From positions 1 to 64,000 of the forward strand of contig JAGDXP010000018.1 of assembly GCA_023256475.1 (NCBI GenBank): DNA of 64,000 nt. Reading direction: 5' to 3'. The notes beneath the pieces are model-generated. The model ran no database searches. It saw nothing but the letters and a program-made list of their open reading frames with translations, and was not told the origin of the DNA. Origin of the DNA: Thermoplasmata archaeon (GTDB lineage Archaea; Thermoplasmatota; Thermoplasmata; Thermoplasmatales; GCA-001856825). This document shows, piece after piece, positions 1 through 64,000 of the stretch (the first letter of the stretch is position 1; every line of letters begins with the position of its first letter). Both the position numbers and the translations under genes were made by a program.

Positions 1-55
1 AAATCCCGACGGGCTCATAACCCGTAGATCGGTGGTTCAAATCCACCCCCCGCTA
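1..55 (+). tRNA. initiator tRNA-Met (CAT), 3' part only; the 5' part lies outside the window
   Basis: Anticodon arm gggCTCATAAccc (three G:C pairs typical of initiators), T arm ggtggttcaaatccacc, and acceptor 3' strand ccccgct+a. Confidence 0.88.
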
Positions 56-172
56 TTTTGTAAAGTTAAATACTAAATCTGAGTAAGTTAATAATCCCAC
101 GAATCGTATTTTGCTAATCTAAAAGATGCTGAAAATAAATATAGAATGAATAAATTATAATTCTATCTAGAA

Positions 173-1078
173 TCACACCAATTCTTCTAATAGAGGTGTT
201 ATATCGTTAACAGGCTTTCCATTCTCATGGACGGGGAACGTTACGAAATTCTTTTCCTTGTAATTTTTTAGAAGCTTGGACAAGCGCTCATCATAAGTTT
301 CCTTTTCGTATTCAATGAATACACCCATGGGAATTCTATCTCCCCACTCTAGGGATTTTATTACTGCCTGACCCAATTTTTGCTTATACTCTTCTTCGTT
401 CTTAGCCACGGGGTCCCATCCTTCCTTCTGCAGGTCATACAACCTCGAATCGTAATATTCCTTTGTGTTGATGTTGTTGTACGTGACGCACGGCTGCATC
501 ACATCTACCAAGGCCAGCCCCTTATGCTTTATGGCCCTAATTATGGTGTCTTTCAGATGTTTTATATTGTATGAATATGACCTGGCAACGAAGGTATATC
601 CGGATGCCAATGCGAGGAAAATGGGATTAACGGGGTCTTTAATATTTTCAACCTGTAGGGATTTGGGACTCTCTCCATACGGTAGAGTGGGCGATGCCTG
701 TCCCTTGGTAAGTCCATAGACTCCGTTGTCAAATATGAGGTATGTTAGGTCAACATTCCTCCTTCCTGCTGCAACAAAATGCTGAGTACCAATTCCCAGT
801 GCATCTCCATCACCAGCAGCGGCAATAACCTCAAGTTCAGGATTGGCTATTTTTATAGCCTGTGCCTGAGCCAATGACCTACCATGCAGTGTGTGATATG
901 CGTAAACGTTCACATAGTGGGGAATCTTGGAGCTGCATCCAATACCACCAGTCAATGCCACCTTTTCATTTGGTATCTTTAACTCTTGTAATGCCAGGGT
1001 CAATGCATTCAATATACCGAAATCACCGCATCCTGGGCACCAGTCAATTTCAACATTAGTTCTATAAGAATTAGGCAT
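173..1078 (-). CDS. 2-oxoacid:ferredoxin oxidoreductase, beta subunit (TPP-binding)
   Basis: WCPGCGDFGILNAL start and GDGDALGIGTQHFVAAGRRN TPP motif; adjacent to the alpha subunit. Confidence 0.93.
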   Translation of the reverse strand: MPNSYRTNVEIDWCPGCGDFGILNALTLALQELKIPNEKVALTGGIGCSSKIPHYVNVYAYHTLHGRSLAQAQAIKIANPELEVIAAAGDGDALGIGTQHFVAAGRRNVDLTYLIFDNGVYGLTKGQASPTLPYGESPKSLQVENIKDPVNPIFLALASGYTFVARSYSYNIKHLKDTIIRAIKHKGLALVDVMQPCVTYNNINTKEYYDSRLYDLQKEGWDPVAKNEEEYKQKLGQAVIKSLEWGDRIPMGVFIEYEKETYDERLSKLLKNYKEKNFVTFPVHENGKPVNDITPLLEELV

Positions 1079-2795
1079 AAGTCAACACCACCCTCCTTTC
1101 ATTTTTGGACTTATCAAGCCCTTCAATCAGCTCCTCAAGAGCTATGGGCCTTCCATTGAACTTGACTATCCTCGAGCTTACGTCAATTCCAGCATTTTCT
1201 TTGAGAATATCACCCAGCTGGCCTGAATAGTTTTGTTCCACAGTTACAATCCTCTTATATTTATTGAAGGATTTTATTTCGTCAGCTGGGAATGGATGGA
1301 GGAGCCTCAACTGCAGATACGAATATTCAGGTCTTTCCCTTATGGCATCAAGTATGGCACCCTTTGGCGATCCCCATGAAATTATAAGGTTATCGCCATT
1401 TCCATAAAACTTGTATTTCATCTCATTAGGTAAATCTCCTAAAATTTTCTTCAATTTGCCCATCCTCTTATCCATCATTTTAATCCTATTGTCAGGATCC
1501 TCACTGAAGATGTGTCCGTCTTCCTCGTGCTCATCTCCAGCTATGGTGAACATTCCATTTTTAACTCCAGGAACAGTCCTTGGGGAAATTCCATCTTCCG
1601 TGAATGCATATCTCTTGTAGTTGCTGACTTCTCCTTCTAGAATCAACTTTCCACGATCTATCTTGAGCTTTGATGTGTCAAATTTTGGAACCGTATAGTT
1701 GCTCATAGCCATGGACTTATCGAGCATGACTATTACAGGTAGCTGGTATTTTTCAGCCAGATTGAATGATTCAAACGCATCATAGAAGGCTTCTTCATGA
1801 TCGCCGGGTGCTATTACTATTCTTGGGAATTCTCCATGACCTGCACTTATAGCAAACTTCAGGTCGCCCTGTTCATGCCTTGTGGGCATACCTGTTGATG
1901 GTCCGGCTCTCTGGTAATAGAATATAACTACTGGTGTTTCGGTCATTCCCGCATATGAAAGAGCTTCAACCATTAAAGAAAATCCAGGTCCGGAGGTACT
2001 AGTAGCAGATCTCAGCCCTGTGTTGGCAGCCGCTATTGCCATGTTTATTGCAGCAATTTCATCCTCGGTTTGTTCAACTATGACGTTGTACTTGGACATC
2101 ACACCTTCAAGATACTGTGATTCATCACTCGCAGGAGTTATGGGATAATAGGATTGGAACCTTAATCCAGCAGCAATTTTACCTATTGCTACTGCCTCAG
2201 CGGAATTTATAAGCATATTTCCAAAGGCCTTTCCTTTGGGAAGAGATATGCTCCTGTCAATTTTTGTTATGGAATATGTTTCGTCAACAACAGCGTTATT
2301 CAACTGTGCTATGTTAGGTCTCTTTGCAAAATTTTCACTTATTACTTTCTGTATGGCCTCTTTAGGTATTGAGACAATCTTTCCAACAACTGCCAGGGCA
2401 ATGGTATTTTTCATAACGCTTAGCTCAGATAGATTTTTATTGTACTTGTTGGCAACATTCTGAAGAATCTTATTATATTCCACCTGTACAAACCTGGAGT
2501 CAAGGGGCTTTTCCTCCGTTATTATGAAACCGTTGCCGTCGACTTCGTCCTTATGCAATATTATACTCTTGGAATCAAGCGCGATTAGTATGTCAACCCT
2601 TTCCGAGTAACTCCTTATCAACTCGTCGCTAACTCTTACTCTAAAGTAGGAATGCTCCCCCTTTATGGTTGAGAAAAGCTCTGCGTTGCTAAATACATAA
2701 TACCCAAGCCGAGCCATAACTTTTGAGAATGTATCTGAAGTGAAATTTATTCCACTTCCCTGCGGCCCAGCTACCATTAGGTTTAGGTCTTTCAT
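1071..2795 (-). CDS. 2-oxoacid:ferredoxin oxidoreductase, fused gamma/alpha subunit
   Basis: N-terminal GPQGSGINF gamma domain followed by YYPITPASDES...TSTSGPGFSLM alpha domain; overlaps the beta gene by 8 bp. Confidence 0.93.
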   Translation of the reverse strand: MKDLNLMVAGPQGSGINFTSDTFSKVMARLGYYVFSNAELFSTIKGEHSYFRVRVSDELIRSYSERVDILIALDSKSIILHKDEVDGNGFIITEEKPLDSRFVQVEYNKILQNVANKYNKNLSELSVMKNTIALAVVGKIVSIPKEAIQKVISENFAKRPNIAQLNNAVVDETYSITKIDRSISLPKGKAFGNMLINSAEAVAIGKIAAGLRFQSYYPITPASDESQYLEGVMSKYNVIVEQTEDEIAAINMAIAAANTGLRSATSTSGPGFSLMVEALSYAGMTETPVVIFYYQRAGPSTGMPTRHEQGDLKFAISAGHGEFPRIVIAPGDHEEAFYDAFESFNLAEKYQLPVIVMLDKSMAMSNYTVPKFDTSKLKIDRGKLILEGEVSNYKRYAFTEDGISPRTVPGVKNGMFTIAGDEHEEDGHIFSEDPDNRIKMMDKRMGKLKKILGDLPNEMKYKFYGNGDNLIISWGSPKGAILDAIRERPEYSYLQLRLLHPFPADEIKSFNKYKRIVTVEQNYSGQLGDILKENAGIDVSSRIVKFNGRPIALEELIEGLDKSKNERRVVLTYA

Positions 2796-2961
2796 AGTAA
2801 ATCCCTTTCCTTACCTTATTGAGTCTTAACTTAAATAAATATTGCAATTTTTTTAAGTAATTCTTAAGGTGAGATTTTATAACGGTGAAATTTCAAAGGA
2901 GTAATAATTGAAAAATTTGATATTAGAAAAAATTTAAATCAAATCATTTATTGCATCACAA

Positions 2962-3126
2962 ATGGCTGAGAAGAAAGGATCGGGTTTCCAATCCGCTGCA
3001 GGTCTGATAAGGTATTTCGAGGAAGAAGAGGATCTAGGTCCCATACTCGATCCCAAACTGGTTCTTTACATCGCCATAATATTTGGCGTAACTATTGAGC
3101 TATTGAAAGTATTCTGGCCTTTATAA
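2962..3126 (+). CDS. secG: preprotein translocase subunit SecG / Sec61-beta (54 aa)
   Basis: Hand translation MAEKKGSGFQSAAGLIRYFEEEEDLGPILDPKLVLYIAIIFGVTIELLKVFWPL*; archaeal Sec61-beta architecture with one C-terminal TM helix. Absent from the ORF track (too short). TATA-like aatttaaat about 25 nt upstream. Confidence 0.88.
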   Translation: MAEKKGSGFQSAAGLIRYFEEEEDLGPILDPKLVLYIAIIFGVTIELLKVFWPL

Positions 3127-3263
3127 ATATGAAAAATTTTATATTCATAGGGCTAGCTTGCTTCTTAAAATTTACTGTATAAGTATTTTTTGCACGTAAA
3201 AAATATTGTAGCATTTATTCTAATTATAGAAGAGGCAATAAACCTTTTCACATATTCCGCGAA

Positions 3264-4331
3264 GTGGCAACTATAAATTTAAGAAACATTTCCAAGCGGT
3301 TTGGAAAAAATCTGGTATTAAAAGATATAAATTTAGATATTTCAGACGGTGAACTGTTGGTAATCTTGGGGCCGAGCGGATCCGGTAAATCAACCCTATT
3401 AAGGGTAATATCAGGCCTTGAAAAACCCGATACTGGACAAATTTATTTCGACGGTAAAGATGTGACAGATTCCCCTCCATCAGAGAGGAAAATAGGTATG
3501 GTTTTCCAGGATTATGCCATATGGCCACATCTTACGGTTGAAGAGAATCTAATCATGGTGATGGAAGCAGGGAGTTTTGGAAGGGCAAAAAGAGGTGAAA
3601 ATAGAGGTGAAATAATTGAAATACTCGAATCGGTGGGCCTGGGTGATAAAATTAAGCGGATGCCAAGCGAGCTTTCTGGTGGAGAACTGCAGAGAGTGGG
3701 AATAGCTAGGGCACTGGCATCAAAACCCAGGCTCCTGCTCCTTGACGAACCTTTAAGTAATCTGGATGAAAGAATAAGGAAGGAACTTCTCGTTAAAATT
3801 TTGGAAATTGTAAGAGACAGAAAATTAACCGCTTTAATGGTAACGCATTCTCAGGACGAGGCATTTGAAATAGCAGACAGGATTGCCATTATAAATTCTG
3901 GAAAGATAGAGCAGGTGGGTACACCCGAAGAAATATTCTTTAAACCGGTTAACCGATTTGTGGCTCAATTCATAGGCGACAATCTCATTTTAGAGGGCAA
4001 AATTGAGGATGTCTCTACGGAAAATTTCAAAATAAATTTGGGCGAATTGGGCAGTATTAAATACAGAAGGTTACAGGAATTCAATATTGGCGAAAAGGTA
4101 TCAATTGTCATAAGAACTTCAGATTTAATTCTACGCAGGGAAATGGATGGCAATGGAATAGAGGCTAGGATAGTTGATGTGAAACGATTCAAAAACAGCT
4201 ACAGAATATTTGTTGAACTCAATGATAAGAGAATAATAAAGTTCATTACAAACACAGCACCTGAAGGAAAGGATTCTTTGAAATACTTCATCAGTTTTAA
4301 TACAGAAAAATCATTTGTCTTCAAGGATTAA
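3264..4331 (+). CDS. ABC transporter ATP-binding protein (Fe3+/FbpC-like)
   Basis: Walker A GPSGSGKST, signature LSGGELQRVGIARAL, Walker B LLLLDEPLSNLD; GTG start; followed by SBP and permease genes. Confidence 0.9.
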   Translation: MATINLRNISKRFGKNLVLKDINLDISDGELLVILGPSGSGKSTLLRVISGLEKPDTGQIYFDGKDVTDSPPSERKIGMVFQDYAIWPHLTVEENLIMVMEAGSFGRAKRGENRGEIIEILESVGLGDKIKRMPSELSGGELQRVGIARALASKPRLLLLDEPLSNLDERIRKELLVKILEIVRDRKLTALMVTHSQDEAFEIADRIAIINSGKIEQVGTPEEIFFKPVNRFVAQFIGDNLILEGKIEDVSTENFKINLGELGSIKYRRLQEFNIGEKVSIVIRTSDLILRREMDGNGIEARIVDVKRFKNSYRIFVELNDKRIIKFITNTAPEGKDSLKYFISFNTEKSFVFKD

Positions 4332-4498
4332 TAGAATTTGCATAATTTCTCAGAAATGTTCAGTTTCCGCATTAGCATTCAATCCCTTGATGAACAATCA
4401 TGATTTTCACTATGCGCTATTAAATTTTTCCAATATACTATCACTGTGGGTCATTTCAACTACTTCATGAAATTTTTCTATTTTGCTAAGCAATAGTA

Positions 4499-5647
4499 AT
4501 GCGAGAAAAATCACAGATCATGCGGCAAACATATGTTGCATTGGAAGAAGCCAAAGTATCTTCAAAGGTCTTGGCATTGGTCGCCGTTGTGATAATAGCA
4601 GTGGCGGCTTTAGTAGCTGCAATGGTTCTGAACGGACACGGTAGTCAATCCACACAGGCATCTCAGCAGGAAGTTGTGATATATGCCGATTACAGTGCTA
4701 GCGTTGCTCAACCTTTCTTTGATAATTTTACGAGGGATACTGGAATTAAAGTGATACCAGTTTATGGAGCCATGGGAACACTAGTTGGCAAGCTTGTTGC
4801 ATCAAAATCGAACCCTCAGGCTGATGTTCTGTTCGGCGGCGCTCCATCCGCTTACATTGGGGCAGCCCAGCAGGGTGTTCTAATGCCTTATAAGGTCCCT
4901 GTACTTCAGAATTACAGCGCCTATGTCAACAATCCTTCTCTATATGCTCCAAACTGGACATGGTATTCATTCACGTATAATATTCTTGGAATCGTAGTCA
5001 ATACTAATTTGATCAACAAAACGCAATATCCAGTATCATGGTGGAATTTAACTCAACCACAATACAAGGGAAAAATAATAATTGAAAATCCATCTACTTC
5101 CACAACAACTGGTCTGGGATTCTTCTCATTAATATGGCAGATATACATAAAACAATATGGTTTCACAAATGGAACCATCATGTTCAAGCAGTATGTTAGG
5201 GCCCTATTGAACAACACGATTCCACCAATAACACCGGATGATGAGCACGCTGAAACAGTTGTGGGTGAAGGAACTGGAGGCATCACTGTGGACTGGATCA
5301 ATGGTCCCGTTCTATATCATGAGATAAACGGCTATCCTCTGATTCCCATTATGGTTCACCAGAATATACTGGGTCCAACGGCAATGGGAATAGTTAAGGG
5401 GGCTCCTCATCTTTCTGCGGCTGAAAGATTCATAAACTGGGTGCTGTCCTATGAGGGTCAATCATTACTTCCAAAGATATTCCTGAAGCCACCCATAATG
5501 AACTATCAGAACATAACACCTCCTCCATATTTCCCATCTCTGGCTCAAGAAGAGCAATACGCTTTCCCATACAACCAGACATTTACAGTTGAAGAACAGC
5601 AGAACATTACCAACATATTTAACCAGTATTCAAGCACAGTAGGTTGA
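4499..5647 (+). CDS. extracellular solute-binding protein (Fe3+-type ABC transporter)
   Basis: N-terminal TM/signal anchor, then VVIYADYSASVAQPFFDNFTRDTGIKV typical of the iron SBP family. Confidence 0.85.
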   Translation: MREKSQIMRQTYVALEEAKVSSKVLALVAVVIIAVAALVAAMVLNGHGSQSTQASQQEVVIYADYSASVAQPFFDNFTRDTGIKVIPVYGAMGTLVGKLVASKSNPQADVLFGGAPSAYIGAAQQGVLMPYKVPVLQNYSAYVNNPSLYAPNWTWYSFTYNILGIVVNTNLINKTQYPVSWWNLTQPQYKGKIIIENPSTSTTTGLGFFSLIWQIYIKQYGFTNGTIMFKQYVRALLNNTIPPITPDDEHAETVVGEGTGGITVDWINGPVLYHEINGYPLIPIMVHQNILGPTAMGIVKGAPHLSAAERFINWVLSYEGQSLLPKIFLKPPIMNYQNITPPPYFPSLAQEEQYAFPYNQTFTVEEQQNITNIFNQYSSTVG

Positions 5648-5653
5648 TCAGCT

Positions 5654-7309
5654 GTGCGCCCTAAATTTAATCTATTAATTGAATCGTTTTTTATTTCTTT
5701 CATAATAGCTTTCATGATTTTACCCTTATTTTCTTTCCTTCTAACAGCTCTGTATGGAGAGCCACTTTCTGTTCTGAATTTCAATACAAATCTGTTGAAC
5801 GGTCTCACTCTTGAGTATTTCATTTATATTTTAAAAAATCCATATTATTACTATTCCATCTTCCATACCCTGGAGCTATCGGTTGCGGTCACCATTAGTT
5901 CTTTCCTATTGGCATTGCCGATTTCGTACGGAATGAGCTTCATTGATATCCCGCTTAAAAAGGTCATAAAATCTCTAATAATTTCAGGGTTATCTATACC
6001 AGGTTTAATAACAACCTATACCCTCATAATTGTGGCAACCAATTATGGCCTGTTCAGGGAACAGCTATATTCATTTTATGGCCTATTGGCTGTCATGACC
6101 GTGTCTTCCATCCCATTTATGGTAATATACCAGACAATTGCATTTGATAGCATCGATACTAGGCTAATTGAGGCCGCTAAGATACACGGTTTGTCAAGAA
6201 TGAAAATTTTCCGTAAAATTACTCTGCCGCTGCTAATTCCAGGTTTTGCAACGGCCATTCTCATAGTTTTTCTCTTAAACACTGGTACACTTTCAGTTCC
6301 ACTCCTTCTCGCGCCACCAGATTTCCAGGTTATCTCAGAATTGGCTTTCGTACAGCTATTTTCCTTTTACAACTGGGGGGTAGCTTCTGCTCTATTGGTA
6401 ATATTGTTAATGATAAATCTGGTGGTCATATTGGGCTACATGTATTATATGAGGTCTAAGAGATATGCAACGGTTACCGGAAAAGCTTTCAGGCCATTTA
6501 AGAATGAAAATAGAATTTTGAAAGCAATAATCACAGTGTATTCGCTGTTATTCTCCTTATTCCCAATAATGGAAATAATAATAATGGGTCTCACGTCATT
6601 TTCATACAAATGGGTAGGTACAATCTTTCCCACGCACTTTACTTTTGACAACTTCTATGAATCACTTGGCCTTTATCCAAATTCTATTTGGTCAACCTTA
6701 ATACTTTCTGGAGCCGCAGCTTTTTTGGCAGTAATTCTCTCCTTGATACCTACGTACTTTTCCTGGATCTACGGTTTAAGATTGAGGAGGACAGTAAATG
6801 TTGTGATACTTCTGATCTTCTCAATGTCCCCTGTTATAATAGGAATATTATTGCTCACCATGTTCAACAATAGCTTAACTGGATGGATGATAAATTCCGT
6901 ACCGATTGCAGTAATATTTGGTTATGTTATCGGAAGGATGGGATATTCCAACAGAGCCTTGGACGTTGCACTATCTTCAATATCCAAATCTTTATTTGAG
7001 GCAGAAAGGCTCATGGTACGTTCAAGATTAAGGGGATTATCCAAAATAATAGTACCTCTATTGATCCCTGGAATCATAGAGGGTCTGGTTCTGGTATTTG
7101 TTAGATCTTCCATAGATTACGGAACAACAATTATGCTGGCACCAATTCAGTGGACCACATTGACCCTTGCATCCTTTGCTTTCCTAACCACCGGAGAACT
7201 TCCACAGGGTTCAGCTTTATCTTTTATAATAATATCCATAAACATTCCCCTCATGCTACTGCTTTACAGGAAGAGGAATTTGAACTTTAAAGATTTAACA
7301 GTAGCTTAA
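5654..7309 (+). CDS. ABC transporter permease, duplicated (FbpB-like)
   Basis: Many TM helices and two EAA-type loops (LIEAAKIHGLSRMKIFRKITLPLLIPG; LFEAERLMVRSRLRGLSKIIVPLLIPG). Confidence 0.9.
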   Translation: MRPKFNLLIESFFISFIIAFMILPLFSFLLTALYGEPLSVLNFNTNLLNGLTLEYFIYILKNPYYYYSIFHTLELSVAVTISSFLLALPISYGMSFIDIPLKKVIKSLIISGLSIPGLITTYTLIIVATNYGLFREQLYSFYGLLAVMTVSSIPFMVIYQTIAFDSIDTRLIEAAKIHGLSRMKIFRKITLPLLIPGFATAILIVFLLNTGTLSVPLLLAPPDFQVISELAFVQLFSFYNWGVASALLVILLMINLVVILGYMYYMRSKRYATVTGKAFRPFKNENRILKAIITVYSLLFSLFPIMEIIIMGLTSFSYKWVGTIFPTHFTFDNFYESLGLYPNSIWSTLILSGAAAFLAVILSLIPTYFSWIYGLRLRRTVNVVILLIFSMSPVIIGILLLTMFNNSLTGWMINSVPIAVIFGYVIGRMGYSNRALDVALSSISKSLFEAERLMVRSRLRGLSKIIVPLLIPGIIEGLVLVFVRSSIDYGTTIMLAPIQWTTLTLASFAFLTTGELPQGSALSFIIISINIPLMLLLYRKRNLNFKDLTVA

Positions 7310-7337
7310 TATCTATATTTTGATTTTCTTTTTGTAA

Positions 7338-8414
7338 ATGAATTTCAATTTTCAAACAATCGGTAAGGAGGCAGTTTTATACGAAGAAGCTAAAGACGGA
7401 AGGATCAGGTGCACAGCATGCAACAGATACTGCATGCTAAAGGATGGTCAAATTGGCTTTTGTGGTATCAGGAAGAATATTGGTGGCAGGTTATATCTGC
7501 TATCCTACGGTTTAGCAATGTCAGATAACGTTGATCCCATTGAAAAGAAGCCATTATATCATTTTTTCCCAGGCTCTTATGTGCTTTCAATATCCACTAC
7601 AGGATGTAACTGGATGTGCAAGTATTGCCAGAATTATGATATTTCTCAGAGAAGAAAAGTTGAAGGGATGAATTTGACACCTGAAGCCGCAGGGAAAATT
7701 CTTAAGAATAGATATATAGATGGAGTCTCATATACCTACAACGAACCAACCATCTTTGCTGAATATGCACATGATATAGGAATGAAAGCAAAGGAATTGG
7801 GAAAGTTCAATTTATTTGTGTCCAATGGATATATGAGCAAAGAGTCTATTCCTTATATTAGGGAATTCCTCGATGCCATAACAGTGGATTTCAAAGGCAA
7901 TGGGAACGACATGTTCGCCAGGAAGTACATTGGCATTGAATCTTACAAGCCAGTTTTCGAGAACCTGAAACTGTTAAAGGAATCGGGATTACACTTGGAA
8001 ATAACTGATCTGGTGGTTCCCGTCAAGGACATGGGCGATAGAGAGGAGGATGTACGGTATCTCTCTCAGTGGATATACAAAAATCTTGGTGATGATGTAC
8101 CCTTACATTTCACGAGATTCCATCCAGATTACCTAATGATGGATGTTGAACCAACACCCGTAGAAATGCTGGAGAGATTTCACAAAATTGCGAAGGATGA
8201 AGGACTGAAGTATGTTTATACTGGAAATGTACCGGGCCATCCATTGGAAAATACTTACTGTCCCAGGTGTGGTTTTAGAGTTATTGAGAGGAAGGGATTC
8301 TTCGTTTCTGATATAAAATTGGGCAATGAAAACACATGCCCCAAATGCGGTGAGAAGATTGCCATAGTTGGAAGGGCAAGGTTGAGCAGGGATAGGTTTT
8401 GGGAATTCGCGTGA
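7338..8414 (+). CDS. amrS: AmmeMemoRadiSam system radical SAM enzyme (AmrS-like)
   Basis: STTGCNWMCKYCQNYDISQ radical-SAM CxxxCxxC; N-terminal CxxC...CGIRKN; C-terminal zinc ribbon. Confidence 0.88.
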   Translation: MNFNFQTIGKEAVLYEEAKDGRIRCTACNRYCMLKDGQIGFCGIRKNIGGRLYLLSYGLAMSDNVDPIEKKPLYHFFPGSYVLSISTTGCNWMCKYCQNYDISQRRKVEGMNLTPEAAGKILKNRYIDGVSYTYNEPTIFAEYAHDIGMKAKELGKFNLFVSNGYMSKESIPYIREFLDAITVDFKGNGNDMFARKYIGIESYKPVFENLKLLKESGLHLEITDLVVPVKDMGDREEDVRYLSQWIYKNLGDDVPLHFTRFHPDYLMMDVEPTPVEMLERFHKIAKDEGLKYVYTGNVPGHPLENTYCPRCGFRVIERKGFFVSDIKLGNENTCPKCGEKIAIVGRARLSRDRFWEFA

Positions 8415-8442
8415 AAATTATATTATAGTCTGGAATATTTTC

Positions 8443-9354
8443 ATGATCATGAAGGGAGCCATACTTTCAGGAGGATATGGAAAAAGGCTCTATCCATATA
8501 CAAGGGATATTCCAAAAACTATGCTGGAATTGAAACCGGGCTTGACAATCCTTGATTTACAGTTATTGGACTTCAAAAGGAGCGGAATAGATGAAGTTTA
8601 CATGCTAGTGGGTTACAAGAAGGAAGTAATTGAACAGAGGTTTGGAAATTCATGGAATGGAGTTAAAATAAAATATCTGGAGGAAGAGAAACCCATGGGT
8701 ACTCTATGGGCCATAAGGAACCTTTATGATCATGATAAATCAGATTATATTATCAGGAATGGGGACACCATTTGTGATGCAGATCTGAGAAAACTGAGTG
8801 AGAGAACAATCAAGAATAATAAGATGATTGGTATAGTTGCCACGAAAATGGTATCACCATATGGTATTCTGGGCATCAAGGGGAATACCATTGTGGAGTT
8901 CAGAGAAAAGCCTGTCCTCCAATATTATATTAACGGAGGCATCTATTACTTCAGCAAGCAAGTGGGAGAAATACTGAACGAAGATTTTCAGGAGAAAGAA
9001 ATAGAAAAAACGGTATTCCCTGAATTAGCTAAGAAAGGCAAAATTTATGCGTACAAGCACAATGGCATATGGAAATCGGTCGATTCCATAAAAGACTATG
9101 AAGAGGCCATGAAAATGTTTGAGGGGAGGAAGGATTACGACTTTGGTTATGTGACAGATAAGAACATAATGATGTACTCGGGAAAAGATGCTGAAATATC
9201 AGGAACTCTTACCTTAATTTTGATTCACGGGAATGCAAAGATTGATGGGAAGCCCATGCAGAGAGGGAAGGAATATAAAATAAATGGAAAGGCTATGATA
9301 CATTCAATAGGTCAGATTTATTTATCTTATGGTGGTAAAATTGAAAATTGGTAA
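8443..9354 (+). CDS. sugar-phosphate nucleotidyltransferase
   Basis: KGAILSGGYGKRLYPYTRDIPKTMLEL nucleotidyltransferase signature. Confidence 0.9.
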   Translation: MIMKGAILSGGYGKRLYPYTRDIPKTMLELKPGLTILDLQLLDFKRSGIDEVYMLVGYKKEVIEQRFGNSWNGVKIKYLEEEKPMGTLWAIRNLYDHDKSDYIIRNGDTICDADLRKLSERTIKNNKMIGIVATKMVSPYGILGIKGNTIVEFREKPVLQYYINGGIYYFSKQVGEILNEDFQEKEIEKTVFPELAKKGKIYAYKHNGIWKSVDSIKDYEEAMKMFEGRKDYDFGYVTDKNIMMYSGKDAEISGTLTLILIHGNAKIDGKPMQRGKEYKINGKAMIHSIGQIYLSYGGKIENW

Positions 9355-9841
9355 GAATGTCTTTATCGCGCACAACGCAACATTGATTGGAGATATAACT
9401 ATTGGGGATAATGTAGCAATAATGTACGGAGCCGTTCTCAGGGGCGATCAGAATTATATAAAGGTTGGAGATGGATCAAATATACAGGATAACGTTGTTA
9501 TACACTGCGATGGAGATAATCCAACTGAAATTGGTAAAAATGTATCGGTGGGTCATCTTGCCATTGTTCACGGAGCCAGAATTGGGGATAATGTGATAAT
9601 TGGGATGGGATCAATCGTCATGTCTGGGGCAGAGGTAGAAGAAGGGTCCGTGATTGGTGGAGGGGCAGTTGTAACTGAAAAGATGAAGATACCAAAAAAA
9701 TGCATAGCCGTCGGCGTTCCGGCAAAAGTTATAAGGTGCGGTGATGACGTGGAAGAATACGCAATAAGAAACGCATTAATCTATCAAAGATTGAGATACT
9801 TGCATGCAAGCGGCGAATTTGAAAGGTACATTACTGATTAA
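9329..9841 (+). CDS. gamma-carbonic-anhydrase-like hexapeptide-repeat protein
   Basis: Left-handed beta-helix hexapeptides; three His of the zinc site (VIHCD, VGHLAIVHG). Confidence 0.88.
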   Translation: MVVKLKIGKNVFIAHNATLIGDITIGDNVAIMYGAVLRGDQNYIKVGDGSNIQDNVVIHCDGDNPTEIGKNVSVGHLAIVHGARIGDNVIIGMGSIVMSGAEVEEGSVIGGGAVVTEKMKIPKKCIAVGVPAKVIRCGDDVEEYAIRNALIYQRLRYLHASGEFERYITD

Positions 9842-11180
9842 AATCTTCTATATTTCCTTCTTTAAGCTGCTTTTTAAGCATAGATATGATCTTTCTATTA
9901 CCCCTGAGGTTTTTCATGGCATCCCTCATTCTCTTGTAATCCCTAAGAAGTTCCTTTACATCAGAGGTCTGTGTTCCTGAACCTTTTGCTATTCTGTCTA
10001 TCCTATCCCCCTTAATAATATCTGGCTCATCTAGCTCTTCATAAGTCATGGAATCCATTATTACTTTATATTTCCTTATTTTAGATTCAGATTGATCTAT
10101 AAGGCTTTCATCGATCTCCTTTTGTTGCAGTTTGAACATTGGTAGGGAGTCAAATAATTTTTTAAATAGGCCAGGCTTTGACATCTTATCCCAAATCTCA
10201 TACATATCTTTAAGGGTGAATTTGCCGCTGGCCATTCTCTCTATGGATTCTTCCTCTATTTCTTCATGGAGTTCCTTGGCAGTGGCCATGAGCGTTTCCA
10301 AATCACCCATTCCAAGAAGCCTGGACAGGAATCTTGCCGGATTGAAGTATTCCAGGTCATCCAGATGTTCCCCTGTTCCTATGAATAGAATTGGTGCACC
10401 TGTTTTAGCCACAGCGCTTATGGCCCCCCCTCCCTTGGCGGTTCCATCAAGTTTTGTAATAATAACTCCGGTGATCTTTGCTGCCTTGTTGAATGCCTCT
10501 GCCTGCTTTCCTGCCTGTTGTCCAATGCTTGCATCGAGAACCAGCATGACCTCATCCGGTTTGGCGATTTCACCAATTATCTTTATCTCTTCAAGTAGAT
10601 CATCATTTAGGGCATTTCTGCCACTTGTATCTATTATTTTTACATCCCAATTTGAATATTTGGAAAGAGCTTCCTTTACTATCTTACTGCTGTCTTTCTC
10701 TCCATAAATTCCAAAGAAGTCTGCTCCCACCTGCTTTGAAATTTGCTCCAGTTGCTCATAAGCACCTACTCTCTGGGTATCAGCTGCAATTAGAACAACT
10801 TTAAATCCATGTTTAATGTAGAATCTGGCAAGTTTGCCAGCACTTGTGGTTTTACCTTGACCATAGAGACCTACCAGCATTATAGTCGCAGGTTTAGCCT
10901 TAAACTCTCTGGGTTTTCCCAGTATGTTTAAAAGTTCCTCATAAACGATTAGTATGAGGTGATTTCTGGGATTTGAATTCTTGGGTACAGGTTCATTCTT
11001 GGCCCTTTGCTCTACCTTCTTGGTAAGTTCAATTGTAAGGTTTATATCAACATCTGCTAAAATTAATGCCCTCTGTATTTCCCTTACAACTTCATTTATC
11101 AGATTCTCATCAATGGACGTACTCCTTGAAATCTTTCTAAGGGTCTCCCTCAATGATTTAGAGAGAGATTCTAGAACCAT
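9831..11180 (-). CDS. srp54: signal recognition particle 54 kDa protein
   Basis: GLYGQGKTTSAGKLA, DTSGR, TKLDGTAKGGG GTPase motifs and C-terminal M domain. Confidence 0.97.
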   Translation of the reverse strand: MVLESLSKSLRETLRKISRSTSIDENLINEVVREIQRALILADVDINLTIELTKKVEQRAKNEPVPKNSNPRNHLILIVYEELLNILGKPREFKAKPATIMLVGLYGQGKTTSAGKLARFYIKHGFKVVLIAADTQRVGAYEQLEQISKQVGADFFGIYGEKDSSKIVKEALSKYSNWDVKIIDTSGRNALNDDLLEEIKIIGEIAKPDEVMLVLDASIGQQAGKQAEAFNKAAKITGVIITKLDGTAKGGGAISAVAKTGAPILFIGTGEHLDDLEYFNPARFLSRLLGMGDLETLMATAKELHEEIEEESIERMASGKFTLKDMYEIWDKMSKPGLFKKLFDSLPMFKLQQKEIDESLIDQSESKIRKYKVIMDSMTYEELDEPDIIKGDRIDRIAKGSGTQTSDVKELLRDYKRMRDAMKNLRGNRKIISMLKKQLKEGNIEDFNQ

Positions 11181-11189
11181 TCTCGACCT

Positions 11190-12008
11190 CTACTCTCCAG
11201 GTACTGAATCCCTCAGGTTTTCTAGCCTAGTTTTCAATCTATTTAATGCATAGCTCAGTACTTGCCTGGGTGTAAGGCTTCCGTCTGTTTCGAAGTAAAA
11301 TACAAATTTTGTATCATCTTCCGTTACTTTCAAGCTATCCATTCTGTAAAGCCGGGCTAAATACTTATTTGGATAATCTGTCGTGAATGTTACTTCATTT
11401 TCTGTTTCCTTTACAATATTTTTCCTGGCATTTTCAATTATTGTTTGAATGTCCGGCTCCCTCTTACTTACAGTGAGCTCCCTATGATATTTATATGAAG
11501 TGCCGCTAGTGACTTGGTATCTGGCATGTTCCTTGGCTGTTCCAAGCCATGCCTCAGCCTCAAGCATTATGGCCTGCCTTTCATTCAATTCCACTATTGG
11601 TATCTCCTTATCAACGGGTGCAAATTTTTCATCTCCCATGGATATTAAATCCTGAGATTTTACAACCTTAGGTCCAATTGCAAAAAGTGAATATGTTACC
11701 GTGCATAAGGAACAGCCTTTCCCGCCACAGCTGCATGTATCCCTAAAATTCATGGTTAAATCTGTGGGCAATGGGATAAGCCCTAGCCTGCTTGCAATCA
11801 TCTCATCGAAAAGCGATGTGGAGGATGAATAAACCTTATCTTCACCCTGTCTGATTTCACCGTGATGGAAATTTACCCTGGAAATAGCCAATTTCGGTAT
11901 GTCATTTATCAAGGTTCTCCTAAGCATATTTGCATATGCTGGGGAGATGCCCTCCACCATGAATCGAATCCAGTTATTTCCCTCTTCCAGAATTTTAATT
12001 GAGCTCAT
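11190..12008 (-). CDS. rpoD: DNA-directed RNA polymerase subunit D
   Basis: [16 protein letters not shown] alpha-like motif; [11 protein letters not shown] cysteine cluster; gene order S13-S4-S11-RpoD. Confidence 0.97.
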
Positions 12009-12388
12009 ACCCTTCTTCCCCTTTTCCCACCTTTCTTTTTAGTTCCATCGTGGGGGATTGGGGTAACGTCTTCAATCTGAAGTATCTTTAAGCCGGCTCT
12101 AGCAATGGCCCTTATGGCTGCCTGTGCACCTGGGCCTGGGTTATGTGATTTTGATCCTCCAGGAGCCCTCACCTTTATAACAACATCGGTAACATCCTTT
12201 TCTTTCAGTTTCTCAACAATTATATCAACAGCCTTCATTGCAGCATATGGTGAGCTCTCATCTCTATCTGCCTTTACCACCATTCCACCAGACGCCTTTG
12301 CCAATGTTTCGGCTCCAGTGATATCTGTTACTGTTATTATGGTGTTATTCTGAGATGCAAATATATGGACAACTCCCATCTTTCCCAT
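12005..12388 (-). CDS. rps11: 30S ribosomal protein S11
   Basis: [22 protein letters not shown]-terminal [16 protein letters not shown]. Confidence 0.98.
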
Positions 12389-12937
12389 TTAACTCGCCTC
12401 CTGGTTTTCCTGAGTCTGTTGTGCCCTCATGGGATGAAGTTCATTCGCAAATGGAGAATCAGGTGCATATCCAATTGTATCCTCTTCCGCTTTCATAACT
12501 CTGTAACTTGGGATCGTTACTTTTCTGCCATTGACAACAATATGGCCATGGACAATCAATTGTCTGGCCATTTTTGGTGTCTTGGCAAGTCCTTTTCTGA
12601 ATACAATTGTCTGTAGCCTCCTATCCAATAACGACTCCACATTTAATGCGAGAATATCATCCGCTGTAGAATTTTCACTTAAAATTCCATATCTAGCCAA
12701 CTTACCTGCAATCTGCCTCATAAGCCTTTGAGCCTCTGGGTCTCCAGATCTCAACAATCCCTGTAGGTCCCTGGCATTAGCCCTAAACTTCCTTAATTCA
12801 GATTGAGCTTTCCACAGCTCTCTCTTATTTTTTAACCCATATTTTCTAACCAGTTTGTTCTCTTCTTTAATCCTCTGTCCTTCGTAAGGATGTCTTGGAG
12901 TTTCATATTTCTTCCTAATTTTTCTGGGGTCTCCCAT
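12389..12937 (-). CDS. rps4: 30S ribosomal protein S4
   Basis: [21 protein letters not shown]4 domain [17 protein letters not shown]. Confidence 0.98.
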
Positions 12938-12949
12938 TAAATCACCTCA

Positions 12950-13450
12950 TCATTTCTTTGCTTCCTTTTTACCTTCTTCCTGCTTGGCAGGCTGTTCTTT
13001 CTTCTTCATAACACCAACAGCCAAACCTTTCCTGCCATTGGATCTGGTTCTCTGGCCCCTTACTTTCTTTCCCTTTTCATGTCTTATTCCTTTATAGGAC
13101 CTTATCCTTTTCATCCTGTTAATATCATCCTGGACTGCGACATCCCATTCAGGGCCAACCTTTAATAAATTCTCTCCTGTTTGTATATCTAATCTATGAT
13201 TTAAGGCCCATTCCGGATAAATCTCTCCATACTTCTTTTCCATGTATTCCTTGATTTCATTCATCTTATCTTCAGGAATTTCTCCCAATTTGGCATTCAA
13301 AGGAATACCAAGTTTTTTCAAGAGAATCTCTGAAGCCCTATACCCCATGCCTTTGATATTTGAAAGTGCATAAACTGCCGGCTTAGTACCATCTAAGTTG
13401 GTGCTCGCCAACCTAACTATATATCTTATATTCTCATTTTGTTCAGCCAT
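12950..13450 (-). CDS. rps13: 30S ribosomal protein S13
   Basis: IVRLASTNLDGTKPAVYALSNIKGMGYR; RSYKGIRHEKGKKVRGQRTRSNGRKG. Confidence 0.98.
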   Translation of the reverse strand: MAEQNENIRYIVRLASTNLDGTKPAVYALSNIKGMGYRASEILLKKLGIPLNAKLGEIPEDKMNEIKEYMEKKYGEIYPEWALNHRLDIQTGENLLKVGPEWDVAVQDDINRMKRIRSYKGIRHEKGKKVRGQRTRSNGRKGLAVGVMKKKEQPAKQEEGKKEAKK

Positions 13451-13619
13451 CTTATCCCTCGGAAACGCAGAGCAATAAATAATTCTACATATATATTCTT
13501 TATGAGACCTACCATTATATTTAAATTCGTTTTGAAATTAAATTTGATTATTGATGGAATTATAAGTTACAATAATGTGCAAAAAACAGTTTTATTTCAT
13601 TTCAGGTTAATGATGTTGG

Positions 13620-14222
13620 ATGGATATCATAGAAAAGATTCCCTGGGATTATAAGGATTGTTTAATGAGACAGAGGGAGCTAAATTCAAAATGCTCTTCA
13701 GAATATTCTGAATACGTAATATTTACCGAGCATCCAGATGTTTATACGGCAGGAATACATTTTAATCAAGAAAGTATCATTTCAAAGGATGTTGAAATTA
13801 TAAAAGTCGAAAGGGGTGGAGCTTTAACTTATCATGGTCCAGGGCAGCTGGTAGTCTATTTCATAATAAACTTGAAAAGGAGGGGGATAAATATCCTAGA
13901 CCTCATAAAGAAAATACAAGAAGCCACAGTAGAATCCCTTTCACATTTTAATATAAATGCAGAAGGGAGGCTCCATAAAGAAACTGGGGTCTGGGTTGGA
14001 AACAAAAAAATTGCATCTATTGGCCTGGCGATAAAGGGGGATTGCACCCTACACGGCATAGCCATAAATGTAAGCACAGACCTGGGAAAATTCAACAAAA
14101 TTAAACCATGCGACTTTGATCCAAATATAATGACAAGTATTTCTGAATTAACTGGAAGAGAGGTAAGCGTTATAGAATTCCTCCCTATATTTAAAGAGAG
14201 TATAATGAACAAATTGCGGTAG
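13620..14222 (+). CDS. lipB: lipoyl(octanoyl) transferase LipB
   Basis: VERGGALTYHGPGQLVVYFIINLKRR, GNKKIASIGLAIKGDCTLHGIAINV and KPCDF (catalytic Cys) align with bacterial LipB. Confidence 0.92.
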   Translation: MDIIEKIPWDYKDCLMRQRELNSKCSSEYSEYVIFTEHPDVYTAGIHFNQESIISKDVEIIKVERGGALTYHGPGQLVVYFIINLKRRGINILDLIKKIQEATVESLSHFNINAEGRLHKETGVWVGNKKIASIGLAIKGDCTLHGIAINVSTDLGKFNKIKPCDFDPNIMTSISELTGREVSVIEFLPIFKESIMNKLR

Positions 14223-14318
14223 TTCCCCAGAGTTCTATTTAAATCTAATTTGTTATATATTTTTATCATTATTGCCAAAAGTTGAAAATTTATTTATCTC
14301 TAGAATCAATTAAGTTGC

Positions 14319-15653
14319 ATGAGCAAGTATTACAATATGGACCCAAAGGAAGTTCATTCTGTGATTGCATCCAGGATGCTGGCAGATGGATTTGACATTG
14401 TACTTGACCTAGAAAAGAGCCATGGCATGATGTTATACGATTCAAGGTATGACAGGAAATTTTTGGATTTCTTCGGTTTCTTCGCATCAAATCCAGTGGG
14501 TGTGAACCATCCAGATTTAAATGATCCAGAATTTATGAAGGAGCTTATCAGAGCAGCAAAAAATAAGGTTACCAATTCGGACATTTATACGGTAGAAATG
14601 GCAGAATTTGTTAAAAAATTCTCTGATTCAGTGACCCCTGAATACATGAGATATTTCTTCTTCATAGACGGCGGAGCTTTGGCAGTGGAAAACGCTCTGA
14701 AAACAGCCTTTGACTGGAAAATAAGGAAGAATTTAAAACAGGGGGAAAAGTCGGAGATTGGAACAAAAATTGTACATCTGAGGGAGGCATTCCACGGACG
14801 CAGCGGATATACCTTATCCTTAACAAATACCTACGACCCGAGAAAGACACAATATTTCCCGAAATTTGATTGGCCTAGAATAACCAATCCAAAGATTAGG
14901 TTCCCGCTAGATGATAAGAATCTAAAGGAAGTGGAAGAAAAAGAAAGGAAGAGTCTTGAGGAATTGCAGGAAGCTTTTAAGAAGTACGGAAAGGATGTTG
15001 CTGCATTTATTTTGGAGCCAATACAGGGCGAAGGTGGAGACAATCATTTCAGAAGGGAGTTCTTTGAAGAATCACTGAAAATAGTGCATGAAAACGATGC
15101 CATGTACATTGTAGATGAAGTTCAATCTGGTATGGGAATAACAGGTAAATGGTGGGCCCATGAACACTTTGGAATTAAGCCAGACATTATAGCATTCGGA
15201 AAGAAATCCCAGGTATGCGGAATAATGGTCGGACCTAAGGTAGATGAAGTTGAAGATAATGTTTTCAGGGTACCAAGCAGAATAAATTCAACCTGGGGAG
15301 GAAATCTTGTAGATATGGTCAGGTCTAAGAAGTACATAGAAATAGTAGAAAGATACAACTTATTGAAAAATGTGGAGGTTCAAGGAAAGCATATTGTCGA
15401 AGAACTTAATGATATCTACAATAAATACCAAAATCTCGTTGAGAATCCAAGGGGAAGAGGCGTAATGGATGCTTTTGACCTTAAAAACGAGAAGATGAGG
15501 GATGACTTCTATAACCGCATTTATTCTAAGGGAGTTCTGGTGCTCAAAGCTGGAGAGAAGACTATAAGGTTGAGGCCTCCTTTGATCGTCTCAGATGAAG
15601 ATGTCAAGTTATTTGCAGGCAAAGTAAGGGAAGTACTCAACGAAATGAAGTGA
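14319..15653 (+). CDS. lat: L-lysine 6-transaminase (lysine epsilon-aminotransferase), PLP-dependent
   Basis: Class III aminotransferase with DEVQSGMGITGKWWAHEHFGIKPDIIAFGKKSQVCG; Lat-like N terminus. Confidence 0.85.
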   Translation: MSKYYNMDPKEVHSVIASRMLADGFDIVLDLEKSHGMMLYDSRYDRKFLDFFGFFASNPVGVNHPDLNDPEFMKELIRAAKNKVTNSDIYTVEMAEFVKKFSDSVTPEYMRYFFFIDGGALAVENALKTAFDWKIRKNLKQGEKSEIGTKIVHLREAFHGRSGYTLSLTNTYDPRKTQYFPKFDWPRITNPKIRFPLDDKNLKEVEEKERKSLEELQEAFKKYGKDVAAFILEPIQGEGGDNHFRREFFEESLKIVHENDAMYIVDEVQSGMGITGKWWAHEHFGIKPDIIAFGKKSQVCGIMVGPKVDEVEDNVFRVPSRINSTWGGNLVDMVRSKKYIEIVERYNLLKNVEVQGKHIVEELNDIYNKYQNLVENPRGRGVMDAFDLKNEKMRDDFYNRIYSKGVLVLKAGEKTIRLRPPLIVSDEDVKLFAGKVREVLNEMK

Positions 15654-15722
15654 GTTTATTTCATTTAATTTTTCAATTAATTTCTTACAAATTATTTATA
15701 ATCTCGCTTATATAGCACTCTA

Positions 15723-16337
15723 ATGAGTTTTAATCCGAAACTGCCAGGGGAAGAAGAGGACGCATATCAGAAAGCGGAAATATATTTCGAAAGAGGGTCA
15801 AGATATCTATCATTAAAGAAATACAAGGATGCCATAGAGAATTATCTCAAGGCTTTGGAATATGTTCCAAATGATTATGAAACCAGGTTCAATCTTGCAG
15901 TTGCATATTTCCACAGTGGAAAATTCACCGAGAGTCTTGAAATATTGAAGAAACTTCTTGAAGAAAATCCAGAGGATCCGGATTTATATTTCAATATTGG
16001 GAGTATATATTTGGAAACAAACAAATTCAAGGAAGCCGTGGAATATTTCGAGAAGACCATTGATAAGGATAATCTTTATCTGGATGCATTTGTTAATTTG
16101 GGAAATGCACTTTTTTATTTGAAGGAGTACAAGGGAGCCATTGAGAATTACACAAAAGCCATTGAATTGGATCCAGCCAACCCAGATAATTATATAAACC
16201 GGGCCATGGCCTATTACCACCTGAAGGACAAGGCCACTGCACTCGCAGACTTGGAAAAGGCAATATCATTAGACCCAACAAATAAAAAGGCAAAACTGTG
16301 GATTGACAAGATTGAAAACGAGTTCAACGATCCTTAA
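15723..16337 (+). CDS. TPR-repeat protein
   Basis: Tandem 34-aa TPR repeats (e.g. AIENYTKAIELDPANPDNYINRAMAYYHLKD). Confidence 0.92.
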   Translation: MSFNPKLPGEEEDAYQKAEIYFERGSRYLSLKKYKDAIENYLKALEYVPNDYETRFNLAVAYFHSGKFTESLEILKKLLEENPEDPDLYFNIGSIYLETNKFKEAVEYFEKTIDKDNLYLDAFVNLGNALFYLKEYKGAIENYTKAIELDPANPDNYINRAMAYYHLKDKATALADLEKAISLDPTNKKAKLWIDKIENEFNDP

Positions 16338-17043
16338 TTGATTTTATAATTTTTCCCAGCATGTTTGGATCCCTTTCTGCAATAGTCCCCGTGACAATAG
16401 TGGTAGCACCGGCATCTATGAACTCCCTCGCAGTCTGTGGGTCTCTTATGCCTCCTCCAACTATAACGGGTATGGTTACTTCCTGAGTAACCTTCTTTAC
16501 CACATTTTTGTCGATTGGTCTGTCAGCCCCTGAACCTGCTTCAAGGTATATTGCTGAGAACCCTAACATCTCTGCAGCCAGCGAATACGATAACGCCGTT
16601 TCGGAGTCTTCTCTTCCAATCAGCATGGCTTTACCAACTCTTCCGACAGTCATACCCGGTTCAAATATTAGATAAGCCAATGAAATAACCTCTATCTTCA
16701 TTTCCCTTATGGCCTTGGCGGCTTTCACTTGATGTCCTATTATATATTCTCTGTCGCTGGAGTTAAGTAGGCTCATGAAGAATATGGCGTCTGCCTTTGG
16801 AGATATGGCCGTTGAAGCTGATGGGAACAATATCACTGGCTTTTTTGTGTAACTTTTTATCATGCTGACAGTCCTATCCACAATTCCCATATCAGTTGCA
16901 GTGGACCCACCCACCATGATTCCGTCCGATCCAGAGTTGTTAATTATTTCCATTATTCTCCCTATATTCTCCTCATTAACCTTATCTGGATCTAAAAGTG
17001 TCAAATGGGATATCCTTCCATATTTCATATTATTCAATATCAT
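16324..17043 (-). CDS. geranylgeranylglyceryl phosphate synthase
   Basis: HLTLLDPDKVN, IMVGGSTATD, IYLEAGSGADRPI, VGGGIRDPQTAREFIDAGATTIVTG. Confidence 0.95.
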   Translation of the reverse strand: MILNNMKYGRISHLTLLDPDKVNEENIGRIMEIINNSGSDGIMVGGSTATDMGIVDRTVSMIKSYTKKPVILFPSASTAISPKADAIFFMSLLNSSDREYIIGHQVKAAKAIREMKIEVISLAYLIFEPGMTVGRVGKAMLIGREDSETALSYSLAAEMLGFSAIYLEAGSGADRPIDKNVVKKVTQEVTIPVIVGGGIRDPQTAREFIDAGATTIVTGTIAERDPNMLGKIIKSIKDR

Positions 17044-17882
17044 ATTGCACCACCAATTAGAAATGCCACAAGACCTACCAGCATTCCAAATTTGACGAAT
17101 TCTTGCCCTCTTTTGGGATTTTTAAAAGAAAATGCTATGGAGATAAAGAAGAGAACATCTGCTGTGAGAACCGCCAACAAATAGAAAATACTCCAATGGA
17201 AGTAAAGGTACGGTACCGGAGATATGCTTATGGCTATGACCAAGAATACCGCCGCAAATACTGTACTCAACCGTTTTCCTATTTTCATGGGCAGCGTTTT
17301 TCTATCTATATCTCCTTCCATATCCTCTACATCCTTCACTATTTCCCTTGAGAGGTTTGCTAAAAATGCCATGAATGCAAAAATCAAAACCAGTAATGAA
17401 AATTTAACACTAAGAGAACCGTAAATAAAGATCAGTGCCACCAGGAACGATATGATTATATTCCCAATCAGCCCTGCTTTCTTTGCCTTCCACTCATAGC
17501 TCACTAGCAGTGCAATGGCAAGCAATACAATTAAAGAAAGTATTATCTTGAAAGTGAAAAGTGAGATAAGGTATCCAAATATGAAGAATACGATGGCCAA
17601 TATCAGGGCATCATCCTTTTTTATTTTTCCAGAGGCGAGAGGCCTGTCAGGATGATTTATCTTGTCCACCTCAATATCGAAGTAATCGTTCATTATATTC
17701 CCTGCCATGAGTACAAGAAATACAGTCAGCATTGCAAAATAAATGTCAATATCGTACAGGGCACGAAAACTGCCAAATGAGATTATACCACCAATAATTG
17801 TCCCAAGCGATGCCATAACTGCATTCACAGGCCTCATGAGTTTAAGGAAGCCATTCATTTGTGTCAGGTTCAATTCACGCAA
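17040..17882 (-). CDS. digeranylgeranylglyceryl phosphate synthase (UbiA family prenyltransferase)
   Basis: NDYFDIEVDKINHPDRPLASG and REIVKDVEDMEGD motifs; follows the GGGP synthase gene. Confidence 0.93.
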   Translation of the reverse strand: MRELNLTQMNGFLKLMRPVNAVMASLGTIIGGIISFGSFRALYDIDIYFAMLTVFLVLMAGNIMNDYFDIEVDKINHPDRPLASGKIKKDDALILAIVFFIFGYLISLFTFKIILSLIVLLAIALLVSYEWKAKKAGLIGNIIISFLVALIFIYGSLSVKFSLLVLIFAFMAFLANLSREIVKDVEDMEGDIDRKTLPMKIGKRLSTVFAAVFLVIAISISPVPYLYFHWSIFYLLAVLTADVLFFISIAFSFKNPKRGQEFVKFGMLVGLVAFLIGGAI

Positions 17883-18896
17883 TTAGATAAATTTATTTGA
17901 ATCAAGTTCAAGTAATACAGAATGGTATATCTCATAGGGAGCATCAGTCTTTATCCCCTTATCATAGAAGTTTGTTCTACCTGCTTTATATCCCATTTCA
18001 ACGATCCTTCCCATGATTTCATTCATGCTTATCTCATGACGATTTATGGAATTTGTATAGAAGAATAGCATCAGGTCTTCATTTTTCATATTCCCATACA
18101 GGAGCTTAGATCTGTCTGATAGTTTGCCCAGATCCAATCTGTCTAAAATTTCCTTGTCGTATAGGTCACCCAAATAAAGGGGACCTATGGTCTTCCCTTC
18201 CAATGTAAAATTTTTAACAAATTCTATGGATTTTAGCGCCCGATTTACTCCACGATGTACCTGCATAAAAATTCTGATGTAGTGCTTATCCCTGATGGTC
18301 AGAAGTATTTTTGATCCAAGTTCCAGAGATGCCGCTAACTTTACAAGATAAGCAGCAAATATCCTTGTTGATATTTCTTTGGAATAGATTCCCCTTAAAC
18401 CAATCCCTCCATACCTCAAATAACCCTTCTGAAGGAATTTCCCCTCAAGTACTGAGGTATCTGTCATTGTCACACCCAATATGCCGTGATTTTTAAGGTG
18501 TGCCAGTGAATTTTCAATAAATCCCACGGGAGTACCATAGGGATCCAGATCAATATAATCCCAAAATCTCTGTGCAACAGCTGCATTGAAATCCAAATTC
18601 CATACCTGAGCATTTAATCCATTCAATTTTACGTTTTCCTTTATTAGTTCTGAGTTTACCGGGTTATTGTCGTTGAGTATAACTTCCCACCCAGATTCCT
18701 TGGCAATCCTGATTCCCCTTATCCCTGTACCTGCCATTCCATCCAGAGCCAAGCCCGGTTTAAACAGCTTGAGAATTGAAACTGTGAAATCTCTCGAAGT
18801 GACCATTTCCTTGTTGTAAAATCCGCTGCTGGCCTTGCCAGGCCCTTTTGAAAATGCGCCTATGGCCTGAAATTTTGCATCTCCCTCAAATATCAT
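17883..18896 (-). CDS. trm1: tRNA (guanine26-N2)-dimethyltransferase
   Basis: LDGMAGTGIRGIRIA SAM-binding motif, DLDPYGTPVGFIENSL, TMTDTSVLEG. Confidence 0.93.
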   Translation of the reverse strand: MIFEGDAKFQAIGAFSKGPGKASSGFYNKEMVTSRDFTVSILKLFKPGLALDGMAGTGIRGIRIAKESGWEVILNDNNPVNSELIKENVKLNGLNAQVWNLDFNAAVAQRFWDYIDLDPYGTPVGFIENSLAHLKNHGILGVTMTDTSVLEGKFLQKGYLRYGGIGLRGIYSKEISTRIFAAYLVKLAASLELGSKILLTIRDKHYIRIFMQVHRGVNRALKSIEFVKNFTLEGKTIGPLYLGDLYDKEILDRLDLGKLSDRSKLLYGNMKNEDLMLFFYTNSINRHEISMNEIMGRIVEMGYKAGRTNFYDKGIKTDAPYEIYHSVLLELDSNKFI

Positions 18897-19438
18897 ATGG
18901 TGGATTCTTCACCTTTTATAATATTTACAATCTTGAATACTAGTACATTTCTGTTTATTGGATTTATTTCCAGATTCCTCATATCATCCCTCTTCTTCAC
19001 TTCTTGCAACAATGGATTCCTCCCTTTCTTATGGATGGTCACAATCAGCATTTTATCCATGTCAAGGATCTCTTTGACAAGCTCTGTATATTGTTTGCTC
19101 TCCTGTTCAACTTTTCCAATTTCATCTATAACTATTATTTCTGCATTATCCTTAGCCCACTGAAGTGCGGGTATGGCTATCTGATCAAATGCTTTAATGT
19201 CAACGCCAAATTTACCAACCCTTATCCTAGAATTAATGCTCTTATGAGCAAATATAATTGAATTTTTTGTATGCCAGTCAATTACCCTTAATCCAACCGG
19301 CTCCTTCCCCTCGTATTCCTTCTCTGTAATTATACCGCCAACAACGTGCCCCTCTTTCTCGAGTATCTCTATAACCTTTTTAAGAACCTCAGTTTTGCCT
19401 ACTCCTTCCGCACCGCTCAATGCCACTTTACTGATCAT
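18893..19438 (-). CDS. nucleoside-triphosphatase THEP1 family
   Basis: GAEGVGKTEVLKKV P-loop, VVGGIITEKEYEGKEPVGLRVID, VIDEIGKVEQ. Confidence 0.9.
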   Translation of the reverse strand: MISKVALSGAEGVGKTEVLKKVIEILEKEGHVVGGIITEKEYEGKEPVGLRVIDWHTKNSIIFAHKSINSRIRVGKFGVDIKAFDQIAIPALQWAKDNAEIIVIDEIGKVEQESKQYTELVKEILDMDKMLIVTIHKKGRNPLLQEVKKRDDMRNLEINPINRNVLVFKIVNIIKGEESTI

Positions 19439-19808
19439 CTTTATCTACCTTGAAAAACATCAGTGGATAATTCATTTCATCTATGAACTTCATTTCACCA
19501 ATTACCCTAGCTCCCATATAATTGATTTTAAGGGTTACATTTATCATATCTCCCGTAAGCGTCTTATATTTGTACACAGAGAGCTCTTTCCCAATCTTAT
19601 TTCTGTCTATATTGACTTTCACTTCTTCTACAAATGGCTGAGCCTGAGTGGCCATTTCAATGGCTTTCTCGAGGTATTCAACATTGTATAGATTCACCGG
19701 TATTCCAGTATATTGGTGATATATAGCTCCAAGCTTTATTCCCGCTTCAAATATGGCTCTCTCGACATTACTGCAACTGAAAAATTTGGAAGCTGGATCG
19801 GGCATCAC
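19428..19808 (-). CDS. mptD: archaeal dihydroneopterin aldolase MptD-like
   Basis: FSCSNVERAIFEAGIKLGAIYHQYTGIPV resembles the archaeal DHNA family. Confidence 0.7.
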   Translation of the reverse strand: MMPDPASKFFSCSNVERAIFEAGIKLGAIYHQYTGIPVNLYNVEYLEKAIEMATQAQPFVEEVKVNIDRNKIGKELSVYKYKTLTGDMINVTLKINYMGARVIGEMKFIDEMNYPLMFFKVDKDDQ

Positions 19809-19945
19809 CCATTAATACATAATATTATAAATTATTTTAGTACCATTACTTACTGTGGAATATTTCCAATGTATTATGAAAAAAAGGGATTTTTTATTTG
19901 CTAGAGTTGATGGTAATCAAAAATAATATTGAAAAAAGGAAATCA

Positions 19946-21070
19946 TTATCCTTTCATTAATTCCTCTGCGGCTAAGGCAGCTGCGATGTGTAGAAGGCCC
20001 CCATATATCATGGCTTCTTCATTTATATCAAAGTTGCTGCTATGCTTAGAAACCTCGATACCATTGATTTTTCCAGTTCCAAGGAATGCAAAGGCACAGC
20101 GGGTCTTTTTGCAATAAAAGGCAAAATCCTCTCCACCCATGGTAGGAGGGACATTTCTGTTCCTAATCAGTCCTTCTGAAAGTTTGTCTATTGCATGGGA
20201 ATATTCAATATCATTCTCAAGTACAGGTAGCTCTTTTTCATACACTACCTGAACATGCTCATTTGAAAGCGATTTGATCTCCCTTTCAATAGTTGCAGCT
20301 ACATTTTGGCTCAGTGATCGTGCTGTGCCTCCCATTTCCACAACTTGAGGTATCACGTTATTTGCGGTTCCACCTCTTATGTATCCTATAGAGACCACAG
20401 CCGGATCCAGAGGGTTAATTTTTCTGCTTGGTATTTCAAGAAGGTAATTTATTAGATGTGATGCCTCGGCAACAGTGTCAAATGCCAGATGAGGGTAGGC
20501 AGCATGCCCTCCCTTTCCAGTTATTTTGACGGTAAAATTGTCGACTGCTGCCATGGCTCCACCCTTCACAATATGGTATTCTCCGACATCCATGGAAGTC
20601 CAGGCATGAAGTCCAAAAATGAACTTTATGCCTTCAAGTGCACCGCCATTTATCATGGAAATTGCACCCTTGCCTATCTCTTCCCCTGGCTGAAAAATCA
20701 TTCTCACCGGTAATTTCATCTCTTTGATAATTGGCATGATTCCGATCAAAATCGATGTATGCATATCATGGCCACAGGCGTGCATCCTGTTGGGTATTTC
20801 GGAAGAAAAAGAGAGATTAGTCTCTTCATTTATGGGAAGGGCATCCATATCAGCCCTAAGTGCTATGGTAGGATTATCGCTGAAATCTACCACAACACCA
20901 TTTCCTATTCTCTCGTATTTTAAGCCAAAATTTTTAGCCTCAAAAACAACCAGATCAGATGTCCTGATGGTATCCATGCCAACTTCAGGGTGCCTATGAA
21001 TATCTCTCCTGAGTTCTACCATCCTGGGGTATTGTTTGTTTACCTTTTCAATCAATAATTTTTTCTCCAT
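19946..21070 (-). CDS. M20-family amidohydrolase (N-acyl amino acid amidohydrolase)
   Basis: RRDIHRHPEVGMDT, MHACGHDMHTSILIG, QPGEEIGKGA, MGGEDFAFY. Confidence 0.95.
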   Translation of the reverse strand: MEKKLLIEKVNKQYPRMVELRRDIHRHPEVGMDTIRTSDLVVFEAKNFGLKYERIGNGVVVDFSDNPTIALRADMDALPINEETNLSFSSEIPNRMHACGHDMHTSILIGIMPIIKEMKLPVRMIFQPGEEIGKGAISMINGGALEGIKFIFGLHAWTSMDVGEYHIVKGGAMAAVDNFTVKITGKGGHAAYPHLAFDTVAEASHLINYLLEIPSRKINPLDPAVVSIGYIRGGTANNVIPQVVEMGGTARSLSQNVAATIEREIKSLSNEHVQVVYEKELPVLENDIEYSHAIDKLSEGLIRNRNVPPTMGGEDFAFYCKKTRCAFAFLGTGKINGIEVSKHSSNFDINEEAMIYGGLLHIAAALAAEELMKG

Positions 21071-22133
21071 CCTTCATCACCTTTGTGAAATACGGATAGT
21101 CAATAGTTATACCTATCCCCGGGTTCTTGAAAGGATAAATCCTCCCATTTTCCATGGTGAAAATCTCCATTGTTATATCCTTCCTGAAATATTTGTCATT
21201 GGGACTCGTGTCTCCAGGCAATTTTACATCATCCAGAGAAGCTATGGAGATGTTGAATGATCTTCCAATACCTGTTTCAAGCATACCACCAACCCATAAC
21301 CCTACGGAGTTTTTCTTTGCAATATCTATTACCTCCAAAGTGTTAGAAATACCTCCCATTCTACCAGGTTTAAGATTTATGATATCTGCAATTCCAGATT
21401 CCATATACATTTTGGCTAATTGAGGAGATTCTATGGATTCATCGAGACATATCTTTGTTTGAATCTCCTTTTTTAGCTTCGTGTAACCAAGGAAATCATC
21501 CTTACCCAAAGGTTGCTCAATGTATTCAAGATTAAAATCATCCAATCTTTTTAATGTTTCTAAGTCATCTAAGGTATAATCCTGGTTTGCATCTACGCTC
21601 AATGGAATTTTGGGGAACCTTTCCCTTATAGCCTTTAAAAGTTCCACATCATGCCCTCTCTGTATTTTGACCTTGATCCTTCTATAGCCTCTCTTCACTG
21701 CATTCTCAACATTTTTCAGGGTATTATCAAGGCTGGACATCCCTATGGAAATTCCAACATCAGCATATCCCTTGGTCTTGCCAATGAATTCATGGAGCGG
21801 TTTACCCTCTTTTTTAGCAATATAATCATAAAGCATCATTTCTAGGGCTGCTTTTGCCATGTTATGACCATTAACATATTCAGACAATTCTGAGAACTCT
21901 TTAGGATCCTGAGTTTTCTTCAAGATTGGGGCAAGGTGCTTCTTAATAACAATAATTTCAGCATCGTTGAATTCATATGAATATCCAGGAGTTTCGTCTG
22001 AAACCATTTCCCCATAGGCCTGTACTTCCCCATCATCATATCTCAGAATCACAGCCTCTCTCTCATATTGTACCCCAAAGCTTGTCCTGAACTCTTGAAT
22101 AAGGGGGATTGACACTTTAAAATAATGTAGCAT
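21048..22133 (-). CDS. enolase-superfamily N-acylamino acid racemase / o-succinylbenzoate synthase
   Basis: FRTSFGVQYEREAVILR, KVKIQRGHD, SVDANQDYTLDD, CLDESIESP, NLKPGRMGG, WVGGMLETGIGR. Confidence 0.88.
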   Translation of the reverse strand: MLHYFKVSIPLIQEFRTSFGVQYEREAVILRYDDGEVQAYGEMVSDETPGYSYEFNDAEIIVIKKHLAPILKKTQDPKEFSELSEYVNGHNMAKAALEMMLYDYIAKKEGKPLHEFIGKTKGYADVGISIGMSSLDNTLKNVENAVKRGYRRIKVKIQRGHDVELLKAIRERFPKIPLSVDANQDYTLDDLETLKRLDDFNLEYIEQPLGKDDFLGYTKLKKEIQTKICLDESIESPQLAKMYMESGIADIINLKPGRMGGISNTLEVIDIAKKNSVGLWVGGMLETGIGRSFNISIASLDDVKLPGDTSPNDKYFRKDITMEIFTMENGRIYPFKNPGIGITIDYPYFTKVMKDGEKIID

Positions 22134-22179
22134 AATAAGAGATGTTTAACCCATTTATTAATATTCCATAATAGTAAGT

Positions 22180-22962
22180 TTACGAAGTTATGGATTCCTT
22201 AAGTGCCTTGACAATTTGATCTATGTCCTCAGAGGAAGTCAATTTAAGGAAAACTTCTTCCAAGTTTTTATCCTGGGAGGAAACATCTTCTATGCTTCCA
22301 GTGTACTTTACTGAGCCTTTATCCATTATGGATACTTTCTTGCATATATTTTGAGCTATCTCTAATATGTGAGTGGAAAAAATTATTATCTTTCCTTCTT
22401 TGGAAAGATCAATCAGGAGATTCTTGAAAATCTTTGCGGATTTGGGATCGAGGCCATTGATGCTTTCATCCAGAATAAGGATCTTAGGATTGTGGAGGAG
22501 AGATGAAATTATGGATACCTTCTGCTTAGTGCCGAAGGAAAGTGATCCAATAAAATTATCCATGTATTCCGAAATTCCAAAGGCATTAGCCAGCTCATCT
22601 ACTCTCTTCTCCAACACATCTGATGAAACGGCAGGAGCCCTCATGCTCCCGATGAATTCGAAGTATTCTCTCGGTGTCAGTGACTCATACAATACTGGAG
22701 TCTCAGGTACATAACCTACAATTTTTCTTATTTCAATTGGCTCCCTATTTGGATCATATGATTCTACAAGGACCTGCCCAAAGTCATATTTCAACGTGCC
22801 CGCCAGAATTCTCATAAGAGTTGATTTGCCAGAACCGTTTGGGCCAAGAAGGCCGAATATCTCTCCCTCTAATATTTCCAGGTTTATGTTATTGAGGACC
22901 AGCTTATTTCCGTATTTCTTATAGAGGTTCTTTGCAATTACAGCCACTATTTCAATAACCAT
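22180..22962 (-). CDS. ABC-2-type transporter ATP-binding protein
   Basis: GPNGSGKST, LSFGTKQKVSI, ILILDESINGLDP. Confidence 0.93.
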   Translation of the reverse strand: MVIEIVAVIAKNLYKKYGNKLVLNNINLEILEGEIFGLLGPNGSGKSTLMRILAGTLKYDFGQVLVESYDPNREPIEIRKIVGYVPETPVLYESLTPREYFEFIGSMRAPAVSSDVLEKRVDELANAFGISEYMDNFIGSLSFGTKQKVSIISSLLHNPKILILDESINGLDPKSAKIFKNLLIDLSKEGKIIIFSTHILEIAQNICKKVSIMDKGSVKYTGSIEDVSSQDKNLEEVFLKLTSSEDIDQIVKALKESITS

Positions 22963-22970
22963 AGCTGCCT

Positions 22971-23003
22971 AATTTACATTTCGAAGTTAAGGGGATGTAA
23001 ATT
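22971..23003. promoter_or_regulatory. 9-bp inverted repeat AATTTACAT-N15-ATGTAAATT between divergent genes; candidate operator
   Basis: Arms 22971-22979 and 22995-23003 are perfect reverse complements; right arm abuts the TATA-like tttagatata of the aminotransferase promoter. Confidence 0.5.
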
Positions 23004-23031
23004 TAGATATATCAAAAAGGCATGAATTGAC

Positions 23032-24171
23032 ATGGTATCTACCCTGTATAAGAACATAACTCCTTCCGCCACAATATCCCTAAATAACAAATTCTCGCAG
23101 TTGAAGGCGCAAGGGAAAAGTGTTATATCATTCGCAGCTGGAGAGCCAGAGCCTACAACTCCCAGTGAAGTGATAGATTATGCATTTAAAATGGCTCAGG
23201 CAGGAAAAACCCATTACACTCCGTCAGCTGGAATTCCAGAATTGAGAAATAAAATAGCCAGGAAATACTCAGAGATGGCATCGAAAGAAATATTGCCTAA
23301 CCAGGTAATAATTTCGGTTGCAAAATTTGCAATTAACATGGCAGTGGGATCTGTAGTTGAGCCCGGTGAGGAAGTCTTGCTTCAGGATCCATCATTTTTG
23401 TCATACCCTGAAATTGTGAAGCTATTTGGAGGGAAGCCCGTCTACGTTAATTCCAATGAGGATGGATCCATTGATATCGAGGACCTCAAGGAAAAAATAA
23501 CTCCAAGGACTAAAATGCTGCTTTTGAACAGCCCTGCCAATCCGCAGGGATGGGTGGCAACACATGATCAATTGAAAGCACTTGCAGATATTTCTTTGGA
23601 TAAAAAAATATATGTGATGTCAGATGAAATTTATGAGGATATTGTCTATGAGGGGAAACACGAATCAATTATACAGTTCCCAGGCATGGAAGAATTGACA
23701 TTTGTTGTAAATGGTTTTTCTAAGAGCCATGCCATGACTGGCTGGAGAATAGGGTACATAATCTCGCCCAAATCACTCGCTCCATATCTTGATGCATATC
23801 AGCAGCACACAATTACATGTGCACCATCAATTTCCCAATATGCAGCACTGAAAGCCATGGATGATAAAGATTTTCCAAAGAAATTGAAGGAATCATTCCT
23901 TGAAAAGAGAAATAAAATTTACGAAATACTTTCAAAGAGCGACAAATTGAAAGTGAGCCTTCCAAGAGGTACTTTCTATATATTCCCTAGGCTATTGAAT
24001 GGGATGGATGGAAATAAATTCAGCAACGATCTTTTAGAGAAGAAGGGTGTCTTGGTAACCCCAGGTGAACCGTTTGGTCCATCATCAAAGTTCAATTTTA
24101 GAATCTCCTATGCACTGCCCATGGAAGAATTGATTGAAGGGGGCAATAGGATTCTGGAATATCTGGGATAA
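23032..24171 (+). CDS. PLP-dependent aminotransferase class I/II (aspartate aminotransferase-like)
   Basis: SFAAGEPEPTTP, LNSPANPQGWVA, NGFSKSHAMTGWRIGY. Confidence 0.94.
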   Translation: MVSTLYKNITPSATISLNNKFSQLKAQGKSVISFAAGEPEPTTPSEVIDYAFKMAQAGKTHYTPSAGIPELRNKIARKYSEMASKEILPNQVIISVAKFAINMAVGSVVEPGEEVLLQDPSFLSYPEIVKLFGGKPVYVNSNEDGSIDIEDLKEKITPRTKMLLLNSPANPQGWVATHDQLKALADISLDKKIYVMSDEIYEDIVYEGKHESIIQFPGMEELTFVVNGFSKSHAMTGWRIGYIISPKSLAPYLDAYQQHTITCAPSISQYAALKAMDDKDFPKKLKESFLEKRNKIYEILSKSDKLKVSLPRGTFYIFPRLLNGMDGNKFSNDLLEKKGVLVTPGEPFGPSSKFNFRISYALPMEELIEGGNRILEYLG

Positions 24172-24173
24172 AA

Positions 24174-24557
24174 TTACTTTCTCTTTTTCCTATATTCAGT
24201 ATATTTCATTAAGTCAAATTCCAAGTTATGCTTTATTTTTTTGCTAGTCAGATATCTGCTAAGAGATTCAGACACATCCCTGACATATGCCTCAGGAAGA
24301 GGAGACAAAATTGTAATTTCCTTTCTATGGAGGGGAAAGATCATCCTAAGCTTTCCTTCCCTATTATAACCTTCTGGCTTTCTGTTATTTTTTATATCAA
24401 GCATATTAATGTAAATTATAACGTCCCTGTGATCAGGTTCTTCTTCCAGTTCACCTGTTTCTTCGAAAAAAAGTTCCATCAAGCCCTTATAACTCTTCTC
24501 CAGATATTTCCATTGGAAGTCATCAGGGAAAATTATGTGTCCGCTCCAATTTTTCAT
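24174..24557 (-). CDS. hypothetical protein, translationally coupled to rpoK
   Basis: 127-aa ORF whose start overlaps the rpoK stop by 4 bp; no family recognised. Confidence 0.7.
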
Positions 24558-24748
24558 ACAACAGACCTCTTCTTGCGCTTAACAGTCATGGGAATGGCAT
24601 CATTCTCAAATTCTATTAAGGCAATTTTTACCGGGTCAATCACATCTTTTGGAATGTCAACAAGGATAGGAGCCCCCATTGATATTTGAAGAGCTCTGGC
24701 GCCTATAATCCTGGCTTTCTCATATTTAGTATATTTTTTCTCAACCAT
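24554..24748 (-). CDS. rpoK: DNA-directed RNA polymerase subunit K (Rpb6/omega)
   Basis: [26 protein letters not shown]; start moved to the ATG at 24748 because GGAGGT lies just upstream. Confidence 0.93.
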
Positions 24749-24808
24749 AGGAGCATTACCTCCAAAATTATTTATTAAGTCCAATGAGTCCGCAGTCAAC
24801 ATTGACAC

Positions 24809-25261
24809 CTATAACAAACTGCCTAAAAAGTTTGCTATGCTTTCAAGGAAATGCTCATCTTTCTTGTCGAAGGGATCAATTAAATCGCTGTCTATATCGA
24901 TTTCCCCTATAACTTTCCCGTTTTTGAAAATAGGTACAACTATTTCAGATTTTGTGTTTGGAAAGCAGGCAATATACCTACTATCCTTAGAAACATCGGG
25001 CACTACCACTGTAAATTGCTCTTTAGCCGCTAGACCACAAATTCCCTCTCCTATTTTTATTCTAACATGTTCTGTTGCTTCTGGCCCATCCCAGGCTCTA
25101 AGTACAAGATCGTCCCCTTCTACCATGTAAATTCCAACCCAATTATATTTGTCAATTTTATTTCGTAAGAAACTCACTGTATATTTTAATGCATCTTTAT
25201 GATCAAAATTTTCCTTGTATTCTTTCAGGAGACTTTCGTAATTATATTTTTTGAATTCCAT
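24809..25261 (-). CDS. GAF-domain protein, free methionine-(R)-sulfoxide reductase-like
   Basis: GEGICGLAAKEQFTVVVPDVSKDSRYIACFPNTKSEIVVPIF retains Cys at ICG and IAC positions of fRMsr. Confidence 0.75.
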   Translation of the reverse strand: MEFKKYNYESLLKEYKENFDHKDALKYTVSFLRNKIDKYNWVGIYMVEGDDLVLRAWDGPEATEHVRIKIGEGICGLAAKEQFTVVVPDVSKDSRYIACFPNTKSEIVVPIFKNGKVIGEIDIDSDLIDPFDKKDEHFLESIANFLGSLL

Positions 25262-25432
25262 TATTGTGAATTCTATTACGGTATAAAATTTTAATTGGAA
25301 ATTTAAAGTGTATGAATTTCAAAATGCTGAGATAATAGTCTATGATGTCATCACTCGCTTGTTAATTGAAATATTTTGATTTTTTAGTTATGAATGTAAA
25401 ATTTAATTAATGGAATCACAATTGCATCAGAG

Positions 25433-26233
25433 ATGCTTTATCTGGTTAGTTATGAAGAATTGGCCGATGGTAAGAGAAAAGTAAGGATATCTAAGGATGA
25501 ATTCATGAAGATCTATTTCGAATTATTGAAGGATGGAAAATCTCAATATAATGGCGAAGCTGTGCTATTCCCAGAATCATTGATTGAGAAGAATTTAGAT
25601 TTTCAAGATGTAAGGCAGCTGTCAAGTTCCGTAAATTCCAAAATTATGAAGGAAAAGATAACAGAAGATCAAATTATAGATAAACTGGTAAAAACCATGG
25701 ATGAAATTGATAAATTCATAAATTTTGTGACCCTTAAGAAGGAAGAGTCAGAAACGCTTGTAAAATATTCAGATAAGGTGGATCCTGCAGCAGGAAATCT
25801 CTTTCATGAGATGGAAGAAAACCTGCTCGATTATAGGAACAAGCTGGATTTGATGCTTAAGACGTATGTGGAGAGGAATGCTCCGAATACCTCCTCCCTC
25901 ATAGGGCACAAGGTCACTGCAAGACTTATAAGTCTATCTGGAGGAGTAAGAGAAATAGCCATGAGTTCTTCAAGCACAATCCAGATATTGGGAGCAGAAA
26001 AAGCATTTTTCAGATTTAAAAAAGGAAAAGGAACACCTCCAAAACATGGAATTATATATGAAATCCCTGACATATATAAGGCGCCCAGGAAACTTGCAGG
26101 AAAGATTGCAAGGGTCTATGCCAATGGGATTGTGAAGGCTGCAAGGGCAGATATGGCAGGAATAAAATCAGATATACCTCAGATTACCAAGGAAAAGATA
26201 GAGAAGATCAAGAGGGAATTTAAACAGAATTAG
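25433..26233 (+). CDS. C/D box sRNP core protein Nop5/Nop56-like
   Basis: NTSSLIGHKVTARLISLSGGVREIAMSSSSTIQILGAEKAFFRFKKGKGTPPKHGIIYEIP is the Nop domain. Confidence 0.93.
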   Translation: MLYLVSYEELADGKRKVRISKDEFMKIYFELLKDGKSQYNGEAVLFPESLIEKNLDFQDVRQLSSSVNSKIMKEKITEDQIIDKLVKTMDEIDKFINFVTLKKEESETLVKYSDKVDPAAGNLFHEMEENLLDYRNKLDLMLKTYVERNAPNTSSLIGHKVTARLISLSGGVREIAMSSSSTIQILGAEKAFFRFKKGKGTPPKHGIIYEIPDIYKAPRKLAGKIARVYANGIVKAARADMAGIKSDIPQITKEKIEKIKREFKQN

Positions 26234-27641
26234 CTTCGTTTGGATTGCTGATTGGAATCGGATATTTTCCAGTTAAACAACCCAGGCAAAGTTCATTTTT
26301 TCCAAGTCCAATAGCTTCTACCAAACCATCAACTGAAATGTACGCAACACTATCGGCTCCAAATTCCTTAGCCAGCTGTTCCATACTCTTACCATCTTTC
26401 GCCACAAATTGTTCCTTTGTCTTCATATCTATCCCAAGGTAACAGGGGTACCTTATTGGGGGTGACCCAACCCTCACATGTACCTCTCTGGCTCCTGCAT
26501 TCTTCAATAATCCAACGATTTTCCTCATGGTATTCCCGCGAACAATGGAATCGTCCACAAGAACTACCCTTTTGCCCTGTATAACTTCCTTTATGGGATT
26601 TAGCTTTATATCCAGCTCATCTTCCCTCTTATTTTGTGTGGGCATAATAAATGTCCGATCCACGTATCTATTCTTTATCAAACCCTCAACAAAGGGTATT
26701 CCTGATCCCAATGAATAGCCTAATGCATGTGACCTTCCTGAATCAGGTACGGGAATAACTATGTCCGCATTAGCAGGTGATTCCCTGGCCAAAATCTCGC
26801 CAAGTTTTTTCCTTACCTCAAATACATTCCTCCCATCCATTGTGGAATCAGGCCTTGCAAAATAGACATATTCAAACATGCAGTGTGCCGGAGATGCATT
26901 TCCGAATCTGTGACTCTTATAACCGTCCTTTGTTAATTCTATTATTTCTCCTGGATAGAAATCCCTTATGGTTTTACCTCCTAGCTGTTCAAAAACAACA
27001 TTTTCCGATGCAATTCCGTAACCCATTCTAGTTTTACCAAGTACCAATGGCCTTATGGCATTGGGATCCCTTACTCCAAAAACCCTTTCATTTATCATTA
27101 TCACTAAAGAATACGCACCCCTTATCCTGCTAAAGGTCAATTTCATTGCATCAATGGGATCCTCTCCCCTGGCCAAATTTATTGCAAGCAGCCTTAATAT
27201 TACTTCAGTATCAGATGTGGTATTAAAAGAATAGCCCTTGGATTCGAGCTCAGACCTTATTTCATCCGCATTGACAATTTCGCCATTGTGTCCGATTGCG
27301 ATTTCATACTTTCCAACCCTCGAAAATATGGGTTGTGCATTGTCTATTATAGAGGAACCTGCTGTACTGTACCTTATGTGCCCAATTCCCCTGTCTCCGG
27401 TTTGATCAATCTTAATCTGCGAAAATACTTCTCTGACCAGGCCCATCCCTTTATATATTTTTAAATCTTTACCGTTGTAAATAGAAATGCCGGCAGATTC
27501 TTGGCCTCTGTGCTGAAGAATCCTAAGAGATTGAATTAATCTATACTCTACCCCATTTTCCTCTACTAGCGCAACTACTCCGCATTTATCACTTGCTTTT
27601 TGCCCAACTGTATTCCCTAATTCTAGGGGCAGGATATCCAC
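26220..27641 (-). CDS. purF: amidophosphoribosyltransferase, with a propeptide before the catalytic Cys
   Basis: [11 protein letters not shown]...[34 protein letters not shown]. The track start at 27686 is probably too early; GTG at 27641 has GAGGTG 8 nt upstream. Confidence 0.93.
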
Positions 27642-27750
27642 AGTGTGCACACCTCTTTTTCTGGACATTGTATGCGTGATGTCCACATCTCCTGCACTTT
27701 ATATGAACTTTTATCCTGCTCCTCTTACCCATGGATGGAGTTCCTCTCAT
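27589..27750 (-). CDS. rpl37e: 50S ribosomal protein L37e (53 aa)
   Basis: Hand translation [57 protein letters not shown]...CAHC zinc site; ATG 4 nt after the LSm stop with GGAGGTG upstream. Absent from the ORF track. Confidence 0.95.
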
Positions 27751-27754
27751 TTAT

Positions 27755-27988
27755 TCACACCTCCGAAGGCGAAATATAGACAACCACATCCCCTCTGATA
27801 ACAGCTACAGGTAGGATTCCATTTGATTTGTTGTCTATAATTTCCTCTGCTTCCTTTATTACCAGATTCATGTGCTGATCATATCCATCTAATTTTCCCC
27901 TGTACTCTCGGTTCCACTTCACCTTAACTAGTACATATTTGTTAAGACTACTTCCCAGTAATCCCAGGGGACGTGATTTGCCTTCCAT
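27755..27988 (-). CDS. Sm-like archaeal protein (LSm)
   Basis: Sm1/Sm2 motifs (VLVKVKWNREYRGKLDGYDQHMNLVIKEAEE; VIRGDVVVYISP). Confidence 0.95.
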   Translation of the reverse strand: MEGKSRPLGLLGSSLNKYVLVKVKWNREYRGKLDGYDQHMNLVIKEAEEIIDNKSNGILPVAVIRGDVVVYISPSEV

Positions 27989-28174
27989 ATTTCCCCTTAT
28001 TCATTATGGATATTTAATCTTGCGTTATGGTCCATGAATTCAAAGTAAAAAGAGGATTGCCGCGTATAGCTCAAATTGGTAATATGGGTTTTCAAACTTC
28101 TATTTTCCAATAAGTTGACTACGATGATTAATGATTGTGAAAATATATTTTAGGTATCATTATATCACTACTCA

Positions 28175-28948
28175 ATGAGTAAGATTGCAATAATTGGTGG
28201 ATCTGCAGTGGGAAACCTGCTGAACAAGTCTAAGCCAGTTTTGATTCACACACCCTATGGTGAAACATCATCACCCATAGAAGTGGGAGAAATCAACGGT
28301 GTGGAAGTTGCTGTTTTGTACCGGCATGGAAGGCCACATAAAATTCCACCTCATAAAATAAACAACAGGGCAAATATATACGCTCTTAATCAGATGGGAG
28401 TTGAAAGGATTATAAGCATATCGGCGGTAGGTTCATTGGATATTAACTTGCCACCTGGTACAATAGTTATTCCCGATCAATTTTTTGATTTTACGAAAGG
28501 TAGAACCTATACCTTCTATGATGGACCGAAAGTAGTTCATATTTCCATGGCTGATCCGTTCTGTCCTGAACTGTCTGAAATAGCTTACAATGAAGGGAAG
28601 AACATGGGAATAAATATACACAGGGGTTCAACATATGTGTGCATAGAGGGTCCAAGATTCAGTACCAGGGCTGAGTCAAGATTTTTCAAGCAGATCGGAA
28701 ATATAATTGGCATGACATTGGTACCAGAGATAAATCTAGCAAGGGAAATGGGAATGTGCTACCTGACTCTGGCAACAGTTACGGATTTCGATGTGTGGGC
28801 CGATAAGCCAGTTTCTGCATCAGAAGTAACGAAGGTAATGAAGGAGAATGAAGAAAAGGTTATGAAATTGCTGGAGAGGATGCTCCCCAAGATACCTGAA
28901 AATAGGGGATGCAGCTGCAGGAGGAGCCTGGAGGAGGCATCATTATGA
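28175..28948 (+). CDS. S-methyl-5'-thioadenosine / 6-oxopurine phosphorylase
   Basis: IIGGSA, YRHGRPHKIPPHKINNRANI, IEGPRFSTRAES, GMTLVPEINLARE. Confidence 0.93.
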   Translation: MSKIAIIGGSAVGNLLNKSKPVLIHTPYGETSSPIEVGEINGVEVAVLYRHGRPHKIPPHKINNRANIYALNQMGVERIISISAVGSLDINLPPGTIVIPDQFFDFTKGRTYTFYDGPKVVHISMADPFCPELSEIAYNEGKNMGINIHRGSTYVCIEGPRFSTRAESRFFKQIGNIIGMTLVPEINLAREMGMCYLTLATVTDFDVWADKPVSASEVTKVMKENEEKVMKLLERMLPKIPENRGCSCRRSLEEASL

Positions 28949-30165
28949 AGGGTCAATTCTTAGGGGGAGGGAATGAGGTAGGAAGACTTGGCTTTGTCCT
29001 GGATACTTCCTTTCACAAATTTCTATTTGATTATGGGATAAATCCTACAAAACCTCCACAGTTCCCTGCTTTAGCTCCAAAGGTGGACGCAGTATTTCTT
29101 ACTCATAGCCATTTGGATCACGTGGGTATGGTACCCTGGTTAGCGAAATCATCACCAACCAATGTTTACGGTACTCCGCCAACGTTGGCAGTTACGCCAA
29201 TATTACTTTACGATACTGTGAAAATATCCACCATAGAGAGCACATCCTTGCCTTATGAACGGGTGGATGTAGACAACATTATTGAGGCCTTCACACCGAT
29301 TGAATATGGTGACATTGTGGAATTCAAGGATGTAACAATTTCAGTACACAATACCGGTCATTTGCCAGGTAGCGGAATGTATTTGATTCAGAACGATAAA
29401 AAGGTTCTTTTTACCGGAGACATTCAAAGCATAGATACGCACCTTTTGACAGGAATCAAGCCTATAGATACCGATGTCCTAATCGTGGAGAGCACCTATG
29501 CGGGGAAGGAGCATCCTCCAAGGAAGGATGTGGAAGAAAACTTCATTGATTCCATAAGGGAGGTAAACGAAAGGGGAGGGGTGGCAGTAATTCCAGCTTT
29601 TGCAACAGGAAGGGCTCAGGAACTTTTAATGGTCCTGGAAAATACAGATTTCGAAATATGGATGGACGGAATGTCAAGGAGCGTTAGCAATGTGCTTCTT
29701 AATTATCCAAAATACATTAAGAATTTCCCCAGATACAAGAAGATGCTTAAAAGGGTAAGGCAAATCAGGAACAATTACGATAGAGAAAAAGCAATGGAGG
29801 GCAATGTAATAATCACCACAAGTGGAATGCTTGACGGTGGACCGGTTTTGAACTACATATCTCAGCTAAATGATCCAAAACACGGTTTATTCTTAACTGG
29901 ATATCAGGTAGAAGATACAAATGGAAGGATGCTTCTTGAAACAGGTAATATAGATCTGGCTGGAGTAATTACAAAGGTTAAGATGGATGTGAGATTCTTT
30001 GACTTTTCAGCCCATTCTGGACATAAGGAACTTCTGAACTTCGTCGAAGGTTGCAGGCCTTCTACAGTAATTCTCATGCATGGAGAAAAAAGGGAAGAAT
30101 TGGCAAAGGAAATAACAGGATCAAAAGTTCTCCTACCAAAGAATGGAGAAGTTTTTGAATTCTGA
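28945..30165 (+). CDS. MBL-fold/beta-CASP ribonuclease (aCPSF2-like, no KH domain)
   Basis: THSHLDHVG, TGHLPGSGMYLI, FATGRAQEL, SGMLDGGP, FSAHSGHKEL. Start moved to ATG 28945 (ATGA overlap with the preceding stop, GGAGGAGG upstream). Confidence 0.93.
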   Translation: MKGQFLGGGNEVGRLGFVLDTSFHKFLFDYGINPTKPPQFPALAPKVDAVFLTHSHLDHVGMVPWLAKSSPTNVYGTPPTLAVTPILLYDTVKISTIESTSLPYERVDVDNIIEAFTPIEYGDIVEFKDVTISVHNTGHLPGSGMYLIQNDKKVLFTGDIQSIDTHLLTGIKPIDTDVLIVESTYAGKEHPPRKDVEENFIDSIREVNERGGVAVIPAFATGRAQELLMVLENTDFEIWMDGMSRSVSNVLLNYPKYIKNFPRYKKMLKRVRQIRNNYDREKAMEGNVIITTSGMLDGGPVLNYISQLNDPKHGLFLTGYQVEDTNGRMLLETGNIDLAGVITKVKMDVRFFDFSAHSGHKELLNFVEGCRPSTVILMHGEKREELAKEITGSKVLLPKNGEVFEF

Positions 30166-30167
30166 AA

Positions 30168-31097
30168 ATGAGAGTCAGGGGCAGATTAGCAGATAGGATT
30201 CTAGATTTTCTTTCAACCGGTGAAAAGACACAGGTAGAGATAAGTCGTGCCCTGGGTTTATCAAGATCCAGGACCTCTGAAATCCTCTCTGAACTGGAAA
30301 TCCAGGGGAAAATAGTTAGGAGGAAGATTAGTGAAAGGACCATAGAAGTCAGGTTGAACCGGGATTCGAATTTGATTGTTGGAATTCTCCCAAGCTCAGA
30401 ATATGTTTATCTCATAGAGGCAATGGAAGATTTAGGATTAAATTACATACTGAAGATTTTCAATAATAGTCTGGAAGGGTTTAAAGAGCTTATACTGGGG
30501 CATATAGATATACTTGCCAGCCCACTTGTATCCGGTTACATATTCTTCCTCCTTGATGAAAGAATTAAGCCAATCATGGGTATCGCAATGGGAGGTGGAG
30601 GGGTAATCAAGAGATCGAATCAGGGCTTGCTGGGCACCACTCCATTCTCAAAGATGGACAGATTATCCCGGCAACAAAGTGGTTTCCAGATAGTCTACTA
30701 TAAAGGGATAGAAGAACTGCTGCAGGCCTATGAACAGAGGAAAGTTGATGCCATCAGCATATGGGAACCATACTTGACACTTTATGGCGGTGAACCGGAA
30801 AATATCAAAGAAACATGCTGCGCGCTTTTTGGAAATCTGGATAAGGATCATAGGGAAAAATTAATCAGAAAATATTCTGAGCTTACTGCAAGTAAATTGG
30901 CACCTGAAAGAGGTATTAAAATTATCTCCAGTAAATTGGGATTGGAGCCGGATTTGATTGAAAAATCATTGAAATCCTATAAATTTGACCATAGTATTTC
31001 GAAAGATGATCTGGAGAGACAGCTGAAAGCCTTAGGTATAGGGATGGCAAAGAATCTAGGTGATTTTCTTGGGGACAGAGATAAAGATTCCATTTGA
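30168..31097 (+). CDS. HTH-domain protein fused to a periplasmic-binding-like sensor domain; putative one-component regulator
   Basis: N-terminal winged helix (ILDFLSTGEKTQVEISRALGLSRSRTSEILSELEIQGKIVRR), then SBP-like segments (GHIDILASPL, YEQRKVDAISIWEPYLTLYGG). Confidence 0.7.
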   Translation: MRVRGRLADRILDFLSTGEKTQVEISRALGLSRSRTSEILSELEIQGKIVRRKISERTIEVRLNRDSNLIVGILPSSEYVYLIEAMEDLGLNYILKIFNNSLEGFKELILGHIDILASPLVSGYIFFLLDERIKPIMGIAMGGGGVIKRSNQGLLGTTPFSKMDRLSRQQSGFQIVYYKGIEELLQAYEQRKVDAISIWEPYLTLYGGEPENIKETCCALFGNLDKDHREKLIRKYSELTASKLAPERGIKIISSKLGLEPDLIEKSLKSYKFDHSISKDDLERQLKALGIGMAKNLGDFLGDRDKDSI

Positions 31098-32871
31098 GCT
31101 TTATAGGTGGCAGGCAGAAGCACTGAACTTTTTGAAAAATTCCAATAGCAAAATAAAGATATTAGAGAGCCCCACAGGATCAGGAAAGACACTGGTTTCA
31201 TTGATCTACGCATTGGAGGCTTGTGAGGATTGTAAAATAGTTTTTCTCACCAGGACAAATTCACAAGTGGAGAATGTTTTTAGGGAGTCAAGGTTATTGG
31301 GCCTAAAAAAGGTAATATCTTTTATGGGAAGAGGGGAAACCTGCCTTTTTAAGAAGGTAAACCCGGAGATGCTTGAGGGGGATCCGGAAGAGCAATCGCG
31401 CCTTTGCCAAAGGCTCATACAAGACAGGATGAATGGTAAGGAAGGGTGTTTCTATGAGACGGATTATGACATGGGATGGGTTGCTGACATCATACGACCG
31501 CAGGATCTCATCAATTTAGGGGAGCAGTTTGGTTTCTGCCCATATTTTGCACAGAGGGAGCTATTGAAGGATGCCAGGATAGTGGTATCAACCTACTCCT
31601 ACCTATTGAACCCTTACATCAGGGAAAGGTTCATGGACTGGATAGACACCCCTATGGAAAAAATAATAGTCATATTCGACGAAGCACACAATGTGCCTGA
31701 ATTTTTGAGAATGATTAACTCCGGATCCATTGGTGTTGGTGACATAAGGAAAGCAAGGGATGAAGTAGAGAAATATGGCGATAAAACCTTTAACAATATA
31801 AGCCTAAGTTTAAGTCTAAATTATATAGAAGAGGCTCTGGAATATATATTTTCAGAAGGTCCCAGAATACTTACCCCGGATGATGCAAAGGAAGCATTTA
31901 TGAAATCCTTCTCATCTGGAACCATAGAGATATCAAAATTACTGGAACAGATGGTTTACGTGGGTGAGGGGATAAAGGAGATAAAGCTGAATGAGGGAAA
32001 ATTGCCTAGAAGCTACATTTACAGAGTAGCGGTTCTGTCGCAATTGCTCATGGAGGACTCGGGAGCGGAGTTTGTAAGGATAGTTGATGATTCAGACCGG
32101 AGAATAAACCTCAGATTCTTAGATGTGTCAAACCAGCTTGCATTTTTAAAGCAGTTCAGGAACACTGTTTTCATCTCTGGAACATTGACTCCCTTTGAAA
32201 AATTCAGGGATGAATTAGGAATCCAGGAGGCAAGCGAGATGGCAGTAAGTGTGCCATACCTTGAAAGCAATTTAAGAGTATTCTATACAGATGAGGTCAA
32301 TCTGAGCTACACCAAGAGGGCAGAAAGTGAATTGAGACTTTTGGAAATTTTAGAAGATTTCATCAACAGGACATCCTACAATACCATGGTATTTGCAACA
32401 TCCTACGAACAGCTATCCAAAATAAGGGATCTAAATTTCAATAGAAGGATATACTTCGAGAGGAAGAACATTACCAATTCAGAACTTACCGATATGATTG
32501 AATCTTTTAAACATAACGGCGGGGTCCTATTGGGCGTAATAAATGGCAGGCTCTCAGAAGGATTGGATCTGCCAGGGAAGTTGCTTGAAGTTGCAGTAAT
32601 TGCAGGAATCCCATATCCAAAGCCATCTCCTGAAACCAACGCTATGGAAACTTACTACGACATGAAATTCAAGAAAGGCTGGTATTATGCATATGAGGCC
32701 GTGGCTACCATGAAATTGAAGCAGGCCCTAGGTAGATTGATCAGATCTCCTAAAGATAGGGGCGTTGCAATAATATTGGATTCAAGGGCAAAAAGATTCA
32801 AAAAGGCTCTACCTAATCTATATAGATCAGAAAACCTGGTAGATGATACTATAAATTTTTTGAATCAATAA
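31060..32871 (+). CDS. xpd: XPD/Rad3-family DNA helicase
   Basis: ESPTGSGKTLVSL, IFDEAHNVPEF, FISGTLTP, four FeS Cys (C348-like set TCLF, LCQR, GCFY, FCPY), ALGRLIRSPKDRG. GTG start. Confidence 0.94.
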   Translation: MIFLGTEIKIPFELYRWQAEALNFLKNSNSKIKILESPTGSGKTLVSLIYALEACEDCKIVFLTRTNSQVENVFRESRLLGLKKVISFMGRGETCLFKKVNPEMLEGDPEEQSRLCQRLIQDRMNGKEGCFYETDYDMGWVADIIRPQDLINLGEQFGFCPYFAQRELLKDARIVVSTYSYLLNPYIRERFMDWIDTPMEKIIVIFDEAHNVPEFLRMINSGSIGVGDIRKARDEVEKYGDKTFNNISLSLSLNYIEEALEYIFSEGPRILTPDDAKEAFMKSFSSGTIEISKLLEQMVYVGEGIKEIKLNEGKLPRSYIYRVAVLSQLLMEDSGAEFVRIVDDSDRRINLRFLDVSNQLAFLKQFRNTVFISGTLTPFEKFRDELGIQEASEMAVSVPYLESNLRVFYTDEVNLSYTKRAESELRLLEILEDFINRTSYNTMVFATSYEQLSKIRDLNFNRRIYFERKNITNSELTDMIESFKHNGGVLLGVINGRLSEGLDLPGKLLEVAVIAGIPYPKPSPETNAMETYYDMKFKKGWYYAYEAVATMKLKQALGRLIRSPKDRGVAIILDSRAKRFKKALPNLYRSENLVDDTINFLNQ

Positions 32872-33410
32872 GGAACATCCTTCAGCTTCATTTTAAAACC
32901 GATTATATTAACCGCCCTGTGCAGTAATGGAGTCAAGATAAGAATTGCTATTATTCCTGGCCAGGGGAATAAATCGAAGAAATTACCTTTCAGGTAAAGA
33001 TAAACTAAGAATAGTGAAACTATTGCAAACGGATACTGATCCAAAAAAAGCACCTCCTCTCCTGGCTCAAAATTCAATTGCCTCTTAAGGAATGAACCAA
33101 TTAAATCGCCAAGCATGGAACCAAAAGATAGAAGCAGTACTATGATTATCGAACTGTAGAAATTATTGGAGTAAGATAATGCTCTCCAGTAAATTCCAAT
33201 TGCAATTATTACTATTCCAACAAGGACACCTGCCAATCCTCCCCCCAGGAAGCCTGATAAAGTTTTATGATCTCCAAAAATTCTTCTTCCCCTAATCTTC
33301 CTACCGCCATCTATAATTATCTTTCCACCGAAAATTACTGCGCTAGGATTAGCAACATACGAAGGCAGGAAAAGTATAATTGGGATTATTATGGATGTGA
33401 GCCAATTCAC
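32865..33410 (-). CDS. carS: CDP-archaeol synthase
   Basis: YVANPSAVIFGGKIIIDGGRKIRGRRIFGDHKTLSGFLGG; multiple TM. Confidence 0.92.
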   Translation of the reverse strand: MNWLTSIIIPIILFLPSYVANPSAVIFGGKIIIDGGRKIRGRRIFGDHKTLSGFLGGGLAGVLVGIVIIAIGIYWRALSYSNNFYSSIIIVLLLSFGSMLGDLIGSFLKRQLNFEPGEEVLFLDQYPFAIVSLFLVYLYLKGNFFDLFPWPGIIAILILTPLLHRAVNIIGFKMKLKDVPY

Positions 33411-33481
33411 AGGACTTTAACATTTTCCCATTGTTAATTTTTCCCATAAATCTATTTAAATGCATTAACATTAACGTGCAA

Positions 33482-35011
33482 ATGGAATCCTCCAAGCCCT
33501 CTATAATCATGTTGCAGAGCGGCATAGGACTTATATTGGGATACTTAACTTTCCTCATAATTTTCAGATATGCGGGGGTTGAGGCTTACGGAGTGTTCTC
33601 TTTTGCACTATCGTTCGGCCTTCTATTTAGTTTCATAGGCGATCTAGGGTTGAATACAGCTCATGTAAAGATGATATCATCAGGCAAGAACAGGGCCGAA
33701 TACAATTCAGCATTTTTCCTTTTAAAAATATCCATGACCTTGATCTACATTGGAGTGATGCTTCTCTCTCTATACGTATGGAGGGTAGTGTTGCATAGGG
33801 GGTTTGAAACCAGATTTGAGCTAATAAGTATACTGTTGTTGATTCCCTATTTCTTTTCCCTTCCATTGATACAGGGCATAAGGAGCTTCCTAACTGGTAC
33901 CATGGAGGCGGCCAAATTATCCATTCCAGGTATAGTGGAATCCTTAGTGAGGTTCCTATTGATTGTGATTTTTTTCACGATAAATTTATTTCATGTTAGG
34001 AATGCGCTGGAATACTCGATGTACATCTCCATAGCATATAGCATCTCATATGTAGTTTATTTAGCCATGAACTTATACTTTGGAAGGCCATGGAAGTTCA
34101 AATGGCCAGATTTTTCCATAATCAAGGAATATATGAAGTTCTCATTTCCTTTGCTAATTGCCACGGTTGTGGCTACAATTTCTTCCAATATTTCTCAAAT
34201 ATTGATTCAAACCTTCTTCCATGCTTATGAGCTTGGAGGATATTCGGGAGACCTTAAGATAATTCAAATTATTAGCACATTTGCTGGATCCATAACAATC
34301 ATGATACTTCCAATGCTTGCAAAAGACTCAAAAGATATGAACGAATACAAAGGAAGGGTCAATTACATAACCAAATATCTTATTATGCTGCTATCTCCAT
34401 TGATAATATTCACCATAATATTTGCAGCCCCAATTCTTAATTTATGGACCTCTCAGTTGATATCATTCGAGCTCCCATTAAGGATTATGCTGCTATCAGT
34501 GTTCTTTTCTGTAGTATCTACAACTTTCATAAATCACTTTAATGCTACATCCAATACAAAGGTATCATCCTTCATAAACATATTCAACTCAGTGCTTATT
34601 ATAGCACTGGATATAATATTGATACCATCAGAATTTCTAGGCTTAAGGCTTATGAATCTGGGAGTTATGGGCGCAGCCTTAGCCATGCTTATATCTTCAT
34701 TTATAACCTTCCTATACTCACTATTCTTGATTCACAAAGAAATCGGAAAATTCATTGACAAAAATGCAATTCTTCCTATTGGGGTATCCATTTTGCCAGC
34801 TCTGCCGCTCATAATCTATTTCTACAATTCGACAAAAATGTCAGCAATATATCTTGCAGGTATTTTTGTGGGATATACCGTGATTTATTTGCTTCTGCTA
34901 AAAGCATTTAGAGTTATAGATGAGGAGGAGTTCAGAGACATAATAAATATAGTAAATCCTAAGAAGTTATTTAGCTATATAATCGATGAGCTAAGGAAGC
35001 CATCTCAATAG
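33482..35011 (+). CDS. polysaccharide-export-type flippase (MOP superfamily)
   Basis: 12-14 TM helices; FRYAGVEAYGVFSFALSFGLLFSFIGDLGL. Start moved from TTG 33431 to leaderless ATG 33482 with TATA tttaaat upstream. Confidence 0.85.
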   Translation: MESSKPSIIMLQSGIGLILGYLTFLIIFRYAGVEAYGVFSFALSFGLLFSFIGDLGLNTAHVKMISSGKNRAEYNSAFFLLKISMTLIYIGVMLLSLYVWRVVLHRGFETRFELISILLLIPYFFSLPLIQGIRSFLTGTMEAAKLSIPGIVESLVRFLLIVIFFTINLFHVRNALEYSMYISIAYSISYVVYLAMNLYFGRPWKFKWPDFSIIKEYMKFSFPLLIATVVATISSNISQILIQTFFHAYELGGYSGDLKIIQIISTFAGSITIMILPMLAKDSKDMNEYKGRVNYITKYLIMLLSPLIIFTIIFAAPILNLWTSQLISFELPLRIMLLSVFFSVVSTTFINHFNATSNTKVSSFINIFNSVLIIALDIILIPSEFLGLRLMNLGVMGAALAMLISSFITFLYSLFLIHKEIGKFIDKNAILPIGVSILPALPLIIYFYNSTKMSAIYLAGIFVGYTVIYLLLLKAFRVIDEEEFRDIINIVNPKKLFSYIIDELRKPSQ

Positions 35012-35020
35012 TGCTGAAAT

Positions 35021-35407
35021 ATGCCAGTTGAAATCTTAAATCATACTGCAGACATTCGAATCAAGGTAATTGAAAGGGACAAGAAAATGCTATACCTTAG
35101 GTTAGGCAACGCAATGCTAAATCTCATATTCCAGGACAATTCTGTCGACTGTGAATATTTTTTCCAAAAGGAGTTTGAGCTAAAGAATGCAGTAACCTTC
35201 TTGAATGATATTCTCTATGTTGTGGATACTGAAAACAAGGTTTTAAAAATTAAATATTTGAGATTCTGCGATGCCAAGATAGTAGTTGGATTTTGTGGCG
35301 AAGAATTCAAGAATGACAGGCACAGTTATCACTATTTGATTAAAGCTGTGACTTATCACAACTTCATTGAGAATGAAAGATCAGTTGAAGTTACATTTGA
35401 CATATAA
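35021..35407 (+). CDS. archease-family protein
   Basis: NHTADIRIKV start, FLNDILYVVDTEN, IKAVTYHNF...VEVTFDI end. Confidence 0.88.
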   Translation: MPVEILNHTADIRIKVIERDKKMLYLRLGNAMLNLIFQDNSVDCEYFFQKEFELKNAVTFLNDILYVVDTENKVLKIKYLRFCDAKIVVGFCGEEFKNDRHSYHYLIKAVTYHNFIENERSVEVTFDI

Positions 35408-35436
35408 TTTTTTATCGGAAAATCTTATAGTGATTC

Positions 35437-35778
35437 ATGGAAGAAAGTAAGAGAAATATTATAGATGATATAAAAAAGGTAACAATTTCAGAAGATCTCA
35501 TTTATGACGCTATACGCGACATCTACAAAGAAGAAATAAAATCCATAATCATGGAAAAGGTAAATAAGGACCCCAGATTGAAGAAGGAATTCCGGGAATC
35601 CCTTGAGGAATTCGTTAGGGCAAAGCTCATGGAAGGTACAGCAATAGCCAAAATGACAAAGATATTGACAGAGGTTGCTGTAATATCTCTGCCACAGGAG
35701 ATAAAGGAGGAACTAGTTAATTCAATCATAAAGGCTGTGGGGCCTGAGATAGACGAGATACTGAAGAACACACTTTAA
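35437..35778 (+). CDS. hypothetical protein (113 aa, charged helical)
   Basis: Complete ORF in a colinear cluster; no family recognised. Confidence 0.7.
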   Translation: MEESKRNIIDDIKKVTISEDLIYDAIRDIYKEEIKSIIMEKVNKDPRLKKEFRESLEEFVRAKLMEGTAIAKMTKILTEVAVISLPQEIKEELVNSIIKAVGPEIDEILKNTL

Positions 35779-35788
35779 GAAAGTGTAA

Positions 35789-36862
35789 ATGAAACTCACC
35801 GTAAATAGACTAATGCTAATCATATTGCTGGCAGCCTATGTTATATTATCCATTATTGTTAGAAGAATATTTGTAGCCGGCCTAATAGATTGGTACACAA
35901 TAGGAATACTTTCATCATTGGTGGTTGTAAATGCTGCCCTCCTATCTTCAGGGGGGATCGACAGGATATCATTCAGAATATTGCAGAATTTTAACAACAA
36001 GAGAACTCTTTTCCTATTTTCAGTAATTCTTACATTGGCGCTGTCGATGTTTTTAACAAATGATGTGGCTTTACTGGTTCTGGTTCCCATAACCGTAGCT
36101 ATAGGAAAATTTTCAAAGGAGGATGTGGATGACGTAATAATATTTCAAGCAATTGCGGCTAATGTTGGATCAATGTTAATGCCATTCGGCAACCCTCAAA
36201 ACATAATTATTTACAGAGAAAGCGTAAGGAATTTCATCTTATTTCTAAGGGTCATGTTTCCACCTTTTCTAGTATCCTCAATCTTGCTATTAATAATGAT
36301 ATTTCTCCTGAAAAGCAAGGACTTTGACAATAAACTGCGTGAACCGCCCAATGTAAATTTATCTTTATTTTCTATAAATTTTGTATTACTGTTGGTCATA
36401 ATAGTGGTATTTTTGGCGGGTCTACCTTATTATATCCTAATTCTGGCAATTTTATTGTCAATCATGTCTATGTTGTTCAATGAGCCCTCAAACCTTTCCA
36501 GAGTTGATTTTACGCTAATACTGACATTCATCTTAATTTTTTATGATGTCAATTTAGCAAGGGAATTACTAAAAATTAGAATCCCCAAGGATACTTTGGA
36601 TATATACGCATATTCACTAATCTTAAGCCAGTTCATCAGCAATGTACCCACAACGGTTCTATTTGGAAAGGTGGCAAACTGGGTTCCTCTGGCATATGGT
36701 GTGGATATTGGGGGCAACGGCACTTTGGTGGCTTCATTGGCTAACCTAATAGCATTCAGAAACATGAGAGTCAAGGACATAACTAGGTTCACCAAGTTTT
36801 CATTCCTATTTCTGTTTATAACTTCAATAATTGGGGCAATACTGCTATTAATTATATCCTAG
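35789..36862 (+). CDS. ArsB/NhaD/SLC13-type ion transporter
   Basis: TM-rich with FLTNDVALLVLVPIT and ANVGSMLMPFGNPQNIIIY motifs. Confidence 0.88.
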   Translation: MKLTVNRLMLIILLAAYVILSIIVRRIFVAGLIDWYTIGILSSLVVVNAALLSSGGIDRISFRILQNFNNKRTLFLFSVILTLALSMFLTNDVALLVLVPITVAIGKFSKEDVDDVIIFQAIAANVGSMLMPFGNPQNIIIYRESVRNFILFLRVMFPPFLVSSILLLIMIFLLKSKDFDNKLREPPNVNLSLFSINFVLLLVIIVVFLAGLPYYILILAILLSIMSMLFNEPSNLSRVDFTLILTFILIFYDVNLARELLKIRIPKDTLDIYAYSLILSQFISNVPTTVLFGKVANWVPLAYGVDIGGNGTLVASLANLIAFRNMRVKDITRFTKFSFLFLFITSIIGAILLLIIS

Positions 36863-36921
36863 ACCTTTAGAATTCATTAATAGAAACTATAAATTATTAT
36901 AAAATCAAATAATCTTCATTC

Positions 36922-38202
36922 ATGCAAATCAAGATAAAAAACGCAAACGTTCTAAATCCCAATGGGAAGAATTTCAAAGGAGATGTATACATAGATGGAA
37001 AAATAATATCAGAGATGAAAGAAAATATATCCATTGAAGCGGAATATGAGATAGATGCGTCAAATAAATTGGTCATTCCGGGAATGGTGAATATGCACAC
37101 CCATGTTGCCATGAGCAATATGAGGGGTCTTCTGGACGATCTAAAATTTGACGCTTTCCTAAATAGAGGTTTCACGCTGGATTCTAAAAGAACAGATGAT
37201 GAAATCTATTGGGGTGCTAAGCTTGGAATTCTTGAGATGCTTTCCAACGGAATAACCGCATTTCTGGATCTATATTATTCTGAGGATGTTATAGCCAAAG
37301 CTGCAGAGGAAATGGGAATTAGGGGTTTCCTAGGGTGGGCAATAGTGAACAAGGAAATAACAACCCAAAAGGGGGATCCTATTAAAAATGCTGAAAATTT
37401 CATAAAGAATTTTAGGGATCATGAACTGGTTACTCCATTGCCGGCTCCCCATGGGGTTTACTCAACAAATAGAGACGACCTATTGGCAGCAAAAGACCTG
37501 GCAGAGAGATATGATGTTCCCATGACAATGCATTTGAGCGAGAATAAAAAAGAAGTTTATGATCTCGTAAAAAAGGAGAAGAAAAGGCCGGTAGAATATC
37601 TGGAAGATATTGGAATAATTTCAGAGAAATTCATAGGTGCCCATGGTGTTTACCTTACTCTATCAGAAATAAAAACATTGGGAAAATATGGGGCAACAAT
37701 AGTAAACAACCCACTAAGCAACATGAAGCTCGGTAACGGAAATTTTTCACCTATATTGGAAATGCTGCAATATGGGGTCAATATAACTTTAGGTACAGAT
37801 TCTGCAACATCATCAAACCACCTGGATTTAATTGAGACGGGAAGGATAGCATCCTACCTACAAAAGAACTACAGGGAAGAACCTACAGCGCTTCCTGCAT
37901 TGGACATATTCAAATTTATGACCATTAACCCCTACAAGGTTCTGAAGAAAAATATAGGTATAATTGAGGAGGGATATCTAGCTGACTTAGCTATAATAAA
38001 TAAGGGAATAAATATGGAACCTTCAGATGGTCATGAAATAGAATCATTAATTTACTCAGGGAGCGGAAGGAATGTGGAATATACCATAGTCAACGGAAAA
38101 ATATTGTATGAAAGGGGAAGATTCCCAGGGGTAAATGTGGAAGAGGTAATAAACCAGAATCTCAAAATACACAATCACTACAAATCCCTGATAAATTCAT
38201 AG
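36922..38202 (+). CDS. amidohydrolase, MTA/SAH deaminase-like
   Basis: VIPGMVNMHTHVAMSNMRGL, GAHGVYLT, TLGTDSATSSNHLDL. Confidence 0.92.
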   Translation: MQIKIKNANVLNPNGKNFKGDVYIDGKIISEMKENISIEAEYEIDASNKLVIPGMVNMHTHVAMSNMRGLLDDLKFDAFLNRGFTLDSKRTDDEIYWGAKLGILEMLSNGITAFLDLYYSEDVIAKAAEEMGIRGFLGWAIVNKEITTQKGDPIKNAENFIKNFRDHELVTPLPAPHGVYSTNRDDLLAAKDLAERYDVPMTMHLSENKKEVYDLVKKEKKRPVEYLEDIGIISEKFIGAHGVYLTLSEIKTLGKYGATIVNNPLSNMKLGNGNFSPILEMLQYGVNITLGTDSATSSNHLDLIETGRIASYLQKNYREEPTALPALDIFKFMTINPYKVLKKNIGIIEEGYLADLAIINKGINMEPSDGHEIESLIYSGSGRNVEYTIVNGKILYERGRFPGVNVEEVINQNLKIHNHYKSLINS

Positions 38203-38924
38203 ACCTTTTTTCCATGGTTTTTTGCAATCTCCTCTATTAGATATTTTACCCCGCTAGAGTATTGGGCGCTTTTCTTAGGCCTCATAGCTATAGCAGGGTT
38301 TAGGCCATATTCGATTGCCACATCCCTCAATATTTTCTTATGCACACCATTGGAGATTTTCAGTTCAACAGGTATCTGCCTTGCAACATTCATGAATGCT
38401 TCATGAAGATATGGAGCAATGAGATTCTTTCCAAAGATCTCTGCGATTTTAATTTCTCTTGGCAAGTCTCTATTTAATAGCTTTTCAAGGTCTCTGGCGC
38501 TTGTATCATTTTTCTCATATTTTTTATAGCCTAGAAAAAGTTCATCTGAACCCTGGCCACTTATTAGGTCCCTTTCATGCGCCACAGAGCTGACAAAATA
38601 TAGTGGCAGGTCAAACAGTACTTGGAGAGCATCTGCCTTGTTGTCTACCCTTTTAATCATTTTGATAGAATCCAGAATGTTGTTTTGATCTATAGTTATG
38701 AACTTCAAAGGCAATCCTAAATAGTCAGCCGCCTTGAACACCCAGTTGTGATCAGGTGAATCTATCGTTCCCGCAGAATAAAGATGTACATCTTTGTCCC
38801 ACATATTTGAAATGTATGCTAGAAAAGATGAGTCAATGCCGCCAGAAAATACAACACCCACTTTATCTGGTATTATCCATCTGAGGCTTTCAACAGCTAT
38901 CTTCAGCTTTTCCTTCCAGTCCAT
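38178..38924 (-). CDS. asparagine-synthase-like ATP-pyrophosphatase, no glutaminase domain
   Basis: VVFSGGIDSSFLAYI PP-loop, ISGQGSDELFLGYKKYEK, FGKNLIAPYL; only 248 aa. Confidence 0.85.
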   Translation of the reverse strand: MDWKEKLKIAVESLRWIIPDKVGVVFSGGIDSSFLAYISNMWDKDVHLYSAGTIDSPDHNWVFKAADYLGLPLKFITIDQNNILDSIKMIKRVDNKADALQVLFDLPLYFVSSVAHERDLISGQGSDELFLGYKKYEKNDTSARDLEKLLNRDLPREIKIAEIFGKNLIAPYLHEAFMNVARQIPVELKISNGVHKKILRDVAIEYGLNPAIAMRPKKSAQYSSGVKYLIEEIAKNHGKKVYEFIRDL

Positions 38925-40549
38925 ACAAGTTCCCTTAATTTTGATGATAATTCATCTATTGAAACCCTAATCTGTTCAGTAGTATCCCTAAATCTAATTG
39001 TAACGGTATTGTCCTTTAAAGTGTCATAATCGATCGTTATGCCAAATGGTACCCCTACCTCATCGTACCTTGCGTATCTCTTTCCAATGGAGCCCGAGTC
39101 ATCATATATTACCCTCAACCCATCTTTCAATAACCTATGGTAAACATCATTGGCGACCCTTTCCAGGTCTTCCTTTGGGAAGAGAGGATAAATTCCAGCA
39201 ACAAATGGAGCCACTTCTGGAGGTATTTTAAGATAAATATATCCATTTTCCTCCCTTTTACTGAAATTGTGATCCAGGAGTGCGTAAACAATCCTGTCTA
39301 AGCCAAAGGAGGGCTCCACTACTATAGGTACGAATGACTCCCTATCAACTGTTACCTCCACATCTCTTTTAATAATGTACTTTTCAAGTGATATTTCAGC
39401 ATTATCTATGAAAACGGATTTGCTTCCGTTATTTATGGCTTTTATAACTTCTCCTGCTTTATCCCCAAAGTCCTTCTTTATTTCTTTGAAATTAGGTTCT
39501 ATTTCAATCCTCTTCTCCTTATGAGGTTCCACTATTCTTTGCGCATAGAGGTCCTTCCCACTATACTCGATATGACGTCCTACGTCATAGGTCCCCCTAT
39601 GTGCAATTCCAGTAATTTCTATCCAGCCTAAATCGGTGAGTGCCTCGGCATCCCATGTATCTGATGAATAATGAGATAGATCTTCCTTTTTATGCTGCCT
39701 GAATCTGATTTTATTTTCATCAAGTCCAATTCTTTTGTAGAATTTAAAAGCGAAGCCAGTAAAATATGCCAGCGGTTGAGATTTGATGATGCCCTTCTCA
39801 TATGCTTCCTTCGGGGTTATGAATAATTCTTCATCAGTATTTGTAACATAATGAATTTTAAAATCGTTATATGGCTCATTTACCCATTTCTCATCCAGGG
39901 GGTCTAGAAATACTTCACATTCCATCATGTTGAATTCTCGCAATCTGTAGAGCCCCCTCCTTGGAGAAATTTCATTCCTGTAGCCTCTCCCTAGCTGAAT
40001 TACTGCAAATGGGAGTTTTTCTCTGAAAAACCTGTAAAATTCCTTGAAATTTACAAATATGCCCTGTGCAGTCTCTGGTCTAAGGAACAGGGGATCAACA
40101 TTTTCACCCTGATCCACCTGAAACATTAACTTATGGATCTTAACATCATCAAAATCTCCACCACATTTGGGGCATTTTATATTATTTTCCTTGATTACTT
40201 TGTTCAGATAATCTTGATCCAGTACTACTTTCAATCCGAGGGACTCCACAATGTCGTCTGCCCTGAATTTAGTCTTGCATGCTTTGCACTGAACAGAGTA
40301 ATCGAAAAAACGATCGTAATGTCCGGAGGCCTTTAAAACTGCCTGAAGGGTAAGGGCAGGCGAATCGAGCAAAGTTACAGGGCCCTCTGCAAACATCATT
40401 TCTTTCCATATATTTTGGACATTTTCCTTTATTATGGATCCATAGGGACCATAATCAAATAACCCCGAAGATCCACCATATATGGAAAAAGCGGGGAAGT
40501 AAATTCCCCTTCTTTTGGCTATTTCCTCCTGGTCAATATCACTTTTCAT
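38903..40549 (-). CDS. glyS: glycyl-tRNA synthetase
   Basis: Class II motifs (FNMMECEVF, RFRQHKKEDLSHYSSDTWD, EPSFGLDRIVYALLDH). Confidence 0.97.
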   Translation of the reverse strand: MKSDIDQEEIAKRRGIYFPAFSIYGGSSGLFDYGPYGSIIKENVQNIWKEMMFAEGPVTLLDSPALTLQAVLKASGHYDRFFDYSVQCKACKTKFRADDIVESLGLKVVLDQDYLNKVIKENNIKCPKCGGDFDDVKIHKLMFQVDQGENVDPLFLRPETAQGIFVNFKEFYRFFREKLPFAVIQLGRGYRNEISPRRGLYRLREFNMMECEVFLDPLDEKWVNEPYNDFKIHYVTNTDEELFITPKEAYEKGIIKSQPLAYFTGFAFKFYKRIGLDENKIRFRQHKKEDLSHYSSDTWDAEALTDLGWIEITGIAHRGTYDVGRHIEYSGKDLYAQRIVEPHKEKRIEIEPNFKEIKKDFGDKAGEVIKAINNGSKSVFIDNAEISLEKYIIKRDVEVTVDRESFVPIVVEPSFGLDRIVYALLDHNFSKREENGYIYLKIPPEVAPFVAGIYPLFPKEDLERVANDVYHRLLKDGLRVIYDDSGSIGKRYARYDEVGVPFGITIDYDTLKDNTVTIRFRDTTEQIRVSIDELSSKLRELVWTGRKS

Positions 40550-41388
40550 AATAAAGAGGATATTATATCAAAATCATAAACCATTCCACTTATGTCATTC
40601 TCTAAGTCATTCACAGGTAGTTGAGTGAACTTATTCTTTTTCATTATCTTAGCAGCTTCTGCCACTGGGGATCCTTCAAAAATAGTTTTTGGATTAGTTG
40701 ACATGATTTTATCTATGGTAATCTCTGGCAACTTTAGGTCTCTAACAGTGTAATAGAATGTAAAGATATCCCTTAGCGACTCCCAACTCCATGAATCATC
40801 ATCTTCACCGATTCCTAATTGCGAGGATACGGTCTTAACATCGAGGTTTGCTCCATTCAAGAGATCTCTTTCAGTGATTATACCTACCAGCTTCCCATCA
40901 TCATCTAAAACTGGAAATGCTGTAATTTTTGTTAATCTTATAACTTTCTCCACCATTCTGGCAGTGGATTTATGATAAACTGGAATAGCAACAGATTTCA
41001 TAACATCCCTTATGGTTTTCTGAGGATTCTTTATTATTACGGCATCCAGGAGATCATACGGGGTCAATATACCAACAACTTTATTATTATCAAGAACTGG
41101 GAGATGCCTTCTTCTTATCTTGACAAAATATTCTGCAGCCCTTTCTATAGGATCTTTTGGGGACAATACGGGCAAATCCTTCCTCATCAATAGGGATATT
41201 TCATCTTCCTTTGGATTTTCAAGGATATCTCTCCTTGTAACTATTCCTGCATATTCTCCCTTTGAGTTTGTTACCGGTACTGCAGCCACATCTCTTTTGG
41301 CCATAATTTTCATAGCTTCAGATACATTGGACGGAAGTTTCAAAACAAAGGGCTTCTTGGTCATAAACTGCTCAACTGTATCGGTCAT
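40546..41388 (-). CDS. four-CBS-domain protein
   Basis: Repeated CBS motifs (AVPVTNSKGEYAGIVTRRDIL, HLPVLDNNKVVGILTPYDLL, AFPVLDDDGKLVGIITERDLL). Confidence 0.93.
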   Translation of the reverse strand: MTDTVEQFMTKKPFVLKLPSNVSEAMKIMAKRDVAAVPVTNSKGEYAGIVTRRDILENPKEDEISLLMRKDLPVLSPKDPIERAAEYFVKIRRRHLPVLDNNKVVGILTPYDLLDAVIIKNPQKTIRDVMKSVAIPVYHKSTARMVEKVIRLTKITAFPVLDDDGKLVGIITERDLLNGANLDVKTVSSQLGIGEDDDSWSWESLRDIFTFYYTVRDLKLPEITIDKIMSTNPKTIFEGSPVAEAAKIMKKNKFTQLPVNDLENDISGMVYDFDIISSLL

Positions 41389-41517
41389 GAGGCTTCACTC
41401 GAGTTGATAGAGTAGATATAAACAATATTTTAATTTTCTCTTTCTTTTATGATGTATTTGATCGTAAACGCTCATCATATTCACCAAGATTTTATACAAG
41501 TAAAAAATTACCGTCAA

Positions 41518-41592
41518 GCTCCGGTGGTGTAGTCCGGTCAAGCATATCGGCCTTTCGAGCCGACGACACGGGTCCAAATCCCGTCCGGAGCA
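41518..41592 (+). tRNA. tRNA-Glu (TTC)
   Basis: Acceptor gctccgg/ccggagc+a; anticodon arm tcggcCTTTCGAgccga; T arm acgggtccaaatcccgt. TATA-like ttttatac upstream. Confidence 0.95.
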
Positions 41593-41716
41593 TTCATTGA
41601 TCTTATTTTTTGGACAAATTTCAAATTTTAAGCGCCGCGACCTATTTTGGATCGAAATAAAGATGAATTTTATTTAATTAATACCGACCAAAATTAAAAC
41701 TAAATCAGTTAATAAA

Positions 41717-42223
41717 TTAATTGGACTCATCTAAGTCTTTGAAGATTTTCTCATAAATGTCCTGTTCCTTCGCCTTATGCTCTTTAATAATTGAGTGAAT
41801 TTTATCAGGGTTAATATGCCAATAATGGATCCTCCAAGGTTTACCCTTCTGTAAGGTTATGTTTTCGCTGCTGGTTGTTAATATACCAGTATCCTGTAAT
41901 GTGTAAAATATATCACGATCCTGTTGGCTCAGAATATTGTCTATCAGGGTTTTCTCATAACCAAAGAAACTAAGCACATAATCAGCCAACTCTTCTATTT
42001 CTTTCTTTGTCATACCAGATGGCTCGAAAACAATCTCTAATGCCTCAATGAGTTCTTCCCTCTTAACTATAGGCATTTCAAATGGGCTAGAATTTACTAT
42101 TATAAATAAGTGATGCATATTTTTATTCCTACCTTGGGAAAATTTTCCAAATTTAACATATTGATCTTCATTCCAGGATGCTATGAAACCTGACTTAGCT
42201 GTATTGCACTGAAATTTAAACAT
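41717..42223 (-). CDS. hypothetical protein (168 aa)
   Basis: Complete ORF with a promoter-like upstream gap; no family recognised. Confidence 0.7.
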   Translation of the reverse strand: MFKFQCNTAKSGFIASWNEDQYVKFGKFSQGRNKNMHHLFIIVNSSPFEMPIVKREELIEALEIVFEPSGMTKKEIEELADYVLSFFGYEKTLIDNILSQQDRDIFYTLQDTGILTTSSENITLQKGKPWRIHYWHINPDKIHSIIKEHKAKEQDIYEKIFKDLDESN

Positions 42224-42379
42224 TCAATATGCTACCAACTTATAATTTGGCAGACGGATTAGAGAATTATTTAGAAGGTCTTCATGCTTGAATTTTTATG
42301 GGAGAATCAGGATTATAAATCAACATTTACAAAATTCAAATAAAATTATCAAGGGTTTTAAATTATTTCCCATTCATTC

Positions 42380-43324
42380 TCAGGACAGATTTTTCTTCAG
42401 CTCTTCAATTATGCTTACGTCTCTAGGGTCAACCCCTCTTCTCTTTGCAAGATAATATGATATCAGATCTCCCTGATGTATTGAAGTATATATCTGAGAC
42501 GCTATGGAAGCTCCGAGCGCCTTAACTTCTCTGTAATTAAAATCACAAATTCTTGATGTAACTTTAAGTCTCTTGAGATACATCTCATTCATATTGGGAT
42601 AAGTTAGAGCTATAAAATAAAAGAGATCTTTCCTGTAGGTGCTCTTTAAGGGCATGGTATCATTGTGATTTAGCTCAGGGAAGTAGCTCCAGTACGCCAG
42701 AATCTTGGAATTTTCATTGAACTGAGTTTTGAGTCTGTAGGCTATATATCTAAATGGTGGAAATCCAAATATCGCGGGAATCTTATTTCCAAGATATATT
42801 TCATCAGCAACCTTTTTCAATTCTTCGTGTTCTTTATTCAATCTTTCAAGATTCTCCTTGGCTTCTCGAAGGGAATCCTCATTGGCCAGCCCCGATCCTA
42901 AAAGCAACGGATTTAAGAGGTAGCCTATGGCTGATCTCGGCTGTAGCCCCCTGGGAATCATAATTACATTTTTTACCATTTTAGATAATTCTCCCCCAGA
43001 AGTAATCGCCCATACCTTTGCACCCTTTTTCATAGCCATTTCTGTGGCTTTTAGAGTCTCTTCGGTGTTACCAGAATAACTTATTGATATGAACAAGGAG
43101 TTCTCATCAACAAATTCAGGGAATTCATAGGAATCCAGGGAAATAACCGGGACTTTTGTAAACAAATCCTGAAAAATCTTTCCTGCTATACCTGAGCCAC
43201 CCATTCCAAAGATAACTATGTTCTTGAATTTTCCAGTAAAGTCCACAGAATCTCTAAAATCCATCTGTTTGGACTTTTCTACTATCTCTTCTATATAATC
43301 TCCCATAAAAACTTTATAAATCAA
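42380..43324 (-). CDS. bifunctional phosphoglucose/phosphomannose isomerase
   Basis: IFGMGGSGIAGKIF, ISYSGNTEETL, PRSAIGYLLNPLL, ELNHNDT. Confidence 0.93.
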   Translation of the reverse strand: MIYKVFMGDYIEEIVEKSKQMDFRDSVDFTGKFKNIVIFGMGGSGIAGKIFQDLFTKVPVISLDSYEFPEFVDENSLFISISYSGNTEETLKATEMAMKKGAKVWAITSGGELSKMVKNVIMIPRGLQPRSAIGYLLNPLLLGSGLANEDSLREAKENLERLNKEHEELKKVADEIYLGNKIPAIFGFPPFRYIAYRLKTQFNENSKILAYWSYFPELNHNDTMPLKSTYRKDLFYFIALTYPNMNEMYLKRLKVTSRICDFNYREVKALGASIASQIYTSIHQGDLISYYLAKRRGVDPRDVSIIEELKKNLS

Positions 43325-43345
43325 TCAAATAAATTACTTTCCAAA

Positions 43346-44032
43346 TTATTTTAGATGCCTAAATATAGCTTCCACAGAAGCCCTTTCCTCCTCCTTTAAA
43401 GCAAATGAAGAACGATTTATGAAGTTCAATATGGATAATTTGTGGAGATTCAGTTCCTCAATACCTCTATTGTTGGGTATTATCTCCCTCAAAATGAAGT
43501 CTATATTGGAGTGCAGGTATTTGATTGATTTTTTAATATATTCCTCAAGTATATAGCTGCCAGAAACCAGCTCATTTTTCACTGCGGCCAAGTAAAGGGG
43601 CATTGGAATCTCTCCAAATTTGTCTGCCCATATTGTAAATAGATCTAATTTGAAAGATGCAAAGACCTCCCCTGTTGAGCGATTAATGAATTCCTCGTAT
43701 GGAGATAATATTAATGGAAGATCAAGGCCAATCCTAATCTCCTTGTTCAGCAGTATTCTGGCATAAAATCTTGAAATCATATCTCCTTCTTTGGTATTAA
43801 CGTATTCTTCCTCTCTATCGTAGTAATAGGTAGGTCCCATGAAATTGGAAAATACATTCCCAGATCGAATTAGATTCCTTTCGTTCAGATTAACTATCCC
43901 AACAGGGCCTATATAAAGGTCACCCCTGCACTCATAATCTGGAGTACACTGAATGTCTCTTGATATGGATCCCTTGCATATTCCAAATAGCATTGCTTCC
44001 AACTCTATGGACGGGTAGAAGCGGAGATCCAT
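43346..44032 (-). CDS. hypothetical protein (228 aa)
   Basis: Complete ORF 21 bp upstream of the PGI/PMI gene, same strand; no family recognised. Confidence 0.7.
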   Translation of the reverse strand: MDLRFYPSIELEAMLFGICKGSISRDIQCTPDYECRGDLYIGPVGIVNLNERNLIRSGNVFSNFMGPTYYYDREEEYVNTKEGDMISRFYARILLNKEIRIGLDLPLILSPYEEFINRSTGEVFASFKLDLFTIWADKFGEIPMPLYLAAVKNELVSGSYILEEYIKKSIKYLHSNIDFILREIIPNNRGIEELNLHKLSILNFINRSSFALKEEERASVEAIFRHLK

Positions 44033-44139
44033 AATGGAATAATTTATAGATATTATTTAAATTTCGTGAAAATTTCCCTGCATTGAACAAAACTGCTAGA
44101 AAATTTTAAATTTTCAAATATCTTAATTGAACGATTATC

Positions 44140-45279
44140 ATGGATTTTAAGCTTCCTCAAGAAACAGAATCAATTTTGAAGATGGTTTCGGAATTTTCCA
44201 TGAAAAAGATTGAACCTATTTCTGGCAGGATCGACAGTGACGAATTTGATCCTAAGGAATTATTCAAGGAAATGGGAAACATAGGGATTTTGGGAATAAC
44301 AATTCCAGAAGAATATGGGGGAGCCAATCTGGATTATTTAACTCAAGGACTAATATTGGAGGAATTGAGTTATTATTCAGCATCAATAGGATTATCATAC
44401 GGGGCCCATTCAAATTTAGTCATGGATAATCTGAACAGAAACGGTTCACAACATCAGAAAGAAAAATACCTGGAAAAGATGGCAAAAGGCGACATCATAG
44501 GATCCCTGTGCTTAACTGAGCCTGGTGCTGGATCGGATGCCATAGGCTCAATGAAAACCGTCTACAAAAAAACAGAGGAAGGCAATTACAAGATAAACGG
44601 ATCAAAGATTTTTATAACCAATGCTCCAATTGCTGATTTATTTTTAACTTATGCCAGAAATGGTTCCACATACTCTGCATTTTTACTGGAAAGATCTGAT
44701 GGAGTAGAAACTCCCAAGAAATTGAAAAAAATGGGAATGAGGGGATCGCCTACAGGTGAAGTGGTTTATAATGACGTTGAAGTGGGAAGAGATAGGCTAA
44801 TGGGAAATGAGGGGGATGGAAAGAGAATAATAATGTCGGGTTTGAACAGCGAAAGGGCAGTTCTGGCTTTCGGGCCTCTAGGTATCGCCAGGAGGGCATT
44901 GGATGAGGCAATTAATTATTCAACATCCAGGGAACAGTTCGGTCAAAAGATAGGAGATTTTGAACTTATTCAGGAGAGGCTAGCATATATGTTCACAAAA
45001 CTGGAAGCAGCGAGGTTATTGGCTTACAAAGCAGCATTAATGACCAAGGAAGAATTGCTGGATCCCTCTTATGCAGCATCTTCCATACTCTTTGCATCAG
45101 AGACTGCAACTGAGATAACGAAGCACGCCATAATGATATTTGGAGGATATGGCTACATGAGCGAATACCCCTTGGAAAGGTATCATAGGGATGCGCTCCT
45201 ATACGAAATAGGCGCTGGCACTAACGAAATAAGGAAGATAATAATAGGTCATAATATTCAGAAAAAGAAGTTCAAATAA
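44140..45279 (+). CDS. acyl-CoA dehydrogenase
   Basis: GSLCLTEPGAGSDAIGSMKT, KIFITNAPIADLF, QIFGGYGYMSEYPLERYHRDA-type C terminus. Confidence 0.96.
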   Translation: MDFKLPQETESILKMVSEFSMKKIEPISGRIDSDEFDPKELFKEMGNIGILGITIPEEYGGANLDYLTQGLILEELSYYSASIGLSYGAHSNLVMDNLNRNGSQHQKEKYLEKMAKGDIIGSLCLTEPGAGSDAIGSMKTVYKKTEEGNYKINGSKIFITNAPIADLFLTYARNGSTYSAFLLERSDGVETPKKLKKMGMRGSPTGEVVYNDVEVGRDRLMGNEGDGKRIIMSGLNSERAVLAFGPLGIARRALDEAINYSTSREQFGQKIGDFELIQERLAYMFTKLEAARLLAYKAALMTKEELLDPSYAASSILFASETATEITKHAIMIFGGYGYMSEYPLERYHRDALLYEIGAGTNEIRKIIIGHNIQKKKFK

Positions 45280-45318
45280 TTTAAGTATGATTAATCCATA
45301 TTAGATCAGGTGAGATTT

Positions 45319-45933
45319 ATGGCTGGATTTACAGCAAAACTGCCTTCTTATAAGAGTTTAAAAGGGATTAGCGAGAGGATGCTTGCAGAGCATTTGAAAT
45401 TATACAACGGCTATGTGAATAAAAGCAACGAAATAGCAGACAAATTGGCTTCGGGAACTGTTGATCTCTCTAAAAGTGCAGCAACCTACAGTGAATTTAG
45501 GGCACTGAAATTGGAGCAAACATTCAACGGAAATGGAATGTATCTGCATCAGTACTATTTTGAGAATCTGACAGATTCGCAGCCAGAATTGCCAAAGGAA
45601 GTCAAGGAAGAGATTGAGAAAAGCTTTGGAACATTTGAGAAGTGGAAGGAAGAATTCGTAGCAACCGGGATGGCTGGAAGGGGCTGGGCAGTTCTCGGGC
45701 TGAACTTGGAAGATGGAAAACTATACAATCTTCTCTACGATGCGCACAATATAGGTGGACTTGTAACACTTGTTCCATTGCTAGTGCTTGACGTTTTCGA
45801 GCATGCTTATTTCATAGACTATGGAACAAACAGGAAAGATTATATAAATGCCTATTTGAACCTCATAGACTGGAAGGTTGTAGCAAAGAGGTTGGAAAAG
45901 GCAAAGAAAATGTACAAAATCTGGACAGAATAA
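45319..45933 (+). CDS. sod: Fe/Mn-type superoxide dismutase
   Basis: Metal-ligand contexts EHLKLYNGYV, YLHQYYFENL, LDVFEHAYFIDYG. Start moved to ATG 45319 with AGGTGA upstream. Confidence 0.9.
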   Translation: MAGFTAKLPSYKSLKGISERMLAEHLKLYNGYVNKSNEIADKLASGTVDLSKSAATYSEFRALKLEQTFNGNGMYLHQYYFENLTDSQPELPKEVKEEIEKSFGTFEKWKEEFVATGMAGRGWAVLGLNLEDGKLYNLLYDAHNIGGLVTLVPLLVLDVFEHAYFIDYGTNRKDYINAYLNLIDWKVVAKRLEKAKKMYKIWTE

Positions 45934-45956
45934 ATTTAATTGAAAACAATTTTTAT

Positions 45957-47258
45957 TTATTTGCTCTTTGTTATATTCAATTTGCTTACATAGACATATG
46001 GTACCTTTGAATACATTGTCTCATCCCACCACTTGACCTTTTTTGTTTCTCTGGAAACGCCCTCAATGTTCTTGAAGATACTAATTAGGGAATCGGATAC
46101 TCTTATTCCACTCCAGCTCTCGATTATTTCACCATTTTTTATCCTATAAATTCCATCCCTCGGAATGGTTGAGAATATTCCTTCCCTATAGTCCTGGAAC
46201 CTGGTGTACCAGGTATTAACTATGTAAAGTCCATCCCTTATGGATTCAATCATCTCCTTTGGATCCTCTGTGCCTGGCTCCACAGTTACCTGCCAGGGGC
46301 TAGGGGATATTATGCCTGCATTTCCAGTGCTTTGAGAATTTAATTTAATTGCTGTACTTGTGTTATGTAAATAGTTTTTTACAAATCCCTTCTCTATTAC
46401 GGGGGTCTTTTTGGTAGGGACACCTTCATCATCCGCTATCCTTGAGCCAAACATGCTGTCATCGGTTGCATCATCGTACATTGTGAAAATAGAGGAGCCT
46501 ATTTTCTGATTCAATCTGCCAGCAAAGAATGAAATCCCTGAATCAACCTGATATGCAGAGGCCATTGGAATTGTATAGGAAACTATGGAGGCGAAAAACA
46601 ATGGGTGAAGAACCGCAGCAAATGTTCCATCACTCCCCTGTACGGTCTTTCCAAGCATCCTAAGGTGATCCCTCAATTCTTCGCCAACCATGTGAATTTC
46701 ATCTAAATCATCATCATGGGATGTTGCAAAAGATTGCTGCGTGGGTACATCATTTTCGTTAAATGCCCTCACATTGAATTCTATGCCTGCGTTGAAATCC
46801 TTGAAGCTGTTGTAATTGGTAACAACCTCTAACTCCATGCTTTTTTTATAAATTGTTCCTCCAATCCTCTTTGCGAATTTTATATTTTCATCAATAAAGT
46901 CCCTGGCAAATTTAGATATTTCAAACTCTGAAATCCTGACGAATCTATTGGTTCTATTCCTGTAATTATATTTTTCAGAATTTATCTTTATATAATCTGG
47001 GTTGTCATCCAGAAGTTTCAGGGCTTTCTCAGCAGAATTAACACTTCTCTCCAATTCCCTTTCATTTTTCACCTCAAAATTGTAGATTTTTCTTCCCTTA
47101 GTTACATAGACATCGAACCCAGATTCATTCCAATTATTAGTTATATCAATCTCGTTGTTGGAGAATTTCACCTGCTGGATGTTGGTAGATAATTTCCTGA
47201 CCACTACCTCGTCAAAATCACGTTTTCTTATAAATTCAAATGCACTCTGCGCATCCAT
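45957..47258 (-). CDS. TldD/PmbA family protein (TldE-like)
   Basis: PmbA-like C terminus; track N-terminal extension overlaps the upstream TldD gene, so the start MDAQSAFEF at 47258 is preferred. Confidence 0.9.
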   Translation of the reverse strand: MDAQSAFEFIRKRDFDEVVVRKLSTNIQQVKFSNNEIDITNNWNESGFDVYVTKGRKIYNFEVKNERELERSVNSAEKALKLLDDNPDYIKINSEKYNYRNRTNRFVRISEFEISKFARDFIDENIKFAKRIGGTIYKKSMELEVVTNYNSFKDFNAGIEFNVRAFNENDVPTQQSFATSHDDDLDEIHMVGEELRDHLRMLGKTVQGSDGTFAAVLHPLFFASIVSYTIPMASAYQVDSGISFFAGRLNQKIGSSIFTMYDDATDDSMFGSRIADDEGVPTKKTPVIEKGFVKNYLHNTSTAIKLNSQSTGNAGIISPSPWQVTVEPGTEDPKEMIESIRDGLYIVNTWYTRFQDYREGIFSTIPRDGIYRIKNGEIIESWSGIRVSDSLISIFKNIEGVSRETKKVKWWDETMYSKVPYVYVSKLNITKSK

Positions 47259-47263
47259 AAATA

Positions 47264-48643
47264 TCACCGCATGTAAATATTTCTTAATCTCGCATGAGGT
47301 CCACCCATCCAAACGTCTACGCCCTGCATGGGATCCCCCTTGCCACATGTTCCCGCAAAAAATTTTAGGTCTTTCCCAACTGCATCAATTGAACTGTAAA
47401 ATTTTATTGTAGTCGTTTCAAGTGTAGGCCTTCTTATCTGTTCCCTTATTTCACCGTTTTCTATCAGGTACGCCTCCAGGCCGACGTATTTCTCGTTAAA
47501 TCTAATATCATCTATATTCCATTCACTGTAGCTTTTCATATAAATACCAAGCTTTACGTCCTCAACAAGTTCTTCAAAATTGAAATCTCCGGGCTCTATG
47601 AAAGTTGTACTCATTCTGGGTATTGGATCTTTATCCCATTCTGATATTCTCGATGCAGCAGTGCTCTTGGAATTGACTCTTCCTGCACTTTCTCTATTGC
47701 TAAGAAATTCATTGATTAGCCCCTTCTTGTAAAGGTACCTCTTCCTTGCCTTAACCCCATCTCTATCATATTTATAATAGCCATAACTGTGATCAATAGT
47801 CGGATCATCCACAACATTAACTTGTGGACTTCCCACAGGTTTACCCTTATCCCCTAACTTAATAAAGGATTCTCCTGCCTGTGCCATTTCTCTCCCCAAT
47901 ATCCTGTCAAGTTCAGTGGGATGACCTGCACTTTCATGTGCTACTATGCCAGAAATTTCAGGACCAATTACAAGATCATAATAGCCAGGATTTATGGGTT
48001 TAGCAATCACAGATTTCTTTAATGCCTCGGCCTCTTCGCCTATGGTAGCGTAGAGATCCCAGTATTCCAGTGCCTCATATCCTCCGGAGAATCCAAGCTG
48101 AATGAATCTTTGTTCAAAATTACCTCCCTCGTAATAACCAATAGCTCCAAAAAATCCCACTTTGGAAATATCTCCTTCAATTTCAGTTCCTTCGGAATTT
48201 ATCAGAAACTCCCTTTGCTTTATGTCTCCTATGGCCAGAATTCTCATGGGTATTTTCTTTTCAACCAGTATCTGGTCAATGTCCTTTAAAATTGATATTT
48301 TGTCCTCCAAGTCCATGTCTTCAATTTTCTTTTGAACAGGAACACTCCATTTATCCTTGTATACCTCCTCATGCGACAGCTTATCTCTTCCGGGGATCCT
48401 TGAATTTTCTATAATCCTATCAAGATGTTCTTTAACGATTGACCAATTCTCTTGATTTATGGCTCCAAATGATATAGATTTATCAATAGCCCTAAAGGCG
48501 TATCCCGAACTAGTACTTCCAGAGACCTGGCTCAGGCTTCCATTTTTAAAGCTCACTCCATTTGAAAAGGTCTCTGAAAAATAAACTTCAGAGAAGTTTG
48601 TATACCTATTTAAATAATTTAGATATTTATCTATATTTTGCAA
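47264..48643 (-). CDS. tldD: TldD-like metalloprotease
   Basis: GIVAHESAGHPTELDRILGREMA (HExxxH) and GTCGKGDPMQGVDVWMGGPHARL. Confidence 0.95.
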   Translation of the reverse strand: MQNIDKYLNYLNRYTNFSEVYFSETFSNGVSFKNGSLSQVSGSTSSGYAFRAIDKSISFGAINQENWSIVKEHLDRIIENSRIPGRDKLSHEEVYKDKWSVPVQKKIEDMDLEDKISILKDIDQILVEKKIPMRILAIGDIKQREFLINSEGTEIEGDISKVGFFGAIGYYEGGNFEQRFIQLGFSGGYEALEYWDLYATIGEEAEALKKSVIAKPINPGYYDLVIGPEISGIVAHESAGHPTELDRILGREMAQAGESFIKLGDKGKPVGSPQVNVVDDPTIDHSYGYYKYDRDGVKARKRYLYKKGLINEFLSNRESAGRVNSKSTAASRISEWDKDPIPRMSTTFIEPGDFNFEELVEDVKLGIYMKSYSEWNIDDIRFNEKYVGLEAYLIENGEIREQIRRPTLETTTIKFYSSIDAVGKDLKFFAGTCGKGDPMQGVDVWMGGPHARLRNIYMR

Positions 48644-49753
48644 CTAATCCCCCATCCTCTTTTCCTTCTCCTTTTCTACCATCCTCTTGAATTCATCCAT
48701 TACCTCTCTTACTGCCTTGAATAGATCCCAATCCCATGCTCGGGCGTAAAATGTTCTTGATTCCGTGGTAAGCCTTCCTCTCACTGAGTACTTGATCTCT
48801 CCGGATTGCTGCTTATGTTCTTCAATATGCAAATTAAGAATTTTTGGAGTTAGTCTATTTATCTTTGCAAAACCCTTTATTCTCCTCTGTATAATTTCAT
48901 AAATTCTGTCATAGGTTTCTAGATCCGGAAAAGTAATGCCAGATATGTTTACCAGTACCCCTTCCTGAGGTGCCAATTTTACCACTTCATCTAGCAAATC
49001 TGAGTGAGTTAATATTCCCACTGGCTTAAATTCAGCATCGACTACCACGCAAATTTTTGAATTCATTTCATCCATCTGTTTTAAGCATTTTGTAAGTGAA
49101 TCTTCCTCTCTTGAAAAAATGGGTGGTATCATCACATCCTTAACCTTAATTTTTCCTATGTTTCTATAGTACTCCCCCTGTGACATCTTTTCCTTATCTC
49201 TCCAATAAGCCCTACTGAAATCATCAATATTTATTATGCCAGTTAATTTCCCATCATCATTGACAACTGGCAAACTAAATTCATCCAACTCCCTCATCGC
49301 TTTTATAGCCTTATCAACATCGTCATTCTCATTTACTGTGATGGGTTCGTAAGACATTATGTCCATCACCTTGTATTCTGATGGATTTATTATTTTTGAG
49401 ATGTTTTTTACTATGTCAGTGCTGGTGATTATGCCCATAAGGTTTTCACTATCATTTACTATAGCAACGGCTCTTTTGCCAGCATCTACCATTAATTTTG
49501 CAATATCAATTACGCTTGAGTCCTCCTTTCCCCTTGGTCCGTGATCCATGAGAGTGGAAACTTTTGTAGAAACAGGAATAACAGGTCTCCTCAACAAAGA
49601 ATCAAAGCCTATAATGCCCAGAAACTTCTTTGATGAGGTTACAGGTAAATGATGAATGTTGTTCTCTATCATCCTTGATATTGCCGTTGCAATTGTCTCA
49701 TCAGGTTCTATAGTTACCACTTTTTTCCTCATTATTTCGCTTGCAGTTAACAT
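48644..49753 (-). CDS. CBS-domain protein with C-terminal HPF/RaiA-like domain
   Basis: Four CBS motifs, then VNISGITFPDLETYDRIYEIIQRRIKGFAKINRLTPKILNLHIEEHKQQSGEIKYSVRGRLTTESRTFYARAWDWDLFKAVREVMDEFKRMVEKEKEKR. Confidence 0.85.
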   Translation of the reverse strand: MLTASEIMRKKVVTIEPDETIATAISRMIENNIHHLPVTSSKKFLGIIGFDSLLRRPVIPVSTKVSTLMDHGPRGKEDSSVIDIAKLMVDAGKRAVAIVNDSENLMGIITSTDIVKNISKIINPSEYKVMDIMSYEPITVNENDDVDKAIKAMRELDEFSLPVVNDDGKLTGIINIDDFSRAYWRDKEKMSQGEYYRNIGKIKVKDVMIPPIFSREEDSLTKCLKQMDEMNSKICVVVDAEFKPVGILTHSDLLDEVVKLAPQEGVLVNISGITFPDLETYDRIYEIIQRRIKGFAKINRLTPKILNLHIEEHKQQSGEIKYSVRGRLTTESRTFYARAWDWDLFKAVREVMDEFKRMVEKEKEKRMGD

Positions 49754-49783
49754 ATAACTTATGATTATTTCATCGTATTAAAT

Positions 49784-51190
49784 TTATTTCTCATTCATTA
49801 CCAAAGGGTAATTATCCAGTATTTCCGAAGTGTAATATGAGTACCCATATTTTTTGAAAGTAAGCAATCCGGATTTTCCAACTATATAGGAAGCGAGGCA
49901 CGCTGCATGATAAGGATCCACTCCCCTTGAAAGGAGGCCACCAATACTTCCAGTTAATAAATCACCGGTACCTCCACGCGTCATGGATTCATGATGAAAT
50001 TCCTTATTATATTTTACACGATAGCCATCAGTGATTATATCCACTCTCCCCTTTAAAAATACCACAGCATTGAGATCCCTGGCAACTTTCTTAACATTCT
50101 CCTCTGTGGGATCAAGATTGAAGGAATTTCTGAATTCCCCATGATGGGGTGTAAGGACTCCCAATCCCTCATAATTAAACTCCTTAGAGATTATAAGCGG
50201 ATCCGCGTCGACTACTATTGGCCGTTTATTTTTTAAAGCAAAATAAATGACATTTTTTGCATTTTCTAGGGCTATTTTATTCTTTGACAACCCTGGACCT
50301 AAAGCTATTCCCACATTTTTATTTTCTATCATGTCTAAAAGGTCAGCCCTTATCTCAAAATACTCCCTTCCAGAATCTCTTATTATAACATCATATACAT
50401 GAGGGGAAATCCTGTTGGCGGCTGCCTCGGGTGTAAACAAAAAGACCAGGTCAACACCCATCCTCAAAGCTGATTTAAGCGTGTAGACTGCAGATCCATA
50501 ATAATCTGCGGAACCCGCTACGGCTATCAGAATTCCATTATCTCCCTTGTGAGAATCAGGGGAGTTTTTAGGGAAAGCAAGCATCTCTCCAGGCCCCACG
50601 TTGTATATCACTTCGGGAGGGAAACCAACATCAGCAACGATAATTTTTCCGCAGTTGGATTCACTCATTCCTTTCTTCATAAACTGCATTGTTACAGTAT
50701 AATGTGGCTTCACTGCATGGTCTGATGGGAACCCTGACGGAACATCCACAGATACCTTCAGGGCTTTTGACCGATTTATTCTATTAATCTCTGAGAAATA
50801 AGGCTCCCTGGGGGTGCCCTTTATGCCTATTCCCAATAATGCATCTATAATTACATCAAACTGATCATAATTTTCATTGTTGAAGAACTGAATGCCAATC
50901 TTCTCGCATTCATGTTTCTTTTTTATGGCAAGGGGTGATTCGGGTTCAATCAACACCTTTATTTGCACATCTTTTTTCATCATTTTCAAATTTTTCGCGG
51001 TAACGTATCCATCTCCACCATTATTTCCAGGTCCAACAATTACTAGGAATCTATCTCCCAAGCTTGAAGCAAAGTTGGCTACTGCTGCACCTGCATTTTC
51101 CATGAGTTTTTCCATGTCCACATTGTAATAAATGGCATTTTTATCGAGTATTCTGGCATCCAGTAGATCGTACATAAATGAAAATATCAT
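49784..51190 (-). CDS. nnr: bifunctional NAD(P)H-hydrate epimerase / ADP-dependent dehydratase
   Basis: VIVGPGNNGGDGYVTAKNL; GALGPGLSKN-like motif and HHESMTRGGTGDLLTG. Confidence 0.95.
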   Translation of the reverse strand: MIFSFMYDLLDARILDKNAIYYNVDMEKLMENAGAAVANFASSLGDRFLVIVGPGNNGGDGYVTAKNLKMMKKDVQIKVLIEPESPLAIKKKHECEKIGIQFFNNENYDQFDVIIDALLGIGIKGTPREPYFSEINRINRSKALKVSVDVPSGFPSDHAVKPHYTVTMQFMKKGMSESNCGKIIVADVGFPPEVIYNVGPGEMLAFPKNSPDSHKGDNGILIAVAGSADYYGSAVYTLKSALRMGVDLVFLFTPEAAANRISPHVYDVIIRDSGREYFEIRADLLDMIENKNVGIALGPGLSKNKIALENAKNVIYFALKNKRPIVVDADPLIISKEFNYEGLGVLTPHHGEFRNSFNLDPTEENVKKVARDLNAVVFLKGRVDIITDGYRVKYNKEFHHESMTRGGTGDLLTGSIGGLLSRGVDPYHAACLASYIVGKSGLLTFKKYGYSYYTSEILDNYPLVMNEK

Positions 51191-51268
51191 TCACGTATTT
51201 CTATTATTCATAATTGCCTGAATTTGGTAAATCCTATAAAATTAAATAGATAACATATATTACAAATA

Positions 51269-51327
51269 GAATGATGAAAAGAGGGTCAGCTGAGCTAATG
51301 CTGTGATGACCCCTATGAGTACTGAAG
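51269..51327 (+). ncRNA. C/D box guide sRNA (double guide)
   Basis: C ATGATGA (51271-51277), 12 nt, D' CTGA (51290-51293), 9 nt, C' GTGATGA (51303-51309), 12 nt, D CTGA (51322-51325); symmetric archaeal spacing. Confidence 0.85.
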
Positions 51328-51336
51328 GTGATAAAA

Positions 51337-51927
51337 ATGAAAAGCATTGAAGAATTGGCTAAGAAGGCTAAAGAATTAAAAGAAAAAGGGTTAAGTGACA
51401 AGGAAATTTCAACGGAAATGCATCTATCATTGAACACTGTCCTTTGGCTCCTAAGTGGAGAATATAAAGGTAAAGAGGCACCAAGGGATGTTAAAATAGG
51501 GTGGAGGAGCATAGGAGTTTACAGCTCCAGAATCTATTACCTCTCAGAAATTATGGCAGACATAATAAATGAGGAACTCTATAGCAGAGGCATTGAACCT
51601 GATACAATATTAGGGGTTACAATAAATGGAATACCATTTGCAACATTCATATCGGACATACTTGGGAAAGAGATTGCCATATTCAGGCCATCCCCACATA
51701 AAGGTGAAGGATCATTCTCCAGCAATTATGCTAAGGTAACGGGGAAGAAAGTTGTTATAGTGGACGACGTAGTTAGTACAGGTGAAACGGTATCAAAAGC
51801 AATAGAGGCTGTTAAATCTGAAGGTGGAGAGCCGGTTCTTATAGTTGTAATTGTAAATAAAACGGACAAAGATGAAATTCTAGGTGTACCCATTAGGGGG
51901 CTAATAAGGGCAAGGATGATTGGATAA
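51337..51927 (+). CDS. gfcR: HTH + phosphoribosyltransferase-like regulator (GfcR / PyrE-like)
   Basis: N-terminal HTH (KGLSDKEISTEMHLSLNTVLWLLSG) and PRPP loop VVIVDDVVSTGETVSKA. Start moved to ATG 51337 with GGTGAT upstream. Confidence 0.88.
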   Translation: MKSIEELAKKAKELKEKGLSDKEISTEMHLSLNTVLWLLSGEYKGKEAPRDVKIGWRSIGVYSSRIYYLSEIMADIINEELYSRGIEPDTILGVTINGIPFATFISDILGKEIAIFRPSPHKGEGSFSSNYAKVTGKKVVIVDDVVSTGETVSKAIEAVKSEGGEPVLIVVIVNKTDKDEILGVPIRGLIRARMIG

Positions 51928-53459
51928 TGCATTGGGCAGACGTAGCAGCATCTAAAATAAAGGATAACGCAGTCATATCTACCGCCATAAGCCCCTCCGG
52001 TGAGATTCATGTAGGCAATATGAGAGAAGTTCTAACCGGGGAACTAGTTTATAGGGCTCTTAAATCCGCGGGAAAGGTTGCAAAGTTCTACTATGAAGCC
52101 GATGACATGGATCCGCTAAGGAAGGTGCCTGCTGGAATAGATCAATCATTTTCAAAATATATTGGAATACCACTTTTCAAAACCCCAGCACCTGACGGCA
52201 AGCATAAATCTTGGAGCGATCAATTCATCGAGCCTTTCGTGGAGACAATGAAAATGGTAGGCGCTAATCCTATATTTCTCAGGACCCACGAATTGTACGA
52301 ACAAGGATTATTCAATGAAAGCATAAAGGCCGCTATGGAAAAAAGGAAGATAATAGCAAGCATTCTTTCTGAAGTATCTGGAAAACAAATTCAGGGCGAG
52401 TACTACCCATTCAATGTGGAATGTGAATCATGCGGAAGGATAGATAAGACTTTTATTGAGAATTATGAATGGCCAACAGTCAGCTATAGGTGCGAAAATT
52501 GTGGGCATACTGGTAAGAGGGATATTAGGAACGGGAATGGAAAATTACCATGGAGAGTAGAATGGCCAGCAAAATGGCTGGTGCTTGGAGTTACAGTGGA
52601 ACCATTTGGTAAGGATCATGCTTCAGCGGGAGGTTCTTACGACACAGGGAAGAGAATTGCAAAAGAAGTATTCAACATAGAGCCTCCATTCCCCATTGTT
52701 TATGAATGGATACATCTAAGGGGAATGGGCGCGATGCATTCATCAAAAGGTATACTTGTAAGAGCCATTGATATGGTTAGAATGGTCCCCCCCGAAGTAC
52801 TGAGATTTTTAATTGTTAGGAACAATCCCGAAAGGCATATTGAGATGGATACCGGCAGGGGGTTGATATCCCTGGTGAATGAATACGATTCATATGAAAG
52901 GATTTACTTCGGAAAGGAGGAACCTCCTGACAAGGAGAGGTCAGAAGATTTCAAAAGAATCTATGAGCTTTCACAGGTAAATGAAGTTCCAAAAAGCATG
53001 CCGGTTCAAGTATCATTCTCTCACATTATAAATCTGGTTCAGTTGAAGAAGGATATTGATGAAATCATGGCCTCGCTAAAAAGGTCAGGATATGATTTAA
53101 CAGGGGATCTATCGCATTTGATGAGGAGGATAGCTGCTGCTAAATTCTGGCTAGAAAACTTTGCACCAGACGAATTCAAGATCAGGATTCTTGAGGCTCC
53201 ACCAGCTCTTAGTTTAAATGAAAATCAAAGGAATTTCTTAAAATATCTCACTTTAAAACTAAATGCTGACCTTACACCAGATGATGTCAACAAAATTATA
53301 CACGAATCATGTAAGGAGACCATAGGCGATCAGAAATCATGTTTCAATCTCCTCTATCAGATATTTCTGGGTAAAGACTCGGGCCCCAGGTTGGGTTTCC
53401 TATTTACTTCATTGGATAGAAACTTTATAATGCAGAGACTCAATTATTATTTGCAATGA
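51927..53459 (+). CDS. lysK: lysyl-tRNA synthetase, class I
   Basis: SPSGEIHVGNMREV (HIGH-like), GAMHSSKGI (KMSKS-like), CESCGRIDKTF zinc site. Confidence 0.96.
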   Translation: MHWADVAASKIKDNAVISTAISPSGEIHVGNMREVLTGELVYRALKSAGKVAKFYYEADDMDPLRKVPAGIDQSFSKYIGIPLFKTPAPDGKHKSWSDQFIEPFVETMKMVGANPIFLRTHELYEQGLFNESIKAAMEKRKIIASILSEVSGKQIQGEYYPFNVECESCGRIDKTFIENYEWPTVSYRCENCGHTGKRDIRNGNGKLPWRVEWPAKWLVLGVTVEPFGKDHASAGGSYDTGKRIAKEVFNIEPPFPIVYEWIHLRGMGAMHSSKGILVRAIDMVRMVPPEVLRFLIVRNNPERHIEMDTGRGLISLVNEYDSYERIYFGKEEPPDKERSEDFKRIYELSQVNEVPKSMPVQVSFSHIINLVQLKKDIDEIMASLKRSGYDLTGDLSHLMRRIAAAKFWLENFAPDEFKIRILEAPPALSLNENQRNFLKYLTLKLNADLTPDDVNKIIHESCKETIGDQKSCFNLLYQIFLGKDSGPRLGFLFTSLDRNFIMQRLNYYLQ

Positions 53460-53881
53460 TTGATATATCTCAGAAAGAAATCTCGCTTAGAATAGCTTCA
53501 GCATCTGGAAAAATAAGATTAAAGGAGGAAACCATAGATCTCATAAGAAAGAATCAGATAAAAAAAGGGAATGTAATTGAAGCCGCCAAATTAGCGGGAA
53601 TCATGGGGGGTAAGGAAACATATCACGATCTCCCACACTGTCATTTAATCCCTCTAGAATCTATACAGGTGGAGGTTAATCTATTCAACCATGAGGTAGA
53701 GATTAACTGCGAGGTCAAGGCGCATTACAAAACCGGTGTGGAAATGGAGGCTCTCAATTGCGTATCAAGGGCTTTGCTAACCATTTGGGACATGGTAAAG
53801 TATCTGGAAAAAGACGAAAATGGACAATACCCGTCAACGGTGATCCAGGAGATTAAAGTCACAAATAAAATTAAAAAGTAA
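53456..53881 (+). CDS. moaC: cyclic pyranopterin monophosphate synthase MoaC
   Basis: DISQKEISLRIASASG, KGNVIEAAKLAGIMGGKETYHDLPHCHLIPLE, TGVEMEALNCVSRALLTIWDMVK. Confidence 0.93.
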   Translation: MIDISQKEISLRIASASGKIRLKEETIDLIRKNQIKKGNVIEAAKLAGIMGGKETYHDLPHCHLIPLESIQVEVNLFNHEVEINCEVKAHYKTGVEMEALNCVSRALLTIWDMVKYLEKDENGQYPSTVIQEIKVTNKIKK

Positions 53882-53884
53882 TTT

Positions 53885-54652
53885 TTATCCAAAATAACCT
53901 AAATCTTCTTTCTTCTCTTCATTTGAAGGCAGTTCCATCATCTTATTTGTCAATTCATCTATCTCCTTAGCTCTGTCCTCGAGGTCTTTTATATCAATAT
54001 TGAGGTTAAGGAATTTAGTCAATACTGAAACTACTTGTTTGGCGGATTTTGGGTCTGAGAAGTAACCTGAGGTCTCCCCCATAAGGCATACGCCTTCAAC
54101 ATTGAATATTTCATAGCCCAGCCCTATGAGTAAACCAGCACCCCCAATTATTCCTCCTCCAGGTTCATTCTTGGAGAAAACTACTCCCAAACCCTCCAAT
54201 TTCTCCTTGGCATCTTCACTTGTGTATGCACCCAATACCCTTGGAACTTCCACAAGCTTTCCTATTTGATAGCCACCAAGGGTAATAATTAATTTCGGAT
54301 TGAATTTTGTCACATAATCTAGAATTGAGTATGATATGTCATACTGTCCCTGTGAAGTTAATCCCTGAAAATCCCCCGTGAAGAAAAGATAATCTCTCTT
54401 ACCTAGTCTCTTAAAATACAGTTCATTCCTAACCAGCCTGGCCCTAGAATTATCTGTTATCATCACCTGAGGCGGTAGGTGTGAAGAGAAAAGATCGGCT
54501 ATTTTCTTAGCTTCAAGTTTTTCAATTAAGTAATCAATGGCAATTTTCCCTACATTTCCAATTCCGGGTAGGCCTGCAATAAATACAGGCGAATTGACCT
54601 TGAGCTTACTTGTACTCTTTATTATTACTGTCTCCATCTTTATTACCCCCAT
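53885..54652 (-). CDS. PAC2-family (proteasome assembly chaperone-like) protein
   Basis: SPVFIAGLPGIGNVGKIAIDYLIEKLEAK; GGYQIGK; conserved position after nop10. Confidence 0.92.
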   Translation of the reverse strand: MGVIKMETVIIKSTSKLKVNSPVFIAGLPGIGNVGKIAIDYLIEKLEAKKIADLFSSHLPPQVMITDNSRARLVRNELYFKRLGKRDYLFFTGDFQGLTSQGQYDISYSILDYVTKFNPKLIITLGGYQIGKLVEVPRVLGAYTSEDAKEKLEGLGVVFSKNEPGGGIIGGAGLLIGLGYEIFNVEGVCLMGETSGYFSDPKSAKQVVSVLTKFLNLNIDIKDLEDRAKEIDELTNKMMELPSNEEKKEDLGYFG

Positions 54653-54800
54653 AGTAGGTTAATAATCTATACCTACCATATCTATCTTCTGGTGAAAATC
54701 TTGGTGGCAAAGCCTGCACAGTTTTGGATCCGCATTTAGGACATATTTCCTCTAGAGTGTACGTTCCACACTGTTGACACTTCCTGATCAGAGACTTCAT
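54606..54800 (-). CDS. nop10: H/ACA RNP protein Nop10
   Basis: RKCQQCGTYTLEEICPKCGSKTVQALPPRFSPEDRYGRYR. Confidence 0.96.
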   Translation of the reverse strand: MKSLIRKCQQCGTYTLEEICPKCGSKTVQALPPRFSPEDRYGRYRLLTYYGGNKDGDSNNKEYK

Positions 54801-55556
54801 TTACTCTTTCACTGGGCCTTCTGCTATGCCGCCTAATTTCTTCATTGTGCTTATTATCTTTTCGGCAGCCTTTCTCATCCTTTCCTCTGCATCCTTCACA
54901 TCTGTGGATGCGCTCACAATCCTGTATCTTGGAGCTCCCACATAAGATATCTCAATTCCCTCTTCCTTTCCTGAGAGCAAAGCCTGCTTTATCAATTCAA
55001 TTCCATTGTCAGCATCTGTCTGCAGTGTCACAATTCCGCTAACTTTTACTTCTGGAGGCTTTAATGTGCTTCTTACATATTCAAGGAATTCCTTGGCTAA
55101 TGGCCATCCTTTGGCTTCCTTCAGGAACTGATCCGGATAAATTAGGGCCAATTCTATGGCATAATTCAATGAGTTGAATTTATCCGCTAGGAAGTTCACC
55201 GTATCTTCCATCTTAATGTTACCCTTTTGTTGGGAAAAATTCTCTACAATCTTCAGGGCTCTTTGTTCTTCTTTCCATTCCTTTAATTTCTCCCTCTTTT
55301 GATGCTCATTTACTCTTCTTATAGAAAGATCGAATTTATTTCTTGACGGGTTTGCATCTATAACTTTGCAAACTATCCTCTGTCCTTCTCTGACATAATC
55401 CCTTATGTACTTAATCCAGCCAGAAGAGATTTCGGAAATATGTATGAAGCCCTCTTTCCCTTCATATTCGTCCAGAGATACTATGACGCCAAAATCTTTG
55501 ATATTTTTAACCGTACAAACTACTAAATCCCCAACTTCAGGGTAATCCTTTTTCAT
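54801..55556 (-). CDS. translation initiation factor aIF2 subunit alpha
   Basis: S1 domain PEVGDLVVCTVKNIKDFGVIVSLDEYEGKEGFIHISEISSGWIKYIRDYVREGQ. Confidence 0.97.
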   Translation of the reverse strand: MKKDYPEVGDLVVCTVKNIKDFGVIVSLDEYEGKEGFIHISEISSGWIKYIRDYVREGQRIVCKVIDANPSRNKFDLSIRRVNEHQKREKLKEWKEEQRALKIVENFSQQKGNIKMEDTVNFLADKFNSLNYAIELALIYPDQFLKEAKGWPLAKEFLEYVRSTLKPPEVKVSGIVTLQTDADNGIELIKQALLSGKEEGIEISYVGAPRYRIVSASTDVKDAEERMRKAAEKIISTMKKLGGIAEGPVKE

Positions 55557-55747
55557 TGAAATTCTCCTGTTATTTCTCCCCTGTACTCAATCAACCCACC
55601 TGTGGGTCTTGCAATAACTGCATTGCATATTATGCATTTTACCTCTGAAGATCCCCTGGAATAAGTGATGGTTTCCCCTCCACACTCAGGGCATTTAATT
55701 TTAACAAATTTCTTATTGGAATTTTTTAATTTTGTAAATTCTGCCAT
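55553..55747 (-). CDS. rps27e: 30S ribosomal protein S27e
   Basis: VKIKCPECGGETITYSRGSSEVKCIICNAVIARPTGG. Confidence 0.97.
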   Translation of the reverse strand: MAEFTKLKNSNKKFVKIKCPECGGETITYSRGSSEVKCIICNAVIARPTGGLIEYRGEITGEFQ

Positions 55748-56034
55748 TATTGTTCAACCTCCACTAATTCAAACTTCTTGGCCCTAAAGGTTGGGGTGTG
55801 GTACGCCTTCTTGCACTCTGTGCATCTATATCTAATATTGATTCTCTTTGTTGGTTTCTCCCTACCTTCATAAACTGGTCTGGGGAAACCTCCATAACCT
55901 GAAGTGACCCTTCTGAATCTCCTTTGTCCCTTCCTTAATTCACTTGCCTTTTTCTTCTTAACTCTTTCAATTTCTTGAACGGTATGTCTCTTGCAGTAGG
56001 GACAATATCTTTTTACGGTTCTTGGCATTTTCAA
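55747..56034 (-). CDS. rpl44e: 50S ribosomal protein L44e
   Basis: [31 protein letters not shown]...GYGGFPRP. Confidence 0.97.
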
Positions 56035-56275
56035 ATTTAATCACCTAAGAGCTATAAGAGATAAAAAATGATTATTTAAGGATTTACTGGTTATTTCCCC
56101 ATTGTGGAATTTAGCAGGTCAGCGTGAGCAATCTAATGCTTCTATTAATAAGGAATTCAAATTCATTTCATTGCTAGGGTTTTAAAATAAATCGAGTATG
56201 AAATGATGAGAGGATTTCCCGGGTCAATGGGTTATTGTATGATAAAGAATTTTAATAAGCTAAATATCACAAATA

Positions 56276-59200
56276 ATGCTTGAGCAAGTCCCACAGAAGT
56301 ATGACCAACTTAGCATTGAGAAGGAAATTGAGGAATTCTGGAATCGTGAGGACATGATTCATAAGGCTTTAGAAAAGAATAAGGGAAATCAAAAGTTCTC
56401 ATTCCTGGAGGGACCGCCCACTGCCAATGGACCACCACATATAGGGCATGCTGAAACCAGAGCAATCAAGGATCTTGTTTTAAGGTACAAGAGTATGAGA
56501 GGTTATTATATATTCCCACGGAGGGCAGGCTGGGATTGCCACGGGCTCCCTGTTGAAATAGAAGTAGAAAAATCCTTGGGCATAAAGTCAAAAAAGGAAA
56601 TTGAGGAGCTTGGAGTTGAAAAATTCAATAAACTATGCAAGGAAAGCGTATTCAAGTATGTGAGGGAATGGGAAACTGTTTCAAAAAGGTTAGGTTTCTG
56701 GGTGGACTATGAGCACGCTTATGTGACCATGAATGATGAATATATAGAATCAGAATGGTGGGCATTAAAAAAATTGTATGAGAAAGGGCTTCTTTTTAAA
56801 GACTTTAGAATCTCACCTTATTGCCCCAGATGTGGAACTACATTAAGTGCGCATGAAGTTGCGCAGGGCTACAAAGATATAGAGGATTACTCAATATATG
56901 TTCTTTTCAAATTAAAAAATAAGGACGAGTACTTCCTGGTTTGGACTACAACACCTTGGACTCTTCCTGCAAATACTTTCCTTGCTGTAAACCCCGATTT
57001 TGATTATATTTTGGTTTCCTCCGAGGGAAGGAAATTCTGGTTGCTTGAAGACAGAGCACCTGCTATACTAAAGGGAAGGGAATACGAGGTCATTGATAGG
57101 AAGAAAGGAACAGAATTGAGGAATCTGGAATACGAACAGCTCCTCCCATATCTTATGGTACGGAAGGGGCTATATGTAGTTACGGCTGATTTTGTTTCAA
57201 AGGAAGATGGTTCAGGCATAGTGCATATAGCACCGGCATTCGGTGCTGATGACTATGCCATACTGAAGAGAGAAAATGGTGAGCTTTACATAACAGTTTC
57301 AGAGGACGGTAAAATAAATCTGGAATCCCCCTGGAAAGGGATGAATGTCAATGAAGCAAATGACAAGATAATAGAATTTTTAAGGCATGAAGGAAAACTT
57401 TATAAGAGGGAAAAGATCGTCCACTCTTATCCCCATTGCTGGAGATGCGGAACTAAGCTGATATATTATCCTGTGGAATCTTGGTACATAGGTGTTTCAA
57501 AGAAAAAGGACCTCATAGTGAATCTAAATAAGAAAATAAACTGGAAACCGGAACATATAAGGGATGGAAGATTCGGAAATTTCCTGGAAGAGGGAAAGGA
57601 CTGGGCATTATCTAGAAATAGGTTCTGGGGAACCCCACTTCCGGTATGGACTTGTGCGAAGGGTCATGTTTTTATACCGGGGAGCAAGAAGGAATTATTG
57701 GATAGGGCTTTGGAGGTACCTCCTAATTTTGAACTTCATAAGCCCTATGTTGACAATATAAAGGTAAAATGCGATCAATGCGGGGAATTAATGAAACGGG
57801 AACCTTATCCCATTGATACATGGTTTGACTCAGGTTCTGCTTTTTATGCCCAATACCATTACCCCTTCGAAGGTCAAGATTTATTTAGGGAAAACTACCC
57901 CATAGATTTCATAAGCGAGGCCATAGATCAAACCAGAGGATGGTTCTATAGTCTTCACGTGATTTCTTCCCTCTTATTCGAAAATATATCATTCAAAAAC
58001 GTTGTCGTGATGGAGTTCATCTTAAATTCAAAAGGAGAAAAGATGAGCAAGTCAAAGGGAGATGTAGTGGACCCAAAAGTTATTATGGACCAAATAGGAG
58101 CTGATTCACTGAGGTTATTCTTCTTCCAGGGACCGCCATGGAAGCCAAAGAGATTTTCCAATGAAATAGCATTGGAATATTCAAGGAAACTTTTGGGTAC
58201 GATCTACAACTCTTACGTTTTAATATCCACTAATGCCAATTTGGATAAGTGGGAACCAAAGGAGGAGAAAATTATAAATTATCTGGATAAGTGGATGGAT
58301 TCAAGAACAAATCAGGCCTTGATCAATTATATGAAATACATGGATGATTACGAGCCTCATAGAGGTCTTGAGGAAATCGAGAAGCTAGTGGACGAATTTT
58401 CCCAGTGGTATCTGAGGTTGAGTAGAGATAGATTCTGGAAGGAAACAGTGGATGAAGATAAGAAATCAGCATACTTTGTTGCCTATAGAACACTTGATTC
58501 AATTCTAAAGATGCTTGCCCCATTTGCACCATATTTCTCCGAGTATCTCTACAAGAAATTAACTGCGAAGTACAGTATACATATGGATCTACTTCCTGAA
58601 CCAGCGAAATATGACGAAATCATAGTAAATGAAATGCAAAACGTTAGGTCCATAGTTGAAATGTCTAGACGCATAAGGCAGCTGAACGGAATCTCATTGA
58701 GAAGGCCAGTGAGAGAAGTTATAATAGGAGACAGATCATTTGAACCTTTAGTTACAAAATACAAGGACCTGTTACTCAAGGAACTAAATGCAAAAGAAGT
58801 GAAGGTAGTGGATTCTGACAATTATAAAAAAAGGACATACAAGCTGGACAGGAAGAAAATGGGCAAAATCTTTGGGAAAGATCTGCAAGAAGCGGAGAGT
58901 CAAATGTCAAATCCGGAAGTGCAAGCAGAGTTGGATAGAAAAGGGGAGGCAATCATACTGAATAGAACCGTTACAAAATCTGATACAATAGTTGAAGAGG
59001 GTGTAAGGGATGGTTACATTTCTGATCTTTCATTGAGCATACCGATTTTCATATCATCAGAATTCGATAGAGACCTATACCTCGAAGGGCTGGCTAGAGA
59101 AATCATAAGAAGAGTTCAAAGCATGAGGAAAGATTTGAATCTTGAATATACAGATAAGATCTTCTTAAATTTAGAGGGTGACAGCGATCTGATTGAAGCA

Positions 59201-59329
59201 TACAGAAAAAATCAGCATGTGATAGAGGAAGCGACTCTATCCATTCCAAAGGAAAATCTGAGTGGATACACAAAGGAATGGGAAATAGATGAGCTTAAAC
59301 TTAAAGTAACTATTGCAAAGATGGAATAA
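56276..59329 (+). CDS. ileS: isoleucyl-tRNA synthetase
   Basis: [21 protein letters not shown] (HIGH), [15 protein letters not shown] (KMSKS), WDCHGLPVE. Confidence 0.97.
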   Translation: [1017 protein letters not shown]

Positions 59330-60290
59330 TTACAATTTCACCATCTAAGTTTCCAACTAAAATTGATTTTGCATTTTCTATTTTCTTTATTGCAACTTCC
59401 TTATAATTGAAAGGATTCATTATATATGTGGAATCCCCCTGTGTATAGAGGACTTCTGCCTCTTTGTAATCTTTCTTTCTGAGCAGTATCTTTGAATCCT
59501 CCAAATCGTTCAGTTTGAAATGCCTCAAACTGTTGCTCCCCAATTCCATCAATGAAATGTCATTCCCATGTATTCCAGAGACCACCCAATTTTTACCACT
59601 AAATTTAATTAAGTCCAGGTATGAGAACTGTGGAATTCTCACCGCATAGGTGAATCTATAAAGGTCTCTCCCTTCTTTCCTACCAACAAGGCTGTTGCTC
59701 TCAATTATGGTCCCCCCGTATTTGTCCACAATTCTCCTGCTCACATTTCTGGCATATTCCTTATTGGAGATGTATAGATCAAAACCTTCTTTTTTCTTTT
59801 CGATTTTGGTTATGAAAATATCCGGGTTATTTTGTGAATCTATTATATTCTTTACAAAATCAATTATTTCCACGAATTTTTCTGGTGTACCCCTCAATTG
59901 TATTATGGCTTCAAAATAATTTCCTCTCCTCTTGGAACAGCTCGGACAGCTATGATACGAGGTCTTTATGAAAAACTGTCCCTTTGATATTTGTCCATTG
60001 GCATGTCTGAATTCATAAATGACCTTCCTGTTAAAGTAATCACCAGAGGAATCGTAGTGAATCTGTCCATTACCAAAATTCTTGGTTAGATAAATATGAA
60101 TCAAATCGTCTTCCTGAATTTCTGAGTCTGACCACTTGTCTATGAATACCCTTCCACAATACTTGCATCTCTTAATTTTAAAATCATCTACCTTCGGTGC
60201 ATTGGAACCCGAGGACTTCGAACGGCAATCTTCGCAAATTACCTCTTTACTGTTAGTCTCCCTACCACATATTATGCATTTCGTAAACAC
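59310..60290 (-). CDS. NMD3-like zinc-binding protein
   Basis: N-terminal CIICGRETNSKEVICEDC and CKYCGR; CPSCSKRRGNYFEAIIQLRG typical of Nmd3. Confidence 0.85.
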   Translation of the reverse strand: MFTKCIICGRETNSKEVICEDCRSKSSGSNAPKVDDFKIKRCKYCGRVFIDKWSDSEIQEDDLIHIYLTKNFGNGQIHYDSSGDYFNRKVIYEFRHANGQISKGQFFIKTSYHSCPSCSKRRGNYFEAIIQLRGTPEKFVEIIDFVKNIIDSQNNPDIFITKIEKKKEGFDLYISNKEYARNVSRRIVDKYGGTIIESNSLVGRKEGRDLYRFTYAVRIPQFSYLDLIKFSGKNWVVSGIHGNDISLMELGSNSLRHFKLNDLEDSKILLRKKDYKEAEVLYTQGDSTYIMNPFNYKEVAIKKIENAKSILVGNLDGEIVIIPSLQ

Positions 60291-60323
60291 TTTATTAAAA
60301 ACTAGAATAAAATTCTAAGCATT

Positions 60324-60587
60324 TCATTTCTGATCTTTCTTTTCCACATTGAAATTGCTGGGATCCGTCAGGAATTCAGTGAAGTATATGCATTTATCTT
60401 TTCCCATGCACCCCAGTATGTTCAGCTTAACGCATCTTTCATCCCGCAAGTAAACACATTCATTTTCCCTTACCATGTATTTTCCATAGACTTCGCAGTC
60501 CTCATATATGCATCTATAACCTCTGTATTTGTAATGGCATATGTTTTTAAAATCAGCGAAAGCGCACCTCTTATCGCCCATCATCAT
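60324..60587 (-). CDS. Cys-rich hypothetical protein (up to 87 aa, 8 Cys)
   Basis: CAFADFKNICHYKYRGYRCIYEDC...CVYLRDERCVKLNILGCMGKDKCIYF; between nmd3-like and asnS, same strand. Confidence 0.75.
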   Translation of the reverse strand: MMMGDKRCAFADFKNICHYKYRGYRCIYEDCEVYGKYMVRENECVYLRDERCVKLNILGCMGKDKCIYFTEFLTDPSNFNVEKKDQK

Positions 60588-60591
60588 CCCC

Positions 60592-61887
60592 TTAGGGTTT
60601 GAGTCTTCTTATGGTCCTCGGGAACGGCACTGCATTCTTAATATGGTCAAGACCTGCTAGCCAAGTTACGGTTCTATCAACGCCTAATCCGAACCCGGAA
60701 TGCGGTACGCTTCCATATTTCCTAAGGTCTATGTACCATTGGTAGTCCTCAGGGTTAAGACCCTCTTCAAGTATCCTGTTTATTAATTCATCTTTGCTCC
60801 ATATCCTTTCCCCACCGCCGATAACTTCGCCATATCCTTCAGGCGCGAGCATATCGTGGCAGAGCACATGATTTGGATCCTCCGGGTCAGGTCTATGGTA
60901 GAATGGCTTCAATACTTTGGGATAATTATACACGAAAATTGGTTTGTCAAAATCTGCCGTTATCTCCCTTTCTTCCTTTTCTCCAAGATCCACGACATCT
61001 TCCAGAGCCATTCCCTTACTCCTACCGATCTCTATTATTTTCTCATAGGGGTATCTATAGAAGGGTTTTTCAATATTTTTCAGGACATTTATATCCCTCT
61101 TTAATATTTTCAACTCCTCCTTTCTCTTTTCTATCAAGGCCTGTGCTATTGCTATTATTAGTTCTTCTTCGAAATCTATCATGCCCTGATTTCCAATCCA
61201 TGCCGCTTCAGCTTCAAGATGCGTAAATTCAGTTAAATGCCTTCTTGTCCTTGATTTCTCAGCTCTGAATGATGGTTGTATTGTATAGACACTTTCCAGG
61301 GAGAAAATGAAAGCTTCAAGATAAAATTGTGAGCTCTGGGTTAAATAAGCCTTCTCGCCAAAGTATGGTACTTCAAACAGTGTGGAACCTCCCTCTACAG
61401 CAGCCCCCACAAACATAGGTGGTGTGACTTCGTGATAAAAATGTTCATTGAAGTAGTCCCTTGCGGCTTCCATCAATGTTTCCCTTATTTTCAGCGTGGC
61501 TGTCATTTCCCTGCTTCTAAGCCAGAGATGCCTTATATCCAATAGAAATTCATCGCTCTTGTCCTTTGTGATGGGAAATGGCTCAGCCAGATGGTAAACC
61601 TTTATTGATTTTGCCTGAATTTCATATCCAGTTGGAGCTTTGTTCTGTTTCACCAATTTTCCTGAAATCTCCACTGAGCTCTCTATAGTGAGTTTTTTGG
61701 CCATTTCAAATGTTTTCTCATCTACTGAAGATCTCTCAAAGATTACCTGAATTATATTGGTTGAATCCCTGATAACAACGAAAACAAGAGGGCCGGATTC
61801 CCTCCATCTATATACCCAACCCCTAATGTTTACATCCTTGTCTACGAAACCATCGTTTAAAATGTCTGAAATGTAGAGCCTATCCAT
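60592..61887 (-). CDS. asnS: asparaginyl-tRNA synthetase
   Basis: N-terminal OB fold VNIRGWVYRWRESGPLVFVVIRD; class II motifs FRAEKSRTRRHLTEFTHLEAE and GFGLGVDRTVTWLAG. Confidence 0.93.
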   Translation of the reverse strand: MDRLYISDILNDGFVDKDVNIRGWVYRWRESGPLVFVVIRDSTNIIQVIFERSSVDEKTFEMAKKLTIESSVEISGKLVKQNKAPTGYEIQAKSIKVYHLAEPFPITKDKSDEFLLDIRHLWLRSREMTATLKIRETLMEAARDYFNEHFYHEVTPPMFVGAAVEGGSTLFEVPYFGEKAYLTQSSQFYLEAFIFSLESVYTIQPSFRAEKSRTRRHLTEFTHLEAEAAWIGNQGMIDFEEELIIAIAQALIEKRKEELKILKRDINVLKNIEKPFYRYPYEKIIEIGRSKGMALEDVVDLGEKEEREITADFDKPIFVYNYPKVLKPFYHRPDPEDPNHVLCHDMLAPEGYGEVIGGGERIWSKDELINRILEEGLNPEDYQWYIDLRKYGSVPHSGFGLGVDRTVTWLAGLDHIKNAVPFPRTIRRLKP

Positions 61888-61961
61888 GTGTCCTAAATGA
61901 CTGATTATATATTTTATTTTCCAAATGGAAAATGTATATTATGAAGAACTAATATAAAGGT

Positions 61962-64000
61962 GTGAAAACCCTCCTTTACATAGAAGATTATCAAGAATCC
62001 AAAGCCAGATTCCTGGAAGCACCATTTAAATCGGTTATTGGGGACATATCCATAGCTATATCAGCGGAGGGTTATAATTTCCCGTTGATTATAGATAATG
62101 TTCTGATCGATCAGGATACAGTACTCGAAAAGGTGCAGGAGTTAATGGGAAATAAGATAAACCTGCATCCCGACTATTTATTCAGATGTAACAAATGCAG
62201 CATGTATTTCAACAGCAATGAACTTTCAAAATATTATATGAAAACTTCTATCAATTTAAGAATGGTCAGGTTTGACAATATATTGGTGATACTACCTCTG
62301 GAATCATCTAGAAGGATTCCAGAGAGATGGATGAAATGGGACCTCCCCAATTTCTCAGTTTACATGGACCATGATTCATACCACAAAATCAAGGATATTC
62401 TTAAAAAAGCAATTACTGTCAATCCAAAATCTATTGAAATCGTGACTGGTAAAACTATCAAGGACATTCTGTTCTTTTCTGATTTTACCGAAGAAGTGAT
62501 ATATTATCAATCGCCCCATTTTAGATGCCCATACTGTGGAGGGGAGGTCAATAAGGTGATAGCAAACAAACTATACTATGACAATATAGAAATCGGAAAG
62601 ATGAAGGATACCCTTCTACTGTTGAATAATTATGGGAAAATAATACTATCCAAAGAGATCACAAAGGCTGAAAAAATTTATGTATTTTCTAAAAATGTAA
62701 ATCTGAAAAAGCTGCAGAAAATAGGGGCAGAAATCATACCAGTAAGATTTCCCAATTCCGAATTGATAAGAACCGCTACAAAGGTCTACAGATCATTTTC
62801 ATTCTTAGAGAAGCCTTCAAAATACACCAGTGATGATATCCTTCACTTAGAATCAAAGAGCTTCTTTAGTGAAACTCAAAGCGAGGTCATTGAAAACATA
62901 CTAAAGGGAAACATTTCCAAATCCTTAAGGATTCTAATTAATAACTACAGGACTTTCAATCGCATATTCCTGAACGGGAGCAAGAGGTCTGGTAATTTCC
63001 ATTTTAGTGCTGCACGAGATTTTAAGGATCTCTTTTATAACCTATTTCTTGATACGACACCATTGAACCTGCCGAATTATCCAATTAATTACGATTTTGA
63101 CTTTACAGCATTTGTAAGCCTTTTCAATGAGGTTGAAAGGATAAAGAGCAAAACAAAAGGAAGGGGTGTAAGATACAGAAACTTGATAATAAGTACAGAT
63201 TTTAGAATGCCTCAAACAAATAAACTGAAATCTTTACTAAATGTTGACGAATTAATCGTAATAAGGGGGATGTGGCACGGATTAAAATTTAGAGTTCAAC
63301 CAAATCCTGAAAAGCTAGGTAAATATTACAAATCATATTATTCATCTATTAAATCTATCCTCAGCAAGAAAGATGGTCAAGAGGTATTGAAAAAGATAAA
63401 TTCAGGTGGCTATTCCATTGGTATTGATGGCCAGGAAATTAAGATTACCAGGGAAATGGTAGATGTAATTCCCATATTGCCAGATGGATACGTTAAGGGT
63501 AGTTTTATGGGAGGAGAATTTTATTTGGATATTACTATTGACGAATGCCTTAAGGAATCCCAAAAAGTCGTAAGGAAGGCTAATTTTACTAGAAAGAAGA
63601 TGGGACTGAAGTTCAATGATTACATTGACATATGGGTCAATTTTAAGAGCTGTGATAATACCACAACTAATTATATAGATCTCATCAAGGAAAGAACAAG
63701 GGCAATGAAAGTGATAAATGACAGTGAATTCCGGGTTAAAAAGGTATACATAAATGAGCTGAGAATGGCACTGGCCAAATTAATTGGAACGGAATCAAGG
63801 GAAGAGCTTGACAAGTTAATCTTGGAGGGCGTACACGACGTAACTCAGATAATAAAGGGCGAATTTAAATCAAATATAAGCCAAGAACTCATATTAGAAA
63901 ATTTGAAAAAGAGCATCAAAAATATCAAATATGATTCATGCCCACTGTGTGGTTCTATCTTGGAAGGAGAGCTTTGTCCAAGATGCGGCCTTAATATGGA
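61962..64000 (+). CDS. uncharacterised zinc-knuckle protein with IleRS-like anticodon-binding/C-terminal region; runs off the window end
   Basis: Hand translation from GTG 61962 is open for at least 679 codons. Contains CNKC, CPYCGGEV, CPLCGSILEGELCPRCG, GRGVRYRNLII, ITREMVDVIPILPDGYVKGSFMGGEFYLDITIDECLKE, and FTRKKMGLKFNDYIDIWVNF. Absent from the ORF track because it has no stop in the window. Confidence 0.85.
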   Translation, partial: MKTLLYIEDYQESKARFLEAPFKSVIGDISIAISAEGYNFPLIIDNVLIDQDTVLEKVQELMGNKINLHPDYLFRCNKCSMYFNSNELSKYYMKTSINLRMVRFDNILVILPLESSRRIPERWMKWDLPNFSVYMDHDSYHKIKDILKKAITVNPKSIEIVTGKTIKDILFFSDFTEEVIYYQSPHFRCPYCGGEVNKVIANKLYYDNIEIGKMKDTLLLLNNYGKIILSKEITKAEKIYVFSKNVNLKKLQKIGAEIIPVRFPNSELIRTATKVYRSFSFLEKPSKYTSDDILHLESKSFFSETQSEVIENILKGNISKSLRILINNYRTFNRIFLNGSKRSGNFHFSAARDFKDLFYNLFLDTTPLNLPNYPINYDFDFTAFVSLFNEVERIKSKTKGRGVRYRNLIISTDFRMPQTNKLKSLLNVDELIVIRGMWHGLKFRVQPNPEKLGKYYKSYYSSIKSILSKKDGQEVLKKINSGGYSIGIDGQEIKITREMVDVIPILPDGYVKGSFMGGEFYLDITIDECLKESQKVVRKANFTRKKMGLKFNDYIDIWVNFKSCDNTTTNYIDLIKERTRAMKVINDSEFRVKKVYINELRMALAKLIGTESREELDKLILEGVHDVTQIIKGEFKSNISQELILENLKKSIKNIKYDSCPLCGSILEGELCPRCGLNM

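Follow-up and report, generated by a model that had tools for sequence, protein, structure and literature searches.

The region immediately upstream of gfcR in the 64,000-nucleotide stretch of archaeal DNA analysed here (hereafter the window) raises the question of whether a closely spaced series of short boxes constitutes a guide RNA and, if so, which RNAs it would modify. We consider it very probable that these boxes belong to a C/D box sRNA of the sR-tMet kind that carries two guides, with one guide directing methylation of C34 in the precursor of elongator tRNA-Met and the other directing methylation of C1920 in 23S rRNA. The genome that holds the window comprises 1.39 Mb in 28 contigs and is 89% complete.

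Box architecture of the sRNA locus

An earlier note on this DNA had claimed four canonical boxes with 12-nt guide spacers, and re-reading of the locus on the plus strand gives this same arrangement (C-12-D'-9-C'-12-D) at 51271-51325, with the following features:

51271..51325, + strand: C/D box sRNA, C box to D box, 55 nt (sequence pattern, conservation, simulation, Rfam)
51271..51277, + strand: C box ATGATGA (read from sequence)
51278..51289, + strand: D' guide AAAGAGGGTCAG, 12 nt (positions 2-11 give a 10-bp match to helix 69 of relatives' 23S rRNA)
51290..51293, + strand: D' box CTGA (read from sequence)
Between D' box and C' box, + strand: 9-nt spacer (read from sequence)
51303..51309, + strand: C' box GTGATGA (read from sequence)
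51310..51321, + strand: D guide CCCCTATGAGTA, 12 nt (positions 2-11 give a 10-bp match to elongator pre-tRNA-Met)
51322..51325, + strand: D box CTGA (read from sequence)

The C (RUGAUGA), D' (CUGA), C' and D boxes thus occur in the order that is characteristic of archaeal C/D box RNAs, and both guides have a length of 12 nt, where about 10-12 nt upstream of D' or D is usual. The N+5 rule places the base predicted to be modified at C34 in the genome's own pre-tRNA-Met and at C1920 in the 23S rRNA of relatives. When both strands were scanned, the full four-box architecture matched the window only once, and 300 first-order Markov simulations gave an expectation of 0.0 matches per window for the strict pattern and 0.027 for a relaxed pattern. 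All of the sequence tests applied thus identify the element as an archaeal C/D box guide RNA.

The D guide and the elongator tRNA-Met precursor

ARAGORN, applied to the Rfam-tRNA loci of the window's genome, identifies three tRNAs with a CAU anticodon: the initiator (L025), a tRNA-Ile2-like species (L002) and elongator tRNA-Met (L021; G000:C23:122658-122759), the last of which carries a 29-nt intron. The D guide binds GACTCATAGGGA, a segment of the elongator precursor, through exactly 10 Watson-Crick pairs at guide positions 2-11. Position 5 (N+5) lies opposite C34, and the two end positions, 1 and 12, are mismatched. The target, ACUCAUA|GGG, spans the exon-intron junction and consists of A31-A37 followed by GGG, the first bases of the intron, such that three of the ten pairs are intronic. 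Because GGG opens the intron, the full match exists only in the unspliced precursor. The spliced elongator tRNA offers 7 pairs, the initiator and tRNA-Ile2(CAU) offer 6 Watson-Crick pairs each (7 with a G-U), and the next-best tRNA in the genome scores 8. Duplex energies follow the same division, at -17.9 kcal/mol for the precursor, -8.2 for the spliced tRNA and about -8.5 for Ile2 and the initiator.

These results bear on several earlier predictions. The D guide had been assigned to C34 of a CAU-anticodon tRNA through a literal 12-mer, TACTCATAGGGG. A search of the genome's own tRNAs and rRNAs upholds the target and the base, in that elongator tRNA-Met carries a match centred on C34, but the match extends over 10 bp and the literal 12-mer occurs in no tRNA. 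With 0-1 mismatch, TACTCATAGGGG is found in this genome only in the sRNA itself and at scattered sites that are, as far as checked, neither tRNA nor rRNA. The prediction that the initiator would be discriminated against by pairing over only about 6 nt agrees with the 6 Watson-Crick pairs found, and tRNA-Ile2(CAU), which likewise has to be avoided, is avoided to the same extent. Since the last three D-guide pairs are intronic, the pairing implies that C34 methylation must precede splicing and that the initiator and tRNA-Ile2(CAU) would be spared. Therefore, the D guide almost certainly directs 2'-O-methylation of wobble C34 in elongator tRNA-Met before splicing.

In several DHVE2 genomes (L157, L166, L172), tRNA-Ile2(CAU) likewise has an intron in its anticodon loop. 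The start of this intron is not GGG, so that Ile2 remains distinguishable from the elongator tRNA as a target.

Conservation of the D guide and of the intron start

Among the 300 genomes of the class that were sampled, 83 contain the pattern RTGATGAN{3,9}TATGAGNNCTGA, and its reversed control gave almost no matches. The search pattern fixed TATGAG only, and D-guide positions 2-11 nevertheless read CCCTATGAGT in 84 of the 85 matches listed, whereas all four bases occur at position 1 (G/T/A/C) and at position 12 (G/A/C/T) among the same matches. Fixed positions 2-11 with drifting positions 1 and 12 are the footprint expected of a 10-nt guide-substrate duplex, and this behaviour fits the 10-nt limit on guide-substrate pairing (Yang 2016, as cited in PMC7089733). 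The recurrence of this drift across many families amounts to an evolutionary confirmation of that limit.

The intron shows a corresponding constancy. The elongator intron starts with GGG in all 29 guide-bearing genomes in which the tRNA was seen, namely the window's genome, ten close relatives and eighteen others. The situation differs in f3, a family of the same order (f1, f2, f3, f9 and similar names are arbitrary labels of the genome sample). More than 40 f3 genomes were included in the 300-genome pattern search and none has a canonical guide match, a search of 18 f3 genomes with a relaxed C' box produced only two matches, both unconvincing, and the elongator intron starts with AAG, TGC or GGA in 12 of 12 cases. 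The switch from GGG to AAG in this family without the canonical guide constitutes a natural experiment on the co-evolution of guide and intron, and a C34 guide complementary to the AAG-type intron start of f3 would carry CUUAUGAGU. Some genomes that lack a strict guide match keep GGG introns, and a few of those carry a guide with a variant C' box. The existence of such variants makes 83 of 300 a lower bound.

Some representatives have distinctive features. Two C34-guide matches are present in each of two genomes, G179 (L231, L232) and G303 (G303:C89, G303:C136). The copies in G179 have different flanks, and the second copy in G303 could be an assembly duplicate. Family f9 sRNAs (L179-L203) have a complementary outer stem around the C and D boxes (e.g. 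GGCCG...CGGCC), a C box that is often GATGAAGA, and D' guides that are not conserved.

The D' guide and 23S rRNA helix 69

Positions 2-11 of the D' guide form ten Watson-Crick pairs with AUGACCCUCUUA in the complete 23S genes of nine relatives; these ten guide bases, AAGAGGGTCA, pair with TGACCCTCTT of helix 69 (H69) in all nine of the 23S genes found. The target reads AUGAC*CCUCUUA and, on alignment to E. coli rrlA, its N+5 base is C1920, a number that we take to follow the standard E. coli numbering, the rrlA copy aligned being one base longer. At least eight families share the ten D' bases, and positions 1 and 12 are again free to vary among them. For a 10-bp match in about 4.4 kb of rRNA, the chance expectation is about 0.004. 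Our search of the window's own genome found no 23S gene in the assembly, and its 16S gene is incomplete and ends at a contig end, so that the D' target rests on the 23S genes of relatives. Under this proposal, H69 of the missing 23S gene would read UGACCCUCUU.

The second target predicted through the D' guide is best equated with the 10-bp H69 site of relatives, with N+5 at C1920, but the literal target sequence, CTGACCCTCTTT, was in no rRNA or tRNA seen. At 0-1 mismatch, this sequence occurs in the genome in the sRNA itself and at scattered sites that are, as far as checked, outside tRNA and rRNA. An exact copy at C11:55-66 was dismissed as AT-rich DNA without rRNA character. The best tRNA for the D' guide in this genome is tRNA-Arg(TCT), with 10 pairs that include 2 G-U, which we judged to be weaker than H69. 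In 16S rRNA, the best sites for either guide reach about 8 Watson-Crick pairs and are unconserved.

H69 is almost invariant, and hence conservation of the target alone adds little to the argument. The D' guide probably directs 2'-O-methylation of C1920 in H69. An unlikely alternative is that the D guide alone is functional, acting at C34, while the D' guide has no target and persists by chance or for structural reasons. A review discussing Pyrobaculum data notes that sRNAs targeting tRNAs usually carry a second guide without a target (PMC7994747), which makes a combination of tRNA and rRNA targets in one RNA unusual. Moreover, all of f9 and part of f2 (genus g17 and others) have a D' guide that is altered or lacks a target, and in some members of f1 it has one mismatch, at position 9. 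When the variant f2/g17 guides were compared with rRNA, they gave 8-9 pairs at most and no convincing target. These alterations mean that the C1920 function is dispensable or replaceable. However, an orphan guide would not account for the invariance of positions 2-11 across eight or more families in which positions 1 and 12 are variable, nor for a match to H69 over exactly 10 bp with a legal N+5 base at the low chance expectation given above. We therefore favour the dual-guide reading, in which the D' half is probably older than the changes in f2/g17, f9 and f1, though not indispensable. If so, the class-wide target set would unite the wobble base of elongator tRNA-Met with a base of the H69 hairpin, which touches tRNA at the subunit interface. 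Dense predicted methylation in H69 is known for hyperthermophilic archaea (PMC4644070).

The variant f2 loci (L065, L068, L069, L071, L073, L102, L219-L222) have D' guides swapped for GGGCG or GGGTTG types, and that of L073 is complementary over about 8 nt to the D-guide region of its own RNA. Separately, the 23S gene L250 (G106) contains an insertion of ~70 nt right after CTCTTAA, from position about 1949 on and beside the D' target (H69-H71), that looks like an rRNA intron.

The sRNA as the leader of gfcR

Three further features define the context of the sRNA:

51242..51248, + strand: TATA box TTAAATA (begins 29 nt before the C box)
51326..51332, + strand: gfcR Shine-Dalgarno sequence AGGTGAT (abuts the D box)
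51337..51927, + strand: gfcR, 196 aa, regulator with HTH and phosphoribosyltransferase-like parts (GfcR/PRK02277 family match)

The claim that the D box almost abuts the ribosome-binding site of gfcR is correct, in that AGGTGAT starts at 51326, right after the D box, and is followed by the gfcR ATG start at 51337. Genes for class I LysRS and then MoaC lie downstream of gfcR. The upstream gene, encoding NAD(P)H-hydrate dehydratase/epimerase, is divergently oriented, and thus the sRNA opens its own transcription unit. In 21 of 21 gfcR-linked loci compared, the distance from the start of a TATA-like box to the C box downstream is 27-31 nt, and with the usual archaeal spacing transcription would start only a few bases from the sRNA 5' end.

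Every f1 and f2 genome examined (L064-L073, L102, L123, L210-L224) has the sRNA immediately upstream of gfcR, with the Shine-Dalgarno sequence located 0 to about 8 nt after the D box. Conservation of the boxes upstream of gfcR, which the earlier note had offered as a test, accordingly holds in both families of the DHVE2/Aciduliprofundum group. Judged from these sequences, the gfcR leader in the window's family and its sister family is essentially the sRNA. Among the other sampled sRNA loci, those outside f1 and f2, gfcR adjoins the sRNA in none. The GfcR protein of the window shares 98% identity with its counterpart in 'Euryarchaeota archaeon CPBay_Spr30G08_8' and about 60-65% with DHVE2/Aciduliprofundum proteins, which places the genome in the Thermoplasmatota.

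From architecture, complementarities and conservation that are directly observed, we infer the following course of events. Transcription would start at the TATA promoter of the sRNA, which would form the opening segment of the gfcR transcript and would assemble with L7Ae, Nop5 and fibrillarin into a predicted RNP. The D guide would pair over 10 nt with unspliced elongator pre-tRNA-Met and direct 2'-O-methylation of C34 before splicing, sparing the initiator and tRNA-Ile2(CAU), and the D' guide would pair over 10 nt with H69 of 23S rRNA and direct the same modification at C1920 (E. coli numbering).

Given this arrangement, it seems appropriate to question whether the sRNA also controls the gene that it precedes. 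Overlap of a C/D box gene with the 5' end of an ORF accounted for 7% of cases, and in reporter tests such genes reduced the expression of the ORF (Tripp 2017, as reviewed in PMC7994747). Like the genes covered by that review, the sRNA described here abuts a downstream start; the difference is that its position is fixed across two families, with a near-constant distance to the TATA box. Furthermore, L7Ae of Sulfolobus represses mRNAs through kink-turns in their leaders (PMC5539422). Together, the reporter results and the leader repression by L7Ae make control of gfcR possible. One quite doubtful form of such control is a regulatory coupling wherein each transcript is either trimmed to a methylation RNP or translated into GfcR. 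Trimming would lose or hide the Shine-Dalgarno sequence that abuts the D box, and the supply of L7Ae, Nop5 and fibrillarin would set the level of GfcR, a phosphoribosyltransferase-like transcription regulator. If true, tRNA and rRNA modification capacity would be linked to metabolism. The gfcR leader, which is constant, represents a candidate for translation controlled by a C/D RNP.

The alternative view, that the RNA is mainly a cis-acting leader whose kink-turns bind L7Ae or the whole RNP to control gfcR translation, with guiding only secondary, appears improbable. It would accommodate both the Sulfolobus precedent and the way in which the sRNA fills the leader from promoter to Shine-Dalgarno sequence in two families. 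However, the same RNA and D guide are kept in many families without a neighbouring gfcR, which identifies the guide as the conserved part.

Other targets for the D guide and chance resemblance

It is very improbable that the D guide of this sRNA acts instead on another CAU tRNA, either the initiator or tRNA-Ile2, or on rRNA. Although CUCAUA is common to all three CAU tRNAs, the other two stop at six Watson-Crick pairs, and the best rRNA sites of relatives reach ~8 Watson-Crick pairs or depend on G-U. In addition, only the GGG of the elongator intron accounts for the CCC that is conserved in the guide. Finally, the individual boxes are short, but a functionless chance resemblance can be dismissed with 0.0-0.03 matches expected per window and a locus that is conserved even though the GfcR proteins are only ~60% identical.

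Relationship to known guide RNAs

The closest functional parallel to the D guide is sR-tMet of Haloferax volcanii, a C/D sRNA that targets the intron-containing precursor of elongator tRNA-Met and guides Cm34 (Joardar et al. 2011, as described in PMC4033218 and PMC5372725). The two RNAs share this substrate but differ in lineage and gene context, and the likeness drawn from these descriptions concerns the C34 guide. Pyrococcus sR49 is a predicted tRNA-Met Cm34 guide, and so has the same predicted target as the D guide described here; 18 archaeal candidates for the C34 site have been compiled (Grosjean 2008; PMC2584109).

An Rfam scan at gathering score returned no match over the sRNA locus. 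Below this threshold, the best score is that of RF01133 (Pyrococcus sR3), at 37.9 bits (E 1.7e-8; gathering score 41). The alignment to this model covers the boxes and, within the D' guide, GGGUC, but the D guide of sR3 is different and would not pair with tRNA-Met. RF01126 (sR41) scores 27.0 bits, where its gathering score is 54. Its consensus D guide, CCCUAUGAG-N-N-CUGA, equals the guide in the window at positions 3-11, whereas its D' guide is unrelated; we do not equate sR41 with the sR49 of published papers.

H69 is likewise an established site for archaeal C/D sRNAs, as with the H. volcanii RNA that guides Gm1950 (E. coli 1909) in 23S rRNA (PMC2584109). The present sRNA would act on the same rRNA hairpin but at C1920, and joins this activity with a tRNA guide in one RNA. 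In bacteria, C1920 is methylated by TlyA without RNA. Within the literature searched, no paper joined Thermoplasmata, C/D box sRNA and tRNA. Guiding of C34 is an already known function, and it is the dual tRNA/rRNA targeting and the fixed position as the gfcR leader that are unusual.

One minor observation concerns the assembly. Positions 1-55 of the window are part of an initiator tRNA-Met gene, and the complete copy (L025) is located at the end of contig C27. These are probably one locus that has been split by the assembly.
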